From the NCBI GenBank assembly GCA_945883395.1, contig CAMCXP010000003.1, positions 1-49,630 on the forward strand: a stretch of DNA of 49,630 nt, read 5' to 3'. A model generated the notes under the pieces. The model saw nothing but the letters and a program-made list of their open reading frames with translations. It did not search any database and was not told the origin of the DNA. The DNA comes from Melioribacter roseus P3M-2. GTDB taxonomy: Bacteria > Bacteroidota > Ignavibacteria > Kapaibacteriales > Kapaibacteriaceae. Shown here piece by piece: positions 1-49,630 of this stretch. Every line of letters starts with the position of its first letter. The first letter of the stretch is position 1. The position numbers were made by a program, and so were the translations under genes.

Positions 1-148
1 TGGTCTCCTCAAAGCGAAGAATATCACCTGGAGAGAGACTGAATGTCGTCAAGGAAAGTCCACTATCAGTGGGACTTGTGGAATTCGAACATGCCATAAG
101 GCAGCATACCAAGACAATGACAGCGGCGGAGGAGAGTGCGAGGCGCAT
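1..148 (-). CDS. Lipoprotein N-terminus (truncated by window edge)
   Basis: Reverse strand from ATG at 148..146 reads MRLALSSAAVIVLVCCLMACSNSTSPTDSGLSLTTFSLSPGDILRFEET with no stop to position 1; signal peptide with lipobox LMAC. Confidence 0.6.
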   Translation of the reverse strand, partial: MRLALSSAAVIVLVCCLMACSNSTSPTDSGLSLTTFSLSPGDILRFEET

Positions 149-181
149 ATGTTTGGAAGTATCGTGAGGGAATGCAAGGTG

Positions 182-1777
182 TTACAAGCTATGGAACATC
201 GCACGAAGAACTCCGCCATTCGACAGCTCAACAACTATCATGTAGAGTCCGGCCGATAGTTGCGGGATACGAATGCGCGTGCTTTCATCGTTCAGTGCAT
301 CGATCGACGTCTGATGTATGATGGTTCCGCGGAGGTCAATGAGCGACATTGTACCGCGGCACCCTGCTGGAAGGCCAGACAGTGCAACTGCGTCTACGTC
401 CTCACGCACTGTCAGGTTAGTCACATCGCGCACCTGATCAACAGAAGTCGCAGGTGATTCGATGAACGCCAGCATCGCCTGCGCATACCATCGTGCGAAA
501 TAGTCATTCGGATGGAGTGAGTTTGCAAGACAAGATTCGACGCCCTTTCGTGCAAACACAGCTTCGCTCAATGTCGTCATATCCAGCATGGCAACGCCGC
601 GCTGTGTTGTAAGCGATCGTAGTTCTGCTGCAAATGCACGAAGGATCGCAGCGCCGTCCCGTGGTGCTCCAGCCCCCGCCGTATCAGGAATCATGTTTGC
701 AAGCAGAAGAAACTCGGTGTTCGGCAGATGTTTGCGCACACTATCAATGCAGCGTTGTGCGTTGTGACGAAACTGTGCTGGCGTAGTCTGACCCCAGATG
801 TCATTCATGCCCATGTCGAGAATGATGAGGTCGGGCGCATTAGGTACCGCCAGTGGTACGATGTAGTTCGCTGCCCATTCGATCGTCTTGCCAGAGCACG
901 AGCTATTGTGCAGTGTAACAGCTGAGCGACCCTGTGCATGCAGTTCATCAGCAAGGAGCTCGCAGTATCCTCGCATATAGGGGGCTGCTGTAGGAAAGTT
1001 CTTTTGATCGACAAGCCCACCGCTCACATTGTGTCCACTCGTGATGCTCATCCCTACAGCTTGGATCGTCAACGGCGCACGTCGCGCAAGAATGCCCTCA
1101 ACGCCAGGGAGGGGATGCACGGTGGTAGGTGGGAACACCGATTCGGGAACTGTCCAAGTTGAACGATCCGGCACATAGGTAACGCGTGTCCATGACGTGT
1201 GCGACGTGTTCATCAGTCCGTTCGGAGAACCATTCCCACGCTTGCCAGGTGTGATGCTCACGGTACGTGAGACGCGAGCAGATTGTTGCTTGATCATGCG
1301 CCCCTCAACCGTCACGTCACTGCCAAGAGTGTACACGTCGCTACCATCGTAGTTGTCGATTCGTACAATACTGCGTGGATGGTAGAGAAGTGGCGCAGTC
1401 GATCCTACTCCATCGAGCAAGACATACTCGGAATAGATGGTATCGTTCGTGGGGAGGAAGAAGGATGAGAGAAGCTTCCATCGTTCCTCTCGCATCGGCT
1501 CCGTTGTATAGCTTGGGAACTCGTAGTATCCCCCCGACGTCGGTGTTACGTAGGCCCATGCGGCTCGAGCTGGGCTGCACGACCACTGTGCTTCTGCGGC
1601 ATTGACTGACATGAGCAGTGCGCCGGTCGAAGAGTAGAACGCGCACGATCCGCCGGCATAGTACATCGTTGATGGCGTTGCCGGCACTGATCCAGCAGGG
1701 ATTTGTGCTGCAACGTGCATATGCAGATACAAGAGCAGTGCACAACATGTGGCAAAGGTTCGGATGTTCAGTCGCAC
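182..1777 (-). CDS. SGNH/GDSL-type hydrolase with C-terminal T9SS sorting-like domain
   Basis: ORF extends to 1987, but a signal peptide (LNIRTFATCCALLLYLHMHVAAQ) sits after a GTG at 1777. Contains VGMSITSG, GMNDIWG and SLHPND blocks of the SGNH fold; C-terminus GLYMIVVELSNGGVLRAMFHSL is sorting-domain-like. Confidence 0.75.
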   Translation of the reverse strand: MRLNIRTFATCCALLLYLHMHVAAQIPAGSVPATPSTMYYAGGSCAFYSSTGALLMSVNAAEAQWSCSPARAAWAYVTPTSGGYYEFPSYTTEPMREERWKLLSSFFLPTNDTIYSEYVLLDGVGSTAPLLYHPRSIVRIDNYDGSDVYTLGSDVTVEGRMIKQQSARVSRTVSITPGKRGNGSPNGLMNTSHTSWTRVTYVPDRSTWTVPESVFPPTTVHPLPGVEGILARRAPLTIQAVGMSITSGHNVSGGLVDQKNFPTAAPYMRGYCELLADELHAQGRSAVTLHNSSCSGKTIEWAANYIVPLAVPNAPDLIILDMGMNDIWGQTTPAQFRHNAQRCIDSVRKHLPNTEFLLLANMIPDTAGAGAPRDGAAILRAFAAELRSLTTQRGVAMLDMTTLSEAVFARKGVESCLANSLHPNDYFARWYAQAMLAFIESPATSVDQVRDVTNLTVREDVDAVALSGLPAGCRGTMSLIDLRGTIIHQTSIDALNDESTRIRIPQLSAGLYMIVVELSNGGVLRAMFHSL

Positions 1778-1896
1778 AGCGTTCCTAGGCAACGTGAGTT
1801 GAGTTAGCAATGTACGTCTGTTTCGTAGTTTACACGCACTCTTTAGGTCTCGTAGGGCAGACTCGTAAGGGATCATCCGCGCAGGGGGGGCATGGC

Positions 1897-4800
1897 ATGG
1901 TGTGGCTACGCCATCACGTGATACGTATCGTTGGTATGTGCTGGTTACTGAGCACATCGACTGCGCTCGCCCAGGTACCATCGACAAACGGAACTGACTT
2001 CTGGCTGACCTTTATGCAGAACTCTGGTGTGCCGTCGACGTATCTGTTCCTGGGTGCTGATACGGCAGCTACAGCCAAGATCTACATGGGAAACACCCTG
2101 CTCGCTACTGTAGCAATTCCAAACGACGGAAACGTGGCGTATCCGGTGGTGGCCGCGGGAGCGACCATAACCACGAGCGACGTGATCTCTGTCGGCAAAG
2201 CGATACGTGTTACCAGCGATCGGCCAATCTCGCTTAGTCTATTCAATACACTCTCGACGAGCACCGATGCTACGATCGTCTACCCGGTGCCAGCGCTTGG
2301 CGATCGCTACGTTGTGCCTTCGTATCGTCACTATGCGAGTGCTAATTGGTCGAGTCAGGTAGCCGTTGTGAGCTATCAAGACGGAACGGTGGTGGAGATC
2401 ACGCCAACAGCAGAGATCAAACGCACAGGCGGTGGATCGCGTCCGGCGAATACGCCGTTTCAGATCACACTGAACCGCGGCGATGTGTACCAGTTTCAAA
2501 CAGTACGTTCGCCAGACGATCTGACTGGTACCCAGATTCGGGTGGTCGCTGGTGGATCATCATGCAGTGGGGTTGCGGTGTTTAGCGGACATCAGCGAAC
2601 TACGGTGCCATTTACGTCGAATCAAACGCGTGATCACTTAGTCGAGCAGATACCACCGACGCGCTCGTTGGGGAAGACGTTCGTTGTGCCCCCGGTTGCC
2701 TATGCTACCAAGCATGTGGTGCGCATAATCGCATCTGAGCCGGCAACGACGGTGACCTTTGATGGAACTGTTGCATCGATTGCGCAGACAGGGGGCTTCC
2801 TTGAGTACACGGTAAATGCGCAGACGTTCCATACTATTGAAACTGATAAGCCTGCACTTGTCGCGCTGTACGCGATGTCCTGGACGGACGGTTTCGATCT
2901 CGTGCGGGGTGTCGGCGATCCGTTCATGGTGATCATTCCACCAATTGAACAGCGCACCAAGTACTTCACGGTCAACGCCTTTGTACCGCCAACATCCACG
3001 CAGCCACTGGTGGTCAATAACTGGCAGCAGAATCTCTACTTAGCGTTGATTGCTGATGCGAATGACATAAATCAGATTGCGCTTAACGGACTCGCACTAT
3101 CGTCGCTTGTAGGTAAGACCACGTTGCCTCGCGTGTATAACACAACGCCCATCGACGCAACGCGTACATGCGTCACGATCAATGTGCCAGAGGGTGTCCA
3201 CACTGTTAACGCGCGCAGTGGGAAAGGTGTTGTCGGCATCTTCTATGGCTTGTCGACGTTTGATTCGTATGGCTTTCTTGCTGGATCCGACTTCGCAAAT
3301 CTTCGTACAACGATTCGTGTGGCGGATACTCCGTATTGTCTCGGACGTGAGCTGACGTTCATCGCAGAGAGCCAGGATTCGGCTGATATCTCTCGGTATG
3401 CATGGTACTTCAACCACGATCAGTCAACCGCAGAAGGCAAGCGCGTAACGCGGCGATTCACAAAGCCCGGTCAGTACACGGTGCGAGTAGTTTCGACACG
3501 CCTTGGTTGCTTCACTGACACCTCGAGTATAACATTCACCGTGAGTCAGCCGGTGGTGCTCAACGTGAGCGCACTGTCGACCTCTCTATGTGCCGGACAA
3601 GACATTGTGGCGCAGGCGCGTGTGCCTGATTCGCTTCGCATTCGTTCGATCCGATGGGACGTTGCACGTGGTCGCGCCCAGGCACGAACGGATACCACGA
3701 AGAGCACAGTGCGGTACAGCGTCGCAGATACTGGGACCGTAGTGCTGCGTGTACTCGTGGTCGATACCAATGGGTGTGAAGCAGTCGACAGCGTACGTAT
3801 ACGTGTTCATCCGCTTCCTGTGGTGGACGTTCTTGATACCCTGCGTATATGTGAAGGACGGGATACATCGGTAACCGTTCGTGCGCCGGTCGGTCCTGGA
3901 TACACGTATCAATGGTCTGGTCGGGATGAGGTAAGTCGACGCACCATCTATGGTGCGCGCAACCTGCCCGTTGTTGGACTTCGTTGCGCCACAGCTGGAC
4001 GTATTCTTCTGGATCTCGTGGTGACGAATCAATTCGGGTGCAAGACTATCGACTCGGTGATTGTGATCGTCCACGATCTACCGCGTATCACCATTGGCTC
4101 CGACCGAGCTGTTGTGAGCTGTGTTGAAGGCGAAGTGCCGGAGGTTGTGCTTGGCGATAGCTTACGCATCGATGGGGGAGACCCTCCATATCGCTATCAA
4201 TGGTCGGAGGCATCGGGCGGTAGCACGTCGATTGTTACGTCAACGACATCTCCGAGCATTCGCGTACGGCCGACGGTTACCACAACGTATGTTCTTCGTG
4301 TAACCGATAGTAGGCGTCCTTCAGCATGTACGTCGGTGCGTCAGTTCACGGTGGAAGTCAGCGATCGGCCAGTTGCTGATGCCGGACCGGATCTCGTGAT
4401 TTGTGCATGCGATACCGCTCGCCGCATGATCGGCTTCGATACGCAATGCGGTGTTCCGCCGTTCCGCTATGTATGGACTCCCACAACGGGTCTAACGAAC
4501 CCTACCTCGACCACCACTGCAACAACAGAGGCACGACCATCGGTAACCACAACCTACGTGCTCCAGGTCTCCGACGCTCGCAATATCACCGTGTTCGACA
4601 CCATCGACGTTGCCATTGCGCCGTGCCCAACCGTAGAGCTTGAGCCCGTTGTGTATGCATGCGCGGAAGGCGATGCAACGATTAGGGTAGGCGGAACAGC
4701 TCAGTCGCTCGGATCAACAATTCGCTGGGAACCGTCAACACTTGTTGATGACACAACATCCTTCACGCCGCGCATCACACTCCCATCACGCATGGATTCG

Positions 4801-6666
4801 ATTGTCCTCACAGCAACTGTCGTTACACCCGAGGGTTGTCGTGGCGCGGGAGCAACTGTGGTGCGACGTGCAGACTCCATACGAGTTGATGCGGTTGCGT
4901 CGCCCTCGTGTGCTACCGACACTGTGTGTCGAGGTGATAGTGTTGCGCTTGATGCCATCGTCACAACAGATGCTGCTGTAAGCAGTGTAACGTGGACAAT
5001 CGACAACGGCATCGTGATGCAGGGGGCACGCGTCTCCGTGCGAGTGAACGAAGATACCCGTTGCATTGTCGACGTGATTACAGCGCAAGGTTGTCGTGCA
5101 ACTGATACAGTTGACGTGTGTGTAGCGACACGGCCAAACCTAATTCTGCGCGACACTGCAGTGTGTGTTGCGAATCGTGGCGCGATTGATGTTCGGGTCC
5201 CAGCACCTGTGGCAACGTGTGGCATCGCACCGTTCGTCTATACATGGGAGCCCGCCTCGGCTGTGCGTGTGCCAAATCCGAATGAGCCATGGAACGCCAT
5301 CGTGCAGACAGATACCACGATGGACATCATCGTGCGAGTTACCGATGATGCTGGTGCCGGCGTGTCAACCGTTGATACGATGCGTATCACGATCGGTCGA
5401 CCGCCAGTGCTTGATCCACTGCCAGATACCGTGATTGTCTGTGGTGCAGGTGATGCTCCGGATGTCCGCGTTCGCGTGCATGGCGCATGGCAGTCAGGTG
5501 TGGCTGTGTGGACGGTTGGTGGTGATACAATCTCCATCGTTCCGTTGGTGCCGTTCAATGCAATACTGCAGGTCCCTACTGCTCTTGTGCCTTCTGTTCG
5601 GGTTCAAACGGTGTATCTCGATGTTGTCACAGACGGTGCGTGTAGGACACGTGATTCACTTGTCCTTGCCGTGTATGATCCACCACGTGTTGACCTGCGC
5701 ACGCAGACGTCAAGCTGTCCTTGCGACTCTGTAGTAATCGTTGCCGACATCGCCACATCAAGCAGCATTAGGTCAGTTGTATGGTATGCCGACGAGATCG
5801 ACCCCGATACAAGCGGACCGGTGATTGTTGCTGTCGATACGAACGCGGTTGCTGTACAACCTCGTGGCCGCACGATCTATCGCGTACACGTAACAGATGT
5901 GCGCGGATGTTTGCGTGTCGCGAGTATTCTGCTCGAGACTGGTTCGGCTGCAGTGGTCCCAACCATCCGCATCGACACAGTGCGCACGCCGCCGCTTCGT
6001 GACGAAGTTGCAATTCCGTTGCTGTTAGAGGGGGCCCGCCAGGGATTAACCTGCGAGCAGACGACTGTTCGTTGCACGCTTACGTATGACGAGTCGTTGT
6101 TCGAGCCATTTCCTCGACTTGACTATGGCGCGATCATGCAGAACACGGTTGAGGTTCGTAATGGTCTGCGACAACGTGTTCTCGTGCTGGAGCTTCCGTA
6201 CCGCGGTGCAACCGGTGATGTTGACACACTCACGGTTCTTCGTGGTCGAGCACTCATTGGCTATCCGGGCAGAACGCCACTCACGCTTCAGGACATCGTC
6301 TGGAACAACGGATGTGTTGAAGTGCCTGGAGCCGGAGTTGCTGGTGAGCTTGTACTTGATTCTCTCTGTGAGACGCCCGATGGTGCTCGCCGACTGCTGG
6401 TCTTCAATGCTGTGCCCTCACTGCGCGCGCATCCGCATCCCGTGCGTGATGTCGTGACGTTCGATGTTGCCGCGTGTGAACCAGGTGTACATCGACTCGA
6501 GATCTTGGATCTCGATGGTCGGATCGCATCCTCAGCGTCTGTTGTTGTCTCCCCCCAAGGTCGCGCGCAACACACGATGACGTTGCCCCTACTGCAGGGT
6601 GTCTACGTCGCTACGCTTCGTTCGTCCGGCTGCGTCTGCCGAGAACTCCTTGTGATTCACCGGTAA
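1897..6666 (+). CDS. Large secreted adhesin: IgGFc-binding-like N-terminus, PKD/Ig-like repeats, T9SS C-terminal domain
   Basis: ORF 1810..6666; likely start MVWLRHHVIRIVGMCWLLSTSTALAQ at 1897. STNGTDFWLTFMQN start is typical of the IgGFc_binding family; multiple PxYxYxW...TTTYVLxV repeats; C-terminal HPVRDVVTFDV...GVYVATL...LLVIHR. Confidence 0.85.
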   Translation: MVWLRHHVIRIVGMCWLLSTSTALAQVPSTNGTDFWLTFMQNSGVPSTYLFLGADTAATAKIYMGNTLLATVAIPNDGNVAYPVVAAGATITTSDVISVGKAIRVTSDRPISLSLFNTLSTSTDATIVYPVPALGDRYVVPSYRHYASANWSSQVAVVSYQDGTVVEITPTAEIKRTGGGSRPANTPFQITLNRGDVYQFQTVRSPDDLTGTQIRVVAGGSSCSGVAVFSGHQRTTVPFTSNQTRDHLVEQIPPTRSLGKTFVVPPVAYATKHVVRIIASEPATTVTFDGTVASIAQTGGFLEYTVNAQTFHTIETDKPALVALYAMSWTDGFDLVRGVGDPFMVIIPPIEQRTKYFTVNAFVPPTSTQPLVVNNWQQNLYLALIADANDINQIALNGLALSSLVGKTTLPRVYNTTPIDATRTCVTINVPEGVHTVNARSGKGVVGIFYGLSTFDSYGFLAGSDFANLRTTIRVADTPYCLGRELTFIAESQDSADISRYAWYFNHDQSTAEGKRVTRRFTKPGQYTVRVVSTRLGCFTDTSSITFTVSQPVVLNVSALSTSLCAGQDIVAQARVPDSLRIRSIRWDVARGRAQARTDTTKSTVRYSVADTGTVVLRVLVVDTNGCEAVDSVRIRVHPLPVVDVLDTLRICEGRDTSVTVRAPVGPGYTYQWSGRDEVSRRTIYGARNLPVVGLRCATAGRILLDLVVTNQFGCKTIDSVIVIVHDLPRITIGSDRAVVSCVEGEVPEVVLGDSLRIDGGDPPYRYQWSEASGGSTSIVTSTTSPSIRVRPTVTTTYVLRVTDSRRPSACTSVRQFTVEVSDRPVADAGPDLVICACDTARRMIGFDTQCGVPPFRYVWTPTTGLTNPTSTTTATTEARPSVTTTYVLQVSDARNITVFDTIDVAIAPCPTVELEPVVYACAEGDATIRVGGTAQSLGSTIRWEPSTLVDDTTSFTPRITLPSRMDSIVLTATVVTPEGCRGAGATVVRRADSIRVDAVASPSCATDTVCRGDSVALDAIVTTDAAVSSVTWTIDNGIVMQGARVSVRVNEDTRCIVDVITAQGCRATDTVDVCVATRPNLILRDTAVCVANRGAIDVRVPAPVATCGIAPFVYTWEPASAVRVPNPNEPWNAIVQTDTTMDIIVRVTDDAGAGVSTVDTMRITIGRPPVLDPLPDTVIVCGAGDAPDVRVRVHGAWQSGVAVWTVGGDTISIVPLVPFNAILQVPTALVPSVRVQTVYLDVVTDGACRTRDSLVLAVYDPPRVDLRTQTSSCPCDSVVIVADIATSSSIRSVVWYADEIDPDTSGPVIVAVDTNAVAVQPRGRTIYRVHVTDVRGCLRVASILLETGSAAVVPTIRIDTVRTPPLRDEVAIPLLLEGARQGLTCEQTTVRCTLTYDESLFEPFPRLDYGAIMQNTVEVRNGLRQRVLVLELPYRGATGDVDTLTVLRGRALIGYPGRTPLTLQDIVWNNGCVEVPGAGVAGELVLDSLCETPDGARRLLVFNAVPSLRAHPHPVRDVVTFDVAACEPGVHRLEILDLDGRIASSASVVVSPQGRAQHTMTLPLLQGVYVATLRSSGCVCRELLVIHR

Positions 6667-6670
6667 CCAC

Positions 6671-8743
6671 ATGCGCCGAATGCTTGCCACCATAGCTGCT
6701 CTCGTCGTGATATGCGTGCATTGCATGGTCGCACAACCATGGCGTGGCGGTGCGGAGCTCACTGGTAGCATGCTGATGCCGCGGTCGACATTGAGCGAGC
6801 TTCCATCGTTCCCGACATGTTGTCAGACGTTGAATCCGACGAGCGGATGGGCGCTCGGATTGCGTGGTGTGCTTGTCCGTGACGTTGCGCCCGCATTATC
6901 GCTCGAAGCACAGCTTGGCATCTCATATGGTCAGCTTCGCCTTGCTCGTACAGAGTCGATTGGTTTTGCACTTGATGGCACAGATAATCAGGCGACAGTG
7001 ATCACGACACTCACGGAGACGTCGCTCGCGCTCGCGTTAGGCAGTGTTGAGACGCGCTTGCTTGCAGCATGGGCGCCACTATCGTCCGCGCCGGGCTTGC
7101 ACTTCGCTGGCGGTGTTGGAGGTTATCTGCCGCTGTATGCACGATTGCGCCAGGCTGAACAGTTGCTTTCACCAACGACGGCCGTGTTTAGTGATACCCG
7201 AACACGAGAACGTCTCACTGTCGATACAACAGTGGCAAGTGTCGTGTCGTCCTGGCTATCGGCGCAGCTTGGCGTCGGCGTGTACCTTCCAATGTCGGAC
7301 AACATTGATCTCCGTGCTCGACTGATGGTCGAGTTACCGCTTTCGTCTCTCGCGGGTGATGGAACACGCGTGCTCTCTCTTGGAGGGGTGCGACTCGACC
7401 TCCTGGCGATGTGGAAGTCGATACCCAAGCCTGTACAAATGGATACGCAGCATATTGACAATCCGATTCCTGTCTCTCGCCCTCTCGCGGTTACGACAAA
7501 CCTGATTGCAATGGCCCCATCTCCGGCTGGCACAATCGTGGTGCAGATAGATGAGCAATTTGATGTTGATATTCACGCGTTGCTGCCATTCGTGTTCTTC
7601 GATGTTGGGTCTGCACAGATCCCAGAGCGCTATGCTGGGAATGTTGATCCTTCGACCTTTCATGAACGTGCAGTTGTCTATCAGAAGCGCGCCGAACAGG
7701 CGTCGGTGGCCGACCGAACGCTGGCGGTCTATTATCACATTCTCGACATCGTTGGACGTCGACTCCGCGATGAGTATCCATCGGCTCGACTCACGGTAGC
7801 TGGATACGTTGATGATCAGGGAGTCGAAACAGGGAATGTGCGTCTTGCCAAGAGACGTGCTGAGACGGTTGTACAGTATCTCACATCGAGGTGGCAGATA
7901 GCATCGGAGCGGATCAGTATCGTATCTGGTATCCGCTCGCCAACAGCTGCGGTCACATCGATGCCCGACGTACAAGATCGACGTGATGGATATGAGGAGA
8001 ACAGACGTGTCGAGCTGTCTTCGACCATAGCTGCTGTGCTCGATCCGGTCGTCGTCGCTGATACAACACGAGTGATGACGCTGCCACCTATGAGCTCATC
8101 TGTTATTGCCACGGACGTTCGTGGCGCGACGTTGAAGACCTGGTGGAACACTGATCAGGACTCTGTGCGACAAGTCCTGCAGGCAGATGTCGGAGATGTT
8201 GATGATTGGCTTGAAGCTGGAGAAGGGCCGCATCTTCAGCGCATTGATGTTCGCTTCTCCGATCCGCTCCAACGTGTCAGGAGGGTCCAGTATAATGCTC
8301 TCGTGAGACGCCAAGCGGATTCGGCATTTGCGTCATCAGTATTGCCTGTGCGATACGACGTACAAGCACGTAGGCGGTACTCCGGAGATGCTGATAGCAC
8401 TGAGAGTCGTTTCATGCTGACGCAGTTCGAGTACGGTACCGGTAGAATGCTTGCTGTCCAGTCGTCTATCATCGACCGTTACATCAACCCTGAGATTACG
8501 CCACGCACATCAATCACGATCACAGGTTTTACTGATAGGAAAGGTGATGCAACGCGGAATGCCGAACTCTCAATTCTGCGTGCACGCGAAGCGTCCGCAA
8601 CAATCGTTGGGGGAGCGAAGCGGGCTATCCTAGGCGAAGGGGAGGCCGGCTCATCTGCAAGACCACCGTTCGTCAATCAGTTGCCTGAGACGCGACTCTA
8701 CAATCGCACGGTCGAGATCTTGCTACGAACGCCGATTCGCTGA
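6671..8743 (+). CDS. Outer-membrane beta-barrel protein with two OmpA-like domains
   Basis: Signal peptide, N-terminal barrel-like region, then two OmpA-like modules (AGYVDDQG..NVRLAKRRAETVVQYL..NRRVEL and TGFTDRKGDATRNAELSILRAREAS..YNRTVEI). Starts 4 nt after the adhesin stop. Confidence 0.8.
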   Translation: MRRMLATIAALVVICVHCMVAQPWRGGAELTGSMLMPRSTLSELPSFPTCCQTLNPTSGWALGLRGVLVRDVAPALSLEAQLGISYGQLRLARTESIGFALDGTDNQATVITTLTETSLALALGSVETRLLAAWAPLSSAPGLHFAGGVGGYLPLYARLRQAEQLLSPTTAVFSDTRTRERLTVDTTVASVVSSWLSAQLGVGVYLPMSDNIDLRARLMVELPLSSLAGDGTRVLSLGGVRLDLLAMWKSIPKPVQMDTQHIDNPIPVSRPLAVTTNLIAMAPSPAGTIVVQIDEQFDVDIHALLPFVFFDVGSAQIPERYAGNVDPSTFHERAVVYQKRAEQASVADRTLAVYYHILDIVGRRLRDEYPSARLTVAGYVDDQGVETGNVRLAKRRAETVVQYLTSRWQIASERISIVSGIRSPTAAVTSMPDVQDRRDGYEENRRVELSSTIAAVLDPVVVADTTRVMTLPPMSSSVIATDVRGATLKTWWNTDQDSVRQVLQADVGDVDDWLEAGEGPHLQRIDVRFSDPLQRVRRVQYNALVRRQADSAFASSVLPVRYDVQARRRYSGDADSTESRFMLTQFEYGTGRMLAVQSSIIDRYINPEITPRTSITITGFTDRKGDATRNAELSILRAREASATIVGGAKRAILGEGEAGSSARPPFVNQLPETRLYNRTVEILLRTPIR

Positions 8744-8745
8744 TC

Positions 8746-10704
8746 TTACTTGGCAATCACTACTGTATGCTGCGAGAGCATGCTGCCGTGTCGATCGAGC
8801 AAACGAACGAGATACATGCCGCCGTCGAGATGTGTGCCATCGATACTGATACGAAGGCCCTGCGGCGCAAGCGACATTATGCGCTCTCCGAGGAGCGACG
8901 TTACAACGACACTGTTGGCATGATCGAGGATCGGCGAGACAAGTGTGAATGCTCCATTCGTAGGATTTGGGAACACGCCCGATACAAGCCGTCCGGTGGC
9001 ATCGTACACAGATGTTCCTCCACCATTGTCGGTGGTGTCTGTGCCGCCCCCTGTGGTATCGTTCATCCAGCTTCCTGTGGTGTCGCCCACGTACTCGATT
9101 GCTCCTACATCGTACAGGCCGTACGCTGGGATGTCATTGCCCGCGAGGTCACGTGTACCAACGCTTTTGCCAAGCAAGCGTTGTACATCGACACCGCCAT
9201 TGAATGCGCGAGATAACGGAGAGCTGATCGCGTACGCTGGAATTGTCTCTGGTGCAGCTGGCCAAAGAACGCTTGCGTACCCAGCTTGCACAAGGCGTGG
9301 ATCGCCGATCCATCCCGTTGGCTTGCCATCAACGCTCTCCTGTTGTGCTCCAAGACGGAGTGAGTTGAGATCGCGATAGATCGTTCCCTGATAGTCAATC
9401 GTGATGGATGATGATGGTGACCAGTAGACGTTACCTGCGAGGTGAGCTTCATACTCGACAGGCACACGAACATGTGGAACGTTGCCTGTCGTGATGATCA
9501 CATTGTTGTAGATCCGAACGTTCTCAATGCCAGGATTCCATTTCGTGATGCCAATGCCAGCGAGTTCGGGATTTGATGCTGAGGGCGAGGTGTAAATCGT
9601 GTTGTTGTAGATATATGCATCACGGATCGTCGTTGTGGTGCCGCCCTTGAACACTGTGATTGCACTTGCATTCTTACGTCCGTCGTTCACGCTGATGTTG
9701 TAGCGACACGTGTTATTGGCCCACGGACGCGCGCCATCATACTGCCCGAGCAGGTAGCCGCCACCAGCGTTGTCGTGTGAATAGCAGTACTGAATCACCG
9801 AGTTCGTGACACCGCCATCAAGGTCGAAACCAAGTCCGTCACACGAGCTATTCGTTGCATTGCGATAGCTCTCGCTGAATTGAATCGTCACATTGTTTGC
9901 ATCATAGGCCCAGATGCCCCCTGGCCCACCACAATGCACATTGTCGCGTCCGTTCTCATAGGCAACGCAATACTCTATGAGTGCTCCATCAGTGTTGCTC
10001 ACGACAATGCCATTGCCACGAATACTCTTGGGGTCGGCGAATCCAGGATGATTGTAGGCCTTGCAACGTCGAATCGTTACGTTCTTATGTGGGTATCCAA
10101 CCTGTGAGAAGAAGCCATACACTTGAATTCCATCGTACAGATTGTCGTGTACATCAAGATCCTCGAGCAAGACATTCTCGTAGCCCGAGTTACCTTGCCA
10201 TGCGCCAACACGCACGCCGGCCTGACCAAAGTCGGAGACCACGAGATTCTTCAGCACGATGTTCTTGTACTTCACATCGCCTGCGACATCTAGAAAGAAC
10301 TCAACGCCGGCCTTTGTGTTTTTATTCATCCCGGAACCCTTGATGATCAGGTTCTCGATGTGAATGCCCTGTGAGTTGTACACGTAGATTCCGTACCCAT
10401 CCTCAGCGAGAATCGTCGCTCGCGATGACGTTCCATATGTGCTGATCACGAACGGATCAACAGCGCTATTGGCATCCTTGTCATCGAAGTACAGTCTGCC
10501 GGTGAACGTCTCACCGCCATACAACAGCAGTGAATCACCTGCATTGAAGTCGACATTCATCGTGGGCCGTAGCGTGCGCCAGGCTGTTGAGGGGTGCGTG
10601 CCGTTGTTTGCATCGTTGCCAGTGATGCTCACATAGTAGGTGCTTGCCCGCACCGGCATGATCGACAGTGCAACGAGGCAGATAATGAGGGAAAGGCGCG
10701 ACAT
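8746..10704 (-). CDS. Right-handed parallel beta-helix protein with T9SS C-terminal domain
   Basis: Signal peptide, tandem beta-helix-type N/V/I repeats (KNIVLKNLVV, ENVLLEDLDV, KNVTIRRCKA, NNVTIQFSES), C-terminal VFPNPTNGAFTL...GGMYLVRLLDRHG. Confidence 0.85.
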   Translation of the reverse strand: MSRLSLIICLVALSIMPVRASTYYVSITGNDANNGTHPSTAWRTLRPTMNVDFNAGDSLLLYGGETFTGRLYFDDKDANSAVDPFVISTYGTSSRATILAEDGYGIYVYNSQGIHIENLIIKGSGMNKNTKAGVEFFLDVAGDVKYKNIVLKNLVVSDFGQAGVRVGAWQGNSGYENVLLEDLDVHDNLYDGIQVYGFFSQVGYPHKNVTIRRCKAYNHPGFADPKSIRGNGIVVSNTDGALIEYCVAYENGRDNVHCGGPGGIWAYDANNVTIQFSESYRNATNSSCDGLGFDLDGGVTNSVIQYCYSHDNAGGGYLLGQYDGARPWANNTCRYNISVNDGRKNASAITVFKGGTTTTIRDAYIYNNTIYTSPSASNPELAGIGITKWNPGIENVRIYNNVIITTGNVPHVRVPVEYEAHLAGNVYWSPSSSITIDYQGTIYRDLNSLRLGAQQESVDGKPTGWIGDPRLVQAGYASVLWPAAPETIPAYAISSPLSRAFNGGVDVQRLLGKSVGTRDLAGNDIPAYGLYDVGAIEYVGDTTGSWMNDTTGGGTDTTDNGGGTSVYDATGRLVSGVFPNPTNGAFTLVSPILDHANSVVVTSLLGERIMSLAPQGLRISIDGTHLDGGMYLVRLLDRHGSMLSQHTVVIAK

Positions 10705-10788
10705 AACGATCTCCGAAATTCACAGCTCTAGAGGTTGGTACGTTGTCTGCGCTCGTATATACGGAAAGTCGACGAAATCGCCAATCGC

Positions 10789-11799
10789 CTACCCACGCCG
10801 CCAGCGGTTGGCCACATTCACCAAGAGGAGCATCACGGGGACTTCGATCAGGGGGCCGATCACGGCCGCAAAGGCCTGACTCGACGAGAGGCCAAAGACA
10901 GCGATGGCCACGGCGATTGCGAGCTCGAAGTTGTTCGACGCAGCTGTAAACGCCAACGTCGTGGTCTTCTCGGGATCTGTTCCCATGCGCCTGCTCAACC
11001 ACCAACTCACACCGAACATCACGAGGAAGTACACGGTAAGGGGCACACCGATCCGCACAACGTCGAGCGGCAACGCAAGCATCGTGGTTGCCTTCAGACT
11101 GAACATGAGAATGATGGTACCAAGAAGCGCGATAAGCGTCAGTGGACTAATCGCTGGGAGGAACTTCTGCTCATACCATGTTTCGCCACGCAAGCGCACC
11201 ATGGCGAATCGTGTGATCGCTCCTGCGGCGAGAGGAATGCCAAGGTAGATCGCAACGCTCTCGGCGATTTGTGGGACGCTGATGTTGATCTGTGCAGCCT
11301 CCATGCCGATCATCGGCGGGAGCCACGTCATGAAGAACCATGCGTAGATGCTGTAGAAGAACACCTGGAACAGACTGTTAAACGCAACAAGCCCGGCAGC
11401 GTATTCGCGATTGCCGCAGGCAAGGTCATTCCACACGATCACCATCGCAATACACCGTGCAAGACCAATCATGATCAAGCCTTGGACGTATGCTGGATAG
11501 TCTGCAAGGAAGACGATGGCGAGAATGAACATCAACACTGGACCAATGATCCAGTTCTGCACGAGTGAAAGTGTGAGGACCTTCCAGTCCATCACTGCCT
11601 GTCCGACAAGTTCGTACTTCACCTTGGCAAGGGGCGGGTACATCATCACGATCAGACCAATCGCCAACGGGATGTTCGTTGTGCCCGAGCTCATCAGTTC
11701 AATCGATGCAGCCAGCTCTGGGACAAGCGCGCCAAGCGCTACGCCAATCACCATGGCTGCGAGGATCCATACGGTAAGGAAACGATCGAGCAGTTTCAT
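10789..11799 (-). CDS. acr3: ACR3 family arsenite efflux transporter
   Basis: 336 aa membrane protein matching the ACR3 family ([53 protein letters not shown]); GGAGGAG upstream of ATG. Confidence 0.93.
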
Positions 11800-12224
11800 C
11801 GAGTCTCCTCCGATGACGTAAGGTGCGTAGGAAGCTCGCGCACCATAGCGGCGATTTCATCGCGCACCCGACGGTACACAGGTAATGCATCGTCGTCGCT
11901 CATGCCCTGCGTAAGTCGAGGCGGATCGTCGAACGAAATATGCGTCATGCGTGAGCCGGGAAGCACCGGACAGTGCTCGCGGGCGGAGTCGCAGACCGTA
12001 ACGGCAAGGTCCCACGTCACCGCAGGAAGCTCATCAATCGTTTGCGACGGTTGTGTGCTGATATCGATGCCTACTTCGTGCATCACCGCCACGGCTCTCG
12101 GGTTGAGTCCATGAGCTTCAATGCCTGCGGACGCAACGTGTGCATCTGGGAAGTATATTCGTGCGAAGCCGGCAGCCATCTGACTACGACAGCTGTTGCC
12201 TGTGCAAAGGAAAAGGATGTTCAT
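11796..12224 (-). CDS. arsC: Arsenate reductase ArsC, low-molecular-weight phosphatase (thioredoxin-coupled) type
   Basis: [21 protein letters not shown]-loop and [14 protein letters not shown]; 4-nt overlap with acr3. Confidence 0.92.
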
Positions 12225-12368
12225 GCCTGCAAACATCGTGATTGGCACTGATCAACACCAGTATCTCGATGTGATCGAATTGTAAACAACCGCCGAACAG
12301 TATGCATCGATGTCTGGTTGCGCATGGTCTTGCTAACTTGTTCCCACACGAATGAAGGCTGAGCTGAT

Positions 12369-13535
12369 ATGCTGTTCATATGCATAGTAGTCGCGATGAT
12401 GAGTGCGCACGTGATGTTTGCGCAAGGCGATCCACCGGAGTTTCGGTACCCGATTGAGGGCCAGCTTGGTGTTGATTACTTCCTTGTCAATCATGTTGAT
12501 CAGGATCCGGTGCAAGGGGCGATCCGCGACTATGCCTGCGGCAAGCAAACGTACGATGGACATCAGGGAACCGACTTTGTGCTGGCGTCATTTCGCCAGA
12601 TGGATTCAGGAGTGCATGTACTTGCTGCAAGTAGGGGGCGGGTGATTGCGGTTGTTGACACCTTCCCTGACCGCAATAAAGTATCTGTTGTTGCCCGAGG
12701 CTTCGGTAACTACATCGCACTTGAACATCCAGGTAACTGGATATCGTACTACGCTCACAATCGAGCAACGTCAGCCCTTGTACGTGTAGGGGATACTGTC
12801 GAAGCCGGACAGAGGATTGCTCTCGTTGGATCGAGCGGCAATAGTGAAGACCCTCATGTGCATTTCGAAGTATGGCGGGTTGTCGACCCGTTTTCCGGAA
12901 CGTGCTCTCAGTCGCAGTCGCTCTGGCGCAATCAGCCAGTGTATCGCACTGATCTTCGGGTGATCGATGCGGGGCTCACAACATGGCCCCCTGCACTTGA
13001 TACTCTTCGTGAACGACCTCCTACGGTGTCGACAATCGTACAGTCGGACTCCTCGATTACCGCATGGGCACTTGCACAGGGACTTCGCCCAACAGACAGA
13101 TATAGAATCGTCTGGCTCGCCCCTGATGGCACGCAGTGGTTTTCCTTCGAGGCTGATGCTGGACTAGAATCTAACTACATGTATTGGTGGTCGTGGATCC
13201 GACGTCCAGATGTTAATGGACGATGGAATGTGGTCATCACAGTTAACGCCAAGGAGGTCTACAGAGCATCCTTCGACGTCACAGGCGTTGTAGGTGTTCC
13301 AGAGGGTAAGATGGCCTCGTACAGCCTCGAGCAACATCGGGACGTCATCCGTGTTCACAGTGTGGCGCAGGTGCAGGTTGAGATATACAACATGCGTGGT
13401 GTAATTTGCGCACGACATGATCTTCATTCCACTGTCGGTGCATTCGTCTTGCCCGAGGCAACTGGGACATATCTCGTTGTCGTGCGACGCGGACTGCAGA
13501 TCGTTGCTCGGAGCGTCGTGTCTAGAACAGAATAA
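12369..13535 (+). CDS. M23 family metallopeptidase with T9SS-like C-terminal domain
   Basis: YDGHQGTDF and DPHVHFEVW motifs of M23/LytM; signal peptide; C-terminal VEIYNMRGVICARHDL..GTYLVVVRRGLQIVARSVV. Confidence 0.85.
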   Translation: MLFICIVVAMMSAHVMFAQGDPPEFRYPIEGQLGVDYFLVNHVDQDPVQGAIRDYACGKQTYDGHQGTDFVLASFRQMDSGVHVLAASRGRVIAVVDTFPDRNKVSVVARGFGNYIALEHPGNWISYYAHNRATSALVRVGDTVEAGQRIALVGSSGNSEDPHVHFEVWRVVDPFSGTCSQSQSLWRNQPVYRTDLRVIDAGLTTWPPALDTLRERPPTVSTIVQSDSSITAWALAQGLRPTDRYRIVWLAPDGTQWFSFEADAGLESNYMYWWSWIRRPDVNGRWNVVITVNAKEVYRASFDVTGVVGVPEGKMASYSLEQHRDVIRVHSVAQVQVEIYNMRGVICARHDLHSTVGAFVLPEATGTYLVVVRRGLQIVARSVVSRTE

Positions 13536-13571
13536 GTACGTCTAACGATCATCACTTGCGGGGGCAGGTCA

Positions 13572-15272
13572 ATGAGTTTCGTTGTAACGATGACTATCGC
13601 AGTGCTATTGGGACAGTGCATTGCAGTTTGCCAACCATCCACATTGCTCTATTACGTCTCGGGACGACCGAATGAGCACGGTATCTGGGTTTCACGTGAG
13701 ATGCCCGACGGGAAGTATCAGCGTGGCACAAAGGTGCTCCTTGATGGGAAGTTCGACGGCAACGCGGTCGATCCTGATTTGGTGATGTTGCCTGATGGGC
13801 GTCTTCGGATGTACTACTTCAAGGGCTACTTCGTATCGCAGCCCCCTCCCAACGCTGGCCCCAGTCCGATCTTCAGCGCTGTCAGCACAGATGGTGTGAA
13901 CTTCACCATCGAGCAACAGGTGTTTGCGTACGATAACATCTTTGATCCTTCGGTGATTGCTCTTGGAGGTAACGAGTATCTGATGGCATGCACCCAGATG
14001 GGTAATATGTCGGTCAATACGGTGCTCGCACGAAGCAGCGATGGTGGTGCAACGTTTACCTATGAGGCGACACTTCAGAATACGGGTGTCCCTGAACTCC
14101 ATCGATTCGACGATGGCACAGTTCGCTTGTACTATGGCGGACCAGATGGCATCATGAGCAAGACGTCGCAGGATCGTGGCAAGACATGGACGCAAGAGCC
14201 CGGCTCGCGCTGCAAGGGGCAAGGGTTCATCGGCGACCCTGGCGTGTATCGATCAGATGATCAATCGTGGTGGTTGTTTGTTAAGGGATTCAACGGCACC
14301 AACAATCAGCGTCCGTCCGGACATAAGATTCAGCGTGCTCGCAGCACTGACCGCGGCATGTCGTTTGCCATTACCGACCAGCTCGTGCTCGATAGTGCCA
14401 GCGTGCCGGAAGGCATTGCATTCACATCGCGCTGCGAGATCGCCCAACAGGCCACGCCACAAACTGTATGTGCGGGTGAGAACGCTACGTTTTCGCTCAC
14501 GATGGACACCGCAGGTATAGGTGCAGTGTCCTACCGTTGGTACCGCGGCACAACACGATTGTCTGATGATGCACGATATCGTGGGTGTACTACATCGACG
14601 CTATCGATGAGCAACATTGGGGCAAGCGATGCAGGTGAATACACGTGCCACATCTCAATGTTCGTAGCAACGATAGCCATACGATCGTTGATTTCTACAG
14701 CTGCTGCGTGCTCTGTTCGCGAGATGCCTTCCATCACAACGAATCTCGACGACACGACGCGCGCTAATGTTGGTGCAACGGTGACGCTCCGTATTGCTGG
14801 GCGTGGCGAAGCTCCGCAGTGGCAGTGGTATCGCAACGGCACACCACTTCCTGCCGCAACAGCGGATCAGCTCGTGATCGACAATGTGCAATTGAGTAAT
14901 GATGGTGATTCGTACGCAGTTGAATTGCGAGATGCGTGCGATACGCTTCGATCGATGGCCACCACATTGCGCGTTATAGATCCGACAAATGTCGACGAGA
15001 TGGCACTCCAACCACACATTCGTGTAACGCCGTGTCCAGCAGCCGATGTCGTCATGATTGACCTAGATGGATCAGCTGATCGTCTGACGCATATTGACGT
15101 CATTGATAACACAGGACAGCGCTGTGCGACGTTTGATGTGCGCGGAGCGCGCGAAGTTGGAAGCTCCGTTCTTCACATCAGTGTAGCACAGTTGCCGAAT
15201 GGCGTGTATCATTGTATCGGACGTGGTCTGCAGGGTCATGTCGCTGCAGCTAGGATACATGTGATTCATTAA
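13572..15272 (+). CDS. Secreted BNR/GH43-like propeller protein with Ig-like domains and T9SS C-terminal domain
   Basis: DPDLVMLPDGRLRMYYF, DPSVIALGGNEYLMAC and ARSSDGGATFTYE repeats; Ig motifs (NATFSL...YRWYRGTTRLSDD...DAGEYTCHIS); C-terminal ITPCPAADVVMIDL...NGVYHCIGRGL. Confidence 0.8.
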   Translation: MSFVVTMTIAVLLGQCIAVCQPSTLLYYVSGRPNEHGIWVSREMPDGKYQRGTKVLLDGKFDGNAVDPDLVMLPDGRLRMYYFKGYFVSQPPPNAGPSPIFSAVSTDGVNFTIEQQVFAYDNIFDPSVIALGGNEYLMACTQMGNMSVNTVLARSSDGGATFTYEATLQNTGVPELHRFDDGTVRLYYGGPDGIMSKTSQDRGKTWTQEPGSRCKGQGFIGDPGVYRSDDQSWWLFVKGFNGTNNQRPSGHKIQRARSTDRGMSFAITDQLVLDSASVPEGIAFTSRCEIAQQATPQTVCAGENATFSLTMDTAGIGAVSYRWYRGTTRLSDDARYRGCTTSTLSMSNIGASDAGEYTCHISMFVATIAIRSLISTAAACSVREMPSITTNLDDTTRANVGATVTLRIAGRGEAPQWQWYRNGTPLPAATADQLVIDNVQLSNDGDSYAVELRDACDTLRSMATTLRVIDPTNVDEMALQPHIRVTPCPAADVVMIDLDGSADRLTHIDVIDNTGQRCATFDVRGAREVGSSVLHISVAQLPNGVYHCIGRGLQGHVAAARIHVIH

Positions 15273-15286
15273 GTTCAGGACACAGC

Positions 15287-15700
15287 ATGATGAGCCTATC
15301 GCGGATCTACAGCAGCATCTCGCGAGCTGTTGCGCGCATCGCTGGACGTCCCTCGACCTTTGTCGCGGCACTCAGTTGTGTAGCGCTTTGGATATCGTCC
15401 GGACCCTTGTTCGACTTCAGTGATACGTGGCAGCTCGTTATCAATACGGCCACCACGATCGTGACGTTTCTCATGGTATTCTTGATTCAGAGCACACAGA
15501 ACCGCGACACCGAAGCTATCCACCTCAAGCTTGACGAGCTTATTCGTGTTACGCAAGGGGCTCACAATCGCATGCTCGATCTTGAAGAGCACGAGGAGCA
15601 GCAGCTCGATGAACTCCGTGAGCGCTATGAGCAGTTAGCTCGCAGTGCGCGAGAGGGTACTACGGGCAGTGAAGAGGATACGGGTTCGCCGGAGTTGTAA
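15287..15700 (+). CDS. Low-affinity iron permease family small membrane protein
   Basis: FLMVFLIQSTQNRDTEAIHLKLDELIR is the hallmark of the family. Confidence 0.8.
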   Translation: MMSLSRIYSSISRAVARIAGRPSTFVAALSCVALWISSGPLFDFSDTWQLVINTATTIVTFLMVFLIQSTQNRDTEAIHLKLDELIRVTQGAHNRMLDLEEHEEQQLDELRERYEQLARSAREGTTGSEEDTGSPEL

Positions 15701-15704
15701 GGGG

Positions 15705-16985
15705 CTACTTACGCCGGATTTCACGAATACCAATCATGCGATGTCCCAGTATCTGAACAGTGCGACGTTGGTTGTTCGCAGCGACACAAACATACATTCC
15801 TGGTGCATGTTCATGAAGTGCTTCTTCGGAGCTCACGGTTGTGATGTACGCACCAGTGATGTCGTACACACGGGCAGGGTAGGTGAACGCACTCTCTGTG
15901 TCTGCTGACTCTTGAACGGATGTGGTGTGCGATGCAAGTACACGCACGATAGTGTCGGCAATGGCAGCGGGTGTGCCTGGACCCTCGTTTATGAGTACAA
16001 CAACACTTGCGCGCAGTGAGGGAACCCATAGAGCTGACGATGTGTACCCGCGTATCTCACCGCCATGACCGTAGACAATCTGTCCACCGACTGTGAGACG
16101 CCGAACACCGAGTCCGTACGAGTTGGGTGCTACGAAGGCAGTGAACTCAGACATCGACGTCGACGAAAGAACGCCGTCGGTAAACAATCGGTGGTAGAAC
16201 TCCGCATACTGACGTGCCGTTGAGATCACGGCGCCAGCTGCCCAGGCACCGCTCCACTCTGCCATCATTGGTGTTGCCGATGCATCACGTCCGCCTAACC
16301 AGCGATGCGCAAGTTCGCCGACGAGTGAGTCCTGCGGGAAGAGCCGCATTGAATCACGTTGCAGTGGCGTGGTGATGTACCGTGCGATAAGCTGGTGCAG
16401 TGGTATGCCGCCAACGATCTCAGCGATCGTACCGGCAACAAGGTAGTTGGTATTGCAGTAGGCCCAGGCAGTCCCAGGTGCAGTAGCAGCTGGTGGGATC
16501 ATCGCGAACAGTTCGTCACGTTTCCAGATGCGACGTGGGTTTGCGAGCACGGAGTCGCGATATGATTGCCCCCCTGCATACTCACCCAGTCCACTCGTGT
16601 GATTGAGGAGTTGTCGTATCGTAATCGTTGAATTGATGTATGGATGCGGCGGCAGATGCATCGACACTGCATCGTCGAGGTCGAGCAAACCCTCCTCTTG
16701 CATGCGGAGGAGGACGATGGAGGTTATTGTCTTCGTGTTGCTTCCAATCGCGAGCACCATGTCGTCGGTGATGGGGCGATCCTCATACGAAAGCCCAGCA
16801 CAGGGTGTGTAGCGCTGACCGTTCCACACAACAGCTACAGATACACCTTGGATGTCGAGACGCTGTTGCACGGCGTCAACCGCATCCTGTAGCTTCATCC
16901 GTAGAAGCTCATCCGAGGTTGCATGCGTGAGAGTGATACTTGCTAGCGCAATGTAGATGCAAAGACGTTTGTAGGGATTAGCCAT
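15705..16985 (-). CDS. Beta-lactamase family serine hydrolase with degenerate T9SS-like C-terminus
   Basis: SNTKTITSIVLLRMQEEGLLDLDD (SxxK), YCNTNY (YxN), HGGEIRGY (HxG); start MANPYKRLCIYIALASITLTHA at 16985; C-terminal ARVYDITGAYITTVSS...APGMYVCVAANNQ. Confidence 0.87.
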   Translation of the reverse strand: MANPYKRLCIYIALASITLTHATSDELLRMKLQDAVDAVQQRLDIQGVSVAVVWNGQRYTPCAGLSYEDRPITDDMVLAIGSNTKTITSIVLLRMQEEGLLDLDDAVSMHLPPHPYINSTITIRQLLNHTSGLGEYAGGQSYRDSVLANPRRIWKRDELFAMIPPAATAPGTAWAYCNTNYLVAGTIAEIVGGIPLHQLIARYITTPLQRDSMRLFPQDSLVGELAHRWLGGRDASATPMMAEWSGAWAAGAVISTARQYAEFYHRLFTDGVLSSTSMSEFTAFVAPNSYGLGVRRLTVGGQIVYGHGGEIRGYTSSALWVPSLRASVVVLINEGPGTPAAIADTIVRVLASHTTSVQESADTESAFTYPARVYDITGAYITTVSSEEALHEHAPGMYVCVAANNQRRTVQILGHRMIGIREIRRK

Positions 16986-17115
16986 GCCAGAAACCTTGAG
17001 TGGAATGCGTTGGAGAAGGTACAGTGGTGAGAGGTTTAAAACGCAGTTCGAAGATGTCCTTCGTACCTTTGCGACCGTTCGATGAACGGGAACTATCACC
17101 ATCACGGAGTCTGAA

Positions 17116-18990
17116 TTGATCGCTAGGGGGAGTGCACTCATCGTGAGTGTCATTGGTATGTTGTTTGCGCACGGTGGCAGCATTGGAGCGTCTATGCTCC
17201 GTAATGATGTGCGCGTTCCGGCTGATTCACTCAAGCGCGATACGGCGGTCTATCGTATGGCGCCAGTGACGGTGATTTCGAGCATCTCGCGCATGGATCC
17301 AGTGCATGCGCCATTCAGCCTTGCTGTGATTCGAGCTGAGGACATTCAAGCGCAACCGATTCGCGCAGTGAGTGATGTGCTCGCATATGTTCCTGGCGTG
17401 GATCTGCGTCAGCGCGGACCGCTTGGCGTGCAGAGCGACATTGCAATTCGTGGTGGAACATTTGAGCAGACCGCGATCATGATCGATGGACTGCGCCTGA
17501 ATGATGTGCAGACCGGACACAATACATTTAGCATTCCGTTCCTTCCGACTGACATAGAGCGTATCGAGGTGGTAAAGGGTGGCGCAGCACGCGCGCTGGG
17601 CGCTGGTGCGATGGACGGAGCAGTGAACATCGTGCTGAAGCAGCCTACGTCCGATCCATCATTGCATGCATCAGTGATGGGTGGTGATGCATCGTTCCGT
17701 GAGGCGCGCGTATCTGCATCGATCGGAAGCGAGACGTTGACGCACCGAGTGAGTGCACAGATCATGGACCATGCTGGGTGGGCTCCATCGACTGATGTAT
17801 CGCTTCAGACAGCGATGTACCACGGTGTTCTGTCGCTCGGTGAGACACGCACAAGCGTCATTCTCGGATTGAGCAATAAGGCGTTTGGAGCAAGCAGGTT
17901 CTATACGCCGAACTTCCCTGAGGCATGGGAGAAGATCACGACCGTGATCGGCGGTGCAACGTTTGATGCACCCCTTTCCGAAAGCTTTGAGATGTCGGTG
18001 CGTGCACTTGCGCGCTTGAACGACGATGAATTCCGCTTGAAGCGTGATGATCCATCATTCTACACCAATACGCACAGCACGCAGCAGTACACTGTGCAAG
18101 GACGACTCACGCGCCATGATGAAGATCGCGCAACATCATTGTTGGTCGATGCAGGGTCTGACGCTATCAACAGCTCGAATCTCGGCAAGCATGATCGCGT
18201 GCGTGGGAGTGCAATCATCGAACACGTTGAGCGGTTCGGTAATCTGCGCGTAACGCTTGGTGGTGGTGTCGTAGCCTTTAGCGATCGACTCCCGTTACCA
18301 ACTGGTGGTGTTGATGCGTCCTACTTGCTATCACAGGAAGCGTCATCAAGTGACATCGTCTTTGCTTCTGTGCAGACCAACGGACGCATTCCGACATATA
18401 CGGATCTCTACTACAGCGATCCAGTAACGACAGGTAATCCGAACTTGGTGCTCGAGCGAGCAACAACAGCAGAAGTCGGGTACCGTCATGCAACGGCATC
18501 ATCGATGCTCAACGTCGCGCTCTATGCACGTGATGGACGGAACATGATTGACTACGTGTTTGATTCCGCAGGGAATTCCACAGCAGAGAACATCACCACT
18601 GTAGAGATTCGTGGTCTTGACGCATCATACAGCACAACGCTTGCGCTTGGTCCGCTCTCGTACTTACGCGTCGGCCTCATGTATCAAAGCGTGAAGGGAT
18701 CTGCCACGGCCCGCACGTCATTCGTTGCTGATAATCTGCGCACGCAGGTCATCGTTGAAACGCGCTGGCAGTTGCCGTTCGACATTCAGGCGTCGTACAT
18801 CCCACGTCTCATCGAGCGTGTAACAACGCCAACATTGTACCTCGTGCACGATGTACGACTGATGCGATCATTTGGGATCGTGACGATCACTGCAGAGGCA
18901 ACGAATCTCACTGACCAACGCTACGTCGAAACTGGCTGGGTCGTCGTCCCACCACGCTGGGCTCGTTTGGGTGCAGCGGTGCAGCTGTGA
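17116..18990 (+). CDS. TonB-dependent outer-membrane receptor
   Basis: Plug (VSDVLAYVPGVDLRQRGPLGVQSDIAIRGGTFEQTAIMIDGLRLND, IERIEVVKGGAARALGAGAMDGAVNIV) and C-terminal barrel (TNLTDQRYVETGW). Putative TTG start. Confidence 0.88.
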   Translation: MIARGSALIVSVIGMLFAHGGSIGASMLRNDVRVPADSLKRDTAVYRMAPVTVISSISRMDPVHAPFSLAVIRAEDIQAQPIRAVSDVLAYVPGVDLRQRGPLGVQSDIAIRGGTFEQTAIMIDGLRLNDVQTGHNTFSIPFLPTDIERIEVVKGGAARALGAGAMDGAVNIVLKQPTSDPSLHASVMGGDASFREARVSASIGSETLTHRVSAQIMDHAGWAPSTDVSLQTAMYHGVLSLGETRTSVILGLSNKAFGASRFYTPNFPEAWEKITTVIGGATFDAPLSESFEMSVRALARLNDDEFRLKRDDPSFYTNTHSTQQYTVQGRLTRHDEDRATSLLVDAGSDAINSSNLGKHDRVRGSAIIEHVERFGNLRVTLGGGVVAFSDRLPLPTGGVDASYLLSQEASSSDIVFASVQTNGRIPTYTDLYYSDPVTTGNPNLVLERATTAEVGYRHATASSMLNVALYARDGRNMIDYVFDSAGNSTAENITTVEIRGLDASYSTTLALGPLSYLRVGLMYQSVKGSATARTSFVADNLRTQVIVETRWQLPFDIQASYIPRLIERVTTPTLYLVHDVRLMRSFGIVTITAEATNLTDQRYVETGWVVVPPRWARLGAAVQL

Positions 18991-19009
18991 TCAGATAGGC
19001 ATCAACGTA

Positions 19010-19042
19010 AACGCCCCATCACGAACATCGTGATGGGGCGTT
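19010..19042. terminator. Hairpin between convergent genes, probable bidirectional terminator
   Basis: AACGCCCCATCACGA-ACA-TCGTGATGGGGCGTT: 15-bp perfect stem, 3-nt loop. Confidence 0.75.
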
Positions 19043-19074
19043 GTTGTTTCGCGTCTATTCTTGAGCTGAGGCGC

Positions 19075-19710
19075 TTAGAACATGTAGCCGATCACGACAC
19101 CAACTTGGAAGTTGCCGATGAAGTCATCATCGCTGCGTGCAACCTTTGGAAGTGTATTCGACAGACCGTTATAGAGATGTCCGCCAAATCGGAAGTTGTC
19201 GATTGTGTATCCAACTTCAGCACAGATGCCGAGGTCGAGTGGACTCATGCCATCGGGATCGTTATCATCGAAATTGATCGACTCTGTTTGCGTCAGACCC
19301 AACGCTGTAGCAGTGAACTCACCTGCAATGCCGTAGCCCAAGTACGGACCAACGCCGAAATTCCAATTGCTTGTTCTGAAGTTGAGCTTTACGGGAACTT
19401 GGAGGTAGATCGGACTAGCTGAAATCGTTACGATGCTGGTTGAGCGCTTTGCCCCCTTACTTGTTACCTCGACACCAGTGCCAACGAAAAATGCGCTTGA
19501 GAGGGGAATGTCGACCACGCCTCCCACCATCCACGTGCGAACCGACGTGAGTTCCGTTGCGAATCCCTCGTAGTTGTACGTCGATGAGTTCAGCGCCGCC
19601 TTAACCCCGAAGCGTGGTTGCATGTTGACCTCTGGCTGCGCCTGTTCTTGTGCTGTGGCCGTGGAAACTGCTCCAACGGCAAGTACTGCAGTGATGAACT
19701 GCTTGATCAT
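19075..19710 (-). CDS. Outer-membrane beta-barrel protein (PorT-like family)
   Basis: Signal peptide MIKQFITAVLAVGAVSTATA, RFGVKAALNSSTYNYEG, LQVPVKLNFRTSNWNFGVGPYLGYGI; terminal aromatic (GYMF). Confidence 0.75.
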   Translation of the reverse strand: MIKQFITAVLAVGAVSTATAQEQAQPEVNMQPRFGVKAALNSSTYNYEGFATELTSVRTWMVGGVVDIPLSSAFFVGTGVEVTSKGAKRSTSIVTISASPIYLQVPVKLNFRTSNWNFGVGPYLGYGIAGEFTATALGLTQTESINFDDNDPDGMSPLDLGICAEVGYTIDNFRFGGHLYNGLSNTLPKVARSDDDFIGNFQVGVVIGYMF

Positions 19711-19944
19711 GGAATACCCCTAAAACTCATGAACGATGAAACAACATCTGCCTCGGTGCTGCAGACCCATGCAAAGATCGGGCGCTCTCGCCTACCTCGC
19801 AAGATGTGGGGTGCAAGTGGCTTCGATACGCAAACGCGGCATGGTAAGGGGCTAACACCACTGTTGCACGGATGGCGGTGATCATGGTCGGCAAATTACG
19901 CTGGCCCACAACAACCGGAACATGGCGTGGTACTCACCATATCT

Positions 19945-19952
19945 TACATTTG
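19945..19952 (+). promoter_or_regulatory. Bacteroidota-type -7 element (TACATTTG) for the PAP2 gene
   Basis: Exact TAnnTTTG match, 3 nt upstream of the ATG at 19956. Confidence 0.55.
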
Positions 19953-19955
19953 TAG

Positions 19956-20678
19956 ATGAAGATCTTCCTCGTAATCCTCCTCGCTGCATGCACGGTGCAT
20001 GCACAGCAACCAGACCTCAGCTCCCTTAACTGGGACGGTAGAATCGTCTATGAGTGCAACTCGATCAAGAGTGAGGGCCTCAAAGAAGTCTCCCGCTTCA
20101 TTTCAGATGGAGCACGGACAGTGTACATCGGAACGCCGATTGCGCTGTACACGTACGGCGTCCTCGCATCAGCGATCGATGAGCCGTCAGCTGCAAATCG
20201 CTACGCCGCGCAGACGGGACTTCAGGCGGCGACAGCACTTGTGCTGTCGTATGGGATTGCTGTAGGAGCCAAGAACATCGTTAATCGTGAGCGTCCCTAC
20301 GTAGCTCATCCCGACCTCATTGTTAACGGTGAGGGGAGAGTTGATACACATATGAACTCCTTCCCATCCGGACACACCACGGGAACGGCAGCAATGACAA
20401 CGACGCTGATCTTACGGTATCCGAAATGGTATGTGATTGCCCCTTCCGTTGGATATGCCCTCTGGATGGGATTCTCGCGCATGAACCTCGGCGTTCACTA
20501 CTTCACGGATGTTATGAGCGGGTATGCCATCGGAGCAGGTGTTGCCTGTGGCGTTCATCTGTTGAGCAATGAACTCTTCAAGCTCGCCGAGCCAATTCTC
20601 CCGTCTGATGGTTCTCTTGCTGTTGGTCTCGGCGGTACGCCAACAAATCCGGTCTTCACGCTCTCGATGACCTTCTAA
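19956..20678 (+). CDS. PAP2 superfamily phosphatase
   Basis: KNIVNRERPYV, FPSGHTTGTAAM, SRMNLGVHYFTDVMSGYAIG catalytic motifs; signal peptide. Confidence 0.9.
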   Translation: MKIFLVILLAACTVHAQQPDLSSLNWDGRIVYECNSIKSEGLKEVSRFISDGARTVYIGTPIALYTYGVLASAIDEPSAANRYAAQTGLQAATALVLSYGIAVGAKNIVNRERPYVAHPDLIVNGEGRVDTHMNSFPSGHTTGTAAMTTTLILRYPKWYVIAPSVGYALWMGFSRMNLGVHYFTDVMSGYAIGAGVACGVHLLSNELFKLAEPILPSDGSLAVGLGGTPTNPVFTLSMTF

Positions 20679-20709
20679 GCCGCTATCCAGTTAAGTCCAA
20701 CAACAAAAA

Positions 20710-20738
20710 AACCCCATCACGCTGGTCGTGATGGGGTT
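20710..20738 (-). terminator. Rho-independent terminator downstream of tRNA-Lys
   Basis: Minus strand: AACCCCATCACG-ACCAG-CGTGATGGGGTT followed by a T-run; 12-bp stem. Confidence 0.8.
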
Positions 20739-20748
20739 GTATCGTCTG

Positions 20749-20822
20749 TGCTCCCTCGGGGACTCGAACCCCGGGCCCTCTGATTAAGAGTCAGATGCTC
20801 TAACCAGCTGAGCTAAGGAAGC
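20749..20822 (-). tRNA. tRNA-Lys (CTT)
   Basis: Cloverleaf on minus strand: GCTTCCT acceptor, TCTGA-CTCTTAA-TCAGA anticodon arm, GGTTCGAGTCC T arm, AGGGAGC; CCA not encoded. Confidence 0.95.
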
Positions 20823-20825
20823 GCA

Positions 20826-20855
20826 CAAAGATACGGAGCTCCCGGAAATCTGCAA
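20826..20855 (-). promoter_or_regulatory. Promoter TTG-N19-TATCTTTG for tRNA-Lys
   Basis: Minus strand TTG (20855..20853), 19-nt spacer, TATCTTTG (20833..20826); 3 nt before mature tRNA 5' end. Confidence 0.7.
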
Positions 20856-20877
20856 GGGTAAGGGGGCGAAAACGACA

Positions 20878-20911
20878 CGAGCCGCTCATCCTTGGAAGAA
20901 TGAGCGGCTCG
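20878..20911 (-). terminator. Hairpin terminator downstream of hppA
   Basis: CGAGCCGCTCAT / ATGAGCGGCTCG, 12-bp stem, 10-nt loop, 24 nt from the hppA stop. Confidence 0.6.
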
Positions 20912-20935
20912 CATGATTGTGCGATGTGCGATACC

Positions 20936-23053
20936 TTACTTGAACATCTTCAGCAGGATGCCACCGTTCGCTGCAAACGCACCTGCGAATACGAGCGAGA
21001 TGATGGCCATGAGCTTGATGAGGATGTTCAGGGCCGGACCAGATGTATCCTTGAACGGATCACCAACGGTGTCGCCAACAACAGCAGCCTTGTGCGAGTC
21101 GCTGCCCTTACCACCATGGACACCTGTTTCGATGTACTTCTTGGCGTTATCCCATGCACCACCAGAGTTGGCCATGCTGATGGCAAGCATCACGCCGACC
21201 ACAAGCGAGCCGATGAGGACGCCGGCGAGCATCTGCACGCCAAAGAGGAAGCCAACGAGGAGTGGCGTGAGAATCACAAGCAGACCCGGTGCGATCATCT
21301 CGCGAATCGATGCTGCCGTTGAGATGTCAACGCACTTTGCATAGTCCGGCTTAGCTGTGCCTTCCATCAGACCAGGGATGGTACGAAACTGACGGCGAAC
21401 TTCTTCGATCATAGCAAAGGCTGCCTTGCCGACGCTCTTCATTGTCATGGCGCTGAACGCAAACGGCAACGCGCCGCCAACAAGAAGTCCAGCAAGAACA
21501 TTTGCATTTGTGATTTCAAGCGACAACGTGTTGCCACCAGTTTGCGCACGTGTGAGGAAGGCACTTGTGAGTGCAAGCGAGGTGAGCGCCGCCGAGCCAA
21601 TAGCAAAGCCCTTACCGATGGCAGCTGTCGTATTACCCGCAGCGTCCAGCGCGTCGGTACGCGTGCGAATGTCTTTACCCATCTGTGCCATTTCGGCGAT
21701 ACCACCAGCGTTGTCCGATGTTGGACCATACGCGTCGATCGTCAGACCAACAGCGATCGTTCCAAGCATACCGATCGCTGTAAGCGCGATACCGTACATG
21801 CCAGCAAAGGTGTATCCAACAACAACGCTTATCGCGATCAGTAACATCGGGATCACAGCCGAATTATACCCCAGGGCAAGACCGTAGATGATTGTGGTTG
21901 CCGCACCCGTCTTTGATGCATCGGCAACTTCACGCACCGGCTTGTAGCGATGTGACGTGTAGAATTCGGTAACAAGACCAATCGCAAGGCCAGCAATCAA
22001 ACCAACGGCAAGTGCGATGTACACACCCATTGCTGCCACCGTCACGGTACCAACCATGAAGGTGTTGTTGCCAAACGCCCACATCGTGATCGGGTATAGG
22101 GCAACAAGCATGAACAGCGTCGAAATGATCAGCGCATTCTTGAGTGCGCCTTCTACCTTGTCCTCCTGCGTTGCACGCACGAATGGAAGTGCAAGGATCG
22201 ATGCTACAATACCAATGCCGTTCACAAGCATCGGGAAGAGCAGAATATTCAAGTCTGTGCCACCCGTTGCTTGGTAGCCTACAGCACCAATGACGAGCGC
22301 TGCACATGTCGATTCAGCAACCGAACCAAAGAGGTCTGCACCCATGCCTGCGATGTCACCAACGTTGTCACCAACGTTGTCAGCGATCACTGCAGGGTTG
22401 CGAGGATCATCTTCAGGAATTCCTGCTTCGATCTTACCCACAAGGTCCGCGCCGACGTCAGCAGCCTTGGTATAGATACCGCCACCAACACGTCCGAAGA
22501 GTGCTACAGCAGATCCGCCAAGACCGAAGCCGGAGAGGATCTCCATTTGCTGTTCAGCAGTCAGACCAGGGACCAACGAGTCGATACCTAGCCACACAAG
22601 AATCAGACCAATTACGGCAAGACCCGTGAGACCAAAGCCCATCACCGCACCCGATTCAAACGCCACGCGGAATGACTTCTGCAGTGACTCACGTGCAGCC
22701 GATGCCGTACGTACGTTGCCGACCGTGGCAATGCGCATACCGATGTATCCTGCCGCTACGGATGTTCCCGCACCGATGAGGAAGGCAACAGCTGTTTCAA
22801 GACCGTGCTGCACTGTTGCGGCGATCACAACAGCAAACAAGGCCATGAAGATGGAGAGCACGCGATACTCGCGGCTCAAAAATGCCATTGCACCCTCTGC
22901 GATCGCAGAGGAGATTTCCTTCAAGCGCAAGAGTTCTTCTGGGTTAGCAGCACCGTCCTCGATTTTTACCGCGAGTACGCGCTGACGGAAGAACAATGCC
23001 ATGATCAGAGCGAGCAGTCCCAGCCCTCCGATCAGTCCTACGACGAGATTCAT
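20936..23053 (-). CDS. hppA: Membrane-bound ion-translocating pyrophosphatase, predicted K+-dependent class
   Basis: [46 protein letters not shown] and [23 protein letters not shown]; 705 aa polytopic. Confidence 0.96.
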
Positions 23054-23098
23054 GCGGTCCCTTTCACGTGGTCCATCAAAAAAATGATCAGTTTTTCG

Positions 23099-23106
23099 TA
23101 CGTTTG
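23099..23106 (+). promoter_or_regulatory. -7 element TACGTTTG for tRNA-Val
   Basis: Exact TAnnTTTG, 11 nt upstream of tRNA 5' end; no clear -33 TTG. Confidence 0.6.
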
Positions 23107-23117
23107 TGCTCTCGCAA

Positions 23118-23191
23118 GGACGCTTAGCTCAGTTGGTTAGAGCGTTACGTTGACATCGTAAAGGTCACTGGTTCGAATCCAGTAGCGTCCA
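23118..23191 (+). tRNA. tRNA-Val (GAC)
   Basis: GGACGCT acceptor, TTACG-TTGACAT-CGTAA anticodon arm, GGTTCGAATCC T arm, AGCGTCC + A. Confidence 0.95.
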
Positions 23192-23222
23192 CACCAGCCC
23201 CCTTGCTTGGGGTCAAAGATAC

Positions 23223-23251
23223 AAAGCCTGTCACTGTGTGATGGGCTTTTT
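23223..23251 (+). terminator. Rho-independent terminator of tRNA-Val
   Basis: AAAGCCTGTCAC-TGT-GTGATGGGCTTT followed by TT; stem with two G-T wobbles and U-tract. Confidence 0.75.
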
Positions 23252-23282
23252 ACGTCCACACCAACCTTTGACTCTTCAATGA

Positions 23283-23316
23283 AAATGCCCCGGATCTCAT
23301 GAGATCCGGGGCATTT
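23283..23316 (-). terminator. Perfect 34-bp palindrome, probable terminator of citrate synthase
   Basis: AAATGCCCCGGATCTCATGAGATCCGGGGCATTT, 21 nt past the gltA stop. Confidence 0.75.
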
Positions 23317-23337
23317 GGTGTTATGGCAGTTGCGTGA

Positions 23338-24609
23338 TTAGGCCTTGGCGCTGAGCTCTTCGAGGGTGAGCGACTTCGGGCGAACAATTGGGGATGACAT
23401 CATGCGGTTGACAACCATCTGTGAGCACAGACCGATCGCACGGGACACACCAAACATCACTGTGTAGAAGTCGAACTCTGTCATGCCATATGCATAGAGC
23501 AGCGAGCCCGATGCAGCATCAACGTTCGGCCATGGGTTCTTCGCCTTACCGTGCTCCGTGAGGATGCCTGGGACCAGACGGAAAATCTTGTGCACGATCT
23601 GGACGTTTTCGTCGGTCAGGCCATTGTTAACACCGAAATCATGGAACGCTGTGAAGCGTGGATCAGTTACGCGGAGAACGGCGTGACCATATCCCGGAAT
23701 GACTTGTCCGTTGTTGAGTCGGCTCCATGTGTACTCTGTGAGCTGCTCATCTGTTGGTACGCCACCGAATTGCTCGCGGACGTCCATGATGAAGCGCAGA
23801 CACTCTTGGTTCGCAAGACCGTGCAACGGGCCGGCCAGACCACACATAGCAGCTGATACGCTGTAGAACGGATCGCTGAGTGCCGAGCTCACAACGTATG
23901 ATGTCATGGCGCTCACGTTACCGCCTTCGTGGTCTGAGTGGAGCACGAGGTACAGACGAACGAGTTCCTTCCACGCTGGGTCGTTGCTGACACCGAGCAT
24001 GTGCGCGAAGTTGTTCGACAGGTCGTTGTCGTCTGCAAGCGGTGCAATCACCTCGCCCTTGTTGAAGCGAATGCGGTAGATCGCAGCTGCTATGCCCGGC
24101 ATCGATGCAATCAGGCGGATCGAATCATTGACCATCGACTGCCACAGTGCGTCCTTGCCTGCCCCCTTGTCGTAGGCTGCACGGAACTCGCTCTCTCGCT
24201 CCAACGTAAGCAAGCCAACACTAAGCATCGCCATTGGATGTGAATCCTTCGGCATTGCATTGAGCGTATCAACCACATATTGCGGCACAACGTAGTGCTT
24301 GGCAAATGCAGCGCGAAGTTCGGCAAGTTCTTCCTCTGTTGCACGCTCGCCTGTGACGAGCAACCAGAAGGTCTCCTCCGGCGTGATATTCGTAAGGTCG
24401 AGGATTGGGGCGTTGCGAATGCGCAAGCCTTCGTCGGCTGAAACGCTTGATGTATCGCATACCAAGGCGGGAACTCCACGCATACCGCCGAGCACTTGCT
24501 CGATGGTGACGCTGCCGAGAACAGTCTCGCCATGCTCCTTGAGAAGGCTTGTGCGCTTTGCACGAAGTACTTCAGCTTGTGAAACGAGTTTGGTATGTAG
24601 GATGCTCAT
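23338..24609 (-). CDS. gltA: Citrate synthase, mitochondrial/eukaryotic-like type
   Basis: HSDHEGGNVSAMTSYVVSSALSDPFYS...GLAGPLHGLANQE...PGYGHAVLRVTDPRF...GKAKNPWPNVDAASG; likely start MSILHTKLVSQAEVLRAKRTS at 24609. Confidence 0.95.
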   Translation of the reverse strand: MSILHTKLVSQAEVLRAKRTSLLKEHGETVLGSVTIEQVLGGMRGVPALVCDTSSVSADEGLRIRNAPILDLTNITPEETFWLLVTGERATEEELAELRAAFAKHYVVPQYVVDTLNAMPKDSHPMAMLSVGLLTLERESEFRAAYDKGAGKDALWQSMVNDSIRLIASMPGIAAAIYRIRFNKGEVIAPLADDNDLSNNFAHMLGVSNDPAWKELVRLYLVLHSDHEGGNVSAMTSYVVSSALSDPFYSVSAAMCGLAGPLHGLANQECLRFIMDVREQFGGVPTDEQLTEYTWSRLNNGQVIPGYGHAVLRVTDPRFTAFHDFGVNNGLTDENVQIVHKIFRLVPGILTEHGKAKNPWPNVDAASGSLLYAYGMTEFDFYTVMFGVSRAIGLCSQMVVNRMMSSPIVRPKSLTLEELSAKA

Positions 24610-24635
24610 AGGGTCAACTCCAGTGGTATAACTTG

Positions 24636-24643
24636 CAAAACTA
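24636..24643 (-). promoter_or_regulatory. -7 element TAGTTTTG for citrate synthase
   Basis: Exact TAnnTTTG on minus strand, 26 nt upstream of the ATG at 24609. Confidence 0.55.
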
Positions 24644-24703
24644 CGAAAGCTAAAGGACGGAAAGAACGTAACTTTATCGTTAAACGGTTCGTTAGACGCA
24701 CCC

Positions 24704-25999
24704 ATGAAGAAAATCGGCGTTATCATCTCGCACGAATACCGGATCCGTGTTCGGGCTAAGTGGTTTATCATCTCTACACTTTTGGCTCCGCTCGGAGTTG
24801 CCCTGCTGATCGCTGTGCCCGTAATCGCAGCATTGCTTGCAGGCGACGGTACCGAGGGGAAGATCGCCCTAGTCGACCGAACCGGATTGATCGCTCCGGC
24901 GGTTGTGGCCTCGGATACGGCCCGATTTGAGCTGGTCGGCTCACGGTCGGAGCGGGACCTCGCGCAAGCGGTTCGGGACGAGTCAATCCAGGCCTACGTG
25001 GTGATCCCGGAGAATGTCCTGGATTCAGGTGCAGTAACGATGTATTCTCGAGGTGGCTCGGGTATTGCCTTCTCGTCGTCGATTGAAAGCGCGATCGAGC
25101 CGGTCGTTACGCGTGCACGCCTTACGCAACGTGGAACAGACACCTCGGTGATCGATCTGGTCGAGCAGGGCGTCCGCGTTATCGGCCTCAAGCAGACAGA
25201 CGAGGGTGTGAAGGCCGATACCAGCGAAGCATCTGCGATGATTGGCTACATCAGTGGCTTCGTGATCTACATGCTGATCTTCCTGTACGGCTCGATGGTG
25301 ATGCGCGGTGTGGTCGAGGAAAAGGCCAACCGCATCATCGAAGTGATTGCCAGCTCTGCACGCCCCTTCGAGATCATGATGGGGAAGGTTGTCGGTATTG
25401 GCCTCGTCGGGCTCACACAGCTAAGCGCGTGGTTTGTGCTCGGCAGCATTGTAACGACGGTGGCAGGTCTTGCACTGTCATCATCATTGCCAGCGCCGGA
25501 TCCAACGAATCCAATGATGCAAGAGGGCGGACTGAGCGCAGTGCTTGCGCAGGAGGGTATCGCCCTTCCTGAGATTCACATCGTATCGATTCTAATGTTC
25601 ATCTTCAACTTCTTCGCAGGCTACTTCCTCTATGCATCGCTCTTCGCAGCTGTTGGCTCAGCCGTCGATCAAGAAGCAGATGCAAACTCGTTGTCGTTTC
25701 CAGTTACACTCCCAATTGGTATCACGATGCTGTTTATCGGGAATGTTATTGCCACACCAAACGGTACACTTGCTACGGTGTTGTCGATGATCCCGCTGTT
25801 CTCGCCGATCTTGATGACGGTTCGCGTTGCAGCAACCGATGTGCCGTGGTGGCAGTTGGTTGGGTCGATGGTGTTCAGTGTTGCGGGTTTCTTTGGCGCT
25901 ATATGGATTGCTTCGCGCATCTACCGCATCGGCATTCTGAGTTATGGAAAGAAGCCGTCGCTGAAGGAGATCGCGCGCTGGATTACTCAGCGTGTGTGA
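24704..25999 (+). CDS. ABC-2 type transporter permease (NatB-like)
   Basis: MKKIGVIISHEYRIRVRAKWFIISTLLAPLG, MVMRGVVEEKANRIIEVIASSARPFEIMMGKVVGIGLVGLTQ. Confidence 0.88.
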   Translation: MKKIGVIISHEYRIRVRAKWFIISTLLAPLGVALLIAVPVIAALLAGDGTEGKIALVDRTGLIAPAVVASDTARFELVGSRSERDLAQAVRDESIQAYVVIPENVLDSGAVTMYSRGGSGIAFSSSIESAIEPVVTRARLTQRGTDTSVIDLVEQGVRVIGLKQTDEGVKADTSEASAMIGYISGFVIYMLIFLYGSMVMRGVVEEKANRIIEVIASSARPFEIMMGKVVGIGLVGLTQLSAWFVLGSIVTTVAGLALSSSLPAPDPTNPMMQEGGLSAVLAQEGIALPEIHIVSILMFIFNFFAGYFLYASLFAAVGSAVDQEADANSLSFPVTLPIGITMLFIGNVIATPNGTLATVLSMIPLFSPILMTVRVAATDVPWWQLVGSMVFSVAGFFGAIWIASRIYRIGILSYGKKPSLKEIARWITQRV

Positions 26000-27923
26000 T
26001 TACAAGGGGCAGGGTGTAGGTAGCACCTGGCTCTTCAATCACAATCGAGTAGCCGCCGCTGGCAAATCCTGCTGTCGACATGGAGTGTTCTGTTGTACCA
26101 GACGTGATGCGGTCGCGTACCACGACGCGTCCATCGACGGACACAATACTGATACGCGCCTCGCGCTGTGACGACGTCCGCATGATGCGCACGCGATCAG
26201 CCGCTGGGTTTGGTGCAACGCTGTAGCGTTCCTGCGCGGAGCTGTGATGCTCATCCGCAGATGTTACGGTCGACTTCACGATCGATGCCAGAACGCGTGA
26301 GCGTGTGCCCGTGTTGATTCCAATCAGTGAATCACACGTCACGGTCCACGATCCATCCGCTGCACAATACATGATCGTGTCGATGATCGTACTACGCTCA
26401 CCATCGCGACGCGCATAGGTAATGTTCAGGGGCAGCGTAGTGAATATTGGCCAACCTTGTGTGGTTGGTTGTACTTGACGAATGCGTACGCGCATGTCGG
26501 TGATGTTGTGTTCAACGTCGAGCAATGCCCAACCTTTGCTGGTAACCCATTCGTTGAAGAACGCCGCAGTCCGATCACCTAATGCAGGCTGCATCGCGAT
26601 ACGGAAGTCGTCCGTCGTTGCATTGCCAAAGGTGTTGTCGGCCACGTAGGCTTTCATCGCATCGAAGAAGGCAGAATCGCCGGCGATGGCACGCGCCATT
26701 GCTAGTACAACTGCACCCTTCTGATAAATCGTCGCAGGGTAGTTCGATGATGGCGACGTGCGCGGATAATCCTCGAGTGCGAAGGTACCCTCACGTGGTG
26801 CGATCTGCGTGATGTACGTGCGTGCTTTCGATTGCACGGATGCAAGGTAGGCGGCAGCACCACGCAGATGCTCTAACCACACACTTTCGCTGAAGGTCGC
26901 AAAACTCTCACTCAGCCACGCGTAGCGGAAGTCTTGCGGTGTAACGCAATCGCCAAACCACTGATGCGCAAGCTCGTGCGCAGCAACGATGTTTGCGGTG
27001 TCGCGCCGTTGCACTTCACTGAGTGCAATGGCAATCATGCCTTGATGTTCCATTGAGCCAAGCTGCGAGGTGTAGTACCCAACTTTCGAAAACGGGTACT
27101 GACCATATAGCCTCGAATAGGTCTCGGTCATGCGCGGCACACGTGAAAATGCAATCGCAGCCGATGCGCTATCACGACGGCGCATGTAGAAGATGTGCGG
27201 TACAACACCTGGCGCTGTTTGCGTGATGTAGCGTCCGGCTGCAAACGTGAGCAAGTATGTCGCCGAGGGACGGGTTTCTGTCCACTCATACGTTGCACGA
27301 CCGTCGGGCGCAACTGCAACTGGCGTAGCTACACCATTGGATGCAACAAGCCATTGGGCGTTTGGCACGGTGAAACGCGCATGAAACGTGGCCTTATCCG
27401 ATGGATGGTCATAACACGGAAGCCAGTGTTGCGTTGCCGAGACGTTCGGGCTCGCGAAGCCAACACCCAAACAATACAGAACGCTATCCTGGTAGTGCAC
27501 GCCGCCCCATGCCGAGGGTCCGCCCTCGTTGGTCATGGTGCCACTGTAGAACACATCGATGGTATCACATTGGTTGCGCTTAACACGTGCGTTGATCGCA
27601 ACGGCGTAGTGCATTGTATCGACGTTGTCCGTTCCCACGCGAGGTGCTGATGTGCGCGAACGCTGCTGTTGGATCACAAACACCGAATCGATGGTCAGTC
27701 CACGCAGATTGATAGGGAAGGTCGACACCACAGTGTCGGCCATCCAACGCACGGCGATGCGGCAGCGTCCGACGATTGTCTTTGCAGCTGGATTCGGGAA
27801 GGTGATGTCGGCATCGTAGTGCTCAACATCAAACGCCTGTGGTCGGAAGAACGTTGGCGAGGAGACTTGTGAGAGCGCGGGTGTTGCGCTCACAAGAAGC
27901 AAGGCGAGGAGGAAACGTACCAT
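25983..27923 (-). CDS. M1 family metallopeptidase (aminopeptidase) with T9SS C-terminal domain
   Basis: MEHQGMIAIAL, AHELAHQWFGDCVT...WLSESFATFSE; C-terminal VAPNPAADRVRIMRTSSQREARISIVSVDGRVV. Confidence 0.92.
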   Translation of the reverse strand: MVRFLLALLLVSATPALSQVSSPTFFRPQAFDVEHYDADITFPNPAAKTIVGRCRIAVRWMADTVVSTFPINLRGLTIDSVFVIQQQRSRTSAPRVGTDNVDTMHYAVAINARVKRNQCDTIDVFYSGTMTNEGGPSAWGGVHYQDSVLYCLGVGFASPNVSATQHWLPCYDHPSDKATFHARFTVPNAQWLVASNGVATPVAVAPDGRATYEWTETRPSATYLLTFAAGRYITQTAPGVVPHIFYMRRRDSASAAIAFSRVPRMTETYSRLYGQYPFSKVGYYTSQLGSMEHQGMIAIALSEVQRRDTANIVAAHELAHQWFGDCVTPQDFRYAWLSESFATFSESVWLEHLRGAAAYLASVQSKARTYITQIAPREGTFALEDYPRTSPSSNYPATIYQKGAVVLAMARAIAGDSAFFDAMKAYVADNTFGNATTDDFRIAMQPALGDRTAAFFNEWVTSKGWALLDVEHNITDMRVRIRQVQPTTQGWPIFTTLPLNITYARRDGERSTIIDTIMYCAADGSWTVTCDSLIGINTGTRSRVLASIVKSTVTSADEHHSSAQERYSVAPNPAADRVRIMRTSSQREARISIVSVDGRVVVRDRITSGTTEHSMSTAGFASGGYSIVIEEPGATYTLPLVITHAE

Positions 27924-27941
27924 GGCGTACAACATACCAAA

Positions 27942-27971
27942 AAGGGCCACCGCCGTGAAGCAGTGGCCCTT
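27942..27971 (-). terminator. Hairpin between 27993 gene and M1 peptidase gene
   Basis: AAGGGCCAC-C-GC / GC-A-GTGGCCCTT stem with one mismatch. Confidence 0.55.
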
Positions 27972-27992
27972 GGAGAGATCAAGAGAGGCGCC

Positions 27993-30302
27993 TTAGCGGA
28001 TGATCTGCAGCGGCAGCGCAAAGTTGGTTGTGCCGTTTGTCACGTGCACCATCACCATGCCCGACGGCAGCGATGCTGTTGCAAGCTGCATCGTTGTTTC
28101 ACCAGCGACCACGTCAACTGTCTGCGTTGCAAGCGTTACACCCGTCATCGACACAACACGAATTGTTGCTGTGCCAGTTGTCGCGATGAAGCGCAGCGAA
28201 GCTGATGCAGCAGCCGGGTTCGGGAAGAGGTTGACACGTGTGCCGACGGCATCGACAGGTACGTCGACGCTTGTCGTGCTCATCACAAGTCCGATGCTGA
28301 CTTCTTGATCGAGGCGCTGATTGTCAACGATGATCGTCTCAACTGTCGGTGCATAGTCTACACGGTCGGCTTCGAGTGTGACGGTGCCATAGGAAAGCTC
28401 CGTGAGTTCGTATGCGCCTTCGTTCTCCGACATCGCAAAGTCGATTACATCGCCTTGCTCGTCGCGTGCGAGAATCAGCGTGCCCACAACAGCGGCATTG
28501 CCTTGTGGTGTTTCTTCGCCAACCTTATGAACGATGCCACCACGCTTGTCGTACACCCATCCGCGGACGCGACCCTTGCCGCGCTCACCCTTTGCTGTGT
28601 CGAGCAGAATATCGTGTTGGAGCGCAACCATCATGTCGCCTACCTCAACGCGTGTTGCGTTGAGCCATGAGCCAACTGCCTTCTCACCCATGCGCATCCA
28701 ACCAGGGATGTATGGTCGTGCACCCGGCATACCGAAGACGATGTAGACGCCTGGTGTGAGGTTTGCAAATGCGTAGTTGCCGTTTGCATCCGTTTCGACG
28801 CTGTAGGCCTTGTTCTTGATGATCACGGAGTCGCCATTTTCCTTTGCACGACCCACAAGCTGATGTGCAACAACCTTACCATTGACGCCAGCGCTGGTGT
28901 AGAAGTTCTTCATCGTTCCCGTAAAGCCATTCTGGTATACCGGACGCTTGTCCATTGGGAAGTCGATACCGTCTTCGTTTGCGCTGATGTTGATCGTCGT
29001 TGCTTGCGTTGCGTCATTGGTGTTATTCCAGAACTCAACGAGATATTCGATCTGCTTGTCACGTCCAAGAACTGTTGCTGTGCCGATGTATGGGATGCCA
29101 GCTTGAATCCTGACTTCGTAGAGTCCGTCAGCATTTGTTTCAGCTACCACACGACGCATCTGTGCGTTGGCCGCGAGTGGATCACGTGAGCGCACTTCGA
29201 AGACAACTAGTGCCTTGAGTCCGCCGTTTGTTTCTGCATCGAAGACACGTCCAGCGATTACAACCTTGACTGCTTCAGCACGCTTTGCGACAACGAAGTT
29301 GATCGTCTCAGCTTGGTCACATTCAATAGTGACACTCTTTGCGTCCGCAAGTTCAACCGCATTTTCAAACCATTCTGCAACGAATGCTTCACCTTCAACA
29401 CGAAGCTTGTAGGTGCCTGCAGGAACCTTCAGTTCGTACTTGCCGGCAACAATCTTCGCTGTGTAGACCGGACGATACCCAACACTCGTATCACCGTTGG
29501 GTGTGCGAACGATGCGCTCCATGCGCCATGCTGTTACAACACCGTTTGCTGTGGCATTTGCCCCTTCGATCGTGACCGCGCCCTTGAAGGTTGCGCATGT
29601 TTCTTCCTTCGGCTTATCGCCACCGATTTCAAGAACATACGTCTGATACGTCATGATGATCTGACCGCCGACTTCAACCCATGCTTTGATCTTGATCTCG
29701 TAGCGACCTGCACGTGGGCTTTCCCAGACAATAAGGCCTGTCTCTTGATCAATCGTCATGCCTTCCGGACCATTCACGATGCCGTAACGAATCTTCGTGC
29801 CGGCGTTTGTCTCTGCACGAACAGGATAGGTGTAGCGCTTTCCTGCAGAGCCGTTCTTCAAAGGAACAGAAACGATAATGACCTTCTTCTCGCTCTTATC
29901 CTTGATCGTAACCACCTTGATCATCGTGCGGGCACTCTCTTCGTTGCCCCAAACGGCGCGCACGAAGAATGTGTATGTACCAGCTGCGAGATTCTCCACG
30001 TTGTACGTGTAGAAGTTCTCGCGAGGGGGCTTGGCAGGGTCGACAACTACTGAGCCGATCTTGGTGAACTTGGTGAGGTCTTCGGTTTCCTTCGATGCCT
30101 GATAGACGTTGTAGGAGCCAGGGACATCATTGCCCTGCATTCCGAACCAGCCTAGCATGACATACTGTGAACCGTTGCTGTTGTCGAGAACCTTCGCCTG
30201 AAATCCTTCCGGACCTGGGCGCTGTTGCGCGAATGAGGCAACGAACCCCATGGCGAACACGACCATTGCGAGCGCAAGGCGTGATAGTGATGCTACGTTC
30301 AT
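27993..30302 (-). CDS. Secreted carboxypeptidase-regulatory-like multidomain protein with T9SS C-terminal domain
   Basis: Start MNVASLSRLALAMVVFAMGFVASFAQ; repeated VxGRVFDAETNGGLKA / SVETDANGNYAFANLTPGVY modules; C-terminal LFPNPAAASASLRFI. Confidence 0.82.
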   Translation of the reverse strand: MNVASLSRLALAMVVFAMGFVASFAQQRPGPEGFQAKVLDNSNGSQYVMLGWFGMQGNDVPGSYNVYQASKETEDLTKFTKIGSVVVDPAKPPRENFYTYNVENLAAGTYTFFVRAVWGNEESARTMIKVVTIKDKSEKKVIIVSVPLKNGSAGKRYTYPVRAETNAGTKIRYGIVNGPEGMTIDQETGLIVWESPRAGRYEIKIKAWVEVGGQIIMTYQTYVLEIGGDKPKEETCATFKGAVTIEGANATANGVVTAWRMERIVRTPNGDTSVGYRPVYTAKIVAGKYELKVPAGTYKLRVEGEAFVAEWFENAVELADAKSVTIECDQAETINFVVAKRAEAVKVVIAGRVFDAETNGGLKALVVFEVRSRDPLAANAQMRRVVAETNADGLYEVRIQAGIPYIGTATVLGRDKQIEYLVEFWNNTNDATQATTINISANEDGIDFPMDKRPVYQNGFTGTMKNFYTSAGVNGKVVAHQLVGRAKENGDSVIIKNKAYSVETDANGNYAFANLTPGVYIVFGMPGARPYIPGWMRMGEKAVGSWLNATRVEVGDMMVALQHDILLDTAKGERGKGRVRGWVYDKRGGIVHKVGEETPQGNAAVVGTLILARDEQGDVIDFAMSENEGAYELTELSYGTVTLEADRVDYAPTVETIIVDNQRLDQEVSIGLVMSTTSVDVPVDAVGTRVNLFPNPAAASASLRFIATTGTATIRVVSMTGVTLATQTVDVVAGETTMQLATASLPSGMVMVHVTNGTTNFALPLQIIR

Positions 30303-30380
30303 GATAGCTCCAATGATGTGCAGTGAAACACGTGGTGACAATCGTTCTTCACCAGGTACAAACCACGACCTGCGGTTGGG

Positions 30381-30965
30381 TTACAGCGTTAAGGTTATCG
30401 TGCCGAGGGTTTGCTCCTGGCCAGCGCCCACAAAATAGCGATCCTTATTCAAGACCACGTACAGCGTCAAGGTAACGCTCCGCGGTTGGCCGGGCTGTCG
30501 GGGCTGTTCAGCAATAATGATTGCCGCCGTATTGGTGTTGGCTTCGGATGGATAGACCTGTACGCCATTGCCGAAATCTGCCGAGAAGCTGACCTCGCCC
30601 TTGACCAAGTTGTACGATAACCCGTTGCCAGGGAACGAGTCTACGCGGACACGGAACTCCTTGAGCATCGGGCTTTTCTGGGGGTCTGGTACAGTCTCCA
30701 TGGTGCAGTCAATCCAGAACCGCATTGGCGCTACGGTGGTATCGATGCGGAACGTGGGTAGCCCCTTAATCCGGTACGAGCCCGAAGCAGCGGTGAAATC
30801 GACGTTGATGGTCCGCGGTGTGATCTTCACGGCAGGGGTCACCGGGGTTTCCGTGCGGGGAGCGTCGGAGTCGAGAGGAGATATGCACGATGGGATCAGC
30901 GCGACAACTGACATCGTCAGAAGCGCGGCAATAATCGTGGAACGAGTGGTCTGTGTGATACGCAT
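30381..30965 (-). CDS. Predicted lipoprotein of unknown function
   Basis: MRITQTTRSTIIAALLTMSVVALIPSCISPLDSD (lipobox IPSC); 11 nt from the preceding gene. Confidence 0.65.
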   Translation of the reverse strand: MRITQTTRSTIIAALLTMSVVALIPSCISPLDSDAPRTETPVTPAVKITPRTINVDFTAASGSYRIKGLPTFRIDTTVAPMRFWIDCTMETVPDPQKSPMLKEFRVRVDSFPGNGLSYNLVKGEVSFSADFGNGVQVYPSEANTNTAAIIIAEQPRQPGQPRSVTLTLYVVLNKDRYFVGAGQEQTLGTITLTL

Positions 30966-30976
30966 TTGTCTATCTG

Positions 30977-32137
30977 TTAAAAGCGAACGGCAACGCCGTA
31001 CGTAAGTCCGAGTTTGGAAGAAGAGAACCAGGCACTATTGAACTGGTAGGCCATGGCCGTACCCTCAACACCGAGCATGAACGACAATGGTCCGGCAGGC
31101 GAGTATTGGAATCCAGCCGTTAGACGTCCGAGTGGACCAAACGATGTGCCACCGAGCAGAACTTGTCCGAATGGCGCGAAGCCCGACGACCCAAGTTGCG
31201 AGAGTGTGTAGCGATACGCAGCGCCGGCCCACATCGACTGTGGCTGCTGTTGATACTGAATGACTTGTCCGTTTACATTGCCCTGGAACGACATCGGGAA
31301 GACTTCGCTCCCCATTTCAAGTCCAACGGCATGATTGTCCGACAGTTGATACAGTAAACCAAGGCCGACATTCTCGTACCATGTCGACTGCGCCGGCGCG
31401 TTGACATCAACGAGCGTTGATGCGGACATGCCGCGCATCTGGACGATGAACGCAGGGAAGATCATTGAGCGCATTACAATCGGCTGCAGCGCAGTTTGCT
31501 GAATCATACGCTGATCCGATGCTTGCGACAACGTCATCGCATTCGTGAGCGTTACACGTTGCGCAGGTTGCATTGCAACAGCAGGCATCTCTGTACGCTC
31601 GGTGTTCTGCTCTGCAAGGGGCTGCTCAACAGCTGGTTGTGACGGTGTACGATCGAGCTCAGCACGCAATGCCACGTTGTCCCGACGCAGTGCAGCGAGT
31701 TGCGCGTCGTGCGTGCATGGCTTCTCGACGATGATGGTCTCGCCGGCCTTCACTGCTGGTTGCTGTGGCTGCATCGCTTGTTGCTGCGGCGTGTCAGACT
31801 GCATTACGCCCCACGTGATTGCTGTAGCTGTTGCTGCGGCAAGAAGAGGGATACCAATCTTAGGGAGCCATGTCGAGAGCAGACTGCCGCCCACGGCTCC
31901 GGCTGCTGCGCCCGCAAGGGGTCCGGCAAAGCCGAGTCCGCTAAAGACCGAAGAAGTGAGTGCTATCGGTGGTACCAATGCCACACGATCGTTCTGCACA
32001 GCAGAACGAATCGCGAGTTGCTGCTTGAATTCCGACCGAAGGTCAGCATTCACAGCAAGCTCACCGAAGAGCGATGACTCATGCATGGCTTCAAGGTCGC
32101 CATCGAGTAAGTCGTTGATATGATCGCGGTGGTCCAT
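30977..32137 (-). CDS. Anti-sigma-like N-terminus + TM helix + coiled-coil/linker + C-terminal beta-barrel-like domain
   Basis: MDHRDHINDLLDGDLEAMHESSLFGELAVNADLRSEFKQQLAIRSAV; hydrophobic IGIPLLAAATATAITWGVM; DAQLAALRRDNVALRAELDR; barrel-like C-terminus FMLGVEGTAMAYQFNSAWFSSSKLGLTYGVAVRF. Confidence 0.65.
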   Translation of the reverse strand: MDHRDHINDLLDGDLEAMHESSLFGELAVNADLRSEFKQQLAIRSAVQNDRVALVPPIALTSSVFSGLGFAGPLAGAAAGAVGGSLLSTWLPKIGIPLLAAATATAITWGVMQSDTPQQQAMQPQQPAVKAGETIIVEKPCTHDAQLAALRRDNVALRAELDRTPSQPAVEQPLAEQNTERTEMPAVAMQPAQRVTLTNAMTLSQASDQRMIQQTALQPIVMRSMIFPAFIVQMRGMSASTLVDVNAPAQSTWYENVGLGLLYQLSDNHAVGLEMGSEVFPMSFQGNVNGQVIQYQQQPQSMWAGAAYRYTLSQLGSSGFAPFGQVLLGGTSFGPLGRLTAGFQYSPAGPLSFMLGVEGTAMAYQFNSAWFSSSKLGLTYGVAVRF

Positions 32138-32149
32138 ACCAGTACCGAT

Positions 32150-32713
32150 CTATTCTTTTGAAAATTCGTTGAGATACGGTTCAAGGATTTCCTTGATCCG
32201 TTGTCGAGCCCGAAACACGCGAACCTTCGCAGTCTCAAGCTTGATGTTGAGCATTGCGCTGATCTCGTTGTACGACAGACCGTCGTACTCCCGAAGAACA
32301 AATACTTCCCTTTGGTCGTGGGGCAGAAGCTCCATGGCCATCGTTATCAGATTCATCATTTCCGAGCGATCTGCCTCGCGAGAGATGCCAGGATTGTAGA
32401 GTGCTTCATCAAACTCTACGGCCTGCGTCTGTGAACGCTTCTTTTCGTTGAGACACAGATTCCGACAGATCGTCAGTGCATAAGCGCGAACGTTTTCAAG
32501 ATACTCGATACGCTCGGCGCTCTGGTAGAAACGCATAAACGTGTCCTGAAACACGTCATACGCGCGATCTCTGCTCCCGAGTACGCGCATGCAATACGCG
32601 AACACGTTGGGCGACAGTCGTGTATACAACTCACTAAACGCAATCTCGCGACGTTCCGTGCGAAGCAACGCGAAGAGTTCAGTGTCGCTATATTCCGTGA
32701 GCTGACGCTCCAT
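32150..32713 (-). CDS. ECF-family RNA polymerase sigma factor
   Basis: Sigma70 region 2 (AYDVFQDTFMRFYQSAERIEYLENVRAYALTICRNLCLNEKRS-like) and region 4 (LPHDQREVFVLREYDGLSYNEISAMLNIKLETAKVRVFRARQRIKEIL). Confidence 0.93.
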   Translation of the reverse strand: MERQLTEYSDTELFALLRTERREIAFSELYTRLSPNVFAYCMRVLGSRDRAYDVFQDTFMRFYQSAERIEYLENVRAYALTICRNLCLNEKKRSQTQAVEFDEALYNPGISREADRSEMMNLITMAMELLPHDQREVFVLREYDGLSYNEISAMLNIKLETAKVRVFRARQRIKEILEPYLNEFSKE

Positions 32714-32731
32714 AGATCACAATAACTTGAA

Positions 32732-33427
32732 ATGACGCAGAACGTTACGGGCACAGAGACCCTGTCGTACACAATCGTGCGCAGCCAGCGCCGCACGATG
32801 TCGGTCGAAATACAACCGCACGGCATTGTTGTTGTGCGGGCACCGAATCGTATGCCATTGTACGAAATCGAGCGGTTTGTTGCCTTGAAATCTGCCTGGA
32901 TCCAGCGCCGTGTCCGCGATGCGGAAGCCCGCAGGGCACTTGTGCCCCAACTGACCAGCCCGCGATCGTTCTACCACCGTGGGGAGGTTCGTACGTGGGG
33001 CTTTACTGGCGATGGTGCGGATCTCACCGTCCCAAGCCGGGTCAAAACAGAAAACGCCGCCATCAGCTACGTTGAGCGATGGCAGCGTTCAGAGGCAGAA
33101 CATGTGTTTTCGACCATGATTGACGATGCGCTGCCAAACATCGGCGTGCCAGGTCTGCGCTATTGCGGTCTGCGGATTCGTGTGATGCGTCGGCGCTGGG
33201 GCTCGTGTTCGTCAACAGGGCACGTCACGTTGAACGGACACCTGATTCGTGTCCCTGATGGATGCATCCGCGGTGTTGTGGTGCACGAGGTGTGTCACCT
33301 GGCTCACCTTCATCACGGACCCGCCTTCCATCAACTTGTTGCCGATGTGTTCCCCGACCACGCGCTTGCCGATGCAATTCTCGATGCATGGACGCACGTG
33401 CTCTACGACGGCGTTCTTACGCCTTAA
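32732..33427 (+). CDS. YgjP/DUF45-like zinc metallopeptidase
   Basis: RRRWGSCSSTGHVTLNGHLIRVP and VVHEVCHLAHLHHGPAFH motifs. Confidence 0.85.
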   Translation: MTQNVTGTETLSYTIVRSQRRTMSVEIQPHGIVVVRAPNRMPLYEIERFVALKSAWIQRRVRDAEARRALVPQLTSPRSFYHRGEVRTWGFTGDGADLTVPSRVKTENAAISYVERWQRSEAEHVFSTMIDDALPNIGVPGLRYCGLRIRVMRRRWGSCSSTGHVTLNGHLIRVPDGCIRGVVVHEVCHLAHLHHGPAFHQLVADVFPDHALADAILDAWTHVLYDGVLTP

Positions 33428-33839
33428 CGCAGATCTCGTCGAATGCACTCGTGAGCGATGCGGCAATCATCTCAGGTGTGCGACCCTCAATGTGATGGCG
33501 TGGCATAAAGCCTACCATTTCACCATCGCGCATCAGGGCGATTGCAGGTGAGGACGGCGGAACACCCGTGAAGTACGAGCGCGCTCGCTCGACGGCCTCG
33601 AGGTCCTGTCCGGCAAACACTGTTGTGATGTTGTCTGGCAATGTGTGATGCTTGAGCGCAAGCGCCACGCCCGGACGTGCACCGCCAGCGGCGCAACCGC
33701 ATACCGAGTTGAGCACAACCATCGTTGTGCCAGGCTGCTTCATCGCCACATCAACATCATCTGCTGTGCGAAGCTCCTTTACGCCGAGCGATGTGAGTTC
33801 TTCGCGCATTGGTTGGACGAGCATTGGATCGTATGGCAT
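33417..33839 (-). CDS. Bacilliredoxin, BrxA/BrxB (YphP/YqiW) family
   Basis: MPYDPMLVQPMREELTSLGVKELRT, VLNSVCGCAAGGARPGV (CGC active site). Confidence 0.92.
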   Translation of the reverse strand: MPYDPMLVQPMREELTSLGVKELRTADDVDVAMKQPGTTMVVLNSVCGCAAGGARPGVALALKHHTLPDNITTVFAGQDLEAVERARSYFTGVPPSSPAIALMRDGEMVGFMPRHHIEGRTPEMIAASLTSAFDEICVKA

Positions 33840-33842
33840 TTC

Positions 33843-35285
33843 TTACTGTTCCCCTAAGTTGTGTTGTTGTAAAACGGTAGTGAGGTATTCCATTGCGAGT
33901 GGACCAGCAATCACGGGAAACTCCGTGTCGAAGTCGGCTCGTTTGGATGGATCAAGTGAAAATGCTTTGTGAAGAAACGGAATTGCCGAGTGCGGCTGTC
34001 CGGCAGCACACAACGTCTTGGCCGTTGCATAATACCCTTCAGCCCAACTTGGCACCAAACGCACGCACTCATTAAATCCGCGCAGCGCTTCGAGTACATC
34101 GCCGGTTTCCAGCACGCTTGATGCGTAGTCGAACCAGCACTCGACATCGTCGGGGTGTAACTCAAGTGCTTTTCGATAGGCAGCAAGCGATTCAGGAACG
34201 CGGCAAAGGTTGAACAGTGCATCGGCCTTAGCATACCATAAGTCTGCATACGCTGGGTCGATCGCAAGTGCCGCTTCATAATCGCGCAGAGCAAGTTCGA
34301 ACTGCTCCATCGCGTCGTGGCATGTGCCACGTCCGTAAAGCGCCTGCGCATGTGTGGGATCAGCGGTGATAACCTTGGTGAACATCTGCGCTGCATCTTC
34401 AAAACTTCCGCGTTCCTCCAACGAGGATGCGAGGTTGTGCATCACAGGCACATCGGTTGGGTCGGCAGCATGCGCATGCGTATACGACGCAATAGCTTCT
34501 TCGACACGGCCAAGTGCAGAGTACGTGTTGCCCATGTTGAACCACGCATTCACGAAGTTGGACTTGATCACCGTTGCCATATCGTAACAGCGCACGGCTT
34601 CCCGCAGAGCCCCCTTCTTACCCATGATCACGCCTTTGTTGAACCACGCATTGGGTTCGTACGGCTCTGCATCAATGAGTGTGTCGTAAATGGCAGCGGC
34701 TTCGGTGTACTGTTCGAGTGCTTCGTGACAGATTGCCATTTCGAAGAGTGCATCGCGCTGAAACTGCTCGTGACGTGCAATCACGGCGAACATGCGCAGT
34801 GCTTCGTCGTAGCGCTCACGTTTTTGCAAGATGAGCGCCTTGGTGAAGAGCGCGTCGAAATTCTCGGGGTCTTGCGCGAGCGCTGCATCGATGAGCGTCT
34901 GTGCGTCGTCGAGACGTCCGAGTTGCTCAAGTGCGATGCCGCGGTTGATGATGAGCTCGGTGTCGATAGGATCAAGCGACGATGCGCGATCGTATGCGTC
35001 GAGAGCATCTGTCCAGCGACCAAGACTGCTGAGCGCGATCCCGAACTTATGCCATGCATCGGGAGAGTACAGGGCACGCTCGGTCCACATCTTGGCGAAC
35101 ACAAAGGCGTCCTCAAACGCGGACGTCTCAAGGCAGTAGTGAACAACCATTTCAAGGGATTCGATCGACGGAGCCCCTTGCTGCCAGTTCCCACTGCGCA
35201 CAGAATCCCGGAACCGACGGAGCGTCTCATCGAGCTCCTGCCGATTCAGTTCATCGTTGTCGTCGTCGTAGTCGAACTCCATCAT
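33843..35285 (-). CDS. Tetratricopeptide repeat protein
   Basis: Tandem 34-residue TPR units throughout (AWHKFGIALSSLGRWTDALDAYDRASSLDP etc.). Confidence 0.9.
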   Translation of the reverse strand: MMEFDYDDDNDELNRQELDETLRRFRDSVRSGNWQQGAPSIESLEMVVHYCLETSAFEDAFVFAKMWTERALYSPDAWHKFGIALSSLGRWTDALDAYDRASSLDPIDTELIINRGIALEQLGRLDDAQTLIDAALAQDPENFDALFTKALILQKRERYDEALRMFAVIARHEQFQRDALFEMAICHEALEQYTEAAAIYDTLIDAEPYEPNAWFNKGVIMGKKGALREAVRCYDMATVIKSNFVNAWFNMGNTYSALGRVEEAIASYTHAHAADPTDVPVMHNLASSLEERGSFEDAAQMFTKVITADPTHAQALYGRGTCHDAMEQFELALRDYEAALAIDPAYADLWYAKADALFNLCRVPESLAAYRKALELHPDDVECWFDYASSVLETGDVLEALRGFNECVRLVPSWAEGYYATAKTLCAAGQPHSAIPFLHKAFSLDPSKRADFDTEFPVIAGPLAMEYLTTVLQQHNLGEQ

Positions 35286-35365
35286 GATGCACGCAACATA
35301 ATCGATGTTGGGGAAGGTCGTTTGTGGACGTTTTCCACCGGACGGTAGTGCATTGTGAGGGGGGC

Positions 35366-36538
35366 TTACATCACCTCAAATACAAGGAACTTAAGGTACT
35401 GGGTTTCGGGCATGGCCAGCAGCACGGGGTGGTCGGGGGCCTGCGAGCCCCGGTGAATGAGGCGGAGCCGACGTCGAACCCGCGCAGATTCGCGGTAGAT
35501 GATGTCGAGCAGGTCGTGCTCGGGCACAATCTGGGTGCAGGAGGCGGTCACGAGGATGCCACCACTGTCGAGCAGCTTGAGGGCCGTGCGGTTGAGCTCG
35601 GCGTAGCCGGCAAGTGCCCCACGGAGTGCGCCTCGGTGCTTGGCAAACGATGGGGGGTCGAGAATCACCATGTCCCACTTGCGACCCTCGGCAACCTGTT
35701 CGCGCAGGTAATCGAAGACGTTTGCCTTCACAAACGAGCAGGCATCGAGGTTGTTGATGATCGCGTGGTGCTGGGCCGATTCGATGGCGGGTGCCGAACT
35801 GTCGATACCGACAGCTTCGCGCGCACCACCCCTAACCGCATTGAGCGCAAAGCCGCCGACATTACAAAAACAGTCGAGCACGGTGCGCCCCGCAGAGAGA
35901 TCGGCTACAATGGTTCGATTGAGCTTTTGGTCAAGGAAATATCCCGTCTTCTGACCGGCCGTGATGTCGACTTCGAGGAGAATGTCGTTTTCGCGGAATT
36001 GCACTGTGCTTGGCACCTCGCCCCATATCACGCCCTCAATAGGCTCGAGGCCTTCCTTGGTGCGCATTTGCGAGAGGTTCTTCTCGATGATGCCGGTAGC
36101 GGCGGGGAACACGCGGCGCAGTGCCGACACGATGAGGTCCTTCCTGCTGTCCATGCCTGCCGAAAGCGTCTGGATGACAAGCGTGGTGCCGTAGAGGTCG
36201 ACGATCAGACCCGACAACAGGTCGGCCTCTCCAAAGACCACGCGATAGGCTTCAGCGTTTGGCAACATCAGCGCGCGCAGTCGTGCAGCGCGTGTGATAC
36301 GCTCGACGAAGAAATCTTCATCGACCACGTCGATTTCGCCGCCGAGCAGTCGAATGGCAATCTTTGAGAGGGGATTGTAGAACCCCGTGCCAAGCGACGC
36401 GCCATCGGATGTGCTGAGTCGGATGAGACTGCCGGGCTCCATTTGTGGGATTGCCGAGAGGTCAGTCGTGAACACCCAGAGGTGTCCTTCTTTGATACGA
36501 CGCTCTTCGCGTGGACGGAGCGTGAGGATTGGAAGCAT
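35366..36538 (-). CDS. rlmI: Class I SAM-dependent rRNA methyltransferase, RlmI-like (PUA + methyltransferase)
   Basis: RIKEGHLWVFTTDL PUA start, GQKTGYFLDQKLNR, VLDCFCNVGGFALNA, DMVILDPPSFAKHR; start MLPILTLRPREERR. Confidence 0.88.
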   Translation of the reverse strand: MLPILTLRPREERRIKEGHLWVFTTDLSAIPQMEPGSLIRLSTSDGASLGTGFYNPLSKIAIRLLGGEIDVVDEDFFVERITRAARLRALMLPNAEAYRVVFGEADLLSGLIVDLYGTTLVIQTLSAGMDSRKDLIVSALRRVFPAATGIIEKNLSQMRTKEGLEPIEGVIWGEVPSTVQFRENDILLEVDITAGQKTGYFLDQKLNRTIVADLSAGRTVLDCFCNVGGFALNAVRGGAREAVGIDSSAPAIESAQHHAIINNLDACSFVKANVFDYLREQVAEGRKWDMVILDPPSFAKHRGALRGALAGYAELNRTALKLLDSGGILVTASCTQIVPEHDLLDIIYRESARVRRRLRLIHRGSQAPDHPVLLAMPETQYLKFLVFEVM

Positions 36539-36573
36539 GTGGCAAGCTACGGAGAAGATATATTGTTGCACCT

Positions 36574-39500
36574 ATGCGCCTCCTTCGCATCATCGTCATC
36601 ATGCTCGTCTGCGTCAGCGGCGCACTCCACGCGCAGCGACAAGCAGAGAACTGGTATTTCGGCGAACTCGCCGGCATGAATGTGCGCTCGTCACCGCCGG
36701 TGATTCTCACCGACGGCGTGATGAATACCCGCGAAGGGTGCATCACGGTGTCTGATACGGCCGGACGGTTGCTGTTCTACTCCGATGGCTCGGATGTATG
36801 GACAAAGAATCATGTGAAGATGCCGGGTGGCGTTGGACTCTGGGGGTTTTCGTCGTCGACACAGTCGTGTATCGTGATTCCTTGGCCGGGGCGTCCATCG
36901 CGCTACTTCTTGGTCACAGTCGATGCGGTTGAACGCAGCTATGGCCGCGGCATCAGCTACTCTGTGGTCGACATGACGTTGAACGGCGGCAATGGCGATG
37001 TGCTGCTGTTGAATGTTCCGCTGCAACCGGGCGCATCAGAGAAGATCACGGCTGTGCGCCATGCTAACGGCGTTGATGCATGGCTTATCGGACATGAGAT
37101 TGGGACGAATACGTTCCTCGTCTACAGTGTTACGCGCAACGGCATCAACGCAACACCCGCGACGTATCGACTGGGTCCGGCGGTGCAGTTTGGCGATATC
37201 GGCTATCTGCGCTCGAATCCCCAAGGCACACGTCTTGCGATGGCAACATCAACGCCTGGTCGACTCTCGCTGTTTCGCTTCGATCGCGCAACAGGAGCAG
37301 TGTCTTCAGCAGTAACGCTTGCGCCAGAGCTCACCTATGGTGTGGAGTTCTCGCCGAACGGTTCGTTGCTCTACGCATCATCGTACTCAAGCACATCAAT
37401 CGACCAATACGATTGTTCTGTCGCCGATGCATCGATCCCCAGCACACGCATGTCGATCGGACGCTCTGGTGCGGTGGCGAACGGTGCTCTGCAGCTTGCA
37501 CCGAATGGTTGCATCTATCTCGCGCATGAAAACTCACCAACGATCAGCGAGATCGCACGTCCGAACGTGCGTGGCACGGGATGTCAATACCGCGATCGTG
37601 TTGTCGATCTCGGCGGACGCATGAGTCGACTCGGGTTGCCGAATATGTTTCCGGCTGTCTTCTCCAACGAAACAGTGTACGACATCGTCGTTGCTGACGG
37701 GTGCGTTGGCGATACGCTGGCGATGGTCGTGTCGCCAAAGGACTCTGCAACATCGGTACAGTGGGACTTCGGCGATCCCGCGTCGGGCTCGACGAATCGC
37801 TCGCGACAAAACCCAACGTCGCATGTGTATCGCACACCAGGGACGTACATCATCAAAGCAACCTTCCGTTCGTCATCGGGCAGTACGATGGAGCGCGAAG
37901 CAACTGTGAAGATCGGCGCGCGTCCTGCGATCTCCGCCGGACCCGACATCACGATTTGTAAGGGGCAGGTTGCGGCTCTCACCGTGCTTGGTAATGCAAC
38001 ATTCTCGTGGTCACCGGGATCAGTGCTCAACGATTCAACGTCTGCCAAACCGCGAGCAACGCTTACTAACACCACAACGTTTATCGTCACTGGGCGAAGT
38101 CCGGAAGGCTGTGCATCCTACGACACTGTCTCCGTAGTCGTTAATGAAGGCACGCTCACAACATCGCCCGACACCACGATCTGCGATGGGTCGAGCGCAA
38201 GCCTACGCGCATCGGGTGCATCCACCTATGAATGGTCGCCCGCGACGGGGTTAGACGACCCGCGAAGTGCAACGCCGCGTGCGCAACCTGCGCAGACAAC
38301 GCAGTACCGCGTGATTGGTCGAAGCGGAACATGCATCGACACTGCATTCATCACCGTCACCATCGCGCCACAGCCAACTGCGCGTATCATTCCTGCAGAC
38401 CCACATTCGTGTCCGGGCGTGCCGGTTGTGCTGGAAGCATCGGGGGGCGCTCGCTACCAATGGCTCCCATCGTCTGACATTACCGATCGCACTACTGCAC
38501 GTGTAACTGTTGCGCCGCAAACCACAACCACGTACACCGTTGTGGTGTTCTCTGCTGAAGGATGTGTCGACACAGCCAGTGTGACCGTGCGTGTTGGCGG
38601 AAGCATCAGCGTTGATGTGCCGCGCGACACCGCAGTATGTGCAGGCACCGATCTCACGCTCACGTGCACCACACCGGGCAATGTGCAATGGATCGATCGC
38701 TCGAGCGGACTCGTGCTGCCGGGAGCAACGGTGACGATTACCGCCACGGCCAGTACATGGATTGACGTCATCGTCGAAAACAACGGATGCAGCGGACGTG
38801 ATAGCATGCGTGTGGATGTGATTCCACCGCCGCCACTGCAAGCTCGCGCCGACACAACGATTTGTATTGGCGACACCATCACGTTGTGGGCACGTGGTGC
38901 CGAGCGCTACGCGTGGACGCCCACCACGAGTCTGGCAGCAGCCAATCAAGCAAGCACCAGCGCATGGCCTGTGCGAACAACAACGTATGTGGTGCAAGGA
39001 TGGGACGCACGTGGATGCACTGTGGTCGACTCGGTAACGGTCACTGTTGTACCGCCACAGGCAGTGCAAGTGCGGTCTGAAACGATAGTGAGTGCAACCG
39101 GCGGACAGATCCGTGTGCCGATCCAAAGTGACAGTCAGAACCCACTCATAGGTCCACTCGTCCTCACACTACGCATCCGCGAGGATGTTGCCGAGGTCAG
39201 CGTCGTCCCGCACCCGAACGTCACACGCGTTACGCGCACCAGCGCCGGAGGCGTTGCGATCATTACCATCGAACTTTCGCAGAGCGTCGCGCCACCGGTA
39301 TTTGTTGAGCTCGATGTGCGCATGCTCCTCACGGGTGTCAACGATCGTGCAATCCTTGTGAACGCGCAGGTAGGGGGCTCGTGTAGCACACCAGGTGATG
39401 CGACGATTGGAATCACCGCGCAGCAGTGTGCCAGTTCGGCCCGCGTTGTGAGCATTGGCGCCAGCGGACCCCGCATGCTTGATGTACTGCAAACCAGTGA

Positions 39501-39729
39501 TCACACATTGACCGTCGTGTGGTCGAGCAGCGCCATCGGACGTCACGACATCAGTATCATTAATGTGCAAGGGGCTACCATGTGCGCCACATCGTGGTCG
39601 CGCGTTGTGCGCGACGCGCAGACATCAACCGTCAGCTTCGCGACCGACCATCTCGCATCAGGCATGTACCTCGCATGCCTTGTCACTGCCGAGGGGGCTC
39701 TCTACGTCCCGGTGATGGTCCAGAAATGA
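36574..39729 (+). CDS. Large secreted protein: N-terminal propeller-like domain, PKD domain, five Cys-paired Ig-like repeats, T9SS C-terminal region
   Basis: Signal peptide MRLLRIIVIMLVCVSGALHAQ; AENWYFGELAGMNV; VQWDFGDPASGSTNRSRQNPTSHVYRTPGTY (PKD); repeated DTTICxGxxxxLxAxG..YxWxP; C-terminal GMYLACLVTAEGALYVPVMVQK. Confidence 0.87.
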   Translation: MRLLRIIVIMLVCVSGALHAQRQAENWYFGELAGMNVRSSPPVILTDGVMNTREGCITVSDTAGRLLFYSDGSDVWTKNHVKMPGGVGLWGFSSSTQSCIVIPWPGRPSRYFLVTVDAVERSYGRGISYSVVDMTLNGGNGDVLLLNVPLQPGASEKITAVRHANGVDAWLIGHEIGTNTFLVYSVTRNGINATPATYRLGPAVQFGDIGYLRSNPQGTRLAMATSTPGRLSLFRFDRATGAVSSAVTLAPELTYGVEFSPNGSLLYASSYSSTSIDQYDCSVADASIPSTRMSIGRSGAVANGALQLAPNGCIYLAHENSPTISEIARPNVRGTGCQYRDRVVDLGGRMSRLGLPNMFPAVFSNETVYDIVVADGCVGDTLAMVVSPKDSATSVQWDFGDPASGSTNRSRQNPTSHVYRTPGTYIIKATFRSSSGSTMEREATVKIGARPAISAGPDITICKGQVAALTVLGNATFSWSPGSVLNDSTSAKPRATLTNTTTFIVTGRSPEGCASYDTVSVVVNEGTLTTSPDTTICDGSSASLRASGASTYEWSPATGLDDPRSATPRAQPAQTTQYRVIGRSGTCIDTAFITVTIAPQPTARIIPADPHSCPGVPVVLEASGGARYQWLPSSDITDRTTARVTVAPQTTTTYTVVVFSAEGCVDTASVTVRVGGSISVDVPRDTAVCAGTDLTLTCTTPGNVQWIDRSSGLVLPGATVTITATASTWIDVIVENNGCSGRDSMRVDVIPPPPLQARADTTICIGDTITLWARGAERYAWTPTTSLAAANQASTSAWPVRTTTYVVQGWDARGCTVVDSVTVTVVPPQAVQVRSETIVSATGGQIRVPIQSDSQNPLIGPLVLTLRIREDVAEVSVVPHPNVTRVTRTSAGGVAIITIELSQSVAPPVFVELDVRMLLTGVNDRAILVNAQVGGSCSTPGDATIGITAQQCASSARVVSIGASGPRMLDVLQTSDHTLTVVWSSSAIGRHDISIINVQGATMCATSWSRVVRDAQTSTVSFATDHLASGMYLACLVTAEGALYVPVMVQK
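37938..39060 (+). repeat. Five tandem ~75-aa Ig-like repeats within the CDS, each with a conserved Cys pair
   Basis: DITICKGQ.., DTTICDGS.., DPHSCPGV.., DTAVCAGT.., DTTICIGD.. each followed by a second Cys about 50 aa later. Confidence 0.8.
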
Positions 39730-39756
39730 AAAACGCCACCCAAAGGGCGGCGTTTT
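39730..39756. terminator. Bidirectional terminator between adhesin gene and tRNA-Thr
   Basis: AAAACGCCACCC-AAA-GGGCGGCGTTTT, 12-position stem with one mismatch, A-tract and T-tract flanks. Confidence 0.8.
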
Positions 39757-39761
39757 GATGG

Positions 39762-39834
39762 AGCCAACTATCGGACTTGAACCGATGACCTGCTGATTAC
39801 AAATCAGCTGCTCTACCAGCTGAGCTAAGTTGGC
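39762..39834 (-). tRNA. tRNA-Thr (TGT)
   Basis: Minus-strand GCCAACT acceptor, GCTGA-TTTGTAA-TCAGC anticodon arm, GGTTCAAGTCC T arm, AGTTGGC. Confidence 0.95.
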
Positions 39835-39851
39835 GACCCGATTTGGGAGCA

Positions 39852-39881
39852 CAAAAATACAAAAGGTCGGGTTTAAAACAA
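39852..39881 (-). promoter_or_regulatory. Promoter TTG-N19-TATTTTTG for tRNA-Thr
   Basis: Minus strand TTG (39881..39879), 19-nt spacer, TATTTTTG (39859..39852), 17 nt upstream of tRNA. Confidence 0.7.
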
Positions 39882-40472
39882 CTCCGGCGCTACAGCTTCT
39901 TCGATCATTTCGCACCAGATGTGGCCAATCAGAATGTGCGACTCCTGAATGCGGGCCGTGACGGTGGATGGGACGACGACCGAATGGTGACACAACGCAC
40001 GGAGTGTTCCGCCGCTGCCGCCGAGCAGACCGATGGTGGTTACGCCTTGCGTGGTGGCTTGTTCGACCGCACGGACAATGTTGGATGACGTCCCGCTGGT
40101 GCTAATTGCTACCAGGACATCCCCGGGTTGACCGAAGGCTTCGACCTGACGTGCGAAGATGTTGTCGAATCCGTAGTCGTTGCCGCCTGCCGTGAGCACG
40201 CTGGTGTCGACCGTGAGTGCAAGCGCTGCTATGGCCCGACGTTCGACGCCGCTGCGCAAGCGGACAACAAGTTCGGCTGCGAGATGCTGACTATCAGCAG
40301 CACTGCCACCATTGCCACAGAAGAAGATGCGCTTGTTCGCAGCAGCACACGCCGCAAGTACTGCACCACACGCAGCGATGTCCGCCGTACAGGTTTCTGC
40401 AAGACGTTGCTTTGTTGCAATCGATTCGCCGATGATGTCAGCGATGCGCTGTTCGTTGAATGCTTCTGGCAT
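39873..40472 (-). CDS. gmhA: D-sedoheptulose 7-phosphate isomerase (SIS domain)
   Basis: FFCGNGGSAADSQHLAAELVVRL, AISTSGTSSNIVRAVEQA, GLLGGSGG. Confidence 0.92.
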   Translation of the reverse strand: MPEAFNEQRIADIIGESIATKQRLAETCTADIAACGAVLAACAAANKRIFFCGNGGSAADSQHLAAELVVRLRSGVERRAIAALALTVDTSVLTAGGNDYGFDNIFARQVEAFGQPGDVLVAISTSGTSSNIVRAVEQATTQGVTTIGLLGGSGGTLRALCHHSVVVPSTVTARIQESHILIGHIWCEMIEEAVAPELF

Positions 40473-41301
40473 GCAGCAAATTACGCGTCACAACGGCTCC
40501 GACAACGATGATGCCCCCAACAATTGCTGTCTGCGAGGGTACTTCGCCATGCCCAAGGCCAACCCAGATAGGGTTCAACAGGGGCTCAATCACCGTAATG
40601 AGCACGGCTTCGAGCGCCGTGACGTAGCGCATGGCCCATGCATACAGGATGTAGGAGATTCCGAGCTGCACCACACCGAGCAAGACAAGGTTGACCATGA
40701 CCGATGGCTCTGGGGCGAAGGGCGTGATGAAGGGGATGCAGACGAGTGCAGTGAGGATGTTGCCGAAGAGGATACTCTCCATGTTCGATGTGCCTCGCTG
40801 CGCACGCATGAAGAGCGCTACACCTGCAAACGCAATTCCACTGGCGATGGCAACAGCGTCGCCAACGATCGTGCCGCCCTCAAGCGAGTCGAGGAAGAAC
40901 ACGCCCATGCCAAGCACCACAGCACACACGGAGATGATGTCGATCCGCGAGATGCGCTCGCGCGCAACAAGCCAACTGAGCAGACTTACCCACACAGGTG
41001 CGGTGTACTGGAGGAAGATGGCATTCGCAGCCGTCGTGAGCTTGGTGGCAGAGACGAAGAGGATGACGGTGAGTGCGTAGGAGACGATGCTGCCGATCTG
41101 CGCGCGCGACCATGTGGGCGCAACACGACGGTTCCATGCGAAGATGACGAGTGCTGCGATGGCACTGCGTGCACCGGCAATGGTGAGTGCATCAAGCGGT
41201 ATGCTCTTGATGAAGAACCCACCGGTGCTCCACAGGATGGCACACAACGTAAGCGCGAGGAGTGCCCGCGTGTGCAGCGTTGCGGATTGCTCCTGACTCA
41301 T
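40438..41301 (-). CDS. EamA/DMT family transporter
   Basis: Ten predicted hydrophobic segments; ALTLCAILWSTGGFFIKSI, FLQYTAPVWVSLLSWLVARERIS, VITVIEPLLNPIWVGLGHGEVPS. Confidence 0.92.
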   Translation of the reverse strand: MSQEQSATLHTRALLALTLCAILWSTGGFFIKSIPLDALTIAGARSAIAALVIFAWNRRVAPTWSRAQIGSIVSYALTVILFVSATKLTTAANAIFLQYTAPVWVSLLSWLVARERISRIDIISVCAVVLGMGVFFLDSLEGGTIVGDAVAIASGIAFAGVALFMRAQRGTSNMESILFGNILTALVCIPFITPFAPEPSVMVNLVLLGVVQLGISYILYAWAMRYVTALEAVLITVIEPLLNPIWVGLGHGEVPSQTAIVGGIIVVGAVVTRNLLHARSIQRTAHR

Positions 41302-42161
41302 CGCAGGAATTGTGCGCTGCGCGATGATGCAACGATCATGTCCATACGCGCGTTGCCCTGGGACATGCTCACTGTTTGACGACTGCTCGTGGAGAGCGCT
41401 TCGGCAGGGTAGCGATTGTCGAGCGGTACCGTGAGCGAGATGTCAGCAACGAAGGTCGACTTCGATGGCATGTCGCCAAACCGCAACGTGAACGTCGGTG
41501 CTTCGGCCCGCGCCGTGATTGTTGCCGTTGGCAGTGATCCCGATGAATCGATCGATGCAAAGGTGACGGTGCCGGTGAGTTTCTTCATTGCGCCGGAGAG
41601 TACCGGACCAAGCACCTTGCGGAAGGCGGGGATGTTCATCTTCCACGTCGCGCCAAGCGCAACGGCCTTCGCAGGGTCCATCAACTTACTGGTTTCTGTG
41701 CCCCCTTCACTTTTGACAACTTCACTGAGCAGTGCTTGGACGTCGTCGCTGACGGGTGCATTGTCGACGGTGAACACGCTACCAGAATCGGAGAACCAGC
41801 AGCGCACCTTGGTGCCTGTTGGAAGCACATCAATGGTGTCGGTAAGCGTGAGCTTGCGGAAGTCGCGGATCACGAGATTCTTTTCCTTCTCCTGTCCGTT
41901 GACAGTTACGCTGACAACGTTGCACTGCGCCGAAAGAACGACTTCGCGGTAATCGACGGAGTCGCCGCGCTGCATGTCCTCGATGTAGACCTTGGTCTCG
42001 TTGCGTGTTACAGCACGCGTGTTGAGGAGGTACCGATCGTACTCCTTGATCTTGCGACCAAGCTTGAGATCATAGGGCTTGAGGAGCTGTGCCGATGCGC
42101 CAACGCATCCGATGAGGAGTGCGATGACGAGGAGAAACTTAAAACAACGTTGATTCTGCAT
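41298..42161 (-). CDS. Secreted protein of unknown function
   Basis: Signal peptide MQNQRCFKFLLVIALLIGCVGASAQ; 4-nt overlap with the EamA gene start. Confidence 0.7.
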   Translation of the reverse strand: MQNQRCFKFLLVIALLIGCVGASAQLLKPYDLKLGRKIKEYDRYLLNTRAVTRNETKVYIEDMQRGDSVDYREVVLSAQCNVVSVTVNGQEKEKNLVIRDFRKLTLTDTIDVLPTGTKVRCWFSDSGSVFTVDNAPVSDDVQALLSEVVKSEGGTETSKLMDPAKAVALGATWKMNIPAFRKVLGPVLSGAMKKLTGTVTFASIDSSGSLPTATITARAEAPTFTLRFGDMPSKSTFVADISLTVPLDNRYPAEALSTSSRQTVSMSQGNARMDMIVASSRSAQFLR

Positions 42162-43512
42162 ATCTGCGAATGTAGGCCTTAACGTCGAACTTCTTTGCGC
42201 ATCCGTTGGCATTCATGTAGCGAATCTTGCCGTAGACGGGACGTTCAAACCAGGCGCGATCGTGCACGCCCCCTATGCTCCATGCTACGCCAACGTATCC
42301 GTTCGGATCACGTCCGTCGAGCGCATACGTGTCGTTGAGCGCAATGCCGATGGCAAGCGATTCTTCTGGTGATGCACTCCATTCGAGGATCTTCTTCGCC
42401 CAGTACATGCGCATGTATCCATGCAGTTTGCCGGTAGACAACAGCTCGCGCTGTGCGGCATTCCAGAGCTCATCGTGTGTTACTGCCTGCTGCCATTGCT
42501 CGAAGGTATACACGTACTGGCGTGGATCGTCCCGATGCTCGTTGAGTGACTTTTGCGCCCACGCTGCAAAGCCTTCAAAGGAGTCGTAGTTGGGATTGTA
42601 GAACGTGAAATTGTCGGAGAGTTCACGACGTACGATGAGTTCTTCGAGATAGGACTCAACTGGACAGTCCTCAGCGCCTGTGCGTGGAAGACGATTCACC
42701 TCGAGCGCTGCACGCTGCGGCGCAAGCTGTCCGAAGTGGAAGTATGGCGACAAGTTCGACTGACCCGGCTTTGTGGGATCGTTGCGGTCTTGATAGCGTT
42801 CAATGTGTGCCGTGAAGGCATCCAGCAGTGCACGCCCTTGCTGCTCGCCCGGCGTAAGCCATGTGATGGGTGCAAGCGATGTGTCGACGCGCAGCGTTGA
42901 TCGAACGTGATTCCAATCCGTCGGCTGCGGCATGGCAGCAGGTGGGAATGGGTGACGCTCAATCGCTGGAAAATCCTCGAGGAACGTTGGCAACAGTCGC
43001 TTGATCTTCGGACGAATCGTGTACGCAGCAAACTCGAGCTTGGGTGAGCAATGCCATGCGGGGATCACGTTGTGCGCATCCACTTGATGCACCGCAACCG
43101 ACGTTGCAGCGCACACCGCATCAACCCATTGCGTCTTGATGCGAAGCGGTTCGAAGTCTGTGACAAGGAGCGATGGCGTCGTTGCTGCACAGTATGCAGG
43201 AACCTGTTCGCGTGGATCGCCGAGCAGCATCGTGAAGGCGATGTTGTGCGACGTGCAATCGCGCTCGAATTCCTCGAGTCCGCGCAGCATGAAGTCGTAC
43301 TGACGGAGCGTTGCACCAAGAAACTCGGGAACCAGGCAGAACACAACGTGCAACGGAACACGTCGTGCGATGGCGATCTCTTGTGCGTAGAGCAGTGCCC
43401 AATTGTCGCGGAGCCGTCGGTCGCGATTAACCCAGTAGACCACCGGACCCGAGCCTTGGGGTTCTGGGCGTTCAGGGGTGAGAATGCGGACGCGCTCCGG
43501 ACGAATACTCAT
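42139..43512 (-). CDS. phr: Class II CPD photolyase
   Basis: VVYWVNRDRRLRDNWALLYAQ, LHGYMRMYWAKKILEWSASPEESLAIGIALNDTYALDGRDPNGYVGVAWSIGGVHDRAW. Confidence 0.95.
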   Translation of the reverse strand: MSIRPERVRILTPERPEPQGSGPVVYWVNRDRRLRDNWALLYAQEIAIARRVPLHVVFCLVPEFLGATLRQYDFMLRGLEEFERDCTSHNIAFTMLLGDPREQVPAYCAATTPSLLVTDFEPLRIKTQWVDAVCAATSVAVHQVDAHNVIPAWHCSPKLEFAAYTIRPKIKRLLPTFLEDFPAIERHPFPPAAMPQPTDWNHVRSTLRVDTSLAPITWLTPGEQQGRALLDAFTAHIERYQDRNDPTKPGQSNLSPYFHFGQLAPQRAALEVNRLPRTGAEDCPVESYLEELIVRRELSDNFTFYNPNYDSFEGFAAWAQKSLNEHRDDPRQYVYTFEQWQQAVTHDELWNAAQRELLSTGKLHGYMRMYWAKKILEWSASPEESLAIGIALNDTYALDGRDPNGYVGVAWSIGGVHDRAWFERPVYGKIRYMNANGCAKKFDVKAYIRRYAESTLF

Positions 43513-44291
43513 GATTTGATCTCAATTCCACCAAGGACTACCGTTGCGTCGATGATGAGTGTTGGGCCGATGACGTTCTCGTCGCGATACTTCCGCGTTT
43601 CGTCATCAATGCCACCAAGAATAGGTGTGCCCTTCACCGAGATGTTCCAATGCGGTGGTACACGAATCTCGATGCCACCCATCACGCATGTTGCTTCGAG
43701 CACGGCAAGGTTGCCGTCGATCTCCGCGCTGCGTAGGTCAATCTCGAGTCCGCCCATGATCGATGAAATCGAACCACCCTTGAACTGCTTGCTCACAACG
43801 CGTGTGCTTGAGCCGCCCATCAACGCGTTCGACTCTAGGTAGTCGCTCTCGTAGGGGAGTCCTTCGCCGTGTTCGTTTGTTGGTGCGGCCGTTGCTGATC
43901 GTGCACGACGCATCGTACCGCGCAGCAGGGAAAGTCCGCTCAGGATGAACACGATCGGCCAGAACGCACTCCAGAATCCATCAATGATGTCGAGTGAGCT
44001 CAGTTGCAGGAGAATGCCAACCGTGAAGAGAATCATGTTGCCGAGGAACGAACCATTGCGCGTTGCAACGCGGGCCAGTGCCCAGATCGCGAGGATCGAC
44101 GGCCACCACGTACGGAGGATGCCCCACACATCGAGGTCGATCACACGTGTGGTGTCGAGCAGGAGTCCGATGCCGAGGACAATGAAGATCAGACCAAACA
44201 CGATAGGACCAGCGGAGCTCCGCTTCGGAGCTACGTTGAACTGGTACATAAACGATGTGGGATTTTGAGGATCCATCGCGTCCTCCAACAA
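43509..44291 (-). CDS. LiaF-like membrane protein (TM bundle + toastrack-like domain)
   Basis: Hydrophobic N-terminal segments (LIFIVLGIGLLLD, LWALARV-like) then repeated MGG(L/I)EI motifs (SIMGGLEIDL, CVMGGIEIRV, PILGGID, VVLGGIEIKS). Confidence 0.8.
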   Translation of the reverse strand: MLEDAMDPQNPTSFMYQFNVAPKRSSAGPIVFGLIFIVLGIGLLLDTTRVIDLDVWGILRTWWPSILAIWALARVATRNGSFLGNMILFTVGILLQLSSLDIIDGFWSAFWPIVFILSGLSLLRGTMRRARSATAAPTNEHGEGLPYESDYLESNALMGGSSTRVVSKQFKGGSISSIMGGLEIDLRSAEIDGNLAVLEATCVMGGIEIRVPPHWNISVKGTPILGGIDDETRKYRDENVIGPTLIIDATVVLGGIEIKS

Positions 44292-44297
44292 CGGTAG

Positions 44298-45515
44298 TTA
44301 GACAAGCGTTCCGCACTCGGCACAGTCGGGACATTCCGACGGCGAGGCGGCTTGTGTACGCTCGAACTCGGCAATAGTTGCGACTACTTCGCGGAGCTGC
44401 TCTTCGTTGAGCTCAGGGAAGATTGGAAGCGACAGTACCGTTGCCGCAAGACAGTTCGACACAGGGTAGTCGGCGTCGTTGAAGCCGTGCTGTGTAAAGC
44501 ACTCCTGACGGTGGAATGGCACAGGGTAGTAGACTTCCGACCCAATACCAGCCGCTTGGAGGTGTGCACGCAGTGCATCGCGATGTGCCGAGCGAATAGT
44601 GTACTGGTTGAAGATGTGCACATCGGGTGCGCCACCGGGATTCATCACTGCTGGGAGCAGGATGCGGTTGTGTTCGTCGAATTGTGTGTGACCGGGAGCT
44701 TGGCTCAGTCCGGCCTCAATGAAAAGACGCGTGTAGATGTCGGCGTTGCGACGTCGCGCGGCGTGCCAGGATGCAAGATGGGGGAGCTTCACGCGAAGCA
44801 CCGCGCCTTGCATTGCATCGAGACGGAAGTTGCCACCCATGATCTTGTGGTAGTAGCGTGGCTCCATGCCGTGGTTGCGGATCTGACGCAGACGCACATT
44901 CAGCTCGTCGCTATCTGTCGTGACCAGGCCACCGTCGCCAAATGCGCCCAAGTTCTTCGTTGGGTAGAACGAAAAACATCCGATGTGTCCAATTGATCCA
45001 ACGCGACGTCCGTCGGCGGTTTGTGTGCCGATTGCTTGTGCTGCATCCTCGATCACAGGGATGTTGTGCTCTGCCGCAATTGCCATTATGGCATCGATGT
45101 CGGCGGCCTGACCAAACAAGTGCACCGGAATGATCGCCTTTGTGCGTGGCGTGATCGCCTTGCGCACTGCTTCTGGGTCGATGTTGTAGCTCACGTGATC
45201 GACATCCACCAGCACAGGCGTTGCGCCAACACGTGCAACACAGCCAGCGGTCGCGAAGAACGAAAACGTTGGGATGATCACTTCGTCGCCCGGACCGATG
45301 TTGTAGGCCATCATGGCCATTAGCAGAGCATCGGTACCGCTCGATACGCCGATGGCGTGCTTGACGCCGAGATAGGCTTCGAGCTCGCGCTCCAATGCGT
45401 CTACTTCGGGTCCCAGAATGCTCACCTGCGACTCTGCAACGCGAATCAGTGCGGCGTCGATCTCGTGCTTGAGCGTGTGATACTGTAATTTGAGGTCAAG
45501 AAGCGGGACGGGCAT
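44298..45515 (-). CDS. DegT/DnrJ/EryC1/StrS family PLP aminotransferase
   Basis: MPVPLLDLKLQYHTLKHEID, VSSGTDALLMAM, VIEDAAQAIGT, IGCFSFYPTKNLGAFGDGG (Schiff-base Lys). Confidence 0.94.
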   Translation of the reverse strand: MPVPLLDLKLQYHTLKHEIDAALIRVAESQVSILGPEVDALERELEAYLGVKHAIGVSSGTDALLMAMMAYNIGPGDEVIIPTFSFFATAGCVARVGATPVLVDVDHVSYNIDPEAVRKAITPRTKAIIPVHLFGQAADIDAIMAIAAEHNIPVIEDAAQAIGTQTADGRRVGSIGHIGCFSFYPTKNLGAFGDGGLVTTDSDELNVRLRQIRNHGMEPRYYHKIMGGNFRLDAMQGAVLRVKLPHLASWHAARRRNADIYTRLFIEAGLSQAPGHTQFDEHNRILLPAVMNPGGAPDVHIFNQYTIRSAHRDALRAHLQAAGIGSEVYYPVPFHRQECFTQHGFNDADYPVSNCLAATVLSLPIFPELNEEQLREVVATIAEFERTQAASPSECPDCAECGTLV

Positions 45516-45531
45516 TGAGAACTCGAGAATC

Positions 45532-45981
45532 ATGCAACAGAATTCAACAAAAGTAGCGAGAACATCCCGACGCACGATGCTTATCAGCATTGGTGCGCTG
45601 CTGGCATCGTGGACAGGTGCTGAGGCACTTCGACGATTCCTTGCGCCCACAAGTGACGCATCGAGTCATGCCCACGATCTTGGACCACTCGATGGTGTCG
45701 TCGCCGACGGTGCACGCAAGGAGCTGACAATCGGCGGTACGCGCGTGCTGATTGCTCGGAGAGGCAATGACGTGCGCGTGCTCGACCTCACCTGTACCCA
45801 CGCTCGGTGTCCACTCGAGGTGCACCTGCCATCGAATCGTATTCGTTGTGCGTGTCATGGAGGAGCGTTCGATCTCGAGGGCAACGTCCTCAATGCGCCG
45901 CCTGTGCGCCCCCTTTCAACACATCAAGCCCGTGTCGTCAATGGCAACCTCTATGTGCGCATCCATCAGGAGCACACCTAA
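45532..45981 (+). CDS. Rieske [2Fe-2S] protein with Tat-like signal
   Basis: TSRRTMLISIGALLAS twin-arginine-like; CTHARC...CACHGGAFD Rieske cluster motifs. Start could be 45490 or 45532. Confidence 0.9.
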   Translation: MQQNSTKVARTSRRTMLISIGALLASWTGAEALRRFLAPTSDASSHAHDLGPLDGVVADGARKELTIGGTRVLIARRGNDVRVLDLTCTHARCPLEVHLPSNRIRCACHGGAFDLEGNVLNAPPVRPLSTHQARVVNGNLYVRIHQEHT

Positions 45982-46904
45982 TGCAGCAGACCGCATGGAT
46001 CGACACTGCGCGACGGATGTGTCTTGGGGTGTTTGCAATGCTCATCGGTGTCGAGCTGGTCACGGGGCTCCTGCTGGGCTTGCTCTATGAACCATCGCGG
46101 ATGCCTGCAGCAACACCCGACGGACGTCCAACAACGATGCTGATGGGTGAGCGCGTCGAGCGCGTTGGACCCTTCACCGACACCGTCGGAACTCCGTCGA
46201 CGCCGAGCTTTGTGCCTGCGCGCCCCGGCGAGCTTGTGCCAAGTGCTGCCGCAGCAAGCGTGCAAGTGCACATCGCTAATGCTCCGGGTGGTGCCATTGC
46301 ACGCGCTGTGCATCACACGCTCGCGGGATGGCTAGTGGTGTTGGCCTGCATCGTCGTTGTGTTATCTGCCATAGCGCGCGCGTATCAGCACGCTGCATCG
46401 ACCTGGGTGATGTCGATCGGGATGCTGATTATCGCCCTCGCCGCGGCATGGACTGGACGGATGTTGCCTGATGATATCTATGCCGAGGTGAGCCTTCGAA
46501 TTGTCGGACACGAGCTGTTGGAAGCGCCACTTGGCGATGCGCTCGTGGCGGTGCTGGGCATCGTGCCTGGCGAGCCCATGCTCGCGCGGACGTACTTCGT
46601 GCACATCCTAGTTGGCGCTGCGTCGGTATGGCTGGCCTATGTGCTCTGGCGGGAACGCCAGCACGTGCCGCTCGTCGTCGGCGCAGGCCTTGCGGTGGCA
46701 ATCATGGCTGCGATCATGCCGATCCACGCATTTGGTGCGCGGGATGCGGTTACGGGGCTTGCAGGCACCGTCCAAGTCGACCCCTGGTGGGTGATTCGCC
46801 CCCTTCACGAGCTGGTTGGCGTGCTCGGTGCCGAGCTCGCGGGGTATGTGATGCTTGGTGGTACGCTCGTGCTGGTCCTGCTCCCGGTCTGGAGGCGTCC
46901 ATAG
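45981..46904 (+). CDS. Cytochrome b family protein, divergent (Rieske/cytb partner)
   Basis: ATG overlaps the Rieske stop (TAATG). GVELVTGLLLGLLYEPS, SVQVHIANAPGGAIARAVHHTLAGW, TGRMLPDD and MLARTYFVHI align with cytochrome b/b6 landmarks. Confidence 0.82.
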   Translation: MQQTAWIDTARRMCLGVFAMLIGVELVTGLLLGLLYEPSRMPAATPDGRPTTMLMGERVERVGPFTDTVGTPSTPSFVPARPGELVPSAAAASVQVHIANAPGGAIARAVHHTLAGWLVVLACIVVVLSAIARAYQHAASTWVMSIGMLIIALAAAWTGRMLPDDIYAEVSLRIVGHELLEAPLGDALVAVLGIVPGEPMLARTYFVHILVGAASVWLAYVLWRERQHVPLVVGAGLAVAIMAAIMPIHAFGARDAVTGLAGTVQVDPWWVIRPLHELVGVLGAELAGYVMLGGTLVLVLLPVWRRP

Positions 46905-46935
46905 GGCTTGCATCCGTGGGCACGGGAATGCTCCC

Positions 46936-46943
46936 TATCTTTG
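46936..46943 (+). promoter_or_regulatory. -7 element TATCTTTG for alanine dehydrogenase
   Basis: Exact TAnnTTTG, 40 nt upstream of ATG 46984. Confidence 0.5.
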
Positions 46944-46983
46944 CGCTCTTGATTCACTTCAATCCAACAAAGGACAGACGTAT

Positions 46984-48096
46984 ATGTTGATCGGCGTACC
47001 AAAGGAGATCAAGCCGAGTGAGAAGCGTGTTGCTCTCACGCCTGGTGGAGTTGAAACCCTCCGTCAGCACGGCCACGATGTGATCGTTGAGACCAACTGT
47101 GGTGTTGGTTGTGGATTCACGAATGATGACTACATCGCAGCTGGTGCGAAGATCATCGATACAGCTGCTGAGGTGTATGCTCAGGCCGACATGATCATGA
47201 AGGTCAAGGAGCCAATCGCACCTGAGTACAATCTCATCCGCAAGGGTCAGACGCTGTTCACGTACTTCCACTTTGCTGCATCACGCGAACTCACCGAAGC
47301 AATGGTGAAGAGCGGCGCAACGTGTATCGCGTACGAGACAGTTCAGAAGACAGACGGATCGCTACCGCTGCTCATCCCGATGTCGGAAGTTGCTGGACGT
47401 ATGGCACCACAAGAAGGCGCAAAGTACCTCGAGCACCCAATGGGTGGACGTGGTGTGTTGCTCGGCGGTGTACCTGGTACAAAGCCAGCGAACGTGATCG
47501 TCCTCGGTGGCGGTGTCGTTGGTACAAACGCAGCGAAGATCGCAGCGGGCTTTGGTGCTCGCGTGACAATCTTCGACAACAACCTGTACCGTCTGCGCTA
47601 CCTCGATGATGTGATGCCGAAGAACGTCATCACACAGATGTCAACGAAGTCGAACATCCGTGAAGCAGTCAAGGATGCCGATCTCGTGATCGGTGGTGTG
47701 TTGATCGTTGGTGCAAAGGCACCACACCTGATCACACGCGACATGCTCAAGACGATGAAGGAAGGTTCTGTAATCGTTGACGTATCGGTTGACCAAGGCG
47801 GTTGCGTTGAGACATGCAAGCCAACAACACACGCAGATCCAACGTACGTGGTCGACGGTGTTGTACACTACGGTGTTGCAAACATGCCAGGCGCTGTGCC
47901 GTACACATCGGCTATCGCGCTCACGAACGCAACGCTCCCATACGCAGTGCAGCTTGCCAACCACGGTTGGAAGAACGCATGCAAGGCAAACAAGGAACTC
48001 GAATACGGTCTGAACGTCGTCGAAGGCAAGATCGTCTACGAAGCAGTTGCAGAAGCATTCGGTATGGACTACGCACCGGTAACGGCAGTTCTGTAA
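46984..48096 (+). CDS. ald: Alanine dehydrogenase
   Basis: MLIGVPKEIKPSEKRVALTPGGV, MKVKEPIAPEY, LGGGVVGTNAAKIAAGFGARVTIFD, SVDQGGCVETCKPTTH. Confidence 0.97.
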   Translation: MLIGVPKEIKPSEKRVALTPGGVETLRQHGHDVIVETNCGVGCGFTNDDYIAAGAKIIDTAAEVYAQADMIMKVKEPIAPEYNLIRKGQTLFTYFHFAASRELTEAMVKSGATCIAYETVQKTDGSLPLLIPMSEVAGRMAPQEGAKYLEHPMGGRGVLLGGVPGTKPANVIVLGGGVVGTNAAKIAAGFGARVTIFDNNLYRLRYLDDVMPKNVITQMSTKSNIREAVKDADLVIGGVLIVGAKAPHLITRDMLKTMKEGSVIVDVSVDQGGCVETCKPTTHADPTYVVDGVVHYGVANMPGAVPYTSAIALTNATLPYAVQLANHGWKNACKANKELEYGLNVVEGKIVYEAVAEAFGMDYAPVTAVL

Positions 48097-48127
48097 GCTC
48101 GTATTTCAGAGAACGATGCATAGATTT

Positions 48128-48150
48128 GAGGGCCCCTACATGGGGCCCTC
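48128..48150 (+). terminator. Hairpin downstream of ald
   Basis: GAGGGCCCC-TACAT-GGGGCCCTC, 9-bp stem, followed by GTTCGTTT. Confidence 0.65.
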
Positions 48151-48170
48151 GTTCGTTTATGGAGATTGCT

Positions 48171-49520
48171 ATGACTGCTATCCTACGTTCAGTTCTTATT
48201 GCCTTGCTGCTCTGTGCTGCATCGTATGGTGCATATGCGCAGATAGAACGTCAGATCAGCTTCGACGAAGCGGGCAAGATCTTCGTCGTGTCCAAGTCGA
48301 TGAACGACGAGTACCAATGGTTTGAGCCAGTCGAGACCTTCCTCGAGGCACGTCTGTTCAAGATGAGCGACTCGGCGTTTGTGCTCGAGATCCTGCGTCG
48401 TGCCGATCAAGGCAACGAGCGTGAGCGACGCCAACTCTCGATGGTGGAGATGGCAGCATTGCGTTCACGCATTCAAACAGCGGCATCACCTTCGGTCGAT
48501 ATCGGTGGTTTGGATCAGAGCGGACGCAGCACGTTGTTGTGGGGCAGCACACTGTGGTCGCTCTTCTACTACGGAACAGCAGTTTCAATTGTCTTTAGTT
48601 CTGACGGTAGCGTCAGTTCCGCACCAACCTATTTAATCGCGGGCGGACTTGGCTACTTCGTGCCTGCGCTGTTAACGCAGAATGCCAACGTGACGGCCGG
48701 TGCGGCCTCGTTGGCTGTGGGTGGCATGTTTCAGGGGGCTTTGCATGGTTGGGCACTTGGCGGATTGATCTCTGGATCGAATCTCTCCTCACGTACGGGC
48801 TTCGCACTGTCGATCCTTGGTGGAGTGTCTGAAACCGTTGCAGGCTATGTGATCGGTTCGAATACAGGAATCTCGGAAGGTGCGGCTGGCGTGATCAACA
48901 CCACAGAGTTCTACGGAGCGGCGGGTGGCGCACTGGCAGCATTGACGATCATGGGTAACGTCACTGAAGGCGATGCAGGAATTCGCGTCCTATCAGGTCT
49001 TGGACTTGTTGGTGCCGCCGGTGGTATTCTTCTTGGCAATGAGATCATCAAGTCGCAACACATTACCAACTCGGATGCAACGGTCTATGCGCTGACGGGT
49101 GCGCTTGGTCTTGGCCTGCCCTATGCCGTTCTATCAGCCGTGAGCACAGACAACGTATCGACGAGAGTTATAACCGGGATTGGGCTCTTGGGAGCAGCAG
49201 GGGGCTTATACCTCGGTACAAGGCTTATTGACGGACTCGACTATCGTGAAGGCGACGGCTCCACGTTCCTTCTCAGTACACTCGCCGGAGGTGTTATCGG
49301 CGTTGGTATTGCACAGCTCGTGGATTCACCCCGGGCTATTGGGCCGCTCGTGTGGGCATCGGCAGCAGGTGGGTTCCTCATCGGTCGTGCCCTTGCACGT
49401 CCGGACGCAGAGGGTACGTCCATGGGCAAGCTCGACGTGAACTTCAATCCGCTCGGACTCGTCCTCGGCGCTCGTTCGAACGTTCCGATGCCAATCGGCT
49501 CGGTGACTTATCGCTTCTGA
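48171..49520 (+). CDS. Secreted/outer-envelope glycine-rich hydrophobic repeat protein, unknown function
   Basis: Signal peptide MTAILRSVLIALLLCAASYGAYAQ (alternative start 48159); repeated GLGLVGAAGGILLG / GIGLLGAAGGLYLG segments; C-terminus GSVTYRF. Confidence 0.72.
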   Translation: MTAILRSVLIALLLCAASYGAYAQIERQISFDEAGKIFVVSKSMNDEYQWFEPVETFLEARLFKMSDSAFVLEILRRADQGNERERRQLSMVEMAALRSRIQTAASPSVDIGGLDQSGRSTLLWGSTLWSLFYYGTAVSIVFSSDGSVSSAPTYLIAGGLGYFVPALLTQNANVTAGAASLAVGGMFQGALHGWALGGLISGSNLSSRTGFALSILGGVSETVAGYVIGSNTGISEGAAGVINTTEFYGAAGGALAALTIMGNVTEGDAGIRVLSGLGLVGAAGGILLGNEIIKSQHITNSDATVYALTGALGLGLPYAVLSAVSTDNVSTRVITGIGLLGAAGGLYLGTRLIDGLDYREGDGSTFLLSTLAGGVIGVGIAQLVDSPRAIGPLVWASAAGGFLIGRALARPDAEGTSMGKLDVNFNPLGLVLGARSNVPMPIGSVTYRF

Positions 49521-49630
49521 GCGAGCAACAGACCAGACGTTAGCACGACCGTTACTCCAGCAATGAGCACGTGCTCGAGGGTGAGTCCCAGCACGTACAG
49601 CGCACCGAGAAACTGCACCACGATAATGGT
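49508..49630 (-). CDS. C-terminus of a hydrophobic membrane protein (truncated by window edge)
   Basis: Reverse strand reads TIIVVQFLGALYVLGLTLEHVLIAGVTVVLTSGLLLAQKR* with stop at 49508..49510. Confidence 0.5.
   Translation of the reverse strand, partial: TIIVVQFLGALYVLGLTLEHVLIAGVTVVLTSGLLLAQKR

Follow-up and report, generated by a model that had tools for sequence, protein, structure and literature searches.

Our analysis indicates that an order-wide clade of cytochrome b proteins has retained one of the two heme sites of this protein and has lost the other one along with its quinone-reducing half, a reading that is well supported by the aligned sequences. In canonical cytochrome b, the first His residues of helices B and D ligate heme bL, whereas the second ones ligate heme bH. 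The protein under study is encoded in the window, i.e. the whole analyzed stretch of 49,630 nucleotides from Melioribacter roseus P3M-2 (contig CAMCXP010000003.1 of assembly GCA_945883395.1). The original prediction, which was made from the sequence alone, stated that the first His is present in both helices and that the second positions are taken by Val and Leu/Trp. This is correct for the window protein, in which H111 and H208 stand against V125 and L222/W223, and it holds throughout the clade (41/41 versus 0/41).

The cytochrome b reading frame (45981-46904, forward strand) begins with ATG and encodes 307 amino acids; its coordinates were exact and both previously quoted helix strings are present in it. 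It matches the Pfam family PF13631 with 33.9 bits at a curated cut-off of 27. A Rieske gene (Pfam PF00355, E=9e-14) is situated directly upstream, and its stop codon TAA overlaps the start codon of cytochrome b (TAATG), i.e. a Rieske [2Fe-2S] subunit is encoded with cytochrome b as in Rieske/cytochrome bc complexes. The features of the pair are as follows.

45532..45981, + strand: Rieske [2Fe-2S] protein, 149 aa, with N-terminal hydrophobic helix and the motif CTHARC...CACHGGAF
45981..46904, + strand: putative bL-only cytochrome b, 307 aa, helices A-F, PF13631
46065..46067, + strand: G29, bL-pocket glycine in helix A (equivalent to bovine G48), 41/41 in the clade, 23/23 canonical
46098..46256, + strand: A-B loop insertion (P side) with a D-T-V motif, about 47 aa beyond canonical length
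46311..46313, + strand: H111, predicted helix B ligand of heme bL, 41/41 in the clade
46353..46355, + strand: V125, at the canonical helix B position of the bH ligand, His in 0/41 of the clade and 23/23 canonical
46455..46457, + strand: G159, bL-pocket glycine in helix C, 41/41 in the clade
46602..46604, + strand: H208, predicted helix D ligand of heme bL, 41/41 in the clade
46644..46649, + strand: L222-W223, at the canonical helix D position of the bH ligand, His in 0/41 in the aligned column
46650..46670, + strand: D-E loop (N side) shorter than canonical and lacking the Qi-site Asp with its surroundings, judged from distance and alignment
46782..46793, + strand: Qo motif PWWV replacing PEWY, P in 39/41 and W in 40/41 of the clade

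The spacing within the helices places V125 at H111+14, and L222 and W223 at H208+14 and H208+15, respectively. The bis-His ligation of heme bL in helices B and D, as in a Rieske/cytochrome bc complex, would therefore be provided by H111 and H208, while that of heme bH is missing with V125 and L222/W223. The pair is flanked by genes which we take from their translations to encode a DegT-type aminotransferase (opposite strand) and, downstream, an alanine-dehydrogenase-like protein, and the same neighbors recur in other genomes of family f1. In the loci read, neither a CXXCH gene (cytochrome c1/f or cc subunit) beside the Rieske-cytochrome b pair nor a third conserved operon gene near cytochrome b was found. 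One f28 locus (L101 in G152) has an NAD(P)/FAD-dependent oxidoreductase-like gene downstream of the pair, which represents a possible extra partner in this family.

Whole-genome searches of the class, order and phylum yielded 41 homologues, which are distributed over six families (f1, f2, f3, f5, f27, f28) of the window's order, and all of them show the same bH loss. They were compared with 23 canonical control rows from the same class and phylum, which include an exact duplicate and a very similar pair. Canonical cytochromes b were found in family f4 of the same order as well as elsewhere in the class and phylum. The profile search was done with a phylum sample of 396 genomes, and the survey covers this one phylum; nearly all clade members had E-values between 1e-51 and 1e-107, whereas the best value among other cytochromes b was 1e-47, with two diverged members overlapping the canonical score range (G027 at 1e-47, G201 at 2e-42). 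Among the four-His cytochromes b, two from f4 (L073 in G221, L076 in G234; ORFs of about 900 aa) are fused to a long multiheme C-terminal domain with many CXXCH motifs, and a 531-aa ORF from f26 (L086 in G168) carries two 4Fe-4S-ferredoxin-like Cys motifs in its C-terminal region.

The joint alignment separated the two heme sites clearly. The bL His was present in helix B of 41/41 clade and 23/23 canonical proteins, and likewise in helix D (41/41 and 23/23), whereas the bH His was absent from all clade members in helix B (0/41 versus 23/23) and equally in helix D (0/41 versus 23/23). The bL-pocket glycines of helices A and C are both conserved (41/41 each versus 23/23), while the bH-pocket glycines remained in 4/41 (helix A) and 7/41 (helix C) clade proteins compared to 23/23 canonical ones. 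The Qi-site Asp occurs in 0/41 clade members, in 26 of which the column is gapped, versus 16/23 canonical proteins with Glu in another 6; thus the N-side Asp of the D-E region that belongs to the Qi site of Rieske/cytochrome bc complexes is lacking. The 41/41 to 0/41 pattern against 23/23 controls excludes chance or a sequencing slip. A slip-tolerant scan covered the positions +13 to +16 behind each bL His, and in no sequence did both helices carry a further His within this range; single cases, restricted to helix D, are a His at +14 in G056, whose helix B has none around that spacing, and one at +16 in each of two f2 members.

The clade is highly diverged, with a mean column identity of 22% in an alignment of 37 rows, in which apart from the start Met only G29, H111, G159, L162, G185, H208 and W270 are invariant. 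By their alignment positions, these residues are assigned to the bL pocket and the Qo side. PF13631 was matched by 36/37 clade members at E<=0.01, and the clade profile A1 matched cytochromes b from the PDB with up to E=1.1e-45. Alignments of this profile to solved cytochromes b, a check suggested beforehand, placed hydrophobic consensus residues at the bH histidines in both helices. An AlphaFold2 model computed from the window protein and its sister sequence only reached pLDDT 40 and pTM 0.26 and was discarded. The coordinated loss of the bH site that was proposed from the two missing ligands is strengthened, because the Qi-side Asp and the majority of the bH-pocket glycines are lost as well, while the bL elements stayed invariant.

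Other residues of the window protein were inspected as substitutes for the second heme site. H97, H112, H137, H177, H228, H249 and H276 were all rejected, since none of them is conserved across the clade. H137, H177, H249 and H276 correspond to the histidines that had been named as potential refutation of the bH loss; His falls outside the six most frequent residues in the column of H137, and it occurs in 6/41, 3/41 and 11/41 clade members at H177, H249 and H276, respectively. From cytochrome b topology, the last three are located on the Qo side. A covalent heme cN attached via C14 near helix A was also rejected, Cys being present in 4/41 sequences only.

With regard to the Qo site, the claim that PEWY is replaced was confirmed for the window protein. 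The motif aligns as P268-W269-W270-V271, in which E and Y are gone, but P and W are retained. Variants at the second position of PEWY have been published (PMC9162462). The loss of E and Y is strongest in family f1, while several families retain P-x-W-Y/F despite the missing bH. Hence, this loss is a feature separate from the bH loss, and their coupling, although both coincide in the window protein, proved only partly right and was rejected.

Two loops are also altered. The distance from G48 to H83 amounts to 82 residues in the window protein versus 34-35 in canonical proteins, and most clade members have an A-B insertion of +45 to +101 aa with a recurrent DT[LVI] motif; conserved Cys or His residues in the insertion were not found across the clade. 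Two bL-only members, L182 (G201) and L104 (G151), are without the insertion, which shows that it is separable from the bH loss and which rules it out as a defining mark of the clade. On the other side of the membrane, the distance from H182 to W is 62 residues in the window protein versus 85-91 in canonical proteins. The D-E loop is shortened in most families of the clade; it is no universal trait, as this stretch is longer in f28 members.

In the phylogenetic tree, a branch with support 100/99 separates the 41 bL-only proteins from the others, and a single change is sufficient to account for the bH state. The order of the families inside the clade is unreliable, because several rows have long end branches and odd composition. 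Given that all canonical controls have bH, its loss in the ancestor of the clade would be the simplest reading of these sequences. The dN/dS values of the cytochrome b frame amounted to 0.17-0.22; comparisons of the window genes with two relatives gave 0.19-0.22 for cytochrome b and about 0.09-0.10 for Rieske. These low values indicate that both genes are under purifying selection. Nevertheless, the complex is dispensable, because in five near-complete genomes of the sister genus g2 in the window's family (G037, G047, G138, G186, G195) no cytochrome b match was obtained. These genomes still have an NrfD subunit of the alternative complex III (ACIII) type and COX1, and their close relatives carry the bL-only form.

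The partner proteins and the respiratory chain of the hosts give further hints. Members of f1 and f28 have the Rieske gene directly beside cytochrome b. In f2, f3 and f5, the two genes lie apart, and the Rieske gene there encodes an N-terminal hydrophobic helix. Such unlinked loci are L093-L105 (f5), L039 and L041 (f2), and L181 (f3); in f3, cytochrome b follows NuoD-like and RNA-methyltransferase-like genes. Ser and Tyr raise the potential in ubiquinol-type Rieske proteins, and the CACHGGAF motif without these residues fits a menaquinol partner. A chosen panel of genomes yielded COX1 in 49/49 cases and an NrfD-type subunit in 48/49. In the 91%-identical sister G091, whose contig was the sole close relative from the scan of genome contigs, aa3 oxidase genes follow a complete ActABCDEF operon, and fragments of this operon are found on contigs C42 and C126 of the window genome G000; the Act subunit names are our assignment from lengths, CXXCH counts, and NrfD and COX1 matches. 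ACIII has also been reported for Candidatus Thermonerobacter from the same bacterial group (PMC6338057). Hence, ACIII accounts for the ordinary menaquinol:cytochrome c step.

The loss of the bH site and the quinone-reducing half would make the textbook Q-cycle impossible for the clade. The original prediction had drawn the same consequence, which is derived from the anatomy and is in line with the engineered Rhodobacter capsulatus bc1 mutant H212N (PMC4330944, PMC4807273). We consider it moderately probable that the clade forms a Qo-only, single-b-heme Rieske/cytochrome b complex that oxidizes menaquinol without Q-cycle and releases both electrons periplasmically via Rieske. The complex would be reduced to its periplasmic (Qo) half, consisting of the Rieske cluster, the Qo pocket and heme bL. 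Menaquinol would be oxidized at the Qo site, with the first electron going to the Rieske cluster. The second one would rest on heme bL and, without bH, might go back through Qo to the re-oxidized Rieske cluster, so both electrons would exit on the periplasmic side. From there we infer a route via cytochrome c to the aa3 oxidase, which would release two protons per quinol. With ACIII as the main quinol:cytochrome c step, the bL-only complex could specialize, for example as overflow or low-gradient route. In the H212N mutant, bL is still reducible from the Qo site while antimycin-sensitive cytochrome c reduction is abolished (PMC4330944). The bH knock-out is impaired, and H212K has been recovered under selection as functional reversion of H212N (PMC4807273); the hand-back of the bL electron would therefore need adaptations. 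The missing Qo Glu and Tyr in family f1, the absence of a cytochrome c gene from the operon, and the dispensability in the five g2 genomes all count against this explanation.

Alternatively, the Qo site might still bifurcate, and the low-potential electron could leave bL periplasmically to an acceptor docking on the enlarged A-B loop. The position of the insertion with its DT[LVI] motif on the same side as bL and the invariant bL site fit this idea, which we regard as unlikely, because a conserved acceptor gene beside cytochrome b is absent, the insertion is devoid of conserved Cys or His, and G151 and G201 manage without it. To a similarly low degree we expect a decaying or non-catalytic remnant, which might serve as Rieske anchor, assembly aid or redox sensor. 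The fast divergence (22% mean column identity), the long branches, the missing cytochrome b in five near-complete sister genomes and the unlinked Rieske genes in several families are in line with decay; however, the bL pocket and Qo-side residues are invariant in 41 proteins, the reading frames are intact at dN/dS of about 0.2, and a mere anchor would not need bL. Less probable still is a substitution of heme bH by another cofactor or subunit with continued transmembrane electron flow. Precedents are heme cN in b6f-type complexes and the extra heme predicted in anammox Rieske/cytb complexes (PMC12954380), but the N side of the clade proteins has no conserved ligand-capable residue (Cys at C14 in 4/41 only), the Qi Asp is lost and a conserved extra subunit nearby is absent. 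Finally, an ordinary cytochrome b could have been misread because of a pseudogene or of errors in alignment or assembly, for which the fragmentation of the G000 assembly into 168 contigs could be quoted. Such a misreading is extremely improbable and was refuted at the sequence level, as the same pattern recurs across 41 genomes, some of which are near-complete, and in the 91%-identical sister. The Qo-only complex is our preferred explanation.

That the second quinol electron must pass from bL to bH is a core element of the Q-cycle and of explanations for the avoidance of short-circuits in bc complexes. To our knowledge, cytochrome b without bH has previously been known only as engineered knock-out. 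A description of a natural form was not found in the open-access literature searched, the limited coverage of which gives no proof of absence; as far as found, the bL-only clade is thus the natural counterpart of a mutant known previously only from engineering. Its 41 sequenced natural versions provide material for testing whether the Qo site turns over productively without bH, as well as the fate of the second electron and the superoxide yield. Moreover, the clade may show a possible fate of a bc complex after ACIII takes over its main job.

Compared with known systems, the canonical bc1, bcc and b6f complexes share with the window complex a homologous cytochrome b (PF13631/PF00033) and an adjacent Rieske gene, as well as the bL ligands with their pocket and the P and W of the Qo motif. 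They differ in that the window clade is without bH ligands or Qi Asp and has lost most bH-pocket Gly, and in that the window complex has an enlarged A-B loop and an operon without cytochrome c1/f gene. ACIII, encoded in the same genomes, has the menaquinol:cytochrome c role that we also propose for the window complex, but an unrelated architecture with NrfD, Fe-S/molybdopterin-like and multiheme subunits. The best NCBIfam match was the b-type cytochrome ExtP of selenite/tellurite reduction operons (NF040969; 42 bits, residues 88-224), but this score is far under the 290-bit family cut-off and such an operon is absent here. The anammox complexes Kuste4569-4574 and Kustd1480-1485 of Kuenenia likewise have non-standard Rieske/cytb proteins and unusual proposed electron routes (PMC12954380); however, they gained cofactors and subunits, whereas the window complex lost them. 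The R. capsulatus H212N bc1 complex is also a cytochrome b without heme bH in which bL and Qo are retained (PMC4330944, PMC4807273). In contrast to this single point mutation, which left the Qi site intact and is under strong selection for reversion, the natural clade lost both ligands and the Qi Asp and has kept this state in six families.
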